Positions 1 through 64,000 of a DNA stretch of 64,000 nt are shown one piece after another; within the stretch, counting starts at the first letter, position 1, and each line of letters opens with the position of its first letter. Made by a program: the position numbers and the translations under genes. The stretch is from assembly GCA_014803435.1 (NCBI GenBank), contig JACYFD010000003.1:62001-126000 (forward strand), read 5' to 3'. Origin of the DNA: Cellulosimicrobium terreum. Lineage in GTDB: Bacteria > Actinomycetota > Actinomycetes > Actinomycetales > Cellulomonadaceae. The notes below the pieces were generated by a model. The model had not been told where the DNA came from, did no database searches, and saw only the letters and a list, made by a program, of their open reading frames with translations.

Positions 1-1
1 G

Positions 2-1054
2 GACGTCGTCGGGCAGGTCGAGATCGCGGCGGGCGCCGTCGTCCTGACGTCCGGGGGGATCGGGGCGAACCACGAGCTCGTCCGGTCGCGGTGGCCGCGC
101 ACCGCCGGGAAGCTGCCCGCGCGGATGCTCTCCGGCGTGCCGGACTCGACGGACGGGCTGATGATCGGCGTCGCCGCCGACGCCGGTGCGGCGCTCGTGC
201 ACGAGGACCGCATGTGGCACTACCCCGAGGGCATCGCCAACCACTCCCCGGTGTGGACCGACCACGGCATCCGCATCCTGCCCGGCCCGACCTCCCTGTG
301 GCTCGACTCCGACGGCAACCGGCTCCCCGCGCCCCTGTTCCCCGGCTTCGACGCGCTCGGGGCGCTCCAGCACATCACCGAGCGCGGCGACGACCACTCC
401 TGGTTCGTGCTCAACAAGGCGATCATGGAGAGCGAGTTCGCCCTCTCGGGGTCCGAGCAGAACCCCGACCTCACCGGCAAGGACGTGCGGCTGCTCGCGC
501 AGCGCGTGCTGCCGGGCGCCGTCGGGCCGGTCGCGCGGTTCGCCGAGCAGTCGCCCGAGTTCGTGTGGGCGGACACTCCCGAGGAGCTCGCCGGGAAGAT
601 GAACGCGCTGGTCGCGGCGACGCCCGGCTCGCAGGGTCACGTCGACGCCGACGCCCTGGCCCGGCTGGTCCACCTGCGCGACGAGCAGGTGCGCACCGGT
701 CTCGGCAAGGACCCGCAGGTCGTCGCGACAGCGATGGCGCGCCGCTACCGCGTCGACCGGCTCATCCGGGTATCTCCCCCGCGCCCGCTCACGACGCCGA
801 AGGACGGCCCGCTGCTCGCGGTCCGGCTGTCCGTGCTGACGCGCAAGACGCTGGGCGGGCTGTGGACGGACACGTCGGCGCGCGTCCTGCGCGAGGACGG
901 CTCCGTGCTGCCCGGGCTGTGGGCGGCGGGCGAGGCGGCCGGCTTCGGCGGTGGCGGGGTGCACGGGCACCGCGCGCTCGAGGGCACGTTCCTCGGCGGG
1001 TGCCTGTACTCCGGCCGCGTCGCCGGCCGGGCGCTCGCGGCCGAGCTCGCCTGA
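2..1054 (+). CDS. FAD-dependent dehydrogenase, 3' part (5' end outside window)
   Basis: The reading frame is open from base 2, so the gene starts upstream of the window; about 350 C-terminal residues are visible. They resemble the flavoprotein dehydrogenase group of fumarate reductase/3-ketosteroid dehydrogenase type (the mycobacterial Rv0785-like branch). The tail carries the family's second FAD-contacting region: a glycine-rich stretch, GLWAAGEAAGFGGGGVHG, then GTFLGGCLYSGRVAG. The N-terminal dinucleotide-binding GxGxxG motif is not visible. The substrate cannot be assigned; a cytoplasmic flavin oxidoreductase is likely. A small gap (18 bp) to the next gene suggests cotranscription. Confidence 0.8.
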   Translation, partial: DVVGQVEIAAGAVVLTSGGIGANHELVRSRWPRTAGKLPARMLSGVPDSTDGLMIGVAADAGAALVHEDRMWHYPEGIANHSPVWTDHGIRILPGPTSLWLDSDGNRLPAPLFPGFDALGALQHITERGDDHSWFVLNKAIMESEFALSGSEQNPDLTGKDVRLLAQRVLPGAVGPVARFAEQSPEFVWADTPEELAGKMNALVAATPGSQGHVDADALARLVHLRDEQVRTGLGKDPQVVATAMARRYRVDRLIRVSPPRPLTTPKDGPLLAVRLSVLTRKTLGGLWTDTSARVLREDGSVLPGLWAAGEAAGFGGGGVHGHRALEGTFLGGCLYSGRVAGRALAAELA

Positions 1055-1072
1055 CCGGCGCGGCCACCCGTC

Positions 1073-2227
1073 ATGACCGTGCCCGACGCCGCGTCCCCGG
1101 GTCCCGAGGACGACGTCGCCTCCCTGGACGCCGCGGCCTGCGAGCGCGTGTTCCGGCGCAACGGGCTCCCGCTGCTCGTGGAGGGCCACAGCCTGGACCG
1201 GGACGTGTTCGGCCGGTCTGCGCCGTTCCTCGTCGTCGTGCTGCTCGCCGAGCTGTCCGGCGCGCTCCGGTCCGGCTGGCCCGCATGGGCGAACGTGCTC
1301 GCGCTGCTCGGCGGCGCGGTGCTCGTCGGTGCGGCCTACGCCGGCCTCAACGTGCTGCGCAGCCGACGGTGGTCGACCCTGCCGCAGTCGGTCGGCGTGC
1401 CGGAGCTCGCGTTCTTCGTCCTCGTCCCCGCGCTGCTGCCGCTCGTGTTCGGCGGGCAGTGGGCGGACGCGCTGCTCACGGTCGTGGGGAACCTCGTGCT
1501 GCTGGGGGTCGTGCGCGTCGTCGTCGGCTACGGCGTGCTCTCCTCCCTGTGGTGGGGGCTCGCGCGCGTCGTCGACGAGCTCGGGGCGTCGCTGCTGCGG
1601 CTCGTGCGGCTGCTCCCGCTGCTGCTCGTGTTCTCGCTCGTGCTGTTCTACAACGCCGAGGTGTGGCAGGTCTTCGACCGCACCCACGGCATCGCGGACC
1701 TCGTGCTCGGCGGGTTCTTCGTCGTGCTGATCGTCGGTTTCGTCGCGCTGCGCGTGCCGGGCGAGGCACGCGCCGCGCTGGCCGACGCCGCCGACGAGGT
1801 GCCTGGCGGCGAGCGAGCCGCACGGTTCACGCGAGCGCAGACGGGGAACCTCGCCGCCATGATCGCCACGAGCCAGCTGCTCCAGGTCCTCGTGGTGAGC
1901 GTCGGCATGGGCGTGTTCTTCATGGCGCTCGGGACCCTGACCATCACTCCCGAGGTGATGGGGCTCTGGGACGTCGACGGCGGGACCTGGGAGCGGACCG
2001 TCGCGCTCGCCGGCGGGCCGGTCGGCGCAGGTGCCGAGCTGGTGGTCACGCAGACCCTGCTGCGCGTCTCCGTCGCCATCGCGACGTTCACCGGGCTCTA
2101 CTACGCCATCTCCGTGCAGGTCGACGCGGCCTACCGCGAGGAGTTCGTGGACGGGATCGGCACCCAGCTGCGCCACGTCCTGCGCACCCGCGCCCGCTAT
2201 CTCGACCTGCCCGCCCCGACGAGGTAG
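1073..2227 (+). CDS. Polytopic membrane protein of unknown function
   Basis: A 384-residue protein starting at an ATG 18 bp after the dehydrogenase stop. I do not recognise the family. The N-terminal ~45 residues are hydrophilic. Hydrophobic runs follow at about residues 47-60, 65-87, 100-122, 132-157, 180-197, 205-223, 270-297 and 320-345, so about eight membrane segments. The C-terminal ~40 residues are charged and probably cytoplasmic. No transporter signature or catalytic motif is visible. Its position right behind the flavin dehydrogenase suggests the two are expressed together, but a functional link is only inferred. Confidence 0.7.
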   Translation: MTVPDAASPGPEDDVASLDAAACERVFRRNGLPLLVEGHSLDRDVFGRSAPFLVVVLLAELSGALRSGWPAWANVLALLGGAVLVGAAYAGLNVLRSRRWSTLPQSVGVPELAFFVLVPALLPLVFGGQWADALLTVVGNLVLLGVVRVVVGYGVLSSLWWGLARVVDELGASLLRLVRLLPLLLVFSLVLFYNAEVWQVFDRTHGIADLVLGGFFVVLIVGFVALRVPGEARAALADAADEVPGGERAARFTRAQTGNLAAMIATSQLLQVLVVSVGMGVFFMALGTLTITPEVMGLWDVDGGTWERTVALAGGPVGAGAELVVTQTLLRVSVAIATFTGLYYAISVQVDAAYREEFVDGIGTQLRHVLRTRARYLDLPAPTR

Positions 2228-2235
2228 TACCCCGG

Positions 2236-2601
2236 TCAGGCCGATCGACGCTCCGCCCCGACCTTCCGGCGAACCCGAGCCAACCGCCGACCGACCTCGA
2301 CCGGGTCGTCCAGGTCGTCCAGGTCGTCCCACGTGGAGCGCACCACGGTCCCGCCGCGACGAGAGCGCGCACACGCGCCAGCTGAGCGAACCGCACCTGC
2401 TCCGGGTCCCCGTACTCACCGCCCGAGCTCTTCACGTCGCCGTCGAACTCGATCGCGAAGCGCAGGTCCACCCACGCCAGGTCGAGGACGTACGGTCCGC
2501 GCGCCGTCGGGGCCAGGACCTGGGGCCGGGGTGTCGGCAACCGTGGTGATCGGGACGTCGCCGACGCGGGTGCGGTCGCGTGTACCTCGCGACCCCACGG
2601 T
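2236..2601 (-). pseudogene. DUF559-type protein remnant, truncated and frameshifted
   Basis: Minus-strand translation gives LRFAIEFDGDVKSSG preceded by YVLDLAWVD, the C-terminal endonuclease-like core typical of actinobacterial DUF559 proteins. After VRALVAAG, near bases 2345-2355, the homology moves to another frame and continues TVVRSTWDDLDD to a TGA at 2236-2238, so one or a few bases have been lost. The N-terminal two thirds (normally a winged-helix region) are absent because the homology runs into the end of glgP. This is a decayed 3' fragment with no start codon of its own and probably no product. It fills the ~375 bp between the membrane protein gene and glgP. Confidence 0.7.
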
Positions 2602-2602
2602 G

Positions 2603-5218
2603 TCAGGCGTTGGCGACCAGGCCCAGCTCGGCGACGCTCGGCAGACCGGCGTGCGTCGGCACGACGCGCACCGTGTAGCCGAACGGCCCCGACGACTCGA
2701 GGACGACCTCGCCCGCGAACGCGTACCTGCCCGCCTCGTACGTCTCCGCGAGCGCGAGAGGCTCCGTCGTGAACTCCTCGATGACGTCGTCCTCGGTGAC
2801 CCGCCCGTGCACGACCTGCACCTCGACGTCCTGCGGCGACAGGTCCCCGAGCGACACGTAGGCCTGCACGGTCAGCCGGTCCCCGACCTGCGGGACCTCG
2901 CCGATGCCGCTGGAGTCGACGTGGTCGACGCGCACGCGCGTCCACCCGTCGCGCACGGACCGCTTCCAGTGCGCGAGCTCGCGCGCCGGCTCGAGCCCGT
3001 CGCCCGCGAGGGCACGACCGGCCACCGCGGCAGGTGCGTAGAGCCGCGTCACGTACTCGCCGACCATGCGCGTCGCCTGGACCTTGGGCCCGAGCGTCGC
3101 GAGCGTGTGCCGCACCATCTCGAGCCAGCGTCCCGGCACGCCGTCGGCGTCGCGGTCGTAGAACCGCGTCGCGACCTGCTGCTCCACGAGGTCGTACAGC
3201 GCGGCGGCCTCGAGGTCGTCGCGGCGGTCCGGGTCGTCGACGCCGTCGGCCGTGGGGATGGCCCAGCCGTTCTCGCCGTCGAACCACTCGTCCCACCACC
3301 CGTCGAGGATGGACAGGTTGAGGCCGCCGTTGAGCGCCGACTTCATGCCCGACGTCCCCGAGGCCTCCAACGGCCGCAGCGGGTTGTTGAGCCACACGTC
3401 GCAGCCCGGGTACAGCGACTGAGCCATGCCGATGTCGTAGTTCGGGAGGAAGACGATGCGGTGGCGCACCTCGGGGTCGTCCGTGAAGCGCACGAGCTGC
3501 TGGATCAGGCGCTTGCCCTGGTCGTCGGCCGGGTGCGACTTGCCGGCCACGACGAGCTGGACAGGGCGCTCGGGGTGGAGCAGGAGGGCCTTGAGCCGCT
3601 CCGGGTCGCGCAGCATGAGCGTGAGCCGCTTGTACGTGGGCACGCGGCGCGCGAACCCGATGGTCAGCACGTCGGGCGACAGGATGTCGTCGATCCAGCC
3701 GGTCTCGGCCGGGCTCGCCCCGCGCTCGCGCCAGGACCGGTGCACGCGGCGTCGGGCCTCGTCGACGAGCCGGCCGCGCATCTCGCGCCGGATCGCCCAC
3801 AGCTCGCCGTCGCTCACGGCCGGTCCCTCACCCGCGGCGTCGCCGGCGGCCTCGCGCCCGGTCCGCAGCCATCCCGACGACGCGTGGTCCGCCGTGAGCT
3901 CGTCGAGCCCGAGCCTGTCGGCCTCGAGGGCGGCGAGCGCCGGGTCGACCCAGGTGGGCGAGTGCACGCCGTTGGTCACGGACGTGATGGGGACCTCGCG
4001 CGCGTCGAAGCCCGGCCACAGGCCCTCGAACATGCCGCGCGACACCTGGCCGTGCAGGAGCGAGACGCCGTTGGCCCGGCCGCCGAGCCGCAGACCCATG
4101 ACGGCCATGTTGAAGACCGTGGGGTCCCCGCCGTCGTAGTCCTCGGCGCCGAGCGCGAGGATCCGGTCGACCGGCAGGCCGTCCACGGCCATGTCCCCGC
4201 CGAAGTACTGCGTCACCAGGTCGCGGCCGAAGCGGTCGATGCCGGCCGGGACGGGCGTGTGCGTGGTGAAGACGGTCGCGGCGCGCACGGCCTCGAGCGC
4301 CTCGTCGAACGTGAGCCCCTGGTCGACGAGCTCGCGAATCCGCTCGACCCCGAGGAACCCCGCGTGCCCCTCGTTCATGTGGTAGACCTCGGGCTCCGGT
4401 GCGCCCGTGAGCCGCGACCACAGCCGCAGGGCCCGCACGCCGCCGGCGCCGAGCAGCAGCTCCTGCTGCAGGCGGTGCTCGCCGCCGCCGCCGTAGAGGC
4501 GGTCGGTCACCTTGCGCGCGGCCTCGTCGTTGCCGGGCACGTCGGTGTCGAGGAGCAGCAGCGGGACCCGGCCGACGGCCGCGACCCACACGTGCGCGTG
4601 CAGCGCCCGACCACCCGGCAGGTCGAGGGAGACGCGCGCCGGCGTGCCGTCGTCGTCCCGCAGGAGGGTGAGCGGCAGCCCGTCCGGGTCGAGCAGCGGG
4701 TAGGTCTCGACCTGCCACCCGTCGCGCGTGAGGGACTGCCGGAAGTACCCGGCGCCGTACAGCAGCCCGACGCCGACGATCGGCACGCCCAGGTCGCTCG
4801 CGCTCTTGAGGTGGTCGCCGGCGAGGATGCCGAGGCCGCCCGAGTACTGCGGCAGCACGGACGTGATGCCGAACTCGGGCGAGAAGTACGCGACGGCGGC
4901 AGGCAGGTCGCGGTGCGCGGCCTGGTCCTGGTACCAGAGGTCGTCCTCGAGGTAGTGGCGCAGGTCCTCGACCGCGGCCCGGACGCGTTCGACGAACTCC
5001 GGGTCGGCCGCGAGCGCGGCGAGCCGGTCCGGCCCGAGCGCGCCGAGCAGCGCGACCGGGTCGCCGTGGACGTCGTCCCACAGCGCGGGGTCGATCCCGG
5101 CGAACAGCCGCCGGGACGGCGCGTGCCAGGACCAGCGCAGGTTGTGGGCCAGCTCGTCGAGGTCCCGCAGCTCGGCGGGAAGCAGGGTGCGGACGGTGAA
5201 ACGTCGGATCGCTCTCAC
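2603..5218 (-). CDS. glgP: Alpha-glucan (glycogen) phosphorylase
   Basis: Releases glucose-1-phosphate from alpha-1,4-glucans using pyridoxal phosphate; cytoplasmic. The protein has 871 residues from a GTG at 5216-5218, close to the usual length for the actinobacterial long-form family. The PLP lysine is K626 in the motif EASGTSGMKSALNGG. The N-terminal helix-rich LRWSWHAPSRRLF region is also typical. The start was chosen because homology begins at VRAIRRFTVRTLLP and a TAGTCT -10 box lies 7 bases upstream, which suggests a leaderless mRNA; an in-frame ATG much further upstream would run into the glgE promoter region. It is divergent from glgE-treS-mak, so glucan breakdown and synthesis share one control region. 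Confidence 0.95.
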   Translation of the reverse strand: MRAIRRFTVRTLLPAELRDLDELAHNLRWSWHAPSRRLFAGIDPALWDDVHGDPVALLGALGPDRLAALAADPEFVERVRAAVEDLRHYLEDDLWYQDQAAHRDLPAAVAYFSPEFGITSVLPQYSGGLGILAGDHLKSASDLGVPIVGVGLLYGAGYFRQSLTRDGWQVETYPLLDPDGLPLTLLRDDDGTPARVSLDLPGGRALHAHVWVAAVGRVPLLLLDTDVPGNDEAARKVTDRLYGGGGEHRLQQELLLGAGGVRALRLWSRLTGAPEPEVYHMNEGHAGFLGVERIRELVDQGLTFDEALEAVRAATVFTTHTPVPAGIDRFGRDLVTQYFGGDMAVDGLPVDRILALGAEDYDGGDPTVFNMAVMGLRLGGRANGVSLLHGQVSRGMFEGLWPGFDAREVPITSVTNGVHSPTWVDPALAALEADRLGLDELTADHASSGWLRTGREAAGDAAGEGPAVSDGELWAIRREMRGRLVDEARRRVHRSWRERGASPAETGWIDDILSPDVLTIGFARRVPTYKRLTLMLRDPERLKALLLHPERPVQLVVAGKSHPADDQGKRLIQQLVRFTDDPEVRHRIVFLPNYDIGMAQSLYPGCDVWLNNPLRPLEASGTSGMKSALNGGLNLSILDGWWDEWFDGENGWAIPTADGVDDPDRRDDLEAAALYDLVEQQVATRFYDRDADGVPGRWLEMVRHTLATLGPKVQATRMVGEYVTRLYAPAAVAGRALAGDGLEPARELAHWKRSVRDGWTRVRVDHVDSSGIGEVPQVGDRLTVQAYVSLGDLSPQDVEVQVVHGRVTEDDVIEEFTTEPLALAETYEAGRYAFAGEVVLESSGPFGYTVRVVPTHAGLPSVAELGLVANA

Positions 5219-5225
5219 GGGCACG

Positions 5226-5341
5226 AGACTACGCACACCAGGAGGCTCGGACGGACACGTCACGTTCCGGCTCTGTAACGCTCTCATGAATGTTGCGACA
5301 CGCGGCACCGCGTGCCCCGCCCCCACGACCGCGGATACGTT
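5226..5341. promoter_or_regulatory. Divergent glgP/glgE promoters, both leaderless-looking
   Basis: The 129-bp gap between the two GTG starts holds a minus-strand TAGTCT (5226-5231), 7 bases before glgP, and a plus-strand TACGTT (5336-5341), 6 bases before glgE. Both fit TANNNT placed so that transcription would begin at the start codon. Neither gene has a convincing Shine-Dalgarno sequence and the -35 regions are weak. Leaderless mRNAs are common in actinobacteria; here this is inferred from spacing only. Confidence 0.5.
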
Positions 5342-5347
5342 GTGCGG

Positions 5348-7482
5348 GTGACGTCGACCCCATCGGCCCGAGCGCCGCAGCCTCACCCGTCCGCGACCGC
5401 ACCCCTGTCAGTCCTCCCCGCGCACGCCCCGGCCCCGGCCCCGCGCGCGGCGATCGGCCGTGTCCCGGTCGTCGAGGTCTCCCCCGTCGTCGAGGGTGGC
5501 CGCTGGCCGGCGAAGGCCGTGGTGGGCGAGATGGTCCCGGTCGAGGCCACGGTCTTCCGCGAGGGGCACGACGCCGTCGCCGCGACGGCCGTCCTCGTCG
5601 CCCCGGACGGGCGCGAGCGCACGGCTCGCATGGTCGACGTCGCGCCCGGGCTCGACCGGTTCCGCGCGACCCTGCACCCCGACGTCGAGGGCGACTGGTC
5701 GCTCCGGGTCGAGGCGTGGTCCGACCCGTACGGCACCTGGGAGCACGACGCGACGATCAAGATCGAGGCGGGCGTCGACGTCGACCTCATGCTCGCCGAG
5801 GGCAGCCGCCTCCTCGAGCGCATCAGGTCCGACGCCGTCCCCCTGCCCACCGCCGACGGCGCGCCCGGCACGCGCTCGGACACGGACGCCCGGACCCTCG
5901 CCGACGCGGCCGCCGCGCTCGCCGACGCGAGCCGGCCCGCCCTGGCCCGGCTCGCCGCGGCGACGTCGCCCGAGGTCCGCGACGCCCTGGACCGGGCGCC
6001 CCTGCGGGACCACGTCACGGCGTCGGCCACGTTCCCCCTGCGCGTCGAGCGCCCGCTCGCGCTCGCGGGCGCGTGGTACGAGATGTTCCCCCGTTCGGAG
6101 GGCGCGCGGCGGCTCAAGGACGGGCGGTGGCGGTCGGGCACGTTCACGAGCGCGGCGCGACGGCTGCCCGCGATCACCGCGATGGGCTTCGACGTCGTCT
6201 ACCTGACCCCTGTGCACCCGATCGGCACGACGCACCGCAAGGGCCGCAACAACTCGCTCACCGCGCTGCCGGGGGACCCGGGCAGCCCGTACGCGATCGG
6301 CTCGAAGGACGGCGGGCACGACGCGATCCACCCCGAGCTCGGCAGCGACCGCACGTTCCGGGCGTTCGTGAAGGAGGCGCGGCGCAACTCTCTCGAGGTC
6401 GCGATCGACCTCGCGCTGCAGTGCTCCCCCGACCACCCGTGGGTCGCGGAGCACCCGGAGTGGTTCACGACGCGCGCGGACGGCTCGATCGCGTACGCGG
6501 AGAACCCGCCCAAGAAGTACCAGGACATCTACCCGCTGAACTTCGACAACGACCCCGCGGGGATCTACGCCGAGGTGCTGCGCGTCGTGCGGGTCTGGAT
6601 CGCGCGCGGCGTGACCGCGTTCCGCGTCGACAACCCGCACACCAAGCCGCTCGACTTCTGGGAGTGGCTGCTGGCCGAGGTGCGGCGCACGAACCCGGAG
6701 GTGATCTTCCTGTCGGAGGCGTTCACCAAGCCCGCGATGATGCACACGCTCGCGCGCATCGGGTTCCACCAGTCGTACACGTACTTCACGTGGCGCAACA
6801 CCCGCGAGGAGCTCGCCGAGTACCTCGAGGAGGTCTCGGGCGAGGGCGGGGCGTACATGCGGCCGAGCTTCTGGCCGACGACGCACGACATCCTCCCGCC
6901 GTACCTGCAGCACGGCGGGGTGGCCGGGTTCGCGATCCGTGCGGTGCTCGCCGCGCTCGGGTCGCCGACGTGGGGGGTCTACTCCGGCTACGAGCTGGTG
7001 GAGAACGTGCCGCGCCCGGGCGTCGAGGAGCAGATCGACAACGAGAAGTACGAGTACAAGCCCCGCGACTGGGCGGCGGCCGAGGAGATCGGCATCTCGA
7101 CCCTCCTGGCCCGGCTCAACGAGATCCGGCGCGACCACCCCGCGCTGCGCCAGCTGCGCAACCTCACCGTCCACCCGACGACGAACGACCAGGTGCTCGC
7201 GTTCTCCCGCCACCTGCCCGCCGAGCACTCGCCCACGGGCGTGGCCGACACCGTCGTCGTCGTCGTGAACCTCGACCCGCACTCGCCGCAGGAGTCGGAC
7301 GTCCACCTCGACCCGGTGGCCCTCGGCCTGCCCACGCCGCCGGACGGCCACGACCCGTGGGCGCCGAGCCTCGTCGCGCACGACGAGCTGTCCGGCGAGA
7401 CCTACGGGTGGGGCCAGAACGTGTACGTCCGGCTCGAGCCGATGCGCCAGGTGGCGCACGTGGTGCACGTGCGGGGGGCCTC

Positions 7483-7486
<4 letters not shown>
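5348..7486 (+). CDS. glgE: Maltosyltransferase GlgE (GH13_3)
   Basis: Transfers maltosyl units from alpha-maltose-1-phosphate to the non-reducing end of alpha-1,4-glucan; cytoplasmic. The protein is 712 residues from GTG 5348 (family about 660-700). Visible landmarks are the N-terminal [20 protein letters not shown] domain, the nucleophile D428 in [10 protein letters not shown], the acid/base E457 in FLSEAFTKP (29 residues later, the spacing seen in characterised GlgE), and the third carboxylate in WPTTHDIL near 514. An upstream in-frame ATG at 5312 exists, but the -10 TACGTT placed 6 bases before 5348 favours the GTG. The gene overlaps treS by 4 bases (GTGA), so it is translationally coupled. 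Confidence 0.95.
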
Positions 7487-9206
<1,720 letters not shown>

Positions 9207-9210
<4 letters not shown>

Positions 9211-10634
9211 CGGCACGACGGAGCGACCTGCCCTCGGCGGAGCTCCTGGCGCTCCTCGACGACTGGCTGCCGGCGCGGCGCTGGTACCCGGTCAAGGGCG
9301 TCGCGGTCCGGCACGTGCCGTGGCTCTCGTTCGAGCTCGACGTCCCGGTGGGCGGGGGGTCGGCCGGAGGCGACGCGACCGGCGGGTGGCCCGGCGCACG
9401 CGTCGTCCTGCACCTCGTCCGCCTCGTCGGCGAGGGCGTGGACCTGGTCGTCCAGCTGCCGCTCGTGCTCGTGCCTGTGGACCCGGACACGACCGGTGCA
9501 CCCGCCCCGTCGAGGATCGGCACGACGACGGCGGACGGGGAGACCTGGGACGTGCACGACGGCGCCGCCCACCCCGCGTGCTGGGCGGCGCTCCTCGCCG
9601 CGGCCGAGTGGGAGTCGACGCCGGACGCCTCGACGGTGGACCTGCGCGGCGGTCGCGCGCTGAGCGTCGAGCAGTCGAACAGCTCGATCCTGCTCCCCGC
9701 CACGGCCGGCGGGTCGATGCTCAAGGTGCTGCGAGCGATCGCGATCGGACCCAACCCGGACGTCACGATCCCGCGCGGACTGGCCACGGAGGGGTGGGGC
9801 GGCGTCCCCCGACCGCTCGCGTGGCTCGAGGTGGGGTGGGACCCGGCGGACGTGCCGGCGGCCGGGGCCGGCGAGCCGCGGACCGCGCACCTGGCGATCC
9901 TCGCCGAGTTCGTCGAGGGTGCGCGCGACGGGTTCGACCTCGCGTGCTCCTACGCCGGTCAGGGCGAGCGGTTCGACGACCTCGCGGCCGACCTCGGTCG
10001 CGTCCTCGCCGACCTGCACGCAGCGCTGCGGCGCGCGTTCGGGACCGGTGACCCCGTCGACGCGCGGTGGCTCGTCGAGGACCTGCGCCGACGGTCCGAC
10101 GAGGCGGTCGTCGCGTCGCTCGCGCTGGGCCGCCGGGCCGCATCGATCGAGGCGTTCTGGGACCGGACGCTGCGACAGCTCACCGCGGTCGGCGACGTGC
10201 CGGGCGTCCCCGACGCGCTCCCCCGGCTGCAGTCCGTGCACGGCGACCTGCACCTCGGCCAGGCGCTGCACGCCCGCAGGTTCGGCTGGAAGGTCCTCGA
10301 CTTCGAGGGCGAGCCGCTGCGACCCGTCGCCGAGCGCACGCGGCCCGACCTCGCCCTGCGCGACGTCGCGGGCGTCCTGCGCTCGTTCGACTACGCGGCC
10401 GCCGTCGGGCACGCGAGCGACCCGACGTGGGTCGTGCACGCGCGCGCCGCATTTCTCGACGCGTACGACCGCGCCGACTCCGCGGGGGTGGACCGTGCGA
10501 CGTCCGACGCCCTCGTGCGTGCCCTCACGCTCGACAAGGCGCTCTACGAGGTCGTCTACGAGTCGCGCAACCGCCCCGACTGGGAGCCCATCCCGCTCGG
10601 GGCCGTGGACCGTCTGCTCGCGACCGACGGCTGA
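9207..10634 (+). CDS. mak: Maltokinase (aminoglycoside-phosphotransferase fold)
   Basis: ATP-dependent formation of maltose-1-phosphate, the GlgE substrate. The protein is 475 residues from GTG 9207, which overlaps the treS stop (GTGA). The catalytic loop is VHGDLHLGQ (H345, D347), and the Mg-binding motif DFEGEP begins at D365, both diagnostic for Mak/Pep2. The N-terminal cap begins [16 protein letters not shown], also family-typical. It is the last gene of the glgE operon as found here; glgB, which usually follows, is at 29780. A strong hairpin lies 6 bases downstream. Confidence 0.95.
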
Positions 10635-10640
10635 CACCGG

Positions 10641-10678
10641 CCGAGGTGGTACCCCGGAGGTCCGGGGTACCACCTCGG
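10641..10678. terminator. Bidirectional terminator hairpin between mak and beta-mannosidase gene
   Basis: A perfect 17-bp stem (10641-10657 with 10662-10678) closed by a 4-base AGGT loop. It lies between convergent genes ending at 10634 and 10686. There is no clear U-tract, as usual for high-GC actinobacteria. Confidence 0.85.
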
Positions 10679-10685
10679 CGGGTCG

Positions 10686-13358
10686 TCAGCGGCGCGCGCG
10701 ACCGGTGACGAGCTGGTTCGTCGACCGCAGGACGCGGGGGCCGACGAGCGCGCACGCCTCGACCGCCGCGAGCGTGGCCTCGGGACCCCTGACGTGGAAG
10801 GTCACCGACTCGCCGGGCAGCAGCGTCACGAGCATGTCGTCCACGGCGAGGTCCGGGTGCACCTTGTCGACGAGCATCGTGACGTCGCGCACCAGGTTCT
10901 CCGCCGTGACCCGCACCGCCCACCCGTGCGGTTCGCGCGACGCCTCGGTCACCAGGCGGGGCGCGCCCAGGAGCGAGTCGCGCGGCTCGGCGAAGAACCA
11001 CAACGCACGCTCGTCGCCGAGCGAGGCGACGAGCAGCTCCCCGGTGCCCTCCCCGGGCGCCGCGACGTCCAGCGGGACGGTGACCACGCCGCTCCCCCGG
11101 GGGCCGACCTCGACGCCCAGGTGTGCCACGGCGAGCTCGACCCCGTCGAAACCGAGCCGGCGCACGACGACGTCGCCCGCCCACGGCTCGTCCGTGTCGT
11201 TCCCCACGACCACGACGAGTCCGTCGCCGTCGTCGCCGGCCGGCACACCGCCGTCGGCGGACCGGGGCTGGACGGTCAGGAGACGGTCGGCGTGCGCGTG
11301 CGCGAGCGCGTGCAGCAGGGGCTTGGCGCGCCCGTCGCCGTCGACCGCGGACCACGACGTCACGGGCCAGCAGTCGTTGAGCTGCCACACCACCGAGCCC
11401 ATCGTGCGCGGCGCCCAGGACCGCAGGTGCTCGACCGCGGTGCGCACGGCCACCGCCTGGTTCCAGGACATGGCCCAGTGCCAGTCGTCCATGTCGTCCG
11501 GCAGGGGGACGTGGCGAACGAGGCCGTCGGTGAGCTTGTCGTTGCCCTGCGCGGCCTTCTGGTGCACGAGCATGCCGGGCGACTCGGGAGTGAGCGGGTC
11601 GTCGGAGACGGCCCGCGTGAGCGTCGACCAGGTGGGCGGACCCTGCCACCCGAACTCGGCCATGAACCGCGGGACGTCGTCGCGGTAGTGCGACCAGTCC
11701 TGCCGGTTCCACAGCTCCCACGAGTGCATGGACCCGTGGTCCGGGTCGTTCGCGGGCACGTCGAGGCTGCCCGACCACGGGCTCGACGGCGTGTAGGGTC
11801 GCGTGCCGTCGAGCTCGGCCACGACCGCGGGCAGCAGCTCGGTGTAGTACCCGAGGCCCCAGGTCTTGCCCTCGAGCCGCACCTTCCAGCCCCACGCGTC
11901 GAAGCCCCAGATGTTCTCGTTGCTCCCGTTCCACAGCACGAGGCTCGGGTGGGGGGCGAGACGGGTCACGTTGTCGCGCGCCTCCGCCTCCACCTCGGAA
12001 CGCAGCGGCTCGTCCTCGGAGTAGGCGGCGCACGCGAACGCGAAGTCCTGCCACGTGAGGATGCCGCGCTCGTCGCACAGGTCGTAGAAGTCGTCGGCCT
12101 CGTAGATCCCTCCGCCCCACACGCGGAGCAGGTTCATGCCCGCCTGCTCCGCCTGGTCGAGGCGCGCCGCGTACCGTGCGCGCGTCACCCGGTGCGCGTA
12201 CACGTCGTCGGGGATCCAGTTCGCGCCCTTGACCCACACGGGCCGGCCGTTGACGACGAACGTGAACGACGTCCCGTGCTCGTCCGGCGTCAGGTCGAGC
12301 CGCACGTCCCGGAAGCCGGTCCGCCCGGTCCACGTCCCGAGCCCGGCGCCGTCGGACACGAGGCGCACCGCGACGTCGTACAGCGGCTGCCCGCCGTGCC
12401 CGCGCGGCCACCACAGGGCGGCGTCCGGCAGGTCCACGTGCACGACGCCGGAGGTGGCCGCCGACCCGAGCGCCGCGGTCGCGCGGTGCACGACCCGCCC
12501 GACGGGACCGCCGGACGGACGTACCTCGACCTCCACCTCGAGCGGGAGCCCGGCCGTCGCGGTGCCGGGCTCGCGCTCGACATCGACGTGGACGGCCAGG
12601 CGCACGGCCGCGGTGGTGGGGCCGGGACCCGGCGCTCCGGCGTCGGGCAGGTCGTCCGGCAGCGTCACGTCCGCGAGCGGACGCACGGTCGCGAGCCGCG
12701 CGCCGGACCACGACTCGAGCCCGACCGGGCGCCAGATGCCGACCGACGGCGCGTCGATGCCCCAGTCCCAGCCGAACGCGTACGCCGCCTTGCGGATCGC
12801 GTTGAACGGGTGCTTGTTGACCTGCGGGCGGTACCCGAGCGCGAGCGACTCGCGGTCCGCGTACCGCACGGGCGACGCGAACGTCACGACGAGCTCGTTG
12901 TCGCCCTCCACCAAGAGGTCCGCCACCGCGAACCGGTAGGTGCGGTGCTGGTTGCGCGTGCGCGCCACCTCGGTCCCGTTCAGGGTGATCGTCGCGACCG
13001 TGTCGAGACCGTCGAACGCGAGGTCGTGCCGGTCCAGGCCGGGCGTGTCGGCCGCGGACCACGAGAACGTCGTGCGGTACTCCCAGTCGCACCGACCCAC
13101 CCATGCGACGAGGTTCTCGTGGTCGTCGAGGTACGGGTCGGGGATGAGGCCGGCGGCGAGCAGGTCGGTGTGGATCGCGCCCGGCACGCTCGCCGGCACC
13201 GCGACGTCCCTGGCCGCGTCCGTGACCGGGCCGCGGACGGCGCAGGCGGTCCAGCCCTCGTGCAGCTCGCGCCGCACGGTCCCGGACGGCACCTCGGCGG
13301 GCGAGGTCGTGGCGGGCGCGACGGCGGTGGCGGCGGTCTGCGTGGTCGTGCTCGTCAC
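10686..13358 (-). CDS. GH2 beta-mannosidase
   Basis: Releases mannose from the non-reducing end of imported beta-1,4-manno-oligosaccharides. The 890-residue protein has no signal peptide, so it should be cytoplasmic. Domain order is the N-terminal jelly roll (about 35-215), Ig-like domain (about 220-325), TIM barrel (about 325-640) and beta-sandwich domains to the end. Acid/base E481 lies in LWNGSNENIWG and nucleophile E568 in FMAEFGWQG, both typical of bacterial mannosidases such as Cellulomonas fimi Man2A. Start GTG 13358 was chosen because AGGAG sits 7 bases upstream and it overlaps the permease stop (GTGA). It is the last gene of the importer operon. Confidence 0.92.
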   Translation of the reverse strand: MTSTTTQTAATAVAPATTSPAEVPSGTVRRELHEGWTACAVRGPVTDAARDVAVPASVPGAIHTDLLAAGLIPDPYLDDHENLVAWVGRCDWEYRTTFSWSAADTPGLDRHDLAFDGLDTVATITLNGTEVARTRNQHRTYRFAVADLLVEGDNELVVTFASPVRYADRESLALGYRPQVNKHPFNAIRKAAYAFGWDWGIDAPSVGIWRPVGLESWSGARLATVRPLADVTLPDDLPDAGAPGPGPTTAAVRLAVHVDVEREPGTATAGLPLEVEVEVRPSGGPVGRVVHRATAALGSAATSGVVHVDLPDAALWWPRGHGGQPLYDVAVRLVSDGAGLGTWTGRTGFRDVRLDLTPDEHGTSFTFVVNGRPVWVKGANWIPDDVYAHRVTRARYAARLDQAEQAGMNLLRVWGGGIYEADDFYDLCDERGILTWQDFAFACAAYSEDEPLRSEVEAEARDNVTRLAPHPSLVLWNGSNENIWGFDAWGWKVRLEGKTWGLGYYTELLPAVVAELDGTRPYTPSSPWSGSLDVPANDPDHGSMHSWELWNRQDWSHYRDDVPRFMAEFGWQGPPTWSTLTRAVSDDPLTPESPGMLVHQKAAQGNDKLTDGLVRHVPLPDDMDDWHWAMSWNQAVAVRTAVEHLRSWAPRTMGSVVWQLNDCWPVTSWSAVDGDGRAKPLLHALAHAHADRLLTVQPRSADGGVPAGDDGDGLVVVVGNDTDEPWAGDVVVRRLGFDGVELAVAHLGVEVGPRGSGVVTVPLDVAAPGEGTGELLVASLGDERALWFFAEPRDSLLGAPRLVTEASREPHGWAVRVTAENLVRDVTMLVDKVHPDLAVDDMLVTLLPGESVTFHVRGPEATLAAVEACALVGPRVLRSTNQLVTGRARR

Positions 13359-14365
13359 TTGGTGGCTCCTGAGACTAGTCCGTTGTAGATGAAGCGCTGC
13401 AGCAGCAGGAACGCGATCAGCGTCGGGATGATGACGAGCACCGTCCCGGCCGAGATCACCTCCCACTGGGCCCCGAACGGGCCCTTGAAGCGGAACAGCG
13501 ACGTCGAGATGACCCCGAGGTCGCGGCTCGGCATGTAGAGCCACGGCAGGTAGAACTCGTTGTAGATCGCGATGCCCTTGATGATCACGACGGTCGCGAT
13601 CGCCGGCTTGAGCAGCGGGAAGACGATGCGGGCGTAGATCGTCAGGCGGTTCGCGCCGTCGAGCATCGCGGCCTCGTCGAGCGAGCGCGGGATCGACCTC
13701 ATGAACTGCAGGAAGATGTAGATGGAGATGATGTCCGTCCCCATGAACAGGACGATCGCGGCCCACCGGGTGTTGAAGAGCCCCAGCCCGCTGACGATCT
13801 GGAAGGTCGCGACCTGGGTGGTCACGGCGGGGACGAGGGTGGCGAGCAGGAACGCGCCGACGACGAGGCCCCGGCCCCGGAAGTCGAACCGGTCGATCGC
13901 GTACGCGGTCATCGTCCCGATGAGGATCGTGCCCGCGAGCGCGACCACGAGGATGATCGTGGTGTTGAGGAAGCCCTGGAGCATCCCGCCGCGCGTGAAC
14001 GCCGTGACGAAGTTGTCGAGGTTGGTCCAGCTCGACGGCGGGTCGAGGGGACCCGTCTCGCGGAACTCCGTCTGCGTCTTGAAGGACGCCAGGAAGACGG
14101 TGACGATCGGGAGGATCGCGACGACGCACGCCGCGACGAGGGACGCGTACTTCAGCGCCTTGCCGAGCGGGCCGAGCAGCGGGCTCGCCCCGCGGGTGGC
14201 GGTGAGCGTCGAGCGGCGGACCCGGTCCGTCCAGGTGACCGGGGTCCCGGTCGCGCCGGTCGTGGACGCGGCGTCCGCGGTGCTCGACGGCGTCCGCGAG
14301 CCCTCGGGGTCGGCCGCGGGATCGCGCGGCGCGGGGCGCCGGGCGTGGGTCGGTGCGGTGCTCAT
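13355..14365 (-). CDS. Carbohydrate ABC transporter permease (MalG type)
   Basis: One of two membrane subunits of an oligosaccharide importer. The protein has 336 residues: a ~70-residue Pro/Ala/Thr-rich cytoplasmic N-terminus, then about six transmembrane helices, starting with KYASLVAACVVAILPIVTVF near residue 75. The EAA loop that docks on the ATPase reads EAAMLDGANRLTIYARIVFP. No ATPase gene lies nearby; in actinobacteria such importers usually share a multitask MsiK-type ATPase encoded elsewhere. It overlaps the upstream permease (ATGA) and the downstream mannosidase (GTGA). Manno-oligosaccharides as substrate are inferred from the neighbours. Confidence 0.9.
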   Translation of the reverse strand: MSTAPTHARRPAPRDPAADPEGSRTPSSTADAASTTGATGTPVTWTDRVRRSTLTATRGASPLLGPLGKALKYASLVAACVVAILPIVTVFLASFKTQTEFRETGPLDPPSSWTNLDNFVTAFTRGGMLQGFLNTTIILVVALAGTILIGTMTAYAIDRFDFRGRGLVVGAFLLATLVPAVTTQVATFQIVSGLGLFNTRWAAIVLFMGTDIISIYIFLQFMRSIPRSLDEAAMLDGANRLTIYARIVFPLLKPAIATVVIIKGIAIYNEFYLPWLYMPSRDLGVISTSLFRFKGPFGAQWEVISAGTVLVIIPTLIAFLLLQRFIYNGLVSGATK

Positions 14366-15318
14366 ACGAGCTCACCTCCGTCGTCGGGGAACATGCGGCG
14401 CTGGATCCACGAGATGACGAGGACGATGACGAGCAGCACCACCGCCATCGCCGACGCGAGCCCGACCTTGGAGAACGTGAAGGCCGTGTTGATGGTCTGG
14501 ATGACGAACGTCTCGGACCCGTTGGCACCGCCGGTCATGACGAACGGGATCTCGAACACCGACAGCGCGCCGGCGATCGCGAGGATGACCGAGAGCCCGA
14601 TGATCCGGTGGATCCCGGGCGCGATGATGAAGCGGAACTTCTGCCACGCGCTCGCGCCGTCGAGGTCGGCGGCCTCGTAGAGCTCGTTCGGGATGGACTG
14701 GATGGCGCCGAGGAACAGCACGAAGTTCAGGCCCATGTACCGCCACACGCTCGTCGCGGCGAGCGACACGTTCACGATCGAGGGGTCGCCGAGCCACAGC
14801 GGGGGCTCGGCGACGCCGAACGTCGCGAGGAGCGCGTCGAGCGTGCCCCCCGGGCGGAAGAAGTAGAGGAAGACGAGCCCGATCGCGACGCCGTTGATCA
14901 GGTAGGGGAAGAAGATGATCCCCTTGAACCAGTTCCGGAACCGGGTGCTGAAGCTGAGGATCGTCGCGAAGTACAGCGCGAGGACGAGCTGCACGAACGC
15001 GCCGACGAGGTAGTACATGCTGACGAGGAAGACCCGGAAGATCTCCGGTCGGGTGAAGATCTCGACGTAGTTCTGCCAGCCCACGGGCTCCTTGACCGGG
15101 TCGAGCCCGTCCCAGGACGTGAAGCTGTACCACACCATGTTCGCCACCGGCACGTACGTGAACAGCAGCAGCAGGCCGACGGGGACCAGCAGGAACAGCC
15201 ACGGCGTGATCCGCCAGCCGCCCTTGCCCATACCGCCCGTGCGTCGTCGTGCAGGTCGCCCCCGAGGGCGTGCCGGGGGCGCGGCGAGCGCTCCGGCGGA
15301 TCCGGTGACCGCGGCCAT
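14362..15318 (-). CDS. Carbohydrate ABC transporter permease (MalF type)
   Basis: Partner permease of 318 residues. A short Arg/Pro-rich N-terminus is followed by about six helices, the first at PWLFLLVPVGLLLLFTYVPV (residues 39-58). The EAA motif is EAADLDGASAWQKFRFIIAP. A clear AGGAGG Shine-Dalgarno lies about 8 bases before the ATG. Its stop overlaps the start of the MalG-type gene by four bases. It is separated from the binding-protein gene by 107 bp containing two stem-loops, which may lower its expression relative to the binding protein. Confidence 0.9.
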   Translation of the reverse strand: MAAVTGSAGALAAPPARPRGRPARRRTGGMGKGGWRITPWLFLLVPVGLLLLFTYVPVANMVWYSFTSWDGLDPVKEPVGWQNYVEIFTRPEIFRVFLVSMYYLVGAFVQLVLALYFATILSFSTRFRNWFKGIIFFPYLINGVAIGLVFLYFFRPGGTLDALLATFGVAEPPLWLGDPSIVNVSLAATSVWRYMGLNFVLFLGAIQSIPNELYEAADLDGASAWQKFRFIIAPGIHRIIGLSVILAIAGALSVFEIPFVMTGGANGSETFVIQTINTAFTFSKVGLASAMAVVLLVIVLVISWIQRRMFPDDGGELV

Positions 15319-15365
15319 CGCAGTCGCCTCCTTCGTTCGTCAGGTCCTGGGCATCGTCGCCGTGG

Positions 15366-15420
15366 CGTCACCGACGCCGGTGACGGCGGCGCCCGGCCCG
15401 CCGGTCGGCGGGCCGGGCGC
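15366..15420 (-). promoter_or_regulatory. Tandem stem-loops between binding-protein and permease genes
   Basis: Two perfect hairpins lie back to back. The first has an 8-bp stem (15366-15373 with 15378-15385, loop ACGC); the second a 15-bp GC-only stem (15389-15403 with 15406-15420, two-base loop). On the minus strand they follow the binding-protein stop (15426) directly and precede the permease start (15318). Stable hairpins at this position in sugar ABC operons commonly protect the binding-protein mRNA 3' end or partly terminate transcription; which applies here is inference. Confidence 0.65.
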
Positions 15421-15425
15421 GTCGA

Positions 15426-16742
15426 TCAGCCGACGACCTCGGCCCGGGCGTCCGCCCAGCGGTCGTTGAGGTCGGCGAAGAAGGACTCCTTGTCGCCGTC
15501 CGCGGCACCGCGTGCGACGTCGACGTACTGACGGCGGTACTGGTCGCCGTTGAGGTCGATCTCCGCGGTGTTGTAGATGTCCGCGAGCAGGTTCTCCTCG
15601 CCCTGCGGCGCCGGGGCGATCTCCACCTGCTCGACCCCGTACGTCTCGAAGTCGGCCAGCGTGTCCGGCACCGGGCCGTCGACCTGCGGCGCGAGACCGC
15701 CCTGGCTCGCGGCGAACCCGGACTCGTCGAGGAACCAGTACAACCAGGCCTCAGCGGCCTCCTTGTTCTCCGAGCTCTTGGAGACGGCGATCTTGTAGTC
15801 CGAGCCGACCGTGCTGTGGAACGTCCCGTCGGTCTGCCACGGCATGGGCCAGAAGCCGATGTCCTCGCGCGGCATCCCGGCCGCCTCGGCCGCGTCCTGC
15901 ATCTGCGTCACGGCCCACGAGCCGAGCACCATGGAGCCGACCTGGCCGGAGCCGATGAGGTTCTTGGACTCCTCCCAGTTGGTCGTGGTGGGGTCCTTCT
16001 CGCTCAGGCCGGCCTCGACGACGTCGAACAGCAACGAGTCGATCGCGTACTGCTCCTCGCCCTCGGTCCAGGGCGCGTCCTGCTCGGTGCGCATGTTGAC
16101 CGCCTCCGGGCCGTCGATCGTGCCCTGGTTCGACTGCCACTGCGTGAGGGGCCAGCCGTCGGCGTAGTTCGTGTAGTACGGCGTGGTGTCGGGAGAGCTG
16201 TCCTTGATCGCCTGCAGCGCGTCGATGAACGCCTCCGGCGTCGCGGGCGGCTCCGTGATGCCGGCCTTCTCCCACACCGGCTTGTTGAGCACGTAGCCGA
16301 GGGCCGTGCCGAAGGTCGGGAGACCGTAGACCTCGCCCTCGAACGCCTTGTCGTGGATGAAGCGGTACTTCTCCCCCAGCTCGTCGACCGTTCCCAGCGG
16401 CTCGAAGAAGTTCGAGAGCTGGTCGGCGTCGACCGTGTTGGGGACGAGCAGGACGTCCCCGTAGTCGCCCGAGCTCAGGCGGACCGTCACGTCCCCCTCG
16501 TAGTCGGTGATCGCCTCGAACTCGACGTCGACGTCCGGGTAGGTCTTCTGGAACTCGGTCACGTAGTCCGCCAGGACCGTGTCCACGATGTCCGTGCGGT
16601 TCGTCAGGACGGTGATGCTGCCGGACGGGCCGTCGCCGTCCCCTTCCCCGCTGCCCCCGTTCGAGCCGTCGGAGCAGGCTCCCAGCAGGAGCGCCACCGC
16701 TGCGGCGACGCTCGTCGCCCCGAGGATGTGCCTCTTCGCCAT
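15426..16742 (-). CDS. Sugar-binding lipoprotein of the ABC importer
   Basis: Extracytoplasmic solute-binding protein (family 1) of 438 residues that captures oligosaccharide for the MalF/MalG-type permeases. It has a lipoprotein signal peptide with lipobox LLLGAC (Cys about 22), followed by a Gly/Ser/Asp-rich linker and the ITVLTNRTDIVDT start of the mature fold. The protein is rich in Trp and acidic residues, as usual for these binders. It is the first gene of the importer/mannosidase operon. Two operator-like palindromes lie upstream, consistent with LacI-type repression. Specificity for manno-oligosaccharides rests on gene context only. Confidence 0.9.
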   Translation of the reverse strand: MAKRHILGATSVAAAVALLLGACSDGSNGGSGEGDGDGPSGSITVLTNRTDIVDTVLADYVTEFQKTYPDVDVEFEAITDYEGDVTVRLSSGDYGDVLLVPNTVDADQLSNFFEPLGTVDELGEKYRFIHDKAFEGEVYGLPTFGTALGYVLNKPVWEKAGITEPPATPEAFIDALQAIKDSSPDTTPYYTNYADGWPLTQWQSNQGTIDGPEAVNMRTEQDAPWTEGEEQYAIDSLLFDVVEAGLSEKDPTTTNWEESKNLIGSGQVGSMVLGSWAVTQMQDAAEAAGMPREDIGFWPMPWQTDGTFHSTVGSDYKIAVSKSSENKEAAEAWLYWFLDESGFAASQGGLAPQVDGPVPDTLADFETYGVEQVEIAPAPQGEENLLADIYNTAEIDLNGDQYRRQYVDVARGAADGDKESFFADLNDRWADARAEVVG

Positions 16743-16819
16743 CTCGATCTCTCACTCTCGTCGTCGTTGACTGCGGACCGGCGCTCGCATCGCGCCCGGG
16801 CCGTTCTCGCACTGCTCCC

Positions 16820-16898
16820 TGCACCGCTTAAGCAAGTCGGCCACCGTGCCGGACTTGTATTTTGTTGCGGTTCCGATAAGAGAGAGTGAAGCGCTTAA
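16820..16898. promoter_or_regulatory. Two LacI-type operator sites (class A) upstream of the importer operon
   Basis: TGAAGCGCTTAA (16887-16898) is an 11-of-12 match to the palindrome TGAAGCGCTTCA found between the two lacI genes. TGCACCGCTTAA (16820-16831; reverse TTAAGCGGTGCA) is a weaker copy. They lie about 150 and 83 bp upstream of the binding-protein start, and a minus-strand TTGACT lies just upstream of the stronger site. This is consistent with repression of the operon by one of the two neighbouring LacI-family proteins. Confidence 0.6.
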
Positions 16899-16949
16899 GT
16901 TCACGTAAGTCAACGATTCGACATCACGGTTGGGTCTCGGCGCTCGCCG

Positions 16950-17969
16950 CTACGCGGCGCTGTGCCGCGCCGTCGTACCGCGCGGTCGCAGGATCGGGGT
17001 GGAGTCGAGGAAGCTCCCGCCAGGGGCACCGTCGATGCGGTCGAACAGGCGCCGCGCGACGTGCGCACCGAAGCGGGTCACGTCGTGGCTCAGGGCGGAC
17101 AGGCGCGGGTAGGTCGCCTCGCACAGCGGCGAGTCGTCCCACGCGATGATGGAGAGGTCGTCGGGCACGCGCACCCCGAGCTCGCTCGCCACGCCGAGGC
17201 CGGCGAGCGCCATGACGTCGTTGTCGTAGATCACCGCGGAGGGCCGCTCGACGCCGGTGAGCAGCCCTCGCGTCGCCGTCGCCCCCTGGTCCGCGGTGTA
17301 GTCCGTACGGGCGATCTGCCCTTGCACGCCCAGGCGCGCAGCCTCGTCGCGGAAGGCCTCGTCGCGGATGTGGGTGTGGCCGAAGCTCTGCACGCCCGAG
17401 ACGCGCGCGATCTGCCTGTGGCCCGCCGTCGCGAGGTAGCGCACCGACTCGCGCATCGCCCGGGCGTCGTCGGTCCACACGTTGGTGAGGTCTCCCGCCA
17501 GCGCCGGGTCGCCGACGACGACCGCGGGGATCGAGTCCGGTTCCGACAGCCAGGCGACCCGCGGGTCGTCCAGGCGCAGGTCGACCGTGACGACACCGTC
17601 GACCCGGCGGGCGGCACGCCACTTGCGGTAGGCGCGCATCTCGGCGTCGAGGTCCGGAACCACCTGGAGCAGCAGCCCGTACGAGCGGGTCGCGAGCTCC
17701 GACTCGATCCCCGCGATGAACTGCATGTAGAACGACTCGAAGCCGAGCGTGCTGGGATCGCGCGCGAGCACGAGGCCAACCGTCTCGGTGCGCGCACCGG
17801 ACAGCGAGCGCGCGGCCGAGCTCGGCGCCCAGCCCAGCTCCGTCGCGACGGCCAGGATGCGCTCGCGGGTCGCGGCCGAGACTCCCGGGCGGTCGTTCAG
17901 CGCGTAGGAGACCGCGCCGGTGGAGACTCCTGCGCGACGTGCGATGTCGGCGATCGTGATGCGCGCCAT
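16950..17969 (-). CDS. LacI-family transcriptional regulator
   Basis: Sugar-responsive repressor of 339 residues. The N-terminal helix-turn-helix and hinge read ITIADIARRAGVSTGAVSYA followed by LNDRPGVS; the periplasmic-binding-protein-like effector domain (about 60-330) ends with RLFDRIDG. Start ATG 17969 was chosen because GGAGAGG lies just upstream and family homology begins there; longer in-frame ORF extensions lack homology. It lies 207 bp upstream of the importer operon on the same strand and is divergent from a second LacI gene, with a perfect palindrome in the shared intergenic region. A role as local repressor of mannan genes is inferred. Confidence 0.9.
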   Translation of the reverse strand: MARITIADIARRAGVSTGAVSYALNDRPGVSAATRERILAVATELGWAPSSAARSLSGARTETVGLVLARDPSTLGFESFYMQFIAGIESELATRSYGLLLQVVPDLDAEMRAYRKWRAARRVDGVVTVDLRLDDPRVAWLSEPDSIPAVVVGDPALAGDLTNVWTDDARAMRESVRYLATAGHRQIARVSGVQSFGHTHIRDEAFRDEAARLGVQGQIARTDYTADQGATATRGLLTGVERPSAVIYDNDVMALAGLGVASELGVRVPDDLSIIAWDDSPLCEATYPRLSALSHDVTRFGAHVARRLFDRIDGAPGGSFLDSTPILRPRGTTARHSAA

Positions 17970-18053
17970 GGCCTCTCCCTTGCTCGTGCCTTGTGCCGGA
18001 ACGACGCCCGCGACCCGCTGCGGGCTCGCGCACATCCGGAGCACACCGTGCAC

Positions 18054-18065
18054 TGAAGCGCTTCA
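18054..18065. promoter_or_regulatory. LacI-type operator palindrome between the two lacI genes (class A)
   Basis: A perfect 12-bp palindrome TGAAGCGCTTCA with the central CG typical of LacI-family operators. It lies 84 bp upstream of the minus-strand regulator and 62 bp upstream of the plus-strand regulator, so autoregulation or cross-regulation is expected. Confidence 0.75.
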
Positions 18066-18127
18066 CCTGTCAACCGCGGTGGCGCACGCCTCGGGAACGA
18101 GGCCACCGTCGCTGCTAGTCTCGCGCT

Positions 18128-19135
18128 GTGCAGAAGCCGCCGCAGCGCGCCACCCTGGCGGACGTCGCCCGGCTCGCCGGGGTCAGCGCCAAGACCGTGT
18201 CCAGGGTGTACGACGGGAGCACGAACGTCTCGCCCGACACGCGCCAGCGCATCGAGGAGGCCGCCGCACGCCTGCACTTTCGCCCCAACCTCCTCGCCCG
18301 GAGCCTGCGGCACGGCGGCGTCTCGACGGCCGTCGGCTTCGTCCTCGGCGACCTGACCAACCCGTTCTACGTCAAGGTCGCCGCCGGGATGGAGCGTGAG
18401 CTCTCCCGCAGCGGCCTGACCATGGTGCTCGGTGCGACGGAGGACGACCCCGAGGAGGAGGTCCGCGTCGTCGGGACGTTCCTCGCCCAGCGGGTGCGCG
18501 CGCTCGCCCTCGTCCCCATCGCCGACGACCAGTCGTACCTCGAGCGCGAGCGCGGGCTCGGCACGCCCGTGGTCACGGTCGACCGTCCGGCGCGCAACCT
18601 CATCGCCGACTCCGTGCTGCTCGACGACCGCGAGGGCACCGCCGAGGCGGTCCGCGCCCTGACGCGGCTGGGGCACCGCCGCATCGCGTTCGTGTGCAAC
18701 CCGGCAGACCTCTACACGCATGCCGAGCGGGTCGCCGGCTACCGCGAGGCGCTGCGCGAGGTCGGCGTCCAGGACACCAGCGCGTGGGAACGCCTGACGG
18801 ACCCGCCGGGGCAGGGCACCGAGGCGTCGATCCTGAGCCTCATGGACCTGGCCGACCCACCCACGGCGATCGTGACGGGCGACAACACGGCGAGCGCCGC
18901 GCTCGTGCGTGCGCTCGGTCCGATGCGCGAGGACATCGCCTACGTGGGGTTCGACGACTTCGACCTGGCCGACGCCATCGGCTTCAGCGTCGTCGCCTAC
19001 GACACCGTGGAGATCGGCCGGATGGTGGCCCGCCGGGTGCTGGCCCGGCTCGACGACCCGTCGGGGCCGCCGGTGCACGTGCGCATGCCCACGCACCTCG
19101 TCCCGCGCGGCTCGGGCGAGCGCCCGCCGGCGTAG
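18128..19135 (+). CDS. LacI-family transcriptional regulator
   Basis: Second local repressor, 335 residues. The helix-turn-helix is TLADVARLAGVSAKTVSRVY, followed by a hinge and an effector domain containing VGFVLGDLTNPFY and YVGFDDFDLADAIG. The recognition helix differs from that of the divergent regulator (AKTVSRV versus TGAVSYA), so the two should bind different operators. Start GTG 18128 has TAGTCT (18116-18121) exactly 6 bases upstream, a leaderless-type promoter. The gene is immediately upstream of the GH26-esterase gene, whose promoter carries a second operator class, making this protein a candidate for those sites. Confidence 0.9.
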   Translation: MQKPPQRATLADVARLAGVSAKTVSRVYDGSTNVSPDTRQRIEEAAARLHFRPNLLARSLRHGGVSTAVGFVLGDLTNPFYVKVAAGMERELSRSGLTMVLGATEDDPEEEVRVVGTFLAQRVRALALVPIADDQSYLERERGLGTPVVTVDRPARNLIADSVLLDDREGTAEAVRALTRLGHRRIAFVCNPADLYTHAERVAGYREALREVGVQDTSAWERLTDPPGQGTEASILSLMDLADPPTAIVTGDNTASAALVRALGPMREDIAYVGFDDFDLADAIGFSVVAYDTVEIGRMVARRVLARLDDPSGPPVHVRMPTHLVPRGSGERPPA

Positions 19136-19173
19136 CACCCACTGGCGCAGCACCCACCGGCGTAGCGCCCGCG
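19129..19173 (+). repeat. Three tandem 15-bp near-repeats at the lacI 3' end
   Basis: Units GGCGTAGCACCCACT, GGCGCAGCACCCACC and GGCGTAGCGCCCGCG follow one another. The first includes the TAG stop of the upstream lacI gene. This looks like replication slippage and has no obvious role. Confidence 0.6.
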
Positions 19174-19182
19174 CTCCGGTAT

Positions 19183-19286
19183 ATGTCGGCGTTGACATCG
19201 CCCGGGCTCCCGGGAGATCACATCCTGACGTGAACGAGCACACGGACTTGAGCGGTTAAGAGTTTCTCGTATGTCAACGTTGACAT
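19183..19286. promoter_or_regulatory. Operator cluster upstream of the GH26-esterase gene (classes A and B)
   Basis: Class B: ATGTCAACGTTGACAT (19271-19286) is a perfect palindrome, extending to 20 bp at 19269-19288. ATGTCGGCGTTGACAT (19183-19198) is a near copy with the same right arm; the centres are 88 bp apart, which would allow looping. Class A: TTGAGCGGTTAA (19248-19259) resembles the sites at 16887 and 18054. The gene start is at 19345, with AAGGAG about 8 bases upstream. This is consistent with dual LacI-type control. Confidence 0.7.
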
Positions 19287-19344
19287 ACGCCGTTTCGCCG
19301 CCGTAGCGTCCGAGGCTCCACCACTCGGACGAAGGAGTCCCGGC

Positions 19345-22300
19345 ATGTCACGACGACGACCGCCGGCCGCGCTCGCGGCCCTGACCCTGCTCGCGGGTGC
19401 CGCGCTCACCGCGACACCCGCGTACGGCGTCGGGCAGCCCGACGACGCCGCCCAACCAGGAGCGCCCGTGCGCGTCACCCTCGACGACTTCGGGGGGTAC
19501 GCCGACGACGCCGCGCTCGCCGGCACCTACACCCGCAACACGAACGGCGGCGCGAACGCCGTCACGCTCGTCGACTCGCCGTTCGAGGATGTCGACGGTG
19601 AGGACCTGGGCTCCGCGATGCGACTCGAGTACGGCTTCACGAGCGGCTACTCGGGCCGCTCCCGCGCGGTCGACGGCTACTGGCCCGGCCTGCAGGCCGT
19701 GGAGCTGTGGGTGCAGAACGGCACACCCGGACAGGACCTGCTGCTCCAGGTCAGCGACGGCGCGTCGTACGAGGCGCACCTGAACGACGTCGCCGGCTTC
19801 GACCCGACGTCGGCCGAGCCTCAGCACGTGCACATCCCGGTCGAGGACTTCCGGCCCAAGTCCGGGACCGGCACGCTGCGATCCAGCGGCATCACGTCGT
19901 TCGCGCTCTACATCAACCAGGTCGCCGGTGGTCCCGGCGCGAACGGAGGCACCATCGTGGTCGACGAGATCGACCTGCTCCTCGACGAGGCACCCGAGCC
20001 GCCCGCGGTGTCGTTCGACGAGACGACGCTGACCACCGACGGTGCGACCAACCTCGTCGCCCTGCTCGACCAGCGCGCGACCCTGCCCGCCGGGGCCCGC
20101 ATCGTCCAGGCCACCTGGACCTCGAGCGACCACGCGGTCCTCGCGGACGCCACCCGGCCCGTGCCCAAGGGGGACTTCGACGCGCAGGGCAGTGTCGCCG
20201 TCGACCTCCACCAGGTCCGGCTGTTCGTGCCCGCGCCCGTGGGCGGCGTCGGCACCACGTTCACGGTCGACGTCGACACCCGCCTCGACATCACGGTGGA
20301 CGCCCTGCGCGGACCGGTCGACGTCGTGGACTACCTCGACTCGATCACGGGCACCGGCATGCTGTCGGCGATGCACCACGACGGGTCGTACGCGAGCGCG
20401 CAGGACGCGCTGCACCAGCGCGTCGCGAACGAGTTCGGCGTCTACCCCGCGCTGTACAGCGCCGACTTCCTCACCGGCCAGACGGTCCCCTACCGCCAGC
20501 AGATGATCGACGAGGTCGCGCGGCAGTGGGACGAGGGCAACCTCGTGCAGATCATGTTCCACGTCTCCCCGCCGCAGTACACCGTCGCCCAGGAGGCGCA
20601 GGGCGGCTGGGGCGGCGACCAGGCGCACGAGACGCTGCCGAGCCCCAACCGCATCTTCTCGTTCCTGTACGAGGACCAGTGGGACGAGCTCATGACGGAC
20701 GGCACGCCGCTCAACGAGAACTGGAAGGCGCGCATGGACGAGTACGCGCGCTACCTCCAGCAGCTCGAGGACCGCGGCGTGACCGTCATGCTCCGCCCGT
20801 TCCACGAGATGAACCAGCACGTGTTCTGGTGGGGCGGTCGCCCGGGTTCGGAGGGCAGCCCGGAGCTGTACCGGATGTTCCACGACTACCTGGAGGACGA
20901 GAAGGGCCTGTCGAACATCGTGTGGGTCTGGAACGTCCAGGACCTGCCCGACGACTACGGGTTCGCCGACGGCGACGCCAAGTTCGACCGCTACGAGGGC
21001 CTCGAGGGTGGCCTCGCGGAGTACGACGCGAACGACTGGTCGAGCTTCAGCCCGGGCGCCGACTACTACGACGTGCTGTCCGTCGACTTCTACGACGTCG
21101 GCGGCTACACGCAGCGGTACTACGAGCAGGCGCAGGCCATCGCACAGCGCGACGACAAGCCGATGATCATCGGCGAGACCTTCGTCTTCCCGACGCAGGA
21201 CGAGATCGCCGCCCAGCCCGACTGGTCGCTGGCGATGCCGTGGGGCGGACGCACCTGGAACTACAACACCCCCGAGGCCATGGAGACGTTCTACGCGCAC
21301 AGCATCGGCGCGTCCGGGCTCCCCCGGTTCGCGTCGCGCGGCGACGGCGAGAGCAGCAGCCCCCGGGTGGTCGACGCCCGCGTGATCGGGGTCGTGAACC
21401 CGCACGGCTACGAGGTGAGCGCGCTCGCCGTGCGGTACGACCGAGCGCTTCCGGCGGGCGAGGTCGACCCGGCCGCCTTCGAGGTCCGGGCGGACCTCGA
21501 CGGCCCGACGCCGGCGACGTCGTCGGACGGCCCGCGCACCGTGGTCCGGGCGACCACGAGCGACGTGCCCGACGCCGTCCCGGGCGCCGATCCCGTCGCC
21601 GGCGAGTGGGTGGTGCTCGAGCTCGACACGACCGACCTCAACGCCGCGGGGACCTACTACACCGACGCGACGCACCTCTACGACCTCGCGGACTCCTACT
21701 CGGTGCGCCAGGTCCGCGGTGTGACGATCGGGGACCGCACGGTGGCGGGCGGCGGGGCCGCGGACGCGTCCGCGGTGATCAGCCCGGTGGTGGACGAGTA
21801 CACGTCCGGGCAGTGGGACGGCGCCGGCGACCCGTTCCGGTACCGGCTCTTCACGCCGGAGGCGGTGCGCACAGGCACCGGCCCGGCTTCCGGTGACCTC
21901 TACCCCCTCGTGCTCACCCTGCACGGCACGGGTGAGTCGGGCACGGACAACACGGCCCAGCTCGTGGGGAACCAGCTCTCGGTGGCGTTCGCCGACCCCG
22001 CCCGCCAGGCGAGCGACCCGGCGTTCGTGCTCTCCCCGCAGCGCTCCGCCGAGACCGACTGGCTGACGCCGAGCGGTCGGCTGGCGCTCGTCGGGATGGT
22101 CGAGGACATGATCGACCGCTACCCGGTCGACCCTGAGCGCGTGTACCTCACGGGTCTGTCGCGCGGTTCGCGCGGGAGCTGGCCGCTGCTCGCCGAGAAT
22201 CCCGACCTGTTCGCCGGCGCGCTGCTCGTCGCGGGCGGCGAGTCTGCCGATCTCACGGCGCAGATCACGGACCTGCCCGTCTGGGTGCACCACTCGATCG

Positions 22301-22884
22301 ACGACCCGACGGCCCCCTACGCCCTCACGCTCACCGCGCTCGACGGCCTCGAGCGTGCGGGCGCCGTCGTGACTCGCGGCGAGTGGGCGGGCAACCTCCC
22401 GCACGACGAGGCCGCCGCGAACGCCCAGGCGCTGTGGGACGACGCCGAGGACGCGGGCAGCGAGGTGCTCCTCACGTCCTACTCCCCCGGCACCACCGGC
22501 ACCCCGGACCGGCTCGCGTACGCCCACTCGTCGTGGATCCCGACGTACTCCAACCCCGTCGTCCTCGACTGGCTGTTCGCGCAGTCGCGCGACGCCGCAC
22601 CGTCGGTCGACGTGACCGTCGAGGCGTCCGCGCGGTGCCTGGCGGGGAAGGCGTACGTCGCGGTCCGCGCGACCAGCACGGGCACGGACCCGGTGGACGT
22701 GACCCTGCGGACGCCGTACGGCAGCAGGACCTTCGAGGCGGTGGCGCCCGGGAAGAACGCCTACCAGTCCTTCGCCGTCCGGGCGGCGTCCGTGCCCGAC
22801 GGCACGGCGACCGTCGCCGTGCGGGGCACGACCGGTGGTGAGACGACGATCGACACCGACTACGAGGGCGTGTCCTGCGGGTAG
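19345..22884 (+). CDS. Secreted GH26 beta-mannanase fused to an esterase-like domain
   Basis: Predicted bifunctional extracellular enzyme of 1179 residues. Order: signal peptide (1-28, ending AYG); jelly-roll carbohydrate-binding-like domain (about 40-215); Ig-like segment (220-328); GH26 endo-beta-mannanase (about 329-670) with acid/base E488 in RPFHEMNQ and nucleophile E611 in MIIGETFV; a beta-rich linker domain (about 675-810); a COG4099-like esterase/PHB-depolymerase-type domain (about 815-1085) with LHGTGESG, nucleophile S939 in TGLSRGSRG, acid D986 or D987 and H1061 in YAHSSWIP; and a two-cysteine C-terminal module (1087-1179). The natural reading is mannan cleavage plus removal of acetyl groups, though the esterase substrate is inferred. 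ATG 19345 has a good Shine-Dalgarno. Repression through the upstream operators is likely. Confidence 0.88.
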   Translation: MSRRRPPAALAALTLLAGAALTATPAYGVGQPDDAAQPGAPVRVTLDDFGGYADDAALAGTYTRNTNGGANAVTLVDSPFEDVDGEDLGSAMRLEYGFTSGYSGRSRAVDGYWPGLQAVELWVQNGTPGQDLLLQVSDGASYEAHLNDVAGFDPTSAEPQHVHIPVEDFRPKSGTGTLRSSGITSFALYINQVAGGPGANGGTIVVDEIDLLLDEAPEPPAVSFDETTLTTDGATNLVALLDQRATLPAGARIVQATWTSSDHAVLADATRPVPKGDFDAQGSVAVDLHQVRLFVPAPVGGVGTTFTVDVDTRLDITVDALRGPVDVVDYLDSITGTGMLSAMHHDGSYASAQDALHQRVANEFGVYPALYSADFLTGQTVPYRQQMIDEVARQWDEGNLVQIMFHVSPPQYTVAQEAQGGWGGDQAHETLPSPNRIFSFLYEDQWDELMTDGTPLNENWKARMDEYARYLQQLEDRGVTVMLRPFHEMNQHVFWWGGRPGSEGSPELYRMFHDYLEDEKGLSNIVWVWNVQDLPDDYGFADGDAKFDRYEGLEGGLAEYDANDWSSFSPGADYYDVLSVDFYDVGGYTQRYYEQAQAIAQRDDKPMIIGETFVFPTQDEIAAQPDWSLAMPWGGRTWNYNTPEAMETFYAHSIGASGLPRFASRGDGESSSPRVVDARVIGVVNPHGYEVSALAVRYDRALPAGEVDPAAFEVRADLDGPTPATSSDGPRTVVRATTSDVPDAVPGADPVAGEWVVLELDTTDLNAAGTYYTDATHLYDLADSYSVRQVRGVTIGDRTVAGGGAADASAVISPVVDEYTSGQWDGAGDPFRYRLFTPEAVRTGTGPASGDLYPLVLTLHGTGESGTDNTAQLVGNQLSVAFADPARQASDPAFVLSPQRSAETDWLTPSGRLALVGMVEDMIDRYPVDPERVYLTGLSRGSRGSWPLLAENPDLFAGALLVAGGESADLTAQITDLPVWVHHSIDDPTAPYALTLTALDGLERAGAVVTRGEWAGNLPHDEAAANAQALWDDAEDAGSEVLLTSYSPGTTGTPDRLAYAHSSWIPTYSNPVVLDWLFAQSRDAAPSVDVTVEASARCLAGKAYVAVRATSTGTDPVDVTLRTPYGSRTFEAVAPGKNAYQSFAVRAASVPDGTATVAVRGTTGGETTIDTDYEGVSCG

Positions 22885-22909
22885 CGTCCGACCTCCCCGC
22901 ACGCCACCG

Positions 22910-22945
22910 AGGTAGAGCCCTGGTCCGGTGACCAGGGCTCTACCT
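22910..22945 (+). terminator. Terminator after the GH26-esterase gene
   Basis: A perfect 16-bp stem (22910-22925 with 22930-22945) with a CGGT loop, 26 bp after the stop codon. It may act in both directions, since the next gene converges from the right. Confidence 0.85.
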
Positions 22946-23000
22946 GTGCTTGCCGTCGGGAGCGTTCATGGGAACGACCGGCACCCGTGTGCGGTGACGG

Positions 23001-23609
23001 TCAGTCCGCAGTCTCGGCGGCAAGGATGAACAGCCCCGCGATCGTCTGGTCGTCGCGGAAGGAGATGCGGGCGGTGAGCTCGCCGGCCTCGAACGCGAGC
23101 GGCGTGTCGGTGACGGTGACATCGGCGGTCCGCGCCACCTCGGTCGGCCCGCTGTGCTCGTAGGCACCGGCCGAGCCGATGACCTGCGCCCATGCGGCGG
23201 CCAGCGCCTCGTCGCTCAGCCCGGTCCGCATCTGCGGGTCGAACCGTGCGGTGACCTCGCCCCAGCGTCCACGGGAGAGCGAGTCGACCACCGCCTCGGC
23301 GAGCGTGGCAGCCTCGGGCAACGGCGTCGTGTTCATGGGTTCTCCTGTTCGGGGGTCGGTCGGCTTGCCGAACCGCTGGAAGGCCGCCTGCCGGGAGACG
23401 CCGAGCACGTCACCGATGTCCTGCCAGGTGCGACCGGCCGCACGTGCCTGGTCCACGGCGGCGGCGACCAGCTCGGCAGCGCTCGCCTGCAGGGCGATCG
23501 AGGCGCGCAGCGGCTCCAGCGCGTTCCCGGAGCTCAGCACGGGCGCGGCGAGGACCTTGCCGACCTGACCGTGAAGCCGGACGGCGGTCTCCGAGAACGC
23601 ATCAGCCAT
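23001..23609 (-). CDS. Helix-turn-helix / DUF3887-type protein
   Basis: A 202-residue soluble protein. The N-terminal half (about 1-85) contains a short helix-turn-helix, TWQDIGDVLGVSRQAAFQRF, preceded by an alanine-rich helical region. The C-terminal half (about 95-202) fits the DUF3887 fold found in actinobacterial proteins (LAEAVVDSLSRGRWGEVTARF and the DDQTIAGLFIL end). It probably binds DNA and may sense a ligand through the C-terminal domain; function unknown. The promoter overlaps two direct repeats and abuts the ATG, consistent with autoregulation. It seems unrelated to mannan use although it lies inside that locus. Confidence 0.75.
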   Translation of the reverse strand: MADAFSETAVRLHGQVGKVLAAPVLSSGNALEPLRASIALQASAAELVAAAVDQARAAGRTWQDIGDVLGVSRQAAFQRFGKPTDPRTGEPMNTTPLPEAATLAEAVVDSLSRGRWGEVTARFDPQMRTGLSDEALAAAWAQVIGSAGAYEHSGPTEVARTADVTVTDTPLAFEAGELTARISFRDDQTIAGLFILAAETAD

Positions 23610-23611
23610 GC

Positions 23612-23657
23612 GTCAAGACTAGGTTTACAGATCGCGATGTGTCAAGACCAGGTTTAC
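23612..23657 (-). promoter_or_regulatory. Promoter with two 17-bp direct repeats upstream of the DUF3887 gene
   Basis: GTCAAGACTAGGTTTAC (23612-23628) and GTCAAGACCAGGTTTAC (23641-23657) differ at one base and start 29 bp apart. On the minus strand they contain TTGACA, an 18-bp spacer and TAGTCT, followed 6 bases later by the ATG: a near-consensus promoter giving a leaderless mRNA. The repeats overlap both promoter boxes and would suit an autoregulator. Confidence 0.7.
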
Positions 23658-23723
23658 GTCGTCCATGGTCGGTCTCACCCACGGCCGTGGACACACCCCT
23701 GCGACTCGTCGCCTGGGCAGCGC

Positions 23724-24353
23724 TCAGTGGACGGCCGCGAGGAGCACGCCGACCCCGACGAACAACCCGCCGAAGAGCTTGTCGACCCGGCGTTGCCCCT
23801 GCGGGCTGCGGGTCATCCGCCGCAGTCCCCGGGCCGCCGTCGCGAAGAAGAACCACATGACGAGGACGTCGATCACGACGACGGTCGCCCCGAGCACGGC
23901 GTACTGGACCACCAACGGCCGGTCCGGCCGGACGAACTGCGGGATGAAGGCGAGGAAGAACACGATCGCCTTCGGGTTGGTGAGGTTGACGAGGAGCCCC
24001 CGCCGCACCATGGACCATGGTGACTCGACAGCGCGCACGGGCGCGTCGTCGTCGGGCTCCGGGTCGTGCGGGCGCGAGCGCCACAGCCGGATGCCGAGGT
24101 AGACGAGGTAGGCCGCGCCGACGTAACGGATGGCGGCGAAGACGACCGGCGAGCCCGTGACCAGGACGCCGACGCCCGCCGCGACCACGACGATGTGGAT
24201 GACGAGCGCGAGCTGCTGGCCCAGGATCCCCCAGATGGACCGTGTCCACCCGACGCCGAGCGAGTTGGTCATGGTGTTGACGGCGCCCGCGCCGGGGGTG
24301 AACGAGATGACCACCCCGGCCGCGACCAACGTCAACCAGACCGACCACTCCAT
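23724..24353 (-). CDS. LysE/RhtB-family amino-acid exporter
   Basis: Inner-membrane exporter of 209 residues with about six helices. Family landmarks are FTPGAGAVNTMTNSLGVGW near residue 18 and RGLLVNLTNPKAIVFFLAFIPQFV near 120. These proteins export amino acids or homoserine-lactone-like metabolites; the substrate cannot be inferred. ATG 24353 follows a terminator hairpin on the upstream side, so it has its own promoter. It has no obvious functional link to the surrounding mannanase genes. Confidence 0.88.
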   Translation of the reverse strand: MEWSVWLTLVAAGVVISFTPGAGAVNTMTNSLGVGWTRSIWGILGQQLALVIHIVVVAAGVGVLVTGSPVVFAAIRYVGAAYLVYLGIRLWRSRPHDPEPDDDAPVRAVESPWSMVRRGLLVNLTNPKAIVFFLAFIPQFVRPDRPLVVQYAVLGATVVVIDVLVMWFFFATAARGLRRMTRSPQGQRRVDKLFGGLFVGVGVLLAAVH

Positions 24354-24383
24354 GCCCCCCAGGCTATGCGCCTGCCGGAGCGC

Positions 24384-24422
24384 ACGACGACGCCCCCGCC
24401 CGGTGGACGGGGGCGTCGTCGT
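24384..24422 (-). terminator. Terminator after the GH5 mannanase-like gene
   Basis: A perfect 15-bp GC-rich stem (24384-24398 with 24408-24422) with a 9-base loop, just past the stop codon at 24433 and before the LysE gene on the same strand. Confidence 0.8.
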
Positions 24423-24432
24423 GACGGTGGGC

Positions 24433-27400
24433 TCAGCCGCAGTCGAGGGCCGTGTAGGGCGCCTCCACCTCGGACGCCCCCGCCGTCACCGTCGCGACGC
24501 CCGCCGGTACCGAGGTCCCGCGCACCGCGAACGACTGGTACGCGCTCCTCCCCGACGCGACCGCGGCGAACGCCTTGCTCCCGTACGGCGTGGTGAGCGT
24601 GATCGCCACGTCACCGCCGGCGGCGGTGCTCGTCGCCCGCACCGCGACGTACGCCTTCCCGGCCAGGCACCGCGACGACGCCTCGACCGTGACCGGCGCC
24701 ACGTCGCCCGCGACCGCCGTGCGCACGTCGTCGACCACGAGCACGGCCGGACCGCTCCCACCGAGGTAGAACGACAGCTCGGTGACGGACTCCAGGTCCG
24801 GGCGACCACCGCCGCCTGCCCACGGCGGCAGCTCGAGGTCGTCGAACGGCACGTGGACCGTCCCCGCGGGGTGCGGGCCGGCGTCGGGCAGGACGGCCTC
24901 GAAGGTCTGGCCGCCCGCACCGATCTGCACGGTCACGGTCTGCCCGGCGGACAGGCCGGACCGGTCGAGCCACAGGTCGAGACCCGTGTAGCCCCACCAG
25001 GACTGCGGCTCGACGAACACCCGGGTGACGCCGGCATACCCGGACGACGCGAGCGTCGTGCTCAGCCGCATCGCCTGACCGTCCCCCGACCCGGCCTGGC
25101 TCTCGACGAGCGTCGAGGTGATCGCGTCGCCGCCCGGGTTCGCGCGGTGAGCGGCGGTGAGCGCGCCGTCGTCGGCGAAGGACTCGTAGTCCTCGACGAC
25201 GAGCGGCTCGGTGGGCAGCGCGTCCGTCGTGAACGTCCGCGGCCCGCCGGTCATCGCGGTGGTCCCCGCCCCGTTGACCGCCTCGACCCGCCACGTGTAC
25301 GCGGTGTTCTCGGCCAGCTCGACGTCGGGGGCAAGGCTCGTCCCGCGGACCTCGGCCGCGACCACGGGCGCCTCCGGAGCGTCCGCGGCGGCGAGCGTCA
25401 CGCGATACGTGGCGGCCTGCGCGGCCGGCTCCCACCTCAGGGTGGGCGTGCCGCGGACGCCGGTGGCGTCCGCGTCCGGCGTGACGGCGGCGAAGGTGCC
25501 GGGTGCGGCGAGCGTGGGACCGTCCGCGGTGAACAGCCGCACGCGGCCGAGCTGCTGCGCCCACTCGGGCGTCGCGTCCGCGGGCCAGGCGACGCGCAGC
25601 GCGTCGGCACCCGAGGGCGCGGTCCCGGCGTAGTCGTACCGGCCCCACGCTCCGCCGACGGTCCCCGGCGCCCCGGTGACGGCCGGGTCCAGCGCCTGCC
25701 ACGCGCCGTCGACCCGCGCCTCGAGCGTCAGGTGCGCGGGCTCCGCGTCCGGCCAGTACCAGCCGGTCGCCTCGAACCGCGTGAGCCCGTCGGCCTCCCA
25801 CGTCAGCGACGCCGCGCCGGGCGCCTCGCGCTTGGCGCGCGAGGCGTCGCCGCCGAACAGCGCCGGGTTGCCGGCGTCGAGGCCGACCGGCCCGTCCGGG
25901 GTCGCGTGGGTGAGGTCGTCGAGCGCGTCGTCGACGCTCGGCAGGTCCTCGGCGCCCCGCAGGGTCACGCGCTCCAGCCGCGCCGTCGCGCCGCTCGGCC
26001 AGGCGACCCGCAGGTACTGCGCGCCTGCGGGCGCCACGACCATGACCGCGTACGTCCCGTCCGCCCCCGGCCCGGCGGCGGTGCTCGCCGTCGTCCACGA
26101 CGTCCCGTCCGCGCTGGTGGCCACCTCGAGCGCCGTGGCGGCGTCCGGGCCGTCCGCGCGGACGCGCAGCTCGGCGCCGTGCAGCCCGGCGTGCTCCCAG
26201 GTGGCGTGCGCCGCGCCGTCGTCGGCCGGTCCGAGAAGGGCCACCTCCCCGTCGGGCACGACGCGCAGGTTCGACGCGTCGGCGAGCGGGCGCTGCGTCT
26301 CCAGCGGGTCGACGAGGACGTCCTCGCCACCGGCCGCGACAACCGGTTCTGAGGCCGGGCCCTCGGTGCCACCCGTCCCGCCCACGCCCACGGGCACCAC
26401 CCGGTAGGCCGCGTCGTCACCGGTCGCGGTGTCGAGGTACGGCTCGCCGGAGTCGGTCAGGCCGTCGGCGACGACGGTCCACCCACCGGTCGGCGCACCG
26501 TCGGCCACGGCGGAACGCTCCAGCCGGTACGTCGCCGCACCGGCCGCGCCGCGCCACGACACCTCGTGGAAGCCGTAGCTGCTCCCGACCTGCGTGACGA
26601 GAGGCCGGCCGATGGTGACCGGGACCTCGGCGCCCGCGAGCGCCGCGGAGTACGTGCGGATCGCGTCGACGTTGGTGCGCATGCGCTCGTCCGTGCCGGG
26701 GTAGTGCAGCGTGAAGCCGTCGTCGTGCGGGACGAGGCCGGACGCGTCGTCGTGCCCGAACAGCGACCAGAACATCATCCCGCTGACGTCCGGCTCCGCG
26801 GCCAGGGGCTCGAGGAGCTCCGGCGTCGCGGCGGTCGAGGCGTACTCCCCCGCGACGTACACCTTGCCGGCGTCGGTGATGCGGGCGGCGTCGGCGCGCA
26901 CGCTCGCGACGGTCGGCGGGTAGTAGTGCACGTCGACGATGTCGATCAGCGGGGACGCGAGCGTGTCGTCGTCGATGGAGAACCTGCGACCGGCCGCGAC
27001 GAGCTGGCGCGGCGCGCGCTCGGAGATCTCCGTCGCGACGTGCTCGATCCAGTCGGGGGTCATGCCCTCGAGCTCGTTGCCGAGCTCCCACGCGAGGACC
27101 GTCGGGTCGTCCTTGAGCGCGAGGCCCGTGTACGGGTTGACGTGGTCCATGACGTGGTGGACGTAGTCGGTGAAGTCCGCGCGGACCTGCGGGTCGGAGT
27201 AGAACTGCGGGCACGGCGTGAACATGTCGATCGGCGTGCAGTAGCCGTGCGGGGCCGCGAAGTCGCGGTGCCCGCCGTGGTAGTACGCCCACTCGTCGGT
27301 GAGCGGCAGGATCAGGCGGATGCCCTTGCTCCCCGCGTACGCGACGGCGTAGTCGATGCTCGCGAACGCCTCGGCCGAGTACCCGTCCTCGGGCGACGGC

Positions 27401-27873
27401 AGGATGGCGAGCTCCGTGCCCGTGGACGCGAGCATGTGCGAGCGCACGACCGTCACGCCGAGGTTTGCGGCCGTGTCGAGGGCGTCCCGGATGCGGAATG
27501 CCGTCGGGTAGTCGACGACGCCGGGCGGCACGTTCTCGTCGAGCCCGAGCCAGTAGATGTTCGTCCCGCTGAAGCGGAACGTCTCGCCGTCGAGCACGAG
27601 GCGCGAGCCGTCGCGCTCGACGAACGACGTGTTGCGGCTCTCGCCGACGGAGGTCGTGGACACGGCGCTCGGGCTCTCCTGGGTCGGGATGACGGGTGCG
27701 GTGCCGACCGTGGCACCGGCCGGTACGACCGTACCGGCGATCGCGACCCCGACGGCGAGCCCGACGGCGGTCGCGACAGTGAGGGCCCGGCGCGCCGGGG
27801 TCGGTCGGTGGTCGGGTGGGGTCTCGGGTCGTACGACGCGGCTCCGCGCCGCGCGCAGTCGTCGTGGGGTCAT
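24433..27873 (-). CDS. Secreted multidomain GH5 beta-mannanase-like enzyme
   Basis: Predicted extracellular endo-beta-1,4-mannanase of 1146 residues. A long Arg-rich leader and signal peptide end near AGAT (about residue 54). The GH5 (subfamily 7-like) barrel spans about 70-415, with acid/base E267 in WELGNELEGM and nucleophile E343 in YVAGEYAST. Then come a fibronectin-III-like domain (about 420-525), two galactose-binding-like regions (about 530-620 and 630-730), another FnIII-like domain (about 745-880), a jelly-roll binding domain (about 888-1055) related to the N-terminal domain of the GH26-esterase protein, and the shared two-cysteine C-terminal module (1057-1146). GGAG lies 6 bases before the ATG. 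It is divergent from the second GH26 gene across an operator-rich spacer. Mannanase rather than another GH5 activity is judged from sequence and context. Confidence 0.85.
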   Translation of the reverse strand: MTPRRLRAARSRVVRPETPPDHRPTPARRALTVATAVGLAVGVAIAGTVVPAGATVGTAPVIPTQESPSAVSTTSVGESRNTSFVERDGSRLVLDGETFRFSGTNIYWLGLDENVPPGVVDYPTAFRIRDALDTAANLGVTVVRSHMLASTGTELAILPSPEDGYSAEAFASIDYAVAYAGSKGIRLILPLTDEWAYYHGGHRDFAAPHGYCTPIDMFTPCPQFYSDPQVRADFTDYVHHVMDHVNPYTGLALKDDPTVLAWELGNELEGMTPDWIEHVATEISERAPRQLVAAGRRFSIDDDTLASPLIDIVDVHYYPPTVASVRADAARITDAGKVYVAGEYASTAATPELLEPLAAEPDVSGMMFWSLFGHDDASGLVPHDDGFTLHYPGTDERMRTNVDAIRTYSAALAGAEVPVTIGRPLVTQVGSSYGFHEVSWRGAAGAATYRLERSAVADGAPTGGWTVVADGLTDSGEPYLDTATGDDAAYRVVPVGVGGTGGTEGPASEPVVAAGGEDVLVDPLETQRPLADASNLRVVPDGEVALLGPADDGAAHATWEHAGLHGAELRVRADGPDAATALEVATSADGTSWTTASTAAGPGADGTYAVMVVAPAGAQYLRVAWPSGATARLERVTLRGAEDLPSVDDALDDLTHATPDGPVGLDAGNPALFGGDASRAKREAPGAASLTWEADGLTRFEATGWYWPDAEPAHLTLEARVDGAWQALDPAVTGAPGTVGGAWGRYDYAGTAPSGADALRVAWPADATPEWAQQLGRVRLFTADGPTLAAPGTFAAVTPDADATGVRGTPTLRWEPAAQAATYRVTLAAADAPEAPVVAAEVRGTSLAPDVELAENTAYTWRVEAVNGAGTTAMTGGPRTFTTDALPTEPLVVEDYESFADDGALTAAHRANPGGDAITSTLVESQAGSGDGQAMRLSTTLASSGYAGVTRVFVEPQSWWGYTGLDLWLDRSGLSAGQTVTVQIGAGGQTFEAVLPDAGPHPAGTVHVPFDDLELPPWAGGGGRPDLESVTELSFYLGGSGPAVLVVDDVRTAVAGDVAPVTVEASSRCLAGKAYVAVRATSTAAGGDVAITLTTPYGSKAFAAVASGRSAYQSFAVRGTSVPAGVATVTAGASEVEAPYTALDCG

Positions 27874-27942
27874 CGTCCGCTCCTTCGCGTCGGTGTCGCG
27901 CCGCCGAGCGGCGCACCGCGACCGTAACGGCCCGGCCGTTCG

Positions 27943-28012
27943 ATGTCAACGCTGTCACGCTGGGATCGTTCCCATCGCGAATATCAGATCTCCCAGCGCA
28001 TTAAGCGGTTCA
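27943..28012. promoter_or_regulatory. Three LacI-type operator classes between GH5 and GH26 genes
   Basis: The 219-bp divergent spacer carries ATGTCAACGCTGTCAC (27943-27958, class B like 19271), TGGGATCGTTCCCA (27961-27974, 12 of 14 positions identical to the CelR/CebR consensus TGGGAGCGCTCCCA known from cellulose regulons), and TTAAGCGGTTCA (28001-28012, class A like 16887 and 18054). A GGAGG site precedes the GH26 ATG at 28093. Control by mannan- and cello-oligosaccharide signals is inferred. Confidence 0.65.
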
Positions 28013-28092
28013 TGACAACGGTAGACACGCCTCCCCTCGTCGGTCTACCGTGGCCGCGTCAGGCACCACTCACGCAACGACGCGGAGGACGC

Positions 28093-29613
28093 ATGCGACA
28101 CCACACCCCTGCCCCATCGACGGGCACTGGGACCAGCACCCCGGACGCCACCCGGGCCAGCACGGCGGCCGCGACCGGTCGCCCCCGCCACGCCCTGATC
28201 GTGGCGCTGGCCGCCGGCCTCGCGGCACTGCTCGTCGCGACGATCGCGCCGGCCACGGCTCCGACCGCCCAGGCCTTTCCCGCCCGGGACAAGCAGGCCG
28301 TGATCGACTACCTGCGCTCCATCACCGGGTCCTCGGTCGTCTCCGGGCAGCACAACAAGGAGCCCGCGAACCAGCCCGGCCAGTACACGCAGCAGGTCCA
28401 CGACATCACCGGTCAGTACCCCGGGCTGTGGGGCGGCGACATGATGTTCCGCGGTACCGACGCCGCGAACCGGCAGCGCGTCGTCGACCAGGCGAAGGCC
28501 GAGTGGGCGAACGGCTCGCTCGTCGCGCTCACCTGGCACGCGTGCTCCCCCACCGTCGGGTCCACGTGCGAGTTCGAGGGCGGCGTCAAGACGCAGATCA
28601 GCCAGGCCCAGTTCGACCAGGTCGTCACCGGCGGCACCGCGCTCAACCAGACGTGGCGTGCCCGGATGGCCGAGGTCGTGCCGTACCTGCGCCAGCTCAA
28701 GGACGCTGGCGTCCCCGTGCTCTGGCGCCCCTTCCACGAGATGAACGAGACGTGGAACTGGTGGGGCGGGCGACCCGGGGCGAACGGCGGGGCGAAGATC
28801 TACCAGCAGATGAAGGACTACTTCGACTCCCAGGGGCTCGACAACCTCATCTGGGTCTGGAACGTGCAGGACAACCCGAACGCCAACTGGTCGAGCTACT
28901 ACCCCGGGAGCTCGTACGTCGACGTCGTCAGCCTCGACGTCTGGTACAAGAACCATCCGAGCCAGGGCGACTACCAGCAGATCCAGTCGATCGCCGGGAG
29001 CAAGCCCATCGCCCTCGCCGAGCTGGGCAAGGTCCCGAACGCCTCGCTCCTCGACAGCCAGCCGCGCTGGAGCTACTTCATGGTCTGGTCCGAGCAGCTG
29101 CGGGGGAACAACTCGAACACCGAGATCCAGTCTGCGTACTTCCACCCGCGCGTGCTCAACCAGGGCGAGGTGCAGCTCGGCGGTGGCACCCCCACGACCC
29201 CGCCGCCCGGGTCGACGACGCGGACCGGTGCGATCACGGGGCTCGTCGGGAAATGTGTCGACGCCGCGGCGTCGGGCACAGCGAACGGGACAGCGGTCCA
29301 GCTCTACACGTGCTCCCCCGGCGTCGCCCAGACGTGGGAGGTCCGCACCGACAGAACCATCCGCAACCCCCACGCGAACAAGTGCCTCGACGTGAGCGGC
29401 CAGGGCACGGCGAACGGGACCCTGATCCAGCTCTGGGACTGCAACGGGTCCGGGGCCCAGCAGTGGGTGTACTCGTCCGAGGCGCAGTCGCTGCGCAACC
29501 CGCAGTCGAACCGGTGCCTCGACGTGACCGGCCAGTCCTCGGCGAACGGCACGCGCCTACAGCTCTGGGACTGCTCCGGCAGCGCCAACCAGCGGTGGAC
29601 CCTCCCGTCCTGA
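28093..29613 (+). CDS. Secreted GH26 beta-mannanase with C-terminal ricin-type lectin domain
   Basis: Endo-beta-1,4-mannanase of 506 residues. The signal peptide follows a Thr/Ala-rich N-region and ends at AQA before FPARDKQAV (about residue 61). The GH26 barrel (about 62-360) has acid/base E216 in WRPFHEMNETWNWWGG and nucleophile E310 in IALAELGKV. A Thr/Pro linker (PTTPPPGSTT) leads to a ricin B/CBM13 trefoil (about 378-506) with repeated CLDV...QLWDC and QxW motifs. Start ATG 28093 was chosen for its GGAGG Shine-Dalgarno; the frame is open further upstream, but that region is the operator-bearing promoter. It lacks the two-cysteine module found on the other two mannanases. Confidence 0.93.
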   Translation: MRHHTPAPSTGTGTSTPDATRASTAAATGRPRHALIVALAAGLAALLVATIAPATAPTAQAFPARDKQAVIDYLRSITGSSVVSGQHNKEPANQPGQYTQQVHDITGQYPGLWGGDMMFRGTDAANRQRVVDQAKAEWANGSLVALTWHACSPTVGSTCEFEGGVKTQISQAQFDQVVTGGTALNQTWRARMAEVVPYLRQLKDAGVPVLWRPFHEMNETWNWWGGRPGANGGAKIYQQMKDYFDSQGLDNLIWVWNVQDNPNANWSSYYPGSSYVDVVSLDVWYKNHPSQGDYQQIQSIAGSKPIALAELGKVPNASLLDSQPRWSYFMVWSEQLRGNNSNTEIQSAYFHPRVLNQGEVQLGGGTPTTPPPGSTTRTGAITGLVGKCVDAAASGTANGTAVQLYTCSPGVAQTWEVRTDRTIRNPHANKCLDVSGQGTANGTLIQLWDCNGSGAQQWVYSSEAQSLRNPQSNRCLDVTGQSSANGTRLQLWDCSGSANQRWTLPS

Positions 29614-29632
29614 CCCGCCCACCCGCCCGACC

Positions 29633-29702
29633 GACCGCCGAGAAGTGGGTATCTGCCCCTGATCCGCCCCGATCAGGGGCGGATACCCACTTCTCGGCGG
29701 TC
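29633..29702 (+). terminator. Very long hairpin between GH26 gene and glgB
   Basis: Arms 29633-29664 and 29671-29702 pair over 32 bp with a single G-U wobble and a 6-base CGCCCC loop. It starts 19 bp after the mannanase stop and ends 78 bp before glgB. It is far longer than an ordinary terminator, though termination is the simplest role. Confidence 0.7.
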
Positions 29703-29779
29703 GCGTTCCCCTACGTCGCGGGCAGGTCGCCGGGCGAGCCCGTCATGTGCGCGACACGTGGACGTGGAAAGGTTGGGCC

Positions 29780-32029
29780 ATGACCGGCACCTCCGACTCG
29801 CCCGCACCGTCGCCCGCCCACCTGCCCGTCACGGTGCCGCCCGAGGCGCTCGCCGCGGCGGCCAGCGGACGCACGTTCGACCCGCACGCCGTGCTCGGCC
29901 CGCACCTCGCGCCCGACCCGGCGGACCTGCGCGCCGTCGTGCGCGTCCTGCGACCGCTCGCCGACGAGGTCGTGGTCGTCACGCTCGAGGGCGAGCACCC
30001 TGCCGTGCACGAGCAGGACGGTGTGTGGGCGGCCGTCGTCCCCGTCCCGACAGAGGTGGACGGGGAGGGCGGCACCGTCCGCCACGCTCCCGACTACCGG
30101 GTGCGGTCACGGTACGGCGACCACGTCACGACGACGGACGACCCGTACCGCTTCCTGCCGACGGTCGGAGACGTGGACCAGCACCTCATCCGCGAGGGTC
30201 GCCACGAGCAGCTCTGGACGGCGCTCGGCGCGAACGTGCGCACGTTCCCCAGCGTCCTCGGCGCCACGACCGGCACCGCGTTCGCCGTGTGGGCCCCGAA
30301 CGCCCGGGCCGTGCGCGTCATCGGCGACTTCAACGGCTGGGGCTCGACGCACCCCCTGCGCTCCCTCGGGTCGACGGGCGTGTGGGAGCTCTTCGTCCCC
30401 GGCGTCCAGGGCGGCGAGAGGTACAAGTACGAGATCCTGGGTCCGGACGGGTCGTGGCGGCAGAAGGCCGACCCGCTCGCGAAGTCCGCCGAGATCCCGC
30501 CGGCGACAGCGAGCGTCGTCGTCGAGTCGGACTACTCGTGGTCCGACGACGCGTGGCTCGCCCAGCGCGCCGGGCACGACCCGCACACCGGGCCGGTCAG
30601 CGTGTACGAGGTGCACCTCGGGTCGTGGCGGAAGGGCCTGTCGTACCGCGAGCTGGCCGACCAGCTCACGCAGTACGTCGTCGAGCAGGGATTCACGCAC
30701 GTCGAGCTCCTGCCCGTGGCGGAGCACCCGTTCGGCGGGTCCTGGGGGTACCAGGTCACCGGGTACTACGCACCGACCTCGCGGTTCGGGCACCCCGACG
30801 ACCTCCGGTACCTCATCGACGCGCTGCACGCCGCAGGCGTCGGCGTGATCGTCGACTGGGTGCCCGCCCACTTCCCCCGCGACGAGTGGGCGCTCGCCCG
30901 GTTCGACGGCACCCCGCTGTACGAGCACGCCGACCCACTGAGGGGCGAGCAGCCCGACTGGGGCACGTACGTCTTCGACTTCGGTCGCAACGAGGTGCGC
31001 AACTTCCTCGTCGCCAACGCGACGTACTGGTTCGAGGAGTTCCACGTCGACGCCCTGCGCGTCGACGCCGTCGCCTCGATGCTCTACCTCGACTACTCGC
31101 GCGGCCCCGGCCAGTGGCACCCCAACGTGCACGGCGGGCGCGAGAACCTCGAGGCCATCGCGTTCCTCCAGGAGACCAACGCGACCGCCTACCGCCGTAC
31201 GCCTGGCGTCATGATGATCGCCGAGGAGTCCACCGCATGGCCGGGCGTCACGCGTCCGACGTCGGCCGGCGGGCTCGGGTTCGGCCTGAAGTGGAACATG
31301 GGCTGGATGAACGACTCCCTGCGCTACGTCGCGGAGGAGCCCATCAACCGGCGCTACCACCACCACGAGATCACGTTCTCCATGGTGTACGCCTACTCGG
31401 AGCAGTTCGTCCTGCCGATCAGCCACGACGAGGTCGTGCACGGCAAGGGCTCCCTGTACGGCAAGATGCCCGGCGACGACTGGCAGAAGCGCGCGGGCGT
31501 GCGTGCGTTCCTCGCCTACCAGTGGTCCCACCCCGGCAAGCAGCTCCTGTTCATGGGCAGCGAGATCGGTCAGCACACCGAGTGGAACGAGGGCCGCTCG
31601 CTCGACTGGGACGGCCTCGCCGACGACGGCGGGCGCCAGGGCGTGCAGCGCGCCGTCCGCGACCTCAACGGGCTCTACCGCGACACCCCCGCGCTGTGGG
31701 AGCTCGACCACGACCCCGCCGGGTTCGAGTGGCTCGACGCCGACGACGCCGGGCACAACGTCCTCGCCTACGTGCGGCGCGCACGCGACGGGAGCCAGGT
31801 GGCCGTCGTCGTGAACTTCGCCGGCACCCCGCACGAGGAGTACCGCCTCCCGCTCCCGACGGGCGGGACCTGGCGCGAGGCGCTCAACACCGACGCCGAG
31901 ATCTACGGGGGCTCCGGGGTGGGCAACCTCGGCGAGGTGCACGCCGAGGCCGCCCCCTGGAAGGGCCGCGCGCACTCCGTCACGCTGCGGGTCCCGCCGC
32001 TCGGAGCGCTCTTCCTCGTCCCGGCCTAG
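29780..32029 (+). CDS. glgB: 1,4-alpha-glucan branching enzyme (GH13_9)
   Basis: Makes alpha-1,6 branches in the glucan built by GlgE; cytoplasmic. 749 residues. An N-terminal extension and CBM48-type modules (about 15-230) precede the GH13 barrel, with nucleophile D429 in [17 protein letters not shown], acid/base E482 in [13 protein letters not shown] and D550 in [13 protein letters not shown]. The C-terminal all-beta domain ends ALFLVPA. ATG 29780 has a modest AAAGG Shine-Dalgarno; an in-frame ATG 33 bases upstream is less likely. In many actinobacteria glgB directly follows mak; here the mannan locus lies between them. Confidence 0.95.
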
Positions 32030-32039
32030 TCACCGGGTC

Positions 32040-32076
32040 ATCTCCCCGGCCGCTCTGGTCGTGCGGTCGGGGGGAT
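32040..32076. terminator. Bidirectional terminator between glgB and the thioredoxin-fold gene
   Basis: A 14-bp stem with two G-U pairs (32040-32053 with 32063-32076) and a 9-base loop, 10 bp after glgB and 30 bp before the end of the convergent gene. Confidence 0.7.
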
Positions 32077-32105
32077 GCTGCCCACCCTGGACGTGACGGC
32101 GCGCG

Positions 32106-33059
32106 TCAGTACAGGCTGATCGCGAGGCGCTGCCGCGCCTTGCCGACGCGCGGGTCCGTGGGGCCGACGATCTCGAAGTAGTCGAGGAGCCGGACCCGCA
32201 GCTTCTCCTTGTCGTCGGTGTCGGCGCCGGGCAGCAGGTCGAGCAGCCGGCCGAACGCGTCGTCGACCTTGCCGCCGAGCACGTCCGTGTCGGCCACCGC
32301 GAGCTGGGCGTCGACGTCGGACGGGGAGTCGGCGGCAGCGGCGCGGACCGCCACGAGGTCCGCGTCGCGCGTGCGCTGCAGGAGCCCCACCTGGGCGCGG
32401 CCGGCGACCGCGAGCGCGTCCTTGGGGTCCTGCTTGATCGCCTTCTCGTAGGCCGCCGCGGCGGCGTCGAGGTCGTCGCGCTCGATGGCGTCGAACGCCT
32501 CCTGGTGCAACGGCGGCAGCTCGGGCTCAGGCTCGGGAGCGGGCTCCGCGTCGAGCGGCTGCTCCGCGGCGTCCCCCTGCGCGGGAGCGCGACCCGTGAC
32601 GCCGTTCTGCTCGGCCGCCTCGAGCACCTGGTCGAGCACCTCGCGCGCCTGCTCGACCGGCGCGGCACCCTGGAACAGGGGGACGGGCTGGCCCGCGAGC
32701 ACGGCCACGACCGTCGGCACACCCTGCACCTGGAACGCGGCCGCGACCTGGGGGTACGCCTGCGCGTCCACCCGTGCCAGGAGGAACCGGCCGGCGTACT
32801 CGTCGGCGAGGACACCGAGATCGGTGCCGAGCTGCGCGTTCGCCTGGTCGGTCGGGATCCACAGCAGGACCACGACCGGGTACTGCGTGGAGTCCTGGAC
32901 CAGCTGGGGGAACGTCTCGTCCGTGACGTCGACGACGTATCCGGTCGCCTCCGGGGCGCCGCCGTCCTCGCCGGGGGGCGGGGCCTGAGGGCGGTTCAGG
33001 GCGGACAGGTCGACCGCGCCACGCACGTCGAACGCGGGCTGCTGCATAGGTTCGCTCAT
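32106..33059 (-). CDS. Thioredoxin-fold/TPR protein lacking the CxxC site (CnoX-like)
   Basis: A 317-residue soluble protein. A thioredoxin domain (about 40-150) has WIPTDQAN where thioredoxin has WCGPC, so the redox cysteines are missing; the cis-proline loop QGVPTVV is kept. A Pro/Glu linker (PEPEPELPP) leads to a tetratricopeptide-like helical domain (about 185-317). This architecture matches the CnoX/YbbN co-chaperone family, which holds unfolded proteins and hands them to chaperonin. The chaperone role is inferred from family. The ATG at 33059 is followed by a possible second start (MQQPAF). Confidence 0.85.
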   Translation of the reverse strand: MSEPMQQPAFDVRGAVDLSALNRPQAPPPGEDGGAPEATGYVVDVTDETFPQLVQDSTQYPVVVLLWIPTDQANAQLGTDLGVLADEYAGRFLLARVDAQAYPQVAAAFQVQGVPTVVAVLAGQPVPLFQGAAPVEQAREVLDQVLEAAEQNGVTGRAPAQGDAAEQPLDAEPAPEPEPELPPLHQEAFDAIERDDLDAAAAAYEKAIKQDPKDALAVAGRAQVGLLQRTRDADLVAVRAAAADSPSDVDAQLAVADTDVLGGKVDDAFGRLLDLLPGADTDDKEKLRVRLLDYFEIVGPTDPRVGKARQRLAISLY

Positions 33060-33079
33060 GGGGGCAATCCTACGGAGCG

Positions 33080-34117
33080 TCAGTCGGTGCGCGCCGTCGT
33101 CGCGACGTGCGTGTAGCCGAGCAGACGCACGGTCTCCTCCGAGTCGGCCGGCGGGACGTACATCGCGACGACGTCGTCGTAGCGGACCTTGAGGACGTTG
33201 GTCGGGTCCGTATCGCCGAACAGCACCTTCTGGGTCTCGGTCGCCGGGCTCACGGTCCCACCCTCCTCGACCCGGAGCGTCTCGAGCGAGGTGAGCGACG
33301 CCATGACCAGCGCGCCGCCGTCGGCGGTGCGGACCGCGCGGATCGGCTCGTCCCGCGACTCGAACGTCATGCTGCGCTTGCCGCTGGCGGGCTCGAGGGC
33401 CTCACCCTGCCGCTTCGCCTCGCTCGCGAGGAACTTGCGGAAGGGGTCGTCGTCGAACGTGTCGGCGAAGTCCGACTTCGAGGCGAGGTTGAGCACGTCG
33501 ACGTACTGCGCGACGGCGTCGTCCGGGGTGACGCGCAGGGAGTCGTCGTCGGGTGCGACCGCCTCCGAACCGAGCGCCGGGTCCGCGAAGCTCGGCATGG
33601 TCACGCCGGGGAGCAGGACGACCCAGGCCCACAGCTTGTACTGGCCCCGCGCGGAGTCCTGGTCGAGCGCCACCAGACGCGGCGGCTGCAGGCTCTCGGG
33701 CTGCTCGCTCACCGCGTACGACGTCCGCGGCCAGGTCTGCGTCGTCGGGACCACGACCTGCTGGACCTCGGTCGGCAGCTCGGTGACGAGGTCGGCCTTC
33801 TTGCGCTTTGCGGCGACCTCGAGCTGGCTCGTCCGGATGCGCAGCGCAGGGCCGGTCACCCGGTCCTCGAGCAGCGCCGGGTCGGTCTCGGCGTCGGCGT
33901 CCTCGAGGGCCGACCCGACCGCGGTGAGCACCTCGCTCTCCTGCGTCTCGGTCAGGACGGGCGGGGGTGTCGCGGGCGGGTCCTCGGGGGCCGCCACCGG
34001 GAGCTCGGCGGCGCAGCCCGTCAGCAGGACCGCGGCCGTGACGACCGCGACGACGCCGCGGACCAGGCCACGGCGCGACCGACCCGTCGTGAGCGCGCCT
34101 CGGGAAGTCGTCGTCAT
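33080..34117 (-). CDS. Lipoprotein of unknown function
   Basis: A 345-residue protein with an Arg-rich n-region, hydrophobic core and lipobox VLLTGCAAE, then a Pro-rich spacer. The remaining ~290 residues form a soluble extracytoplasmic domain I do not recognise. Start ATG 34117 overlaps the stop of the upstream membrane-protein gene (ATGA) and gives a canonical lipoprotein signal; longer in-frame extensions are antisense-like. Tight coupling to that gene suggests the two proteins act together at the cell envelope. Confidence 0.8.
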   Translation of the reverse strand: MTTTSRGALTTGRSRRGLVRGVVAVVTAAVLLTGCAAELPVAAPEDPPATPPPVLTETQESEVLTAVGSALEDADAETDPALLEDRVTGPALRIRTSQLEVAAKRKKADLVTELPTEVQQVVVPTTQTWPRTSYAVSEQPESLQPPRLVALDQDSARGQYKLWAWVVLLPGVTMPSFADPALGSEAVAPDDDSLRVTPDDAVAQYVDVLNLASKSDFADTFDDDPFRKFLASEAKRQGEALEPASGKRSMTFESRDEPIRAVRTADGGALVMASLTSLETLRVEEGGTVSPATETQKVLFGDTDPTNVLKVRYDDVVAMYVPPADSEETVRLLGYTHVATTARTD

Positions 34118-35271
34118 CGGGTGCTGTCCTTCGTCTCGTCGTTCGTCCCGTGCTCCGGCTCGGAGCCGGCTTCCGTCATGTCGTTCGAGCTCGTGGCGCT
34201 GAAGCCCCACGTCCGTCGCCACGCGTCGGCACGCGTCGTCGTCACGTCCAGGGGCTCGGGCTCCGTCGTCGCCGGGTCGACCACCGGCTGGGCGGCTGTC
34301 TTGGGCCGTCGGTTGGACACCACCGGGATCTGCCCCGTGAGCCATGCGCGGCGCGGTCGTTGCGTGCGGGCCTCCTGCTGGGCGAGCCGCTCCGCCTCCT
34401 CGCGCTCGCGCAGCTCACGCCGGGTCAGCGGGCGTTCCGCACCGCCGGCCGAGGTGTCCGACGACGCGTCACCGGTTCCGGCCACCGGCGCGGCTCCGGA
34501 GCTGCCGACCGTCGGCGTGGGCGCCGTGGTGCCGCGTCGTCCGCTGGTCGTGCGTCGACCGGACCGCAGCGCGGACGCGCCGACGACCAGCCCGACGAGG
34601 ATGAGGACACCGCCCCCGATCACGGCGGGCCAGAGCCAGGGCGTCGTCACCTCGCGCGGCCAGGAGAGCTCGAGCGTGGGTGCGACCGCGTCCTCGCCCA
34701 CACCGGCGACGAGCAGCCGCCACCGGCCCTGCTGGTCCGACCAGCGCAGCGTCGCGGAACCCGCGCCCGAGGCCTCGGCGAGCCACATGTCGGAGCCGGC
34801 GGGGTCGACCCCGGTGACGGGTGCGTCAGCAGCCGCCCCGTCCGTCGCGTCCTCGGTGGACTCGTCCGTCGCGTCCTCGGTGGACTCGTCCGTCGCACCC
34901 TCGGTCGCCTCGTCCGTCGGCGCGTCGGTCGGCTCCGGCGCCGCACCCGCGCCGGTCGCGAGCGTGTCCCACCCGGAGAGCCCGGTGACGACGCCGTGCG
35001 GGTCCTGACCGACCCAGCCCTCGACGTCGACGTCCCGGCCGATCGCGAGCGTGACGTCCTGCTCACCGGGGGCCGTGGCGCGGATGGTGACGTCGTCGTC
35101 GACGAGGTCGAGCACGCCGGGCTCGGTGACGAGCATCGTCCCGTCGCCCGCGTACGACGTCGTCGCCACGACCGTGTCGCTGTCCCGCCAGACCGTGGCG
35201 GACGCGACTCCGAGCGCGACGCCGACGACTCCTGCTACGAGCAGGACGACGGCGATGATTCGTTGCAGCAC
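34114..35271 (-). CDS. Membrane protein with acidic repeat stalk, unknown function
   Basis: A 385-residue protein from GTG 35271, preceded by AAGGGA. An N-terminal helix (IIAVVLLVAGVVGVALGVAS, about 4-23) is followed by an extracellular domain (~25-210), interrupted by a Thr/Glu/Asp-rich stretch with ATDESTED repeats (about 115-145). A second helix (WLWPAVIGGGVLILVGLVVG, about 213-233) precedes a charged cytoplasmic tail. I do not recognise the family. The stop overlaps the lipoprotein gene. The acidic, repeat-bearing segment looks like an exposed stalk. Confidence 0.75.
   Translation of the reverse strand: MLQRIIAVVLLVAGVVGVALGVASATVWRDSDTVVATTSYAGDGTMLVTEPGVLDLVDDDVTIRATAPGEQDVTLAIGRDVDVEGWVGQDPHGVVTGLSGWDTLATGAGAAPEPTDAPTDEATEGATDESTEDATDESTEDATDGAAADAPVTGVDPAGSDMWLAEASGAGSATLRWSDQQGRWRLLVAGVGEDAVAPTLELSWPREVTTPWLWPAVIGGGVLILVGLVVGASALRSGRRTTSGRRGTTAPTPTVGSSGAAPVAGTGDASSDTSAGGAERPLTRRELREREEAERLAQQEARTQRPRRAWLTGQIPVVSNRRPKTAAQPVVDPATTEPEPLDVTTTRADAWRRTWGFSATSSNDMTEAGSEPEHGTNDETKDSTR
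34839..34910 (-). repeat. 24-bp tandem repeat inside the membrane-protein gene
   Basis: Two identical 24-bp units (34839-34862, 34863-34886) and a diverged third (34887-34910). Each encodes eight residues (ATDESTED), so copy-number change keeps the frame. Confidence 0.8.
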
Positions 35272-35640
35272 CAAGCTTTCCCTTCGTCGACCGACTTTCC
35301 AGGATAGGTGCGAACGGACCGTCGGACCGACTCCGGCGGTCGGTGCGCAGATCCTCACGAAGCGTTCACGGAACGCACCCGACCTCTGCCAGGAGGCCCT
35401 CGGGCGTGTCGCCGCACCTCGCAGACCGCGTCCGCGCGGGCGGTCCCGGCCAGCACCCCAGGGTACGGACCAGGTATTCAGGACAGGACCCGCGCCGTAT
35501 CCTGGACGCAGCACGCCCGGGGCGGCGTCGGGCCACGGATCACCAGGCACCGACCGCCCCCGGGACCAGCACGCGACCAGCACTGGGAGAGTCCGCGTCC
35601 GCGCGGTCACCAGCCACCAACAGCACCGGAGGTCATCGAC
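35272..35640. promoter_or_regulatory. 369-bp divergent control region, no gene seen
   Basis: Lies between the minus-strand membrane-protein gene and the plus-strand coiled-coil gene. A plus-strand TATCCT (35498-35503) could be a -10 box giving a leader of about 130 bases. GGAGG precedes the GTG at 35641. I see no convincing ORF, operator or RNA element. Confidence 0.35.
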
Positions 35641-37143
35641 GTGTCCGACGAGCGCACGCTCTTCCCCATCACGATGCGCGGCTACGACCGTGTCCAGGTC
35701 GAGGCGCAGCTCGCCAGGCTCGAGAAGGCCGTGGACGACGCACGGTCGCGGCTCGAGGCGTCGGACTCCCGGTCCATGCAGCTCGAGGCCGAGCTCGCGG
35801 ACACGCGGCGTCAGCTCCGTGAGACGGACCGCCCCTCGTACTCGGGCCTCGGCTCGCGGATCGAACAGCTCCTGCGGTCCGCGGAGGAGCAGTCCGCGGA
35901 CGTGCTCACGCAGGCGAACTCCCAGGCGGCCGACGTCATGGCGCGCGCCAAGCTCGCCGCGGGTCAGGTCCGCTCGCGCGCGGAGAACGAGGTCGGTGAG
36001 CTGCTCAACAGCGCGCGCTACGAGGCGGAGGAGATCCGCTCGACCAGCGCGAGCGAGGCGGAGAGCACGCTGGTCGGCGCGCAGCGTCGCGCCGAGGAGC
36101 TCGTCGGGTCCGCGGAGCGCGAGGCCGCGCGCATCCAGAGCGCCCTGTCCACGGAGGAGAGCGAGCGACGCGCGTCGCTCGAGCGCGAGCTCGGCACCCT
36201 GCGCGCCTCGGTCGAGCGGGAGACGACGGAGCTGCGCATCGCCACCGAGCGCGAGGCCGCGGAGCTGCGTGCACGCGTCGCCGCGGAGACCGCCGCGCAG
36301 CGCGAGAGCGCCGAGCGCGAGTCCGCGGAGCTGCTGGAGAACGCCCGCCGAGAGTCGCAGCGTCAGGTCGACGAGGCGCAGCGCAAGGCCTCCGAGGCCG
36401 CGAACGCCGTCACGTCCGAGCTCGAGGAGCTGCGCGACCAGGCCCGGACCACGCTCGCGGAGGCCGAGCTCGACGTGGTCCGCCGCCGCGAGGAGGCCGA
36501 GCGGGAGAACGCCGATCGGCACGAGACCGCGAAGGCGGAGACCGAGAAGCTCGTGTCGGCCGCGGAGGAGCACGCGTCCGAGGCGGAGAAGCGCGTGGCG
36601 CTGGCGCTGGAGCAGGCGGAGAAGGTGCGCGCCGAGTCCGACGCATACGTCAAGGAGCTCATGGCCGGCGCGCGGCGCAACGCAGACCGGATCGTGTCCG
36701 AGGCCCGCGAGTTCGCGGACCAGACCGTCGGCGACTCGAAGATCGAGGCCGAGCAGCAGCGTGTGCACTCCCAGCGCCAGCTCGAGGACCTGACGCGCCA
36801 GCACGACTCCATCAACACCTACCTCGACGAGCTCCGTGGCCTCCTCGGCGACCCGGATGCCAAGAAGTCGTCGCGCGCCTCGGCCGCCGTGCCGTCCGGG
36901 ACCCCGGCGCAGCAGGCACGCGCCGGGGCGCTCGTCACGGCCGAGCCCACGACGTCGGAGTCGGGCGCGATCCCCGTCGCGACCGTGCCGGCTCCGCCGG
37001 CAGCCGCGGACGCTGAGAGCGAGCTTCCCGCGACGACCGCCGAGCCCGAGCTCGCAGAGCCCGGTGCCGAGTCGGAGAAGTCCACCGGGACCGGGTCCGC
37101 CCGGTCGAAGTCCGCGAGCTCGGACGCCCGCGCCAGCGCCTGA
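35641..37143 (+). CDS. DivIVA-like coiled-coil protein
   Basis: A 500-residue protein. The first ~60 residues (LFPITMRGYDRVQVEAQLARL) match the DivIVA N-terminal domain that binds curved membrane. Residues ~60-400 are almost continuous coiled coil rich in Glu, Ala, Arg and Ser. A Pro/Ala/Ser-rich tail (~405-500) ends SARSKSASSDARASA and is probably disordered. Related actinobacterial proteins (Wag31/DivIVA, Scy, FilP) organise polar growth and division; this longer paralogue probably acts at poles or septum as a scaffold. GTG 35641 has GGAGG 8 bases upstream. A small unknown gene follows 4 bp downstream. Confidence 0.85.
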   Translation: MSDERTLFPITMRGYDRVQVEAQLARLEKAVDDARSRLEASDSRSMQLEAELADTRRQLRETDRPSYSGLGSRIEQLLRSAEEQSADVLTQANSQAADVMARAKLAAGQVRSRAENEVGELLNSARYEAEEIRSTSASEAESTLVGAQRRAEELVGSAEREAARIQSALSTEESERRASLERELGTLRASVERETTELRIATEREAAELRARVAAETAAQRESAERESAELLENARRESQRQVDEAQRKASEAANAVTSELEELRDQARTTLAEAELDVVRRREEAERENADRHETAKAETEKLVSAAEEHASEAEKRVALALEQAEKVRAESDAYVKELMAGARRNADRIVSEAREFADQTVGDSKIEAEQQRVHSQRQLEDLTRQHDSINTYLDELRGLLGDPDAKKSSRASAAVPSGTPAQQARAGALVTAEPTTSESGAIPVATVPAPPAAADAESELPATTAEPELAEPGAESEKSTGTGSARSKSASSDARASA

Positions 37144-37147
37144 TCCG

Positions 37148-37567
37148 ATGACCGCCGAGCACGAGGACTGGCGGCGGCAGCGCACGGAGGCTGCGGAGCA
37201 CCAGCAGCGTGAGCTGGACCGACGGCGTGAGCGCGAGTCCGCGGCGGCGCGCGAGCTGATCGCGGGCTTCGTGGCCCGCGCACGCGAGCAGGGGCTGTCG
37301 CCGGAGCCGTTGCGCGCGCGGTCGTACGACGGCCGTTCCGTCTTCCGGACCGACGTCGTCGGCTGGTACCTGCGCCGCAACCAGAGCGTCGCGGTCGGCA
37401 CGGACGGCGAGTTCTACGTGCTCAGCGTCCCCGGCGGGCTCCGGGCCCGGCTGCGGGGAGCGACGCTCGCGCCGTCGGACCCGCCGCTGATCCTGGGCAA
37501 GGGCGGGCGCGACGGCGAGTCGATCGACATGGCCGACGCGCTGGCGATCGTCCTCGACCGGGCCTGA
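37148..37567 (+). CDS. Small hypothetical protein
   Basis: A 139-residue protein whose ATG lies 4 bp after the coiled-coil gene stop, so the two are probably cotranscribed. Residues ~1-50 are highly charged and helical (RRQRTEAAEHQQRELDRRRE); the rest is a compact domain including TDVVGWYLRRNQSVAVGTDG and a short C-terminal helix. I do not recognise the family; no catalytic motif or membrane segment is seen. Confidence 0.7.
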   Translation: MTAEHEDWRRQRTEAAEHQQRELDRRRERESAAARELIAGFVARAREQGLSPEPLRARSYDGRSVFRTDVVGWYLRRNQSVAVGTDGEFYVLSVPGGLRARLRGATLAPSDPPLILGKGGRDGESIDMADALAIVLDRA

Positions 37568-37599
37568 CCCGATCGTCGCCCGCGCGACCGTGGGTCAGG
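37563..37599. terminator. Possible terminator overlapping the ends of convergent genes
   Basis: CCTGACCC (37563-37570) pairs with GGGTCAGG (37592-37599), with an inner GTCGC/GCGAC stem. It spans the two stop codons (37567 and 37595). Confidence 0.45.
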
Positions 37600-38395
37600 A
37601 CGTCGCGCGCGCGTACAGGTCGGCCAGCGCGTCCGCGACGGCGGCAGGGTCTTCGATCGCGCTCAGGTGACCCGCGCCGGCCACCTGGACGAGCTGCGCC
37701 TGCGGCGCCGCCGCGGCCATGTGCTCCGCCTCGGAGGCGGGCGTGACCCGGTCCTCCTCGCCGACCACGACGGCGACGGGTCCGTCGAACGCCTGGAGGA
37801 CGTGCGTGCGGTCGGGGCGTGCGGCCATCGCGCGCTGCGACCACGCGATGCCCGCGGGACGCTGCTCGCGAATCCAGGCCTCGAGCCGGGCCGTGAGGTG
37901 AGGACGTGCCGCGTGGCTCGTCTCCCCGAGGAGCACGGCCGGCATGCCGAGCACCGCGTCGACGGTCTGCGAGCTCGTCGCCTCGTCGGCGATCCGCAAC
38001 CGGTTGGCGCGGGCCTCGTCGGCGTCGGCGGTGGACTTGGTGTCCAGGAGCCCCAGCCCGGCGACCAGCTCGGGACTGCGCTCGGCGAGCGCGAGCGCCA
38101 CGTACCCGCCCATGGAGAGCCCGGCCACCACCGCGCGCGTGACACCGAGTCGGCTGAGCGCGTCGGCGGTCGCGTCGGCGGACGTCTCGAGGGACGGGTC
38201 GTCCGGTCCCGCCGGGCTCGCTCCCATCCCGGGCAGGTCGAGGGTGACGACGGGGAACTCCCCCGGCAGTGCCGGCACGACGTCGGCCCACATGCGGTGG
38301 TCGACGGGGAAGGCATGGAGCAGCACGAGGGGTGTGCCGGTTCCCTCGCGCAGCGTGAACGTCTCGAGCCGGTCCTGCATCCGTGCGGTCGTCAC
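37595..38395 (-). CDS. Alpha/beta-hydrolase
   Basis: A cytoplasmic 266-residue hydrolase of the classic fold. The oxyanion region is LLHAFPVDHRMW, the nucleophile elbow AGLSMGGY (Ser near 95), the acid GEEDRVTP and the catalytic His GAGHLSA near the C-terminus. It resembles the 3-oxoadipate-enol-lactonase/haloperoxidase-like group, but the substrate cannot be assigned. The start at 38395 is a GTG; an ATG six codons in (MQDRLETF) is an alternative. A 13-bp gap to the upstream hydrolase gene suggests an operon. Confidence 0.85.
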   Translation of the reverse strand: MTTARMQDRLETFTLREGTGTPLVLLHAFPVDHRMWADVVPALPGEFPVVTLDLPGMGASPAGPDDPSLETSADATADALSRLGVTRAVVAGLSMGGYVALALAERSPELVAGLGLLDTKSTADADEARANRLRIADEATSSQTVDAVLGMPAVLLGETSHAARPHLTARLEAWIREQRPAGIAWSQRAMAARPDRTHVLQAFDGPVAVVVGEEDRVTPASEAEHMAAAAPQAQLVQVAGAGHLSAIEDPAAVADALADLYARATS

Positions 38396-38408
38396 GTCGG
38401 TCTCCTCG

Positions 38409-39230
38409 TCAGTCGGCGACGCCGTCGGAACGGCTCGCGTCGTAGCTCGCCTGGTCGCTGTCGGCGGTGTCCTGGTCCGCCGTCGTCGTGCCGTCCGCGC
38501 CGGACCACGTGGTGGGCAGCGGCAGCGGGTGGTCGGGCAGGACGTGCCCGACGATCTCGTCGAGCACGCGACGTACCTGGCTCTCCCCCACCCACAGGTG
38601 CTTGGCGTCCTCGACCGCGATCACCTCGGCCTGACGCACGCGGGCGAACCTGCGGCGTGCCTCGTCCGGGCGGAGGTAGTCGTCGTGCTCCGGCACGAGC
38701 ACGACGAGCGGCTTGCCGAACGCGTCCCACCGGTCCAGGTCCTCGTCCGTCGCGCGGTGCAGCGGGGGCGACAGGAGGATCGCGCCCTCGACGGCCGGAT
38801 CGGCGCCGTGCTTGAGGACGAGCTCGGTCCCGAACGACCAGCCGATAAGCCACGGTCGGGGCAGGTCGTGGAACTCGGCGAACTCGATGGCCGCGGCCAC
38901 GTCGAAGCGCTCGGCGTCCCCGCCGTCGAACTCGCCCTCGCTCGTCCCGCGTGGTGACGACGTCCCGCGCGTGTTGAACCGCAGGACCGCGAGGTCGGCG
39001 AGCGCCGGCAGGCGCCACGCCGCCTTGCGGTAGACGTGGGAGTCCATGTACCCGCCGTGCGTCGGCAGCGGGTGCAGGGTCACCAGCGTCGCCAGCGGGT
39101 CGCGCCCCTCGGGGAGCGCGAGCTCCCCGACGAGCGTCAGCCCGTCGGCCGTGTGCAGCTCGATGTCCTCGCGCCGCGCGGGCAGCACGGTGAGGGACCG
39201 GACGGGAGTGGGCTCGGGTGAGGTGCTCAT
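38409..39230 (-). CDS. Alpha/beta-hydrolase (dienelactone-hydrolase/OsmC-associated type)
   Basis: A 273-residue hydrolase with LVTLHPLPTHGGYMDSHVYR, typical of the short alpha/beta-hydrolases annotated as COG2945. The nucleophile elbow is LIGWSFGTELVLKHG (Ser near 123), the acid VPEHDDYLRP and the His VEDAKHLWVG. The C-terminal ~30 residues are Asp/Ser/Thr-rich and probably disordered. Start ATG 39230 (MSTSPEPTP) was chosen because upstream in-frame sequence is antisense-like. Substrate unknown. Confidence 0.85.
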   Translation of the reverse strand: MSTSPEPTPVRSLTVLPARREDIELHTADGLTLVGELALPEGRDPLATLVTLHPLPTHGGYMDSHVYRKAAWRLPALADLAVLRFNTRGTSSPRGTSEGEFDGGDAERFDVAAAIEFAEFHDLPRPWLIGWSFGTELVLKHGADPAVEGAILLSPPLHRATDEDLDRWDAFGKPLVVLVPEHDDYLRPDEARRRFARVRQAEVIAVEDAKHLWVGESQVRRVLDEIVGHVLPDHPLPLPTTWSGADGTTTADQDTADSDQASYDASRSDGVAD

Positions 39231-39252
39231 CGCGTCCGAGCCTAGTTCTTCC

Positions 39253-39558
39253 CTACCGGGGACGACGGCGCGCCCGCGAGTCCCAGCACGCCGTGTGCCA
39301 GTGCCTGCGCTGGTCGAGCGCGGTCTCGGCGCCGAAGAACGAGTCCTCCTGCCACGCCACGACGTGTCCCGTGCCCGGAGGGATCGTCTGGTTGCAGCCC
39401 GGGCACACGTAGGGCTTGTCGCCGCCACGGATCGTGCGGACGGTCCACTCGCCGTCGGGCCCGGACTCCCGTCGCGCGCCGCCGGTGGCGCGGTCGACGT
39501 CGAGCGGGACGTGCTCGGCGCTCCAGGGGCGTTTGCGGGAGGGGCGACGGGACGGCAT
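39253..39558 (-). CDS. Small zinc-ribbon-like protein
   Basis: A 101-residue basic protein. The N-terminal ~40 residues are Arg-rich. The core, YVCPGCNQTIPPGTGHVV followed by RRHWHTACW, supplies two close Cys plus His and Cys ligands that could bind one zinc. Homologues with this CPGC...HxxC pattern are widespread in actinobacteria, often misannotated as ATP/GTP-binding proteins; function unknown. It is 22 bp upstream of the hydrolase gene on the same strand. Confidence 0.8.
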   Translation of the reverse strand: MPSRRPSRKRPWSAEHVPLDVDRATGGARRESGPDGEWTVRTIRGGDKPYVCPGCNQTIPPGTGHVVAWQEDSFFGAETALDQRRHWHTACWDSRARRRPR

Positions 39559-39750
39559 GCCTCCATTCTCGCGCCGTTCTCCCCCGACCGGGCACGCGGG
39601 CACCTCGATGGGACTCCCAGCCGAGGTCCAGCCTGGACCGCTAGAGTGGCCGCGCCGGTCCTGCACCCGACGCCGTGCCGAACGTGTCACGCGGGTGCGA
39701 CCCAGACCCCGACGGCGTCCGCCGTCCCCCCGAACGAAGGACCCATCCTC

Positions 39751-40728
39751 GTGAAGCACCGCACCCTGCGCGGCGTCGCCGCGCTCACCCTGGGCGCCTC
39801 CCTCATCCTCGCCGGCTGCGCCTCGGGCGACGGCGGCTCCGACGACGAGACGTCGCCCAGCCCCACCGCTTCCGACACGGCGACCGCCGCACCTGAGGAT
39901 CTCGCCGCGCTCGAGGCCGTGAAGGTGACCGGGGACGCAGGAGCCGAGCCGACCCTGGAGTTCGAGTCGCCGTTCACGGTGACGGGGCCGGTCGCGCTGT
40001 CCCTGGAGGACGGTGACGGTGACCCGATCGAGCAGGGCAGCCAGATCACGATGGAGTCGGCCACCTACTCCGGCGCGGACGGCACCAAGGGCGTGTCCTC
40101 CTGGGAGGACGAGTCCGGCGCCGGCGCCGACAAGCTGGTCCTCGACGACACGCTGCTGCCGCAGCTCCTCGGCGTGCTCGACGGCAAGAACGTCGGCACG
40201 CGGTTCCTCTTCGCCAACCCGACGGAGGACGGGACGACGTACGTCACCGTCGCCGAGATCACGGCCACCAAGGACGTCCCGGGCGTGGACGACGTCCCGC
40301 AGCGGTCCGAGGGCGAGGCCGTCGAGCCGAAGGACGGGCTGCCCGTCGTGACGCTCGACGACACGGGCAAGCCGAGCGTCGAGATCCCCGAGGGCTACGA
40401 GGCCCCGTCGGAGCTGATCGTCCAGCCACTGATCAAGGGCGACGGGCCTGAGGTGACGGCCGACCAGACGGTCATCGCGCACTACACGGGCTGGACCTTC
40501 GACGGTAAGTCGTTCGACTCCTCGTGGGACCGTGGCGAGCCCACCTCCTTCCCGCTGAACGGCGTCATCACCGGCTGGACCGAGGGCCTGACCGGTCAGA
40601 CGGTCGGCAGCCAGGTTCTCCTCGTGATCCCGTCCGACATGGCGTACGGCGAGCAGGGGACGCCCGACGGCTCCATCCCGCCGGACTCCCCGCTGGTCTT
40701 CGTGGTCGACATCCTCGGCGCGTACTGA
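39751..40728 (+). CDS. FKBP-type peptidyl-prolyl isomerase lipoprotein
   Basis: Envelope-anchored folding factor of 325 residues. The signal peptide has lipobox ILAGCASG (Cys about 24), then an acidic Ser/Thr linker. The central region (about 50-190) looks like a degenerate FKBP-like domain. The C-terminal domain (about 215-325) is a good FKBP: VIAHYTGWTFDGKSFDSSWD, VITGWTEGLTGQTVGS, IPPDSPLVFVVDILGAY. GTG 39751 is preceded by GAAGGA about 11 bases upstream. A strong terminator follows. Confidence 0.9.
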   Translation: MKHRTLRGVAALTLGASLILAGCASGDGGSDDETSPSPTASDTATAAPEDLAALEAVKVTGDAGAEPTLEFESPFTVTGPVALSLEDGDGDPIEQGSQITMESATYSGADGTKGVSSWEDESGAGADKLVLDDTLLPQLLGVLDGKNVGTRFLFANPTEDGTTYVTVAEITATKDVPGVDDVPQRSEGEAVEPKDGLPVVTLDDTGKPSVEIPEGYEAPSELIVQPLIKGDGPEVTADQTVIAHYTGWTFDGKSFDSSWDRGEPTSFPLNGVITGWTEGLTGQTVGSQVLLVIPSDMAYGEQGTPDGSIPPDSPLVFVVDILGAY

Positions 40729-40747
40729 CCGACGACGTCCGCGTCGC

Positions 40748-40782
40748 CGAGGGCCGCACCCCCGTCCGGGGTGCGGCCCTCG
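40748..40782 (+). terminator. Terminator after the FKBP gene
   Basis: A perfect 15-bp stem (40748-40762 with 40768-40782) with a 5-base loop, 19 bp after the stop and 31 bp before the next gene. Confidence 0.85.
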
Positions 40783-40813
40783 TCGCGTCCGGACGTGCCC
40801 GTATCCTCGGGGC

Positions 40814-41350
40814 ATGACGGAGTCCTCGACACACCCCACCACTCTCGCTACCGACGTCCCGCCCGAGCGCGAGGTGCTCACGTGGGAGACGTTCGGCGTG
40901 GCGGCCCGTGAGCTCGCGGAGCAGGTCGTCGCGAGCGGGTTCCGGCCCGAGGTCGTCGTGGCCGTCGCACGCGGAGGGCTCCTGCCCGGCGGCGCGGTCG
41001 CGTACGCGCTCGGCACGAAGGGTGTGGGCACGCTCAACGTCGAGTTCTACACCGACATCGGCCAGACGCTCGACGACCCGCGCGTGCTGCCACCGCTCAT
41101 GGACACGTCCGACCTCCCGGGCGCGCACGTCCTGGTGGTCGACGACGTCGCCGACTCCGGCCGAACGCTCGCCCTCGTCATGGAGATGCTCAACAGCCAC
41201 GGCGCGGAGGCGCGCTCCGCGGTGCTCTACACGAAGCCGCGCACGATCATCCAGCCGGACTACTCGTGGAAGGACACCGACCTCTGGATCACGTTCCCGT
41301 GGTCGGCCCACCCGCCGGTGGAGGGCGCGCAGCCCCGACCGGCAGACTGA
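40814..41350 (+). CDS. Purine-type phosphoribosyltransferase
   Basis: A 178-residue type I phosphoribosyltransferase. The PRPP loop is VLVVDDVADSGRT (about 108-120); the flexible-loop and hood regions contain VAVARGGLLPGG and LYTKPRTIIQPDYSWK. It resembles xanthine/hypoxanthine-salvage enzymes, but the exact base is uncertain. TATCCT at 40802-40807 lies exactly 6 bases before the ATG, so a leaderless mRNA is likely. It is convergent with nrdF across a hairpin. Confidence 0.88.
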   Translation: MTESSTHPTTLATDVPPEREVLTWETFGVAARELAEQVVASGFRPEVVVAVARGGLLPGGAVAYALGTKGVGTLNVEFYTDIGQTLDDPRVLPPLMDTSDLPGAHVLVVDDVADSGRTLALVMEMLNSHGAEARSAVLYTKPRTIIQPDYSWKDTDLWITFPWSAHPPVEGAQPRPAD

Positions 41351-41412
41351 GCGCCACCGACTGGCTCCGGCTGCCGACCCGGCCGTTTCGGCGACCGGCA
41401 CGATGGACGACG

Positions 41413-41443
41413 ACGGCCGCCACCCCTCGGGGGCGGCGGCCGT
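41413..41443. terminator. Hairpin between phosphoribosyltransferase gene and nrdF
   Basis: A 14-bp stem with one mismatch (41413-41426 with 41430-41443) and a 3-base loop between convergent stops at 41350 and 41470. Confidence 0.75.
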
Positions 41444-41469
41444 TCGCGATGGTGCTGGGTGGGACGGGG

Positions 41470-42683
<1,214 letters not shown>

Positions 42684-44864
42684 TCACAGCATGCAGCTCA
42701 CGCAGTTCTCTACCTCGGTCCCCTCCAGCGCCTGCTGGCGGAGACGGATGTAGTAGAGCGTCTTGATGCCCTTGCGCCACGCGTAGATCTGCGCGCGGTT
42801 GACGTCGCGCGTCGTGACCGTGTCCTTGAAGAACAGCGTGAGGCTCAGGCCCTGGTCGACGTGCTGCGTCGCGGCGGCGTACGTGTCGATGATCTTCTCG
42901 TAGCCGATCTCGTACGCGTCCTCGTAGAACTCGAGGTTGTCGTTCGTCAGGTACGGCGCCGGATAGTAGACGCGTCCGATCTTGCCTTCCTTGCGGATCT
43001 CGATCTTCGACGGCACCGGGTGGATGGAGGACGTCGAGTTGTTGATGTAGGAGATCGAGCCGGTCGGCGGGACGGCCTGGAGGTTCTGGTTGTAGATCCC
43101 GTGCTCCATGACGGAGGCCTTGAGGGCGCTCCAGTCGTCCTGCGTCGGGATGTGGACGCCGGCGTCGGCGAACAGCGCACGCACGCGCTCCGTCTCCGGC
43201 TCCCAGACGCGATCGGTGTACTTGTCGAAGTACTCACCGCTCGCGTACGTGGAGTCCTCGAACCCGCCGAACGCACGCCCGCGCTCGATCGCGAGCCGGT
43301 TGGAGGCCGCGATCGCGTGGTAGGCGACCGTGTAGAAGTAGATGTTCGTGAAGTCGACGCCCTCGGTGGACCCGTAGTGGATGCGCTCGCGCGCGAGGTA
43401 GCCGTGCAGGTTCATCTGGCCGAGGCCGATGGCGTGCCCGGACTCGTTGGCGCGCTTGATCGACGGCACGGACTCGATGCTCGTCTGGTCCGAGACGGCG
43501 GTGAGCGCGCGGATGGCGGTGTCGATGGACTTCGCGAAGTCGGGCGAGTCCATCGCCTTCGCGATGTTCAGCGAGCCGAGGTTGCACGAGATGTCGCGAC
43601 CGACGTGCTCGTACGAGAGGTCCTCGTTGAACGTCGACGGCGTCGAGACCTGGAGGATCTCCGAGCACAGGTTCGAGTGGGTGATGCGGCCCTTGATCGG
43701 GTTCGCCCGGTTCACCGTGTCCTCGAACATGATGTACGGGTAGCCGGACTCGAACTGCAGCTCCGCGATGGTCTGGAAGAAGTCGCGCGCCTTGATCTTC
43801 GTCTTGCGGATGCGCGAGTCGTCGACCATCTCGTCGTACTTCTCGGTGATCGAGATGTCGGCGAACGGCTTGCCGTAGACGCGCTCGACGTCGTACGGCG
43901 AGAAGAGGTACATGTCCTCGTTCTTCTTCGCGAGCTCGAACGTGATGTCCGGGATCACGACACCGAGCGAGAGCGTCTTGATGCGGATCTTCTCGTCCGC
44001 GTTCTCCCGCTTGGTGTCGAGGAACCGCATGATGTCGGGGTGGTGCGCGTGCAGGTACACCGCACCGGCGCCCTGGCGCGCGCCGAGCTGGTTCGCGTAG
44101 GAGAACGAGTCCTCGAGGAGCTTCATCACGGGGATGACACCGGACGACTGGTTCTCGATGTGCTTGATGGGCGCGCCGTGCTCGCGGATGTTGCTCAGGA
44201 GCAGGGCGACGCCGCCGCCGCGCTTGGAGAGCTGCAGCGCGGAGTTGATGCCGCGCGCGATGGACTCCATGTTGTCCTCGATGCGCAGCAGGAAGCAGGA
44301 CACGGGCTCGCCGCGCTGCGCCTTGCCGACGTTGAGGAACGTGGGGGTCGCGGGCTGGAAGCGGCCCGAGATGACCTCCTCGACGATGTCGAGAGCCGCC
44401 TGCTCGTTCCCGTCCGCGAGCCCGAGCGCCACCATGCACACGCGGTCCTCGAACCGCTCGAGGTAGCGCTTGCCGTCGAACGTCTTGAGCGTGTACGACG
44501 TGTAGTACTTGAACGCGCCGAGGAACGTCTCGAACCGGAACTTCTTCGAGTAGGCGAACTCGAAGAGCGACTTCACGAACGCGCGGTCGTACTTCGCCAG
44601 CACCGCCGGGTCGTAGTACTTGTTCTCGACGAGGTAGTCGAGCTTCTCCGCGAGGTCGTGGAAGAACACCGTGTTCTGGTTCACGTGCTGCAGGAAGTAC
44701 TGCCGCGCGGCCTCACGGTCCTTGTCGAACTGGATCTCGCCGTCCGGCCCGTAGAGGTTGAGCATCGCGTTGAGCGCGTGGAAGTCGAGCTGTGCGCTCG
44801 CCAGGGGAACCTGCTGCACCGCGGCGGCGGCGCCACCGCCCACCACCGCGCCGTCCGGGATCAC
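42684..44864 (-). CDS. nrdE: Class Ib ribonucleotide reductase large subunit
   Basis: Reduces ribonucleoside diphosphates to deoxy forms; catalytic subunit. Homology begins at [17 protein letters not shown] and continues to the C-terminal redox tail ENCVSCML. Active-site cysteines are in [21 protein letters not shown] and ISCNLGSLN; the radical-transfer tyrosines lie in the last third. The start is uncertain: GTG 44864 overlaps the nrdI stop (GTGA; 726 residues), while a TTG at 44891 would add nine residues. Neither has a strong Shine-Dalgarno, so coupling to nrdI translation is likely. Allosteric N-terminal ATP-cone motifs are absent, as expected for class Ib. Confidence 0.95.
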
Positions 44865-45292
44865 GCCGGAATCTGTGACTGTCGTTGCCAAAATCGTCCC
44901 AATCCGTCGCGGACGCGCGCGGCGTCCTCGGCTGTCCCCAGGAGTTCGAAGGCGTACAGGTAGGGCACCTGGCACTTCGCGGAGATGATGTCGCCGGCGA
45001 TGCAGTACGCCTCGCCGAAGTTGGTGTTGCCCGCAGCGATGACGCCGCGGATCAACGACCGGTTGTGCACGTCGTTCAGGAACTTCACGACCTGGCGCGG
45101 GACGGCACCGCCCTCGTTGCCGCCGCCGTAGGTCGGGACCACGAGCACGTACGGCTCGTCGACCCGGAGGAACTCGTCGGTGGGTCGCAGCGGGATGCGC
45201 TGGACGTCGTGGCCGAGCACGTCGAGCCCGAGCCGCTGGACGAAGCGGTGCGTGTTCTCGCTGACGCTGGAGAAGTACACGAGCGACCCCAC
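44861..45292 (-). CDS. nrdI: Flavodoxin-like NrdI
   Basis: Flavoprotein of 143 residues that supplies oxidant for assembling the NrdF dimanganese-tyrosyl cofactor. The family start is [19 protein letters not shown], with the FMN loop [14 protein letters not shown] and [19 protein letters not shown] 45292 has GGGAGG about 10 bases upstream. Its last bases overlap nrdE. Confidence 0.93.
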
Positions 45293-45348
45293 GGGGACGC
45301 ACCTCCCGTCCTGCAGTGACCTGCTGTGACGCTGTGGTTCAGATCAGG

Positions 45349-45594
45349 TCAGGCCACGACGGGCGCGACCTTCTGTGCGAGTGCGCTGATCTGGTCGGGA
45401 CGGAACCCCGACCAGTGCTCGTCACCCGCGACGACGACCGGCGCCTGGAGATACCCGAGGCCACGGACCAGCTCGAGCGCCTCGGCGTCCTGGCTGATGT
45501 CGACGACCGTGTACTCGACGCCCTTCTTGTCGAGGGCGCGGTACGTCGCGTCACACTGCACACAAGCCGGCTTGCTGTAGACCGTGACGCTCAT
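45349..45594 (-). CDS. nrdH: NrdH redoxin
   Basis: Glutaredoxin-like electron donor to NrdEF, 81 residues. The active site CVQC is at residues 11-14, and WSGFRPDQI near the C-terminus is the NrdH-specific motif. Start ATG 45594 has GAGGAG upstream; longer in-frame ORF sequence upstream is promoter DNA. It is the first gene of nrdHIEF, 56 bp before nrdI. Confidence 0.95.
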   Translation of the reverse strand: MSVTVYSKPACVQCDATYRALDKKGVEYTVVDISQDAEALELVRGLGYLQAPVVVAGDEHWSGFRPDQISALAQKVAPVVA

Positions 45595-45725
45595 GGGGAA
45601 CTCCTCGTCTCTCGCGCTCTCGAGAGGTGTCGTCGGGGAGGGAGGAACACCTCTGACCTCGAAGGACACCCGTGGAACTACGTCTGTGTGATTCACCAGA
45701 AGGCCTCCGGCCCCCTGGGTGTGCA

Positions 45726-45774
45726 ACCACTATACCTAGTGGTCGACCCCGCGCCACCGCACTAGATGTCGTGT
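45726..45774 (-). promoter_or_regulatory. nrdHIEF promoter with two NrdR boxes
   Basis: ACCACTATACCTAGTGGT (45726-45743) and GCACTAGATGTCGTGT (45759-45774) match the NrdR-box pattern acaCwAtATaTwGtgt. Their centres are 32 bp apart, about three helical turns, the usual tandem layout. On the minus strand the first box includes TATAGT, a good -10, so NrdR binding would block the promoter. The nrdR gene itself is not in the window. Confidence 0.8.
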
Positions 45775-46139
45775 CTGAACTTTCACCCACGGACATGTGC
45801 TAGCGGCTATGGATCCATCGTCCCAGGCACCACTGACACGACTTTTCACACCCCGTCGTCCACCGATCGGCGAGCCCGGGATCGGCGTCGTGACGCGGTC
45901 CGGGCGAGGTCGTCCACAGGCTGGGGACGGCCTCCGTCCACACCCTGTGGGCACCGGACAGGACCCCTCGACGGGCGCTGCGGACCCGGTCGAGACCGGT
46001 GTTCCGACCATGGCAAATCGTCTGAACCCGGGCGCGGAGCGCGTCGAACTCGTCGGCGTGTCGCGCCGTCGGCGTGTCGTTCGCCATGCCCGGCGAACCG
46101 CTCTCCCCGAAGTCACCCGCAGGAGGTGATGCGGTGCCC
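45775..46139. other. Intergenic stretch, no supported gene
   Basis: Between the nrd promoter and the permease leader. ORFs here have no homology I recognise. A 13-bp direct repeat CGTCGGCGTGTCG occurs at 46051-46063 and 46067-46079. Two TCCACA half-sites (near 45912 and 45937) resemble DnaA-box cores but are not full boxes. Confidence 0.4.
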
Positions 46140-46192
46140 GGGCGCCAGCCGAAGCATGGGGCGGTCGGAAGTCCACGGCTGCGCCCAGGAGG
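46140..46192 (+). promoter_or_regulatory. Stem-loop abutting a Shine-Dalgarno in the permease leader
   Basis: GGGCGCCAGCC (46140-46150) pairs with GGCTGCGCCC (46177-46186) with one bulged C. The 3' arm ends directly before AGGAGG (46187-46192), the ribosome-binding site of the 18-codon leader ORF. A translational control element is inferred; no known riboswitch matches. Confidence 0.5.
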
Positions 46193-46200
46193 CGGTCGAG

Positions 46201-46257
46201 ATGAAGCCTGATCACATGTCTTCGCCGAAGAAGACCGGAAGGGGGCGGGCGGCATGA
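46201..46257 (+). CDS. 18-residue leader peptide ORF upstream of permease
   Basis: ATG 46201, with AGGAGG 8 bases upstream, encodes MKPDHMSSPKKTGRGRAA, ending at a TGA that overlaps the permease ATG (ATGA at 46254). It is small, basic and has no homology I recognise. The permease itself has only a G-rich run before its ATG, so its translation probably depends on ribosomes finishing this ORF. A longer in-frame start at 46129 has its AGGAGG too close to be used well. Confidence 0.5.
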   Translation: MKPDHMSSPKKTGRGRAA

Positions 46258-47741
46258 CCGCAGCCGACGCGTCGGCCGACGAGCCCACGGCGTCTCGGGC
46301 CGCTCGGGCACGGACCACGGTTCCGGCCCGCGCCTACATCTCGTGGATCGCCCTGGCCATGATGACGACGAGCTCCGTCGCGAGCCTCCGCGCGGCACCC
46401 ACCATGGCGGTCTACGGGCTGGCCTGCGTGTTCCTCTACATCGTGCCGGCCATCGTCTTCCTGCTGCCGACGTCGCTGGTCTCGGCCGAGCTCGCCTCCG
46501 GGTGGCGCGGCGGCGTCTACAAGTGGGTCTCCGAGGGCATCTCGAAGCCGATGGGCTTCCTGGCGGTGTGGTGCCAGTTCGCGATGACCATCTTCTACTA
46601 CCCCAGCCTGCTCGGGTTCGTCGCCAGCACGCTCGCGTACGTGATCAACCCGAGCCTCGCGAGCAGCGGCGTGTGGACCGCGCTCGTCATCGTCGTCGTG
46701 TACTGGTCCGGCGTCTGGGTCTCGTCGCGCGGCACCAAGGGCGTCGCCGGGCTCGCCAGCGGCGGCCTGATCATCGGCACCCTGATCCCCGGCGTGCTGC
46801 TCGTCACCCTCGGGGCCGTGTTCCTCGGTCAGGGCAACCCGTCGGCCGCCCCCATGGACGCCGACCACCTGCTGCCCGCCTGGGCCGGCCTCGCGAGCCT
46901 GGTGCTCATCGTGAACAACTTCCTGTCGTACTCCGGCATGGAGATGAACGCCGTCCACGTCGGCTCGCTCCGGAACCCCGCGAAGGAGTTCCCGCGCTCG
47001 ATCTTCCTCGCGATGGGCATGGTGCTGCTGATCTTCATCGTCCCCGCCCTCGCGATCAGCTGGATCGTCCCCGCGGAGCAGCTGTCGCTGACCGCGGGCA
47101 TCATGCAGGCGTTCGACGCCGTGTTCGCGTACTTCGGCTCGCAGTGGCTCACCCCGATCATCGGGATCATGCTCGTGACCGCCTCCCTCGGCGGCATGCT
47201 CACCTGGTTGGCCGGCCCCTCCAAGGGCCTCCTGCTCATCTCGCGCCAGGAGGGTTACCTCCCGCCGTTCCTGCAGCGGCTGAACAAGAACGGCGTCCAG
47301 CAGAACATCCTCGTCGTGCAGGGCGTCGTCACCACCTTCATCGCCCTCGGCTACGCGCTCATCCCGAGCGTGTCCAGCGCCTACTGGATCTTCTCGGTGA
47401 TCACGACGCAGGTGTACCTGATCATGTACCTGCTCATGTTCGTGGCCGCAGTCCGGCTGCGCCGCAACGATCCCGACCACCCGCGCGGTTACCGCGCCCC
47501 GATCCTGGGCACGCTGTGCGGTGTCGGATTCGTCGCCTCGCTCGCCGCGCTCCTCGTCGGCTTCGTCCCGCCGTCGCAGTTCGCCTCGGGGAGCGGGGGC
47601 GCGTACATCCTCATCGTCGCCGGCGGCGCCCTCGGCCTGGGGCTCCTGGTGCCGTTCCTCATCTACAGGTCACGCAAGCCGTCGTGGAAGCAACCGGACC
47701 TCGCGGCGGAGGATTCGGAGTCGGAGGCGAACAACTCATGA
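46254..47741 (+). CDS. APC-superfamily amino-acid permease (glutamate/GABA-antiporter-like)
   Basis: A 495-residue transporter with about 12 helices, most similar in layout to the YjeM/GadC-like branch. Helix 1 follows ARAYISWIALAMMTTSSVAS near residue 27; GGVYKWVSEG (about residue 85) is family-typical. The C-terminus (WKQPDLAAEDSESEANNS) is hydrophilic and cytoplasmic. Substrate unknown; an amino acid or its decarboxylation product is likely. It is translationally coupled upstream to the leader ORF and downstream to a small membrane-anchored protein (ATGA at 47738). Confidence 0.85.
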   Translation: MTAADASADEPTASRAARARTTVPARAYISWIALAMMTTSSVASLRAAPTMAVYGLACVFLYIVPAIVFLLPTSLVSAELASGWRGGVYKWVSEGISKPMGFLAVWCQFAMTIFYYPSLLGFVASTLAYVINPSLASSGVWTALVIVVVYWSGVWVSSRGTKGVAGLASGGLIIGTLIPGVLLVTLGAVFLGQGNPSAAPMDADHLLPAWAGLASLVLIVNNFLSYSGMEMNAVHVGSLRNPAKEFPRSIFLAMGMVLLIFIVPALAISWIVPAEQLSLTAGIMQAFDAVFAYFGSQWLTPIIGIMLVTASLGGMLTWLAGPSKGLLLISRQEGYLPPFLQRLNKNGVQQNILVVQGVVTTFIALGYALIPSVSSAYWIFSVITTQVYLIMYLLMFVAAVRLRRNDPDHPRGYRAPILGTLCGVGFVASLAALLVGFVPPSQFASGSGGAYILIVAGGALGLGLLVPFLIYRSRKPSWKQPDLAAEDSESEANNS

Positions 47742-48184
47742 CCGACGTCACCGAGCAGCAGTCGGGCCGTGAACGGCGCACCATCTACATCGTCGCGGGC
47801 ATCGTCGTCCTGGCCCTCGTCGTCGTCGGCCTGTTCACCCACAGCGCCGCGCAGTCGAGCGAGGCGGCGGACCAGAAGGCGACCCAGCTCATCGCCGCTC
47901 TGGCGGCCGCCGGTGCGGCGACCCCGGACAAGGACCAGGTCGTCAGCGTCCTCGGCGACGACGGCGGGGCGACCTGCGAGGACCCGGCCGGAGCCCTGAG
48001 CCAGGCCACCCTCCTCGGTCAGCTCATGAACGGCGCGAGCGGGCCGGGGATGCGTCCCGTCATCGCCGACGACAGGGTCGTCAAGGGCCAGCTCCTCATC
48101 ATCGAGATCTACTGCCCGGACGAGCTGACGAGCTTCCAGGAGTTCGTCGACGGTCTGAACCTCGACGAGACGGTGAACGGCTGA
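47738..48184 (+). CDS. Small membrane-anchored protein, unknown function
   Basis: A 148-residue protein with a single N-terminal helix (IYIVAGIVVLALVVVGLFTH, about 16-35) and an extracytoplasmic domain of ~110 residues with two Cys (ATCEDP and IYCPDEL), possibly a disulfide. I do not recognise the family. The start overlaps the permease stop, so it is probably an accessory partner of the transporter. Confidence 0.8.
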   Translation: MTDVTEQQSGRERRTIYIVAGIVVLALVVVGLFTHSAAQSSEAADQKATQLIAALAAAGAATPDKDQVVSVLGDDGGATCEDPAGALSQATLLGQLMNGASGPGMRPVIADDRVVKGQLLIIEIYCPDELTSFQEFVDGLNLDETVNG

Positions 48185-48300
48185 GCGACCGTTCGCCGTC
48201 CGTCGACGGCACCGACAGGAGAGCCCGACGCGCTGAACCCGGCCGGCTTCCACGAGGCCGCCCCGAGGCCGTCGCGAACGGGACGACGACGAGCAGCAGC

Positions 48301-48326
48301 CCGGCCCGCCCGGCATTCCGGGCCGG
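48301..48326. terminator. Possible terminator between convergent genes
   Basis: CCGGCCCG (48301-48308) pairs with CGGGCCGG (48319-48326) over a 10-base loop, 12 bp before the GH1 stop. Confidence 0.5.
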
Positions 48327-48337
48327 ACCGCGCGGTG

Positions 48338-49828
48338 TCAGCCGACCTCGTCGACCCCCGGCAGCACCGACGACGTCGCGAGGCGGCGGTACCAGTGCGC
48401 CGAGTCCTTCCACGTGCGCTCGAGCGTGTCGTAGTCGACCCGGATGATCCCGAACCGGCGGTCGTACCCGTACCCCCACTCGAAGTTGTCGAGCAGCGAC
48501 CACGCGAAGTAGCCGCGCACGTCCGCGCCGGCGTCGACGGCCGCACCGACGGCGTCGACGTGGTCGTGCAGGTACGCGACCCGCCGGTCGTCGTGCACAC
48601 GAGGGGTGCCGTCCGCGCCGACCGTGACCTCGTCGTCGAACGCGGCGCCGTTCTCGGTGACCATGAGCGGCTGGTCGGGGTAGGTGCGCGCCACCGACAC
48701 CAGGAGCTCGGTCATCCCGGCGGGCTCGATGTTCCAGCCCATCGCGGTGTAGGGGCCGGGCTGCTGGACGAACTCCACGTCGGTCACCCCGATCCACGGG
48801 CTGTGGGTCGACGCGCCGTGGCCGTCGTTCTCGGCCCGCTCTCCGCTGCCGTCGTAGTGGCGCACGCGGACGGTCGAGTAGTAGTTGACGCCGAGGATCG
48901 ACACAGGCTGGCGGATCAGCTCGAGGTCGCCGTCGTGCACGAACGACCAGTCGGTGACGAGCGCGGTGTCGGTGAGCAGGTCGGCCGGGTAGGCGCCGTC
49001 GAGGATCGGCCCGAGGAACGCGCGGTTGGCGAGCGCGTCGATCTTCCGGACGGCGTCGAGGTCGCCCGCGGAGTTGGGGTCGTCCGGCCGGATGACGTGC
49101 AGGTTGAGCGTGACGGAGACCTTCGCCTGCTCACCCAGCTCGTCGCGGACGGCCGAGGCTGCGAGACCATGCGCGAGGTTGAGGTGGTGCACGGCCGCGA
49201 GCGCCGCCGCGGGCTCGGTGCGCCCGGGCGCGTGGACGCCGGAGCCGTAGCCGAGGTAGGCGGAGCACCAGGGCTCGTTGAGCGTGGTCCACGTGTCGAT
49301 GCGGTCGCCGAGCTCCCGGGCCATGTGGCGGGCGTACTCGGCGAACGCGTACGCGGTGTCCCGGTTGGCCCAGCCGCCGGCGTCCTCGAGCTCCTGCGGG
49401 AGGTCCCAGTGGTAGAGCGTGACGACGGGTCGGACGCCCTTCTCGATCAGCGCGTCGACGAGGCGCGAGTAGAACGCGACGCCCTCGGGGTTGAGAGGGC
49501 CGGTCCCGCCGGGCTGCACGCGCGACCAGGAGATGGAGAAGCGGTACGCACCGAGGCCGAGGTCGGCGATGTGCTGCACGTCCTCGGCCCAGCGGTGGTA
49601 GTGGTCGTCCGCGACGTCGCCGGTGTCGCCGTGGAGGATGCGCCCCGGCGTGCGGGAGTAGGTGTCCCAGATGGACGGCGTGCGCCCGCCCTCGGCGGCC
49701 GCGCCCTCGATCTGGTAGGACGCGGTGGCGGAGCCCCAGACGAAGTCCGGGGGAAACTGACGGCCCGACGACGCGGGCTCGGGCTGGGTGCCAGGCGCGG
49801 CGGGACGGGTGGGGGTGTCGGTCGTCAC
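48338..49828 (-). CDS. GH1 beta-glucosidase/beta-glycosidase
   Basis: Cytoplasmic retaining glycosidase of 496 residues without a signal peptide. The family start is [18 protein letters not shown]; acid/base E185 is in [10 protein letters not shown] and nucleophile E392 in MVTENGAAF. Activity on cellobiose or related beta-glucosides is most likely; some GH1 enzymes also cut beta-mannosides, which would fit the mannan locus 20 kb away. GTG 49828 has GAGG 5 bases upstream. A 28-bp palindrome with a CelR-like core lies about 60 bp upstream. Confidence 0.92.
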
Positions 49829-49886
49829 GAGATCCTCGCTGATCGGGCGCCGGGGCCGTGGCGGCCCCGGGAGGGGGCGGTGGGGA

Positions 49887-49914
49887 GACGGCGTGGTAGC
49901 GCTTCCACGCCGTC
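49887..49914. promoter_or_regulatory. 28-bp palindrome with CelR/LacI-like core upstream of the GH1 gene
   Basis: Symmetric over 28 bp except one central mismatch pair. The core TGGTAGCGCTTCCA (49894-49907) differs from the CelR/CebR consensus TGGGAGCGCTCCCA at two symmetric bases. It is well placed to repress GH1 (start 49828). The long arms could equally form a hairpin terminating any transcript of the GH31 remnant. Confidence 0.65.
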
Positions 49915-49931
49915 TTTCCCAGGGTACCCCG

Positions 49932-50432
49932 TCACGGCAGCACGAGCGTCACGGTCCCCGGTCCGCCGCCGGTCGCCGTCGCGCCGTCGGCCTCGACCGC
50001 CCAGCGGCCGGGGCGCGTCGCCGGACTCCGCCGTGACGATCTTCCCGGCCCGGCGGACGCGGAACGTCGCCGAACCGCCGCCCGGCCGTGGGACGACCAC
50101 GTCGCCGTCGTGCCCGTCGGGCAGCGCGAAGACCCGGAGCGTGACGCCGTCGGCCCAGTCGTGCTCGGGGGCGTCGTCGAGCGCCCCGACGGGGACGACG
50201 GTCCCGGGCCGCACGAGCACGGGGAGCGAGTCGAAGCCGTGCGTCTCGGTCACCCAGCGCGGCCCGGTCACGGTGGCCGGGAGCGTCCCGGCGGGACCGT
50301 CGGGCGCGCCGTCGACGAGCCGGGTCCACGTGCCCGCGGGCACGTAGTACTCCACCAGCCCGTCGGCGCAGAAGACCGGGGCGACGAGGAGGGAGTCGCC
50401 GAGCATGTACTGCGTGTCGACGAGGACGTCCG
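49932..50432 (-). pseudogene. GH31 alpha-xylosidase/alpha-glucosidase 3' remnant
   Basis: Minus-strand translation gives DTQYMLGDSLLVAPVF and YYVPAGTWTRLVDG, the C-terminal beta-domain of GH31 enzymes (YicI type). The catalytic barrel is absent: homology stops near 50430. After KIVTAESGDAP (about 50020) the correct frame shifts; a neighbouring frame continues RWAVEADGATATGGG to TGA at 49932. Both the 5' deletion and the frameshift mark it as dead. It abuts an oppositely oriented remnant. Confidence 0.75.
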
Positions 50433-50439
50433 CGAGGGA

Positions 50440-50607
50440 GTCGACGACTGGGTGGCGACCGGCGCCCAGGTCGAGGCCGCGTACGGCCTGGTCGAGCGCA
50501 GCGGCGCGACGTGGGTCGGAGCAGCCGTCATCGTCGACGGCGCGGAGCGGTCCCAGGTGCGACGCAGGGTGAACCTGCGCAGCCTCCTGCACGTCCGTCA
50601 GCTGTAG
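50440..50607 (+). pseudogene. Phosphoribosyltransferase 3' remnant
   Basis: Plus-strand codons from 50440 read VDDWVATGAQVEAAYGLVER and end NLRSLLHVRQL with a stop at 50607. VDDWVATGAQ is a PRPP-binding loop (compare VDDVADSGRT in the intact gene at 40814), and the rest fits the C-terminal third of such enzymes. The 5' two thirds are missing; upstream in the same frame is unrelated antisense of the GH31 remnant. Confidence 0.65.
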
Positions 50608-50652
50608 CGGGGCCCGGATGCGCACATCTACGTCGAACGTGGCAGCAGCACC

Positions 50653-51921
50653 CTAGACGTCCGCTCCGGCGCGCAGGACGTGGAGCGGTCGCAGGTCCGT
50701 GTCCGTGACGACGACGTCTGCTCGACGTCCGGCGACGAGCCCGCCCACGTCGTCGAGCCCGAGCACACCCGCCGGGGTCCACGACGCCGCGCGGACGGCG
50801 TCGACGAGCCCGACGCCCGCGGATACGGTCTCGCGGACGACGTCCAGCAGATGGAAGGTCCCGCCGGCGATCGAGCCGCCCTCCGTGAGCCGCGCGACGC
50901 GGTCCGCGACGGTGACGCGCACGGGGCCGAGCTCGTACGCGCCGTCGGGCATGCCTGCGGCGGCCATCGCGTCGGTGACGAGCGCGACGGCGTCGGGCCC
51001 GGTGACGGTACCGTCCGCGGCGACGTGCGCGCCGACGAGCTCGGCGACGCTGCGGACGGTGCCGGGTGCGAGGTGCGTGCCGTCGGCGACGAGCTCGACG
51101 ACCAGCTCGCCGCGCGCGGCCGCCGCGAGGCATGCCGCGATCGGCCCGGGCTCGCGGTGGTGCAGCGGCCGCATGCCGTTGAACAGGTGCGTCGCGGTGA
51201 GCCGCGCGCCGGACCGGCCGGCCGCCGCGAGGGCCGCGACACCGGCCGCGATCGCCGCCTCGGTCTGCTCGGTGCTCGCGTCCGTGTGCCCGATCGAGGG
51301 GACCGCGCCCACCTCGACGAGCGTCTCGATCACCCCGCCCGGCCCGACGACGCCCGGGACCTCCGGCGCGACGGTCATCGTGCGCAGGTGGCCGCGCGCC
51401 GCGGTGGCGAGGGCGCGGACGAGGTCCGGGTCGCCGGCGAGCATGTCGTGCGGGTTCTGGGCGCCGCAGCGCACCTCGGACAGGAACGGCCCCTCGAGGT
51501 GGATGCCGACGATCTCGCCCGCGTCCGCCAGGTCCGCGAGGACGCCGACACGTGCGAGCAGGACGTCGCGCGGCGCCGTGACGAGCGACGCGACGAGGCT
51601 CGTCGTGCCGTGCCGCAGGTGCTCGCGCACGGCGACCTGAGCCGCCTCGGCGCTCGTCGCGTCGGGGAAGCTCGCACCGCCGCCGCCGTGGTCGTGCACG
51701 TCGACGAGTCCCGGCAGGATCGTCGCCCCGGGGACCTCGGGGACCGCGCCCGCGACGTCGTACCCGGCGTCGGCGGCCCGGTCCCGCTCCCCCACCCAGG
51801 CCACGCGGTCACCCGCCACCACGACGACCCCGTCGTGGTGGAGGCCGGTCGGCGTGACCACGCGGCCGGCGAGCACGCGGTACGACGAGGCGGGGAGAGC
51901 GGAGGACGCGACGACGGTCAT
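50653..51921 (-). CDS. nagA: N-acetylglucosamine-6-phosphate deacetylase
   Basis: Removes acetate from GlcNAc-6-phosphate in amino-sugar recycling; cytoplasmic metal-dependent amidohydrolase of 422 residues. Motifs: VDVHDHGGGG, metal ligand E143 in GIHLEGPFLS, SIGHTDAST, THLFNGMRP and the catalytic Asp in ALVTDAMAAAG. Start ATG 51921 was chosen because homology begins right after MTVVASSALPASSYRVLAG. No nagB or PTS gene is adjacent. It stands alone next to gene remnants. Confidence 0.93.
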   Translation of the reverse strand: MTVVASSALPASSYRVLAGRVVTPTGLHHDGVVVVAGDRVAWVGERDRAADAGYDVAGAVPEVPGATILPGLVDVHDHGGGGASFPDATSAEAAQVAVREHLRHGTTSLVASLVTAPRDVLLARVGVLADLADAGEIVGIHLEGPFLSEVRCGAQNPHDMLAGDPDLVRALATAARGHLRTMTVAPEVPGVVGPGGVIETLVEVGAVPSIGHTDASTEQTEAAIAAGVAALAAAGRSGARLTATHLFNGMRPLHHREPGPIAACLAAAARGELVVELVADGTHLAPGTVRSVAELVGAHVAADGTVTGPDAVALVTDAMAAAGMPDGAYELGPVRVTVADRVARLTEGGSIAGGTFHLLDVVRETVSAGVGLVDAVRAASWTPAGVLGLDDVGGLVAGRRADVVVTDTDLRPLHVLRAGADV

Positions 51922-51967
51922 GGCCTCATTCTGGCGCACTTCGTACACCTGGCGTGCAAACTCCACG

Positions 51968-53422
51968 TCAGGCGGGACGGGTACGCAGCAGCCGTGCCGC
52001 TCCGCGCCCGAGGTGGAGGGCGAACAGCCGCTGGAACGTCGGCACGAGGAACGCGAGCGGACGCACCCACCACAGCACGGGACGGCTGAACACGTCGATG
52101 GTCCACCACAGGTCACCGGCGTCGTCGCGCTCGACCCCGAAGCACTCCTCGCCCACGAACGCGTGGCCGGGCAGGGTCCCGTAGCCGAACGCCACGCGGT
52201 CGACCTCGCGCTGGACCCACACGACCTCGCACGGCTCGTGCAGCCGGAGGCGTCCGACCCCGAGCTTCGTCGTGACGCGGGCGCCGGGCTCGGCGCGCGG
52301 CGCGTCGGTGTCGAGCCGCACGTGCGCGGCAGCGTGCACGCGCCACGTGAGGAGCTGCTCGCCGAGCCACGCGAGGTCCTCGCGGGAGTGCGCGCGCCGC
52401 GAGAGCCGGTGACGCACGTGCAGGTGCCGGTAACCCGGCGGCAGCGTGTCGGTACGTGTGGCCCCGACCTCGGTGTACGTGAAGCTCATGCCGTCCTCCA
52501 GGTGTTGTCGTCGTGCGTCGTCGGTGCCGGTGTCGAGAACGGCGCGGTCCGCCGCGCCCGTCGCGCCCAGCAGGCGGAGACCCAGGACCGTGCAGAGCAC
52601 GAACCCGAGCGCGTTGGCGACCCCGTGCGTCGCCGCCATCAGGCCGAGGCCCGGGTGGGCGAACCCGAACGCCTCCCCCGCGGCCCACCACAGGGCGAGC
52701 AGCATGGCGCACGAGACCGAGACCACCCCGGTCAGGAGCAGCACCCGGGCAGACCTCGCCGCGGTGCCCGGCCGGGCGAGCGAGCGGGCCGTCGCCGCGG
52801 CGGTCGCCCACAGGGCCACCGTCAGGACGACGGCGCCCACGAGCTCGGCCACGTCGCCGACGAAGTACCCGACGAGGACCAGCACGGTCCCGAGCGGGAC
52901 CCCCCACGCCCCCGCGGTCGCGAGGGGGTCCGGCGCTCCTCCGGCCAGCCGTGCGAGGCCGGACACGCTGCCCGCGACGAGCGCGGCGCCGAACCCGGCG
53001 TACAGCATGTGCGGCACCGTGAGCGTGAGATAGGTGCCCGAGAACCCGAGGAGGCCCCAGCCCCCTCGCTCCGCGACCAGCGCGCTCGCGCCGACCACGG
53101 GGGTGGCCAGCGCGGTGACGGTCGCGGCCACCGTCGCGGCGACGCGGGCGAACCCTGGCCGCCGGACCGAGCGCACGGCGTGGCGGACGCCCGCGAGCAG
53201 CAGCACCGCGGTCGCGGTCGCCAGCACGAGCGCGAGGACGACGGCGAGGGGCCCGCGCGGCAGCACGAGGCTCACCGCTCCCGCCACCCCCGCGAGCGGC
53301 CACGCCGTGCTGCGGGGTGCGGGGACGACGTCGGGCCCGAGCAGCCGCAAACCCAGGGGCAGGACGACGACGAGCCCGAGCGTGACGAGGAACCAGACCA
53401 CCGCGAGGCCGGCGGCGCTCAC
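51968..53422 (-). CDS. YndJ-like membrane protein fused to a DUF1990 domain
   Basis: A 484-residue protein. Residues ~1-295 contain about eight to nine hydrophobic helices of the YndJ type, starting LAVVWFLVTLGLVVVLPLGL. Residues ~310-484 form a DUF1990 domain (FTYTEVGATRTDTLPPGY to the YGTLPGHAFVGEECF region), a SRPBCC-like fold. Function unknown. GTG 53422 overlaps the tetR stop (GTGA), so it should be controlled by that repressor. Confidence 0.85.
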   Translation of the reverse strand: MSAAGLAVVWFLVTLGLVVVLPLGLRLLGPDVVPAPRSTAWPLAGVAGAVSLVLPRGPLAVVLALVLATATAVLLLAGVRHAVRSVRRPGFARVAATVAATVTALATPVVGASALVAERGGWGLLGFSGTYLTLTVPHMLYAGFGAALVAGSVSGLARLAGGAPDPLATAGAWGVPLGTVLVLVGYFVGDVAELVGAVVLTVALWATAAATARSLARPGTAARSARVLLLTGVVSVSCAMLLALWWAAGEAFGFAHPGLGLMAATHGVANALGFVLCTVLGLRLLGATGAADRAVLDTGTDDARRQHLEDGMSFTYTEVGATRTDTLPPGYRHLHVRHRLSRRAHSREDLAWLGEQLLTWRVHAAAHVRLDTDAPRAEPGARVTTKLGVGRLRLHEPCEVVWVQREVDRVAFGYGTLPGHAFVGEECFGVERDDAGDLWWTIDVFSRPVLWWVRPLAFLVPTFQRLFALHLGRGAARLLRTRPA

Positions 53423-54123
53423 GACGCCGCCCCCGGGGCCTCGACGCGCTCGCCCGGCGTCGGCGTCACGGACCGGACGAGACGCAGCGCCTGGTCGACG
53501 ACGCCGCGCGCGACCGGGAGCCGAGAGAGCCGGACGACCTGACCGACGAGCGCCGCGCCGCCGTCGACCAGGCGACGCGTGCGGGCGGACCCGGGCGAGG
53601 TGTCGTACACCCAGAAGAGCGTGACGCCGAGCTGGGCGAGCCACAGCATTCCGGGGAGGTCGGCCCGCAGTCGCGACGGCACCTGCGGCGACGCACCCGC
53701 GACGACCTGCTCGAACAGCTCCTGGGAGAGCGAGCGCGACACGCCGGACGGCTCGGAGAACGGGCTCGCGGGCGAACCGGGCCGGATCGCGACGGACACG
53801 AACTCGGCCCCGAAGGCGTGGAACGGCGCGAACGCGTCGATCGCGGCATGCCACACACCTCGCAGCCGATCCTCGAGCGAGCCGCCGGCGGCGAGGCCGG
53901 GCGCTGCGAGCGTCGCGTGCTCGTGCTGCACCTCGAGGTACAGCTCCTGCACCAGCGCGTCCTTGGACGGGAAGTGGTAGTACGCGTTGCCCGTGCTCAC
54001 GCCTGCCTCGGCGGCGATGGCGCGCATGGTGGTGCGCTCGTAGCCGACGTCGCGCAGCATGCGGATCGCGACGTCCCGCAGGTGGGTGCGCGTGCGCTCG
54101 GACTTCGGGGTCGAGGCGCTCAT
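53419..54123 (-). CDS. TetR-family transcriptional regulator
   Basis: Repressor of 234 residues. The helix-turn-helix is TTMRAIAAEAGVSTGNAYYHF (about 32-52), preceded by helix 1 TRTHLRDVAIRMLRDVG; the ligand-binding domain (about 60-215) is divergent, as usual. Start ATG 54123 (MSASTPKSE) avoids an N-terminal extension that would be encoded by the operator region. An 18-bp perfect palindrome lies 20 bp upstream. It forms an operon with the YndJ/DUF1990 gene, its likely target. Confidence 0.9.
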   Translation of the reverse strand: MSASTPKSERTRTHLRDVAIRMLRDVGYERTTMRAIAAEAGVSTGNAYYHFPSKDALVQELYLEVQHEHATLAAPGLAAGGSLEDRLRGVWHAAIDAFAPFHAFGAEFVSVAIRPGSPASPFSEPSGVSRSLSQELFEQVVAGASPQVPSRLRADLPGMLWLAQLGVTLFWVYDTSPGSARTRRLVDGGAALVGQVVRLSRLPVARGVVDQALRLVRSVTPTPGERVEAPGAAS

Positions 54124-54142
54124 CGCCGACTCGCGTCGCGTT

Positions 54143-54160
54143 TTCTGAACATGTTCAGAA
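54143..54160. promoter_or_regulatory. TetR-type operator
   Basis: TTCTGAACATGTTCAGAA is a perfect 18-bp palindrome of the size bound by TetR-family dimers. It lies 20 bp upstream of the tetR start, so autorepression is expected. The following AT-richer stretch (54190-54235) probably holds the promoter of the rightward gene (TTGTTA, 17 bp, GATTCT). Confidence 0.8.
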
Positions 54161-54265
54161 CGTAGCACGAGTTTCCGCTCGTCCGACACTCGATGTTGTT
54201 ATCTGTACGTTTACGTGGGATTCTGTCGCGTGACACCGCAGTCACCACTCGACGACGAGGACCCC

Positions 54266-57200
54266 ATGAGAAGACCACGCTCGCGCGCAGCGCTCGCCCT
54301 GACCTGCGGCGCGATCGCACTCGGCCTCACGGCGCCCGCTGCGGCTGTCGCGCCGGAGACCGTTCGCGCAGACACCCGACTCGGCCACGGCGGCGGGCAC
54401 CGCTGCCCTCGCCCCGGACCCGACGACGCCGCTGGACCGGCCAGAGGTCGGGCCGGGGACGTCGTTCGTCGACCCCGACACGAAGCTCGACGGGTACGCC
54501 GACCCGGACTGGTACACCGCCAACGTCCCGATGGTCGACCTGCCCGACGCCGACGCCGAAGCCGTCTACTACTACCGCTGGCGGGTGCTCAAGGAGCACC
54601 TGCGCTACACCGAGCCGAGCACCGGCTGGGTCGTCACCGAGTTCCTCGACTGCTGCGGGTACGCCGCGCCCTACCAGGCGATCAACGCCGCGGCGGGCCA
54701 CCAGCTCGCCGAGGGCCGGTGGCTGCGCGACCAGCGGTACATGGACGACTACGAGGACTACTGGCTCACCGGCCCGGGGCAGATCTCCCCCGCGCAGAAC
54801 CCCGAGGCCGCGGACTGGGCGCACCAGTACTCGTTCTGGGCGGTGTCGGCGATCGTCGAGCGTGCGAAGGTGACCGGGAATATCGACCGGCTGCGCTCGC
54901 TGCAGCCCGAGCTCGAGACGTTCGTCGAGGACTGGGGCAACCAGTACGACACCGAGACCGGCCTCTACTGGCAGACGCCCGAGTACGACGCCAAGGAGAG
55001 CTCCCCCGCGTCCTACGCGACCGACAAGGCCTACGCCGGACGCCACACGTTCCGGCCGTCGATCAACGCCTACCTGTACGGGGACATGACCGCGCTCGTC
55101 GAGGTCGCCGAGCTGGGCGGCGACGACGCCACCGCGGCCAAGTACCGCGAGCGGGCCGCCGACCTGCGCGCCGCCGTCGACACCTACCTCTGGGACGACG
55201 ACCGCCAGTTCTTCTACGACGTCGTCGACTGGGAGAACCCCGACCACGAGCCGCTGCGCGACCGCCTCGACGTCGGGTTCGTGCCGTGGAAGTTCGGCCT
55301 CGCGTCGCCCGACCAGGCGCCCGCGCTCGACCAGCTGTTCGACCCGCAGGGCTTCGCCGCCCCGTACGGGCCGACCGTCACCGAGCGTCGCAGCCCCGAC
55401 TTCTGGGCGCACTCCGACGAGGGCTGCTGCACGTGGGACGGCCCGTCCTGGCCCTTCTCGACGTCGCTCACGCTCGACGGCGTCGCGACCGCGCTGCGTG
55501 ACGGCGTGGCCGGCGACGTGACGCGCGCCGACTACGACGAGCTGTTCGACACGTATGTGCGTACGCAGTTCCGCGACGGCGAGCCGTACGTCGCGGAGGC
55601 GCACCACCCCGACGAGAACCGCTGGATCTACGACGGGAACAACCACTCCGAGGACTACCTGCACTCGAGCTACGTGGACCTCGTCCTCCAGGACCTGCTG
55701 GGCATCCAGGCGCAGAGCGACGACACGCTCGTCCTCGACCCGCTCGTCCCGGCGGACTGGGACTGGTTCGCGGCCGAGAACGTCCCGTACCACGGGCGGA
55801 ACGTGACCGTGCTGTTCGACCGCGACGGCACGCATTACGGCCAGGGCGCGGGTCTGCGCGTGTACGTCGACGGCGAGGTCGTGCTCGAGCGCGACGCGTC
55901 GGCCCTCGACGAGGACGCCGCCCCGGTCGAGGTCCCCGTCCCCGCGGGCGGTCCGCAGCACCTGCCGCACGCGGTGAACACGTCCGCGAACCCGCTCCAG
56001 CACGAGTTCCCGCGCCCGATCGCGTCGTACACGTGGCAGCACGACGACGCGTGGCGGGTGCTCGACGGCAAGGTCTGGTACGACGAGGTGCCGCAGAACA
56101 CGCGCTGGTCGAACTACTCGTCGCCGAACGCCGAGGACTGGCTCGGGGTCGAGCTCGGCGAGCCGACGCAGATCAGCGACGTGCGCTTCCACGGGTTCGC
56201 GGATTCCGACGCCGTCAAGGCCGCCGCGTCGTACGAGCTCGAGTACTGGGACGGCTCCGCGTGGCAGGTCGTGCCCGACCAGACCCGCTACCCGGAGCAG
56301 CCGGTCGGCAACGGCCTCAACCGGATCACCTTCCCCCCTCTCACCACGACGCGGTACCGGGTCGTGCTCGAGGCCGCGCCGGGGAAGTCCGTCGGCGTGA
56401 CCGAGCTCGAGTCCTGGACCGAGGTCTCGCGCGCGGTGTCCGTCCGCGTCTCGGCGGACGAGCCCGCCCTCGGCGCGTCGTCACGGGTCGAGGCGACCGT
56501 CTCGGCGCGCGACACTGCCGTGAGCGGCGCCGTCGTCGGACCCGACCTGCCCGAGGGCTGGACAGCAGTCCCCGTGGGCGACGACGGCCCGCTCGACCTC
56601 GACCCGTGGGCCCGCGCGACCCGGGCGTGGGACGTCACACCCGGCCCCGACGCCGTGCCCGGCAGCGAGGCCCGGCTCGGCGCCGTCGTGCAGTGGTCCG
56701 AGGACGGGGGCGCCGGTCCGGAACCGCAGGAGGCGGCCGGCAGCACGACCGTCCGGCTCGCGTTCGACCCGTCCTGGTACGACGACGTCGTCCTGCACGA
56801 CGACTACGACACCGACACGACGAGCGACTACACGGCGCTCGAGCCGTCCGGCGAGCCGCTGCCCGCGGTGACCGCGGGCGACGGGACCCTCGCCGCGACC
56901 GGCGCAGCCCGGTACTGGGGTCTGTACGGGCACGAGACCGCGCGAGCGACCGCCTCGTCGGTCGTGATCGCCGAGATCGGCGACTTCTCCGGAGCGGGCA
57001 CCTCCGAGGACTCGCTGTTCCTCGGCCTGGCCGCGACCGACCGCACCTACGCGCTCGGGTGGTTCAACCACACGAACGTCGCCGCCGGGCTCGACTACGT
57101 CGGCGGGGAGGGCGGGTCCTCCCCGTGGTTCGGCATCAAGGGCTACGGCCCGGGCGACCGGCTCGCGATGCGGGTCGACGGCGCACGGGTGGACGTGTTC

Positions 57201-57683
57201 GCCGAGGAGGCCGGCGAGTGGACGTACTACGGCGGCACGACGACGGCCGGCGCGCTCGACACCTCCGACCCGGACGTCCTGGCGGGCCTCCTGCCGACCG
57301 TCGGCTTCCGGGCCGACTCCGGGACCGTCAGCATCTCCTCGTTCGAGGTCCGGGCCCGGACCCAGGAAGGGCCGACCGATCCCCCAGCACCCGACGTCGC
57401 CGTCACGGCGAGCCCCCGGTGCCTGGCCGGGAAGGCCTACGTCGCGGTCCGGGCGTCGTACACCGGGACCGGCGGGGCCGGGCTCGGCGACCCCGTCGGC
57501 ATCGCGCTGGTGACGGACCACGGGTCGAGCACCGTGCTCGACGTCGCGCCCGGGGCGAACGCGTACCAGTCGTTCGCGGTCCGGTCCGCCACGGTTCCCG
57601 CGGGGACGGCCACGGTCCGCGTGACCGACGCCGCCGGGGCGGTGACGGAGCACAGCGCCCCGTACGGCGGGCTCACCTGCTGA
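54266..57683 (+). CDS. Secreted (alpha/alpha)6 glycosidase-like protein with CBM32; frameshift after signal peptide
   Basis: ATG 54266 (GAGGA upstream) opens a signal peptide, MRRPRSRAALALTCGAIALG to APAAAVAPETV, in one frame. From about 54363 the coding sequence continues in the +1 frame (FAQTPDSATAAGTAALAPD) to 57683. The total length is a multiple of three plus one, so a single extra base lies between about 54330 and 54365; upstream of that the second frame is closed by stops. The mature part has an MGH1-like catalytic toroid (about 70-540; HSDEGCCTWDGPSWPFSTSL), an F5/8-type CBM32 (about 590-720), a beta-sandwich and LamG-like region (about 830-1030), and the shared two-cysteine module. 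Without the N-terminus, only ATG 54531 could start translation, giving no secretion. It is either a sequencing error, a recent mutation or recoding. Confidence 0.7.
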
Positions 57684-57703
57684 CCTGCAGACCGCGCCGA
57701 GAG

Positions 57704-57729
57704 AGCGACACCCCTGCCGACAGGTCGCT
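57704..57729. terminator. Weak hairpin between convergent genes
   Basis: AGCGA/TCGCT outer arms (57704-57708, 57725-57729) and CCTG/CAGG inner arms form an imperfect stem between stops at 57683 and 57738. Confidence 0.4.
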
Positions 57730-57737
57730 ACGTCGGG

Positions 57738-58433
57738 TCAGAAGAGTCGGGAGTCGACGTCGTCGACGCCGCGCATCGCGTCGTAGTCGAGGACGAGGCA
57801 CCCGATGCCCCGGTCCGTCGCGAGCACCCGCGCCTGGGGCTTGATCTCCTGCGCGGCGAACACGCCACGCACGGGCGCGAGCAACGGGTCACGGTTGAGG
57901 AGGTCGAGGTAACGGGTGAGCTGCTCGACACCGTCGATGTCGCCGCGCCGCTTGATCTCCACCGCGACGGTCGCGCCCGTCGAGTCCCTCGCGAGGATGT
58001 CCACCGGTCCGATCGCCGTCGGGTACTCGCGGCGCACGAGCGTGTGGCCCGAGCCGAGGAGCTGGATCTGCGCGGCGAGCATCTCCTGCAGGTGCGCCTC
58101 GACGCCGTCCTTGACGAGCCCGGGGTCGACGCCGAGCTCGTGCGAGCTGTCGTGCAGCACCTCGTGGAGCTCGATCTCGAGCCGGTCGTCGCTCTTCGCG
58201 TGCTGGACGGCCCACACCTCGCTGACACCCCGCCCGCGCGCCTCGGCGGAGGGCTCGCGGGCCGCGAGCGTGCACGGCGGGCTCATCCAGTTGAGCGGCT
58301 TGTACGACCCGCCGTCCGAGTGGAGCAGCACGCTGCCGTCGGCCTTGACCAGCAGCACCCGCGTCGCGAGCGGGAGATGAGCAGAGAGACGGCCCGTGTA
58401 ACGGGCTGAGCACCGGGCGACGACGAGACGCAT
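57738..58433 (-). CDS. nucS: Mismatch-specific endonuclease NucS/EndoMS
   Basis: Non-canonical mismatch repair nuclease of archaea and actinobacteria that lack MutS/MutL. 231 residues. The N-terminal DNA-binding domain starts [16 protein letters not shown]; the C-terminal RecB-like nuclease core is [10 protein letters not shown] followed by [10 protein letters not shown], giving the Asp, Glu and Lys of the active site. The C-terminus lies near [13 protein letters not shown]; a beta-clamp-binding tail is expected there but not evident. GGAGG is 10 bases upstream of the ATG. Confidence 0.93.
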
Positions 58434-58499
58434 GGACGCAGGTCCTCCAGGTTCGGGGAGCAGAGCCCGGTCAGGGTCTCACACGAGTCGGGCGAACGA

Positions 58500-58916
58500 T
58501 CAGACGACGACGTCGCGCCGGCCGGGGGGCGCGGCCTCGAGCCAGGAGGCGAGGCCCTCATAGGCAGCACGGGCCATGGTCAGCTCGATGTGCTCGCCCT
58601 CGTACATGCACCGCACCAGGTACGTCTCGGGCCGCGAGACGCCCGTGTCGAGCGGCTCGCGGCCCAGGATGGTCAGGTTCTGACGCGCCCAGCAGCGCGT
58701 CGGACGCGCGGACAGCGACCAGCAGCGCCACCAGTCGATGCGGCCGACGCCGTAGTGCGCCACACCTTGAGTCCACGAGCTCACGGCACCGGCGCGCAGC
58801 CCGCACTCGAAGGACCCGACCCGATGCGTGAGCGCACGCAACCGCACGGTGCCCACCCCGACGACGATCAGGGCTACGACGAGCAGTCCGATCGCGGTCC
58901 AGGCAAGGGCGGGCAC
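58500..58916 (-). CDS. DUF2550 membrane protein
   Basis: A 138-residue protein with one N-terminal helix (PALAWTAIGLLVVALIVVGV, about 2-21) and a soluble domain with SFECGLR and YGVGRIDWWRCWSLSARPTR, typical of DUF2550. This family is almost always found just after atpC in actinobacteria. Start GTG 58916 is 16 bp after atpC, so it is part of the atp transcript. Function unknown. Confidence 0.88.
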   Translation of the reverse strand: MPALAWTAIGLLVVALIVVGVGTVRLRALTHRVGSFECGLRAGAVSSWTQGVAHYGVGRIDWWRCWSLSARPTRCWARQNLTILGREPLDTGVSRPETYLVRCMYEGEHIELTMARAAYEGLASWLEAAPPGRRDVVV

Positions 58917-58932
58917 GGTCGAGCTGCTCCCG

Positions 58933-59196
58933 TCAGTCGGTGGACTCGACGGAGTCCACGACGACGGTGACCTGGTTCGAGTCCACCGAGATGAAGCCGC
59001 CGGAGATGCGGACCTCGACCGGTGACCCGTCGGCGGTCTTGATCCGGACCGCGCCCTCGCGCAGCACGGACAGGAGCGGCGAGTGGCCGGCGAGGATACC
59101 GACCTCGCCGTCCGCCGCGGGGGCGCTCACCATGTGGGCCTCGCCCGACCAGACCTTGCGGTCCGCCGAGACGAGATCGACGTTCAGCTGTGCCAC
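58933..59196 (-). CDS. atpC: ATP synthase epsilon subunit
   Basis: Short-form epsilon of 87 residues, essentially only the N-terminal beta-sandwich (LNVDLVSADRKVWSGEAHMV; GILAGHSPLL); the C-terminal helical hairpin is largely missing, as in several actinobacteria. It couples and inhibits F1. GTG 59196 has GAAGGAG 5 bases upstream. Two hairpins precede it. Confidence 0.95.
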   Translation of the reverse strand: MAQLNVDLVSADRKVWSGEAHMVSAPAADGEVGILAGHSPLLSVLREGAVRIKTADGSPVEVRISGGFISVDSNQVTVVVDSVESTD

Positions 59197-59232
59197 TGCA
59201 ACTCCTTCATGTCCGGTCGGTGACCGGGAACA

Positions 59233-59304
59233 GGTCCGCCGCGCGGACCGTCGTCAGGGAGGAAGCCGGACAGGGACGGGTCGGCGGGCGACGCCCGCCG
59301 ACCC
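59233..59304 (-). promoter_or_regulatory. Two hairpins in the atpD-atpC spacer
   Basis: Stems 59233-59239 with 59243-59249 (7 bp) and 59278-59289 with 59293-59304 (12 bp, perfect, 3-base loop) lie in the 129-bp gap after atpD. They may partly terminate transcription or protect the atpD 3' end. Confidence 0.55.
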
Positions 59305-59325
59305 TCCCCTGGCGAGGGCGACCGG

Positions 59326-61804
<2,479 letters not shown>

Positions 61805-61806
61805 CG

Positions 61807-63438
61807 TCAGGCCCTCTTCTGCCGGACGATCTGCTCCTGCTCGACGTCCACGTCCTCGGCCTCGGCGTCGTCTCCGCCGACGAGCGGCGTGCCGTCGGCC
61901 TTGAGGAAGCCGTTGCGGAACGTGTCGACCGCGTCCGAGAGGCTCGACTCGACGTCGTCCGCGAGCTTGCCCGTCTCCGCGATGGTCGACAGCACGTCGG
62001 TGTTGCGGCGCAGGTGGTCCAGCAGCTCGGACTCGAACCGGCGCACGTCCTCGACCGGGACGTCGTCGAGCCTGCCCTTGGTGCCGGCCCAGATCGACGC
62101 GACCTGGTCCTCGACGGGGTACGGCGAGTACTGGCCCTGCTTGAGCAGCTCCATGAGCACGGCACCGCGCGCGAGCTGGCCGCGCGAGGCGGCGTCGAGG
62201 TCGGACGCGAACATCGCGAACGCCTCGAGCGAGCGGTACTGCGCGAGCTCGAGCTTCAGCGTGCCGGAGACCTGCTTCATCGCCTTGACCTGCGCGGCAC
62301 CGCCGACGCGGGACACCGAGATACCGACGTCCACGGCAGGACGCTGGTCGGCGTTGAAGAGGTCCGACTGGAGGAAGATCTGGCCGTCGGTGATGGAGAT
62401 GACGTTCGTCGGGATGTACGCCGACACGTCGTTCGCCTTCGTCTCGATCACGGGCAGGCCCGTCATCGAGCCCGCGCCCAGCTCGTCCGAGAGCTTGGCA
62501 CAACGCTCGAGCAGGCGGGAGTGGAGGTAGAAGACGTCACCCGGGTAGGCCTCGCGGCCCGGCGGGCGGCGCAGCAGGAGCGACACGGCGCGGTACGCCT
62601 CCGCCTGCTTCGACAGATCGTCGAAGACGATGAGGACGTGCTTGCCCTGGTACATCCAGTGCTGGCCGATGGCCGAGCCCGTGTAGGGGGCGAGGTACTT
62701 GAAGCCGGCCGGGTCCGAGGCGGGAGCCGCGACGATCGTCGTGTACTCGAGCGCACCGGCCTCCTCGAGGGCGCCACGCACCGAGGCGATGGTCGAGCCC
62801 TTCTGGCCGACCGCGACGTAGATGCAGCGGACCTGCTTCTCCGGGTCGCCGGTCTCCCAGTTGGCCTTCTGGTTGATGATCGTGTCGATCGCGATCGCCG
62901 TCTTGCCCGTCTGGCGGTCACCGATGATCAGCTGTCGCTGACCACGACCGATCGGAATCATCGAGTCGATCGCCTTGAGGCCGGTCTGCAGGGGCTCGTG
63001 GACCGACTTGCGGGCCATGACGCCGGGGGCCTGCAGCTCGAGGGCGCGCCGCTCGTCGGACTCGACGTCGCCGAGACCGTCGATCGGGTTGCCCAGGGGG
63101 TCGACGACGCGACCCAGGTAGCCCTCCCCGACGGGGACGGACAGCACCTCACCGGTGCGGCGGACCTCCTGGCCCTCCTCGATCCCCGAGAACTCGCCGA
63201 GGACGACGACACCGATCTCACGGACGTCGAGGGTCAGGGCGAGACCCAGGGTGCCGTCCTCGAACCGCAGCAGCTCGTTAGCCATCGCGCCCGGGAGGCC
63301 CTGGACCTGCGCGATGCCGTCGGCGGCCAGGGTGACCCGGCCCACCTCCTCGGACACGGCGCCCTCGGGCTCGTAGGACTTCACGAAGCTGTCCAGAGCG
63401 GCCCGGATCTCCTCCGGCCGGATCGTCAGCTCAGCCAT
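61807..63438 (-). CDS. atpA: ATP synthase alpha subunit
   Basis: Non-catalytic nucleotide-binding F1 subunit, 543 residues. The P-loop is [15 protein letters not shown]; the arginine finger lies in the conserved [11 protein letters not shown] segment. The N-terminus [20 protein letters not shown] is typical, and the acidic C-terminal tail ([16 protein letters not shown]) is common in actinobacteria. GGAG lies 7 bases before ATG 63438. Confidence 0.97.
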
Positions 63439-63537
63439 TGCTCTTCTCCTGTCGTGGCCGCCCCGCGTGGCGGGTGCGGTCGAACGTTTGTCAGTTGTGC
63501 GGCCGGTGGCCGACGGGCGGTCATGGGCGGGAGAGGT

Positions 63538-64000
63538 TCAGCTGACCAGTCGCCGGCGGGCGTCGGCGAGCCGGGACAGCACGGTCGAGTCCACGACGTC
63601 GGGACCGACCTGGATCCGCAGTCCACCGAGCACGGCGGTGTCCACCGAGACGTTGAGCTGGACGGCGCGCCCGTAGGCACGCTCGAGCAGCCCGCCGAGA
63701 CGGTCGAGCTGCGACTGGTCGAGCACGATCGCCGAGGTGACCGACGCGACGAGACGCGTGCGGCGCTCGGCCGCGACCTCGCCGAACCATCCCAGGGTCG
63801 GCACGTACCGGCGACCGCGCAGTGCACGGGTCGCGTGCTCGGTGAGGACCGCCGTCACACGATCGACCTTCCCGGCGACGAGCGCACGCACGAACGCCGC
63901 GCGCCGCTCGGGGTCGGTCGAGCCGTCGGACAGGACCTGACGCGCGTCGCGCTGCCCCACCAGGGACCGCGAGACGCGGAACAGCTCGTCCTCGACCTTC
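63538..64000 (-). CDS. atpH: ATP synthase delta subunit, C-terminal part (5' end outside window)
   Basis: The frame is open to the window edge, so the start lies beyond 64000. About 154 C-terminal residues are visible, ending STVLSRLADARRRLVS. LNVSVDTAVLGGLRIQVGPDVVDSTV is the conserved OSCP/delta C-terminal motif. It is part of the peripheral stalk and 99 bp upstream of atpA. No P-loop or membrane helix is seen in the visible part. Confidence 0.93.
   Translation of the reverse strand, partial: KVEDELFRVSRSLVGQRDARQVLSDGSTDPERRAAFVRALVAGKVDRVTAVLTEHATRALRGRRYVPTLGWFGEVAAERRTRLVASVTSAIVLDQSQLDRLGGLLERAYGRAVQLNVSVDTAVLGGLRIQVGPDVVDSTVLSRLADARRRLVS

Follow-up and report, generated by a model that had tools for sequence, protein, structure and literature searches.

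The module in the window and across the genome

Three enzymes encoded in a 64,000-nucleotide stretch of the Cellulosimicrobium terreum genome (the window) have different catalytic parts yet end in the same domain of about 92 residues, which raises the question of what this module is and why such different proteins carry it. A first-pass annotation, made from the sequence alone, had described the tails as one two-cysteine module, and in-frame copies do close each of the three proteins (Table 1), copies 1 and 2 being 63% identical in alignment. Parent 1 matches Pfam families PF02156 (GH26, 3.8e-19) and EstA_Ig_like (1.8e-11), parent 2 matches PF00150 (Cellulase, GH5, 1.2e-6), and parent 3 matches PF22422 (3e-68) and PF00754 (2e-9). 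The N-termini of parents 1 and 2 are signal-like in a sequence scan. The signal peptide of parent 3 (MRRPRSRAALALTCGAIALGLTAPAAA...; window positions 54215-54600) and its catalytic part are read in different frames, which reflects either a real frame break or an assembly error. The next gene, at 27943-29613, encodes a GH26-like enzyme that ends in ricin-type lectin repeats and not in the module.

Table 1. Copies of the C-terminal module in the window, their cysteine codons and their parent proteins
Feature	Position	Strand	Length	Remarks
Parent 1, exported GH26 and esterase-like protein	19345..22884	+	1179 aa ORF	module at end
Module copy 1	22606-22881	+	92 aa	stop codon directly after
Cysteine codons, copy 1	first 22636-22638; last 22876-22878			last Cys followed by Gly and stop
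Parent 2, exported GH5-like protein	24433..27873	-	1146 aa ORF	module at end
Module copy 2	24436-24699	-	88 aa	stop codon directly after
Cysteine codons, copy 2	first 24667-24669; last 24439-24441	-
Parent 3, MGH1-like glycoside hydrolase with F5/8 type C (CBM32-like) domain	54531..57683	+		module at end
Module copy 3	57390-57680	+	97 aa	stop codon directly after
Cysteine codons, copy 3	first 57420-57422			last Cys is the final codon before the stop

When the whole 4.49 Mb genome was searched with copy 1, 50 other strong copies were found (E 5e-30 to 3e-13), showing that the shared tails are not due to chance and that the three carriers noticed at first are part of a set of 51. A profile search, as the first-pass annotation had proposed, recovered the same 51 copies on diverse exported enzymes, together with one divergent copy and weak repeats in one further protein. 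All 51 clear copies lie at the extreme C-terminus, each on a different open frame and one per protein. The divergent copy, in which both cysteines are present, ends an asparaginase-like exported protein (L183, G000:C1:550203-550469).

Pfam scans, which covered the first 1000 residues of most parents, place the parents in more than a dozen glycoside hydrolase families and among non-carbohydrate enzymes, so the earlier description of the carriers as glycosidases was too narrow. The glycosidases belong to GH2, GH3, GH5, GH13 (pullulanase-like), GH26, GH43 (several), GH51-type arabinofuranosidase, GH81, GH92 (five), GH95, GH97, GH127 (two) and MGH1-like families, and further parents are a pectate-lyase-like protein, ThuA/GSDH proteins and 3-keto-disaccharide hydrolases. 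The remainder include a subtilase, an M28 peptidase, a GDSL lipase, an alpha/beta hydrolase, GDPD, PAP2 and purple acid phosphatase proteins, and one protein of the LTD-endonuclease/exonuclease (extracellular-nuclease-like) kind. Most parents have signal-peptide-like N-termini according to a simple scan for hydrophobicity and ribosome sites, with the start codons of several being uncertain. Among the GH43 frames, the module is present on 6 of 10, and two of the four without it show no export signal.

Fold, disulfide and conserved residues

AlphaFold2, run on copy 1 with the alignment of 51 copies, gave a single confident model (mean pLDDT 97.4) with seven strands in an Ig-like beta sandwich and no helix, which points to one fold for the three tails and not three unrelated ones. 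The two cysteines had been suggested to form one disulfide, with the last of them within two residues of the stop. In the genome, 49 of the 51 copies have the first cysteine and another 0-2 residues from the stop; the other two, on a GH127 protein and a ThuA protein, lack the first cysteine, and the last is also absent. Of 195 distinct copies in the loci read, 193 are C-terminal, a truncated frame and a distant repeat having been set aside, and among these 193 both cysteines are present in 188, both are absent in five and no copy is discordant. Such concordance would have a chance of about 5e-10 if the copies were independent, which they are not fully, but the five losses are spread over different parents and two bacterial families. 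In three Micromonospora copies, the last cysteine lies at least six residues before the end. As the cysteines never occur one alone, their covariation supports a single disulfide between the cysteine at the end of strand A and the C-terminal cysteine, which would join the last residue to the first strand.

Across the 51 copies, G39 and Y53 are invariant, and R10, C11, G14, A19, V20, R21, N24, T36, V46, G49, Q54, S55, F56, R59, G66 and the last Cys are at least 90% conserved. Conserved positions run consecutively from Y17 to R21 on strand B and through Y53-Q54-S55-F56 on strand E, suggesting that both faces of these strands are constrained beyond the needs of the sandwich core. Aromatic and basic residues on the surface are also conserved.

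Comparison with known families and systems

The module belongs to a large, C-terminal, genus-wide domain family that has no description in Pfam or NCBIfam. When the 51 members were scanned against Pfam, nothing scored above the cut-off, and of the sporadic weak matches the best (E 0.00057, one member) was to a family of unknown function; for three parents scanned against NCBIfam, the module gave no match at E up to 1. None of them thus matches a named CBM, FnIII or Big family at the curated Pfam cut-off, in line with the view of the first-pass annotation that the module is not a standard CBM. No credible solved relative was found by sequence, and Foldseek returned no match at E 0.001 or better. 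The best VIA-align score (Z 9.5) was reached against many unrelated Ig-like domains, reflecting a common arrangement. For CcMan5, a GH92 enzyme of C. cellulans, the PDB holds a catalytic fragment (774-790 residues, 2xsg/4aq0), which does not help with the module. As a new domain family, the module would annotate about fifty exported proteins per genome.

Several known systems resemble the module in part. CBMs and bacterial Ig-like (Big) or FnIII domains share the beta-sandwich fold and the attachment to glycosidases, but the module is strictly C-terminal in this genome and has a conserved Cys pair that reaches the last residues. Cellulosomal dockerins, which are small calcium-binding helical repeats, likewise occur once per enzyme, mostly at an end, on many different enzymes that an organism exports, and by analogy the module would collect enzymes on a common acceptor as the cohesin-dockerin pair does. 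In contrast to helical repeats, the model of the module is an all-beta sandwich of seven strands with a probable disulfide, and there was no Pfam dockerin match; the duplicated, mostly helical calcium-binding F-hand motif of dockerins is thus not seen in the module. In type 9 secretion, a common C-terminal Ig-like domain is found on many exported enzymes; the type A sorting domain of Bacteroidota is, like the module, Ig-like, C-terminal and present on dozens of exported enzymes, but it works in another organism and envelope, no cleavage of the module is known, and the module does not match the curated models in NCBIfam, for the three parents scanned, or in Pfam. LPxTG/sortase anchors are also C-terminal and common to exported proteins. 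The first-pass annotation had set these anchors aside, and the 51 tails agree with this: none has an LPxTG motif or a membrane helix, and each is a folded strand followed by a Cys 0-2 residues from the stop or, in two tails, by no Cys. An LPxTG search gave 0-1 match per Cellulosimicrobium genome, the one in this genome being a different protein.

Distribution and evolution

All 17 Cellulosimicrobium genomes searched contain the module, with 24-62 copies in each. Outside the genus, the module is sparse, with smaller expansions in other Micrococcales. A family-wide search covered 222 genomes and scored up to 23 candidates in each; copy numbers of at least 12 were reached by genomes of three other genera, the remainder having 0-7. 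An even draw across the phylum gave a match in 6 of 396 genomes, the own genome included, and a second family of the same order gave one in 39 of 300, some with at least 16-17 copies. Single Micromonospora and Nonomuraea records carry the module, and genomes with a single copy are scattered over other genera and families. One outgroup protein (L221; G742:C19, 3052 aa frame) has three cysteine-less module-like domains that alternate with another Ig-like domain; apart from the sigma-factor repeats described below, no other copies were seen to be clearly internal.

The DNA similarity of the window copies across the first motif had been read as a sign of recent spread or strong constraint. The modules are diverse, with a mean column identity of 52%, and they tend to follow their parent genes across species, as judged from sequence: for 97 orthologs whose parents are at least 60% identical, the best match of the module in this genome was the parent's own module in 57, compared with a random expectation of about 1 in 51. 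Mean identity between orthologs was 68% for modules and 83% for parents. Since the modules are diverse and usually follow their parents, recent spread is not supported.

On ThuA-GSDH enzymes, the C-terminal domain differs between genera. It is the module in Cellulosimicrobium and two other genera, whereas four further genera have in its place a different repeat domain in which a cysteine lies near either end, and in one more genome of the family the enzymes close with repeats that are ricin-like by sequence. Such swapping of end domains on the same type of enzyme suggests that they serve in attachment or targeting. The alternative domain (L187-L196) has about 92 residues with the pattern CDAGG...WVDG...LAPG...CD, one cysteine near its start and another at its very end. 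Considered as a divergent form of the module, it gave a profile comparison probability of 0.7% and looks like a different domain.

The Xyl_I particle of C. cellulans F16

A possible setting for the module is Xyl_I, a "hemicellulosome" purified from the cell-free supernatant of C. cellulans F16 (Dou et al. 2015; PMC4562250). Xyl_I is roughly spherical, 20-65 nm in size and about 17.9 MDa, and it contains 27 proteins, including glucanases, xylanases, mannases, peptidases and laccases (PMC4562250). Neither cohesin nor dockerin was reported in its subunits or in the F16 genome, and its authors, who name no assembly domain, describe the mode of assembly as unclear (PMC4562250). The key subunit M768_06655 has the Pfam order ThuA, GSDH, PKD, CBM_6, PKD; at full length it is in the particle, whereas the free forms, of 118.3 and 118.5 kDa, lack about 500 residues at the C-terminus (PMC4562250). 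Calcium stimulates the particle but not the truncated subunit, and Xyl_S without the C-terminal part had a half-life of 6 h versus 214 h (PMC4562250).

This key subunit shares its domain order with module-bearing proteins of the same genus. In C. cellulans NBRC 15516 (G006), the protein L184 (1706 aa frame) has the M768_06655 order followed by two concanavalin A-like domains and then the module at residues 1611-1706. Cut before the concanavalin A-like domains, L184 has a calculated mass of 118-120 kDa, compared with the 118.3-118.5 kDa measured in F16; residues 81 to 1190, with the signal-peptide cut and the cleavage point both assumed, give 118.6 kDa. By domain order and mass, L184 therefore fits M768_06655, and truncation to the free form would have removed both concanavalin A-like domains together with the module. 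Of the parts in this lost piece, the module is the one common to all 51 proteins.

Possible role of the module

The first-pass annotation had offered surface retention, export or carbohydrate binding as roles. The range of parents, with its proteases, lipase, phosphatases and nuclease-like protein, makes a single substrate-specific role on carbohydrates less likely and favours attachment to a shared acceptor. We consider it quite possible, if just short of probable, that the Ig-like, disulfide-closed module docks about 50 exported enzymes non-covalently on one extracellular acceptor, and we propose it as the assembly module of Xyl_I. The wider claim, that a docking domain so far without a name builds a cellulosome-like particle through an Ig-like, disulfide-closed fold in place of dockerin and cohesin, and serves some 50 enzymes in each genome throughout a genus of aerobic actinobacteria, is somewhat unlikely. 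We infer both that the enzymes dock to a common acceptor and that Xyl_I is this acceptor. The enzymes would be exported by ordinary Sec or Tat signals, such as their N-termini appear to contain; the C-terminal domain would then fold, with the cysteine at the end of strand A pairing with the C-terminal one as covariation predicts. The acceptor would be bound by a face that strands A, B and E form with R10, Y17, R21, Q54, F56, R59 and neighbouring residues, as the conservation of both faces of strands B and E suggests, and the enzymes would thereby gather on a scaffold protein, on a vesicle or on a polymer of the cell surface.

In favour of docking, we count the 24-62 modules against 0-1 LPxTG anchors in each genome of the genus, and in favour of the link to Xyl_I, the large GH10 xylanases of the genus, which end in the module in all five that could be read. 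Three short GH10 xylanases, however, have different ends without the module, and laccases are named among the Xyl_I subunits whereas the scanned carriers of this genome yielded none; both speak against the Xyl_I reading. Either of the two concanavalin A-like domains in the lost piece could be the attachment point instead, genomes with a single copy are odd for an assembly module, and the internal cysteine-less copies of the outgroup protein also count against docking. Instead of being a dedicated complex, Xyl_I itself could consist of membrane vesicles or aggregated polysaccharide. With these points on both sides, the module may be the missing connector of the cellulosome-like particle secreted by the genus, in which case it gives a sequence handle on how Cellulosimicrobium assembles a multienzyme particle free of cohesin and dockerin; if docking is true, it would also be a genetically encoded tag for enzyme co-assembly.

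Other readings account for part of the same evidence. As a carbohydrate-binding module, the domain would bind one polysaccharide (plant, fungal or the cell's own) and keep the enzymes near it. Many parents are glycosidases within polysaccharide gene clusters, the conserved aromatic and basic residues lie on the surface, and the ThuA-GSDH enzymes elsewhere carry other end domains that include ricin-type lectin repeats. We nevertheless regard this as unlikely: the parent families act on mannan, arabinan, starch, beta-1,3-glucan and fucosides, on protein and lipids, on phosphate esters and probably on nucleic acids, many parents already have CBM6/35/11/32 or LamG domains of their own, and no Pfam CBM family scores above the cut-off. 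Retention at the cell envelope is a narrower form of docking, with the same action and the acceptor named, so that our estimates for the two overlap. The module would bind a wall polymer of the cell or membrane vesicles, replacing LPxTG, and Xyl_I would be shed envelope or vesicle material. The excess of modules over LPxTG proteins, the variety of parents, and the size and roughly spherical shape of Xyl_I, together with the surface protuberances cited by its authors (PMC4562250), are consistent with this, but Xyl_I came from a cell-free supernatant and single copies are scattered over other genera and families, and we hold this narrower form to be rather unlikely. A literature search on Cellulosimicrobium vesicles returned nothing relevant.

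It is also improbable that the domain is a structural cap that has no partner and only shields the C-terminus from carboxypeptidases or aids folding after export. Its position at the very end in this genome, the predicted tie of the last residue back to the first strand and the much lower stability of Xyl_S without the C-terminal part (PMC4562250) would suit a cap; it would not account for the polar residues conserved on the two faces of strands B and E, nor for the five intact cysteine-less copies, and other exported proteins of the genome, such as those with ricin repeats, do without the module. An export or sorting signal read by dedicated machinery would recall the C-terminal Ig-like domain shared by many exported enzymes in type 9 secretion. 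This is very improbable, as the host is an actinobacterium with no outer membrane of the Bacteroidota kind, the parents have N-terminal signal peptides, single-copy genomes exist and, to judge by the full-length M768_06655 in Xyl_I, the mature protein would keep its C-terminal part.

A sigma factor with related repeats

For the docking proposal, a scaffold with tandem modules was sought in this genome; no acceptor was found, and the only candidate was an ECF sigma factor fusion of 1703 residues with distant Ig repeats, which was rejected as a scaffold because other genera of the family have related forms. The protein (L182:1276-6384, G000:C7) has a zf-HC2 zinc-finger part and a long, probably extracellular region, in which the tandem Ig-like repeats are distant relatives of the module, the last of them having its cysteines in similar positions; the protein also has a Trp-rich C-terminal end. 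Relatives were found in all 17 genomes of the genus searched, with partial matches in four other genomes of the family, and the sigma factor might sense the same ligand as the enzymes.
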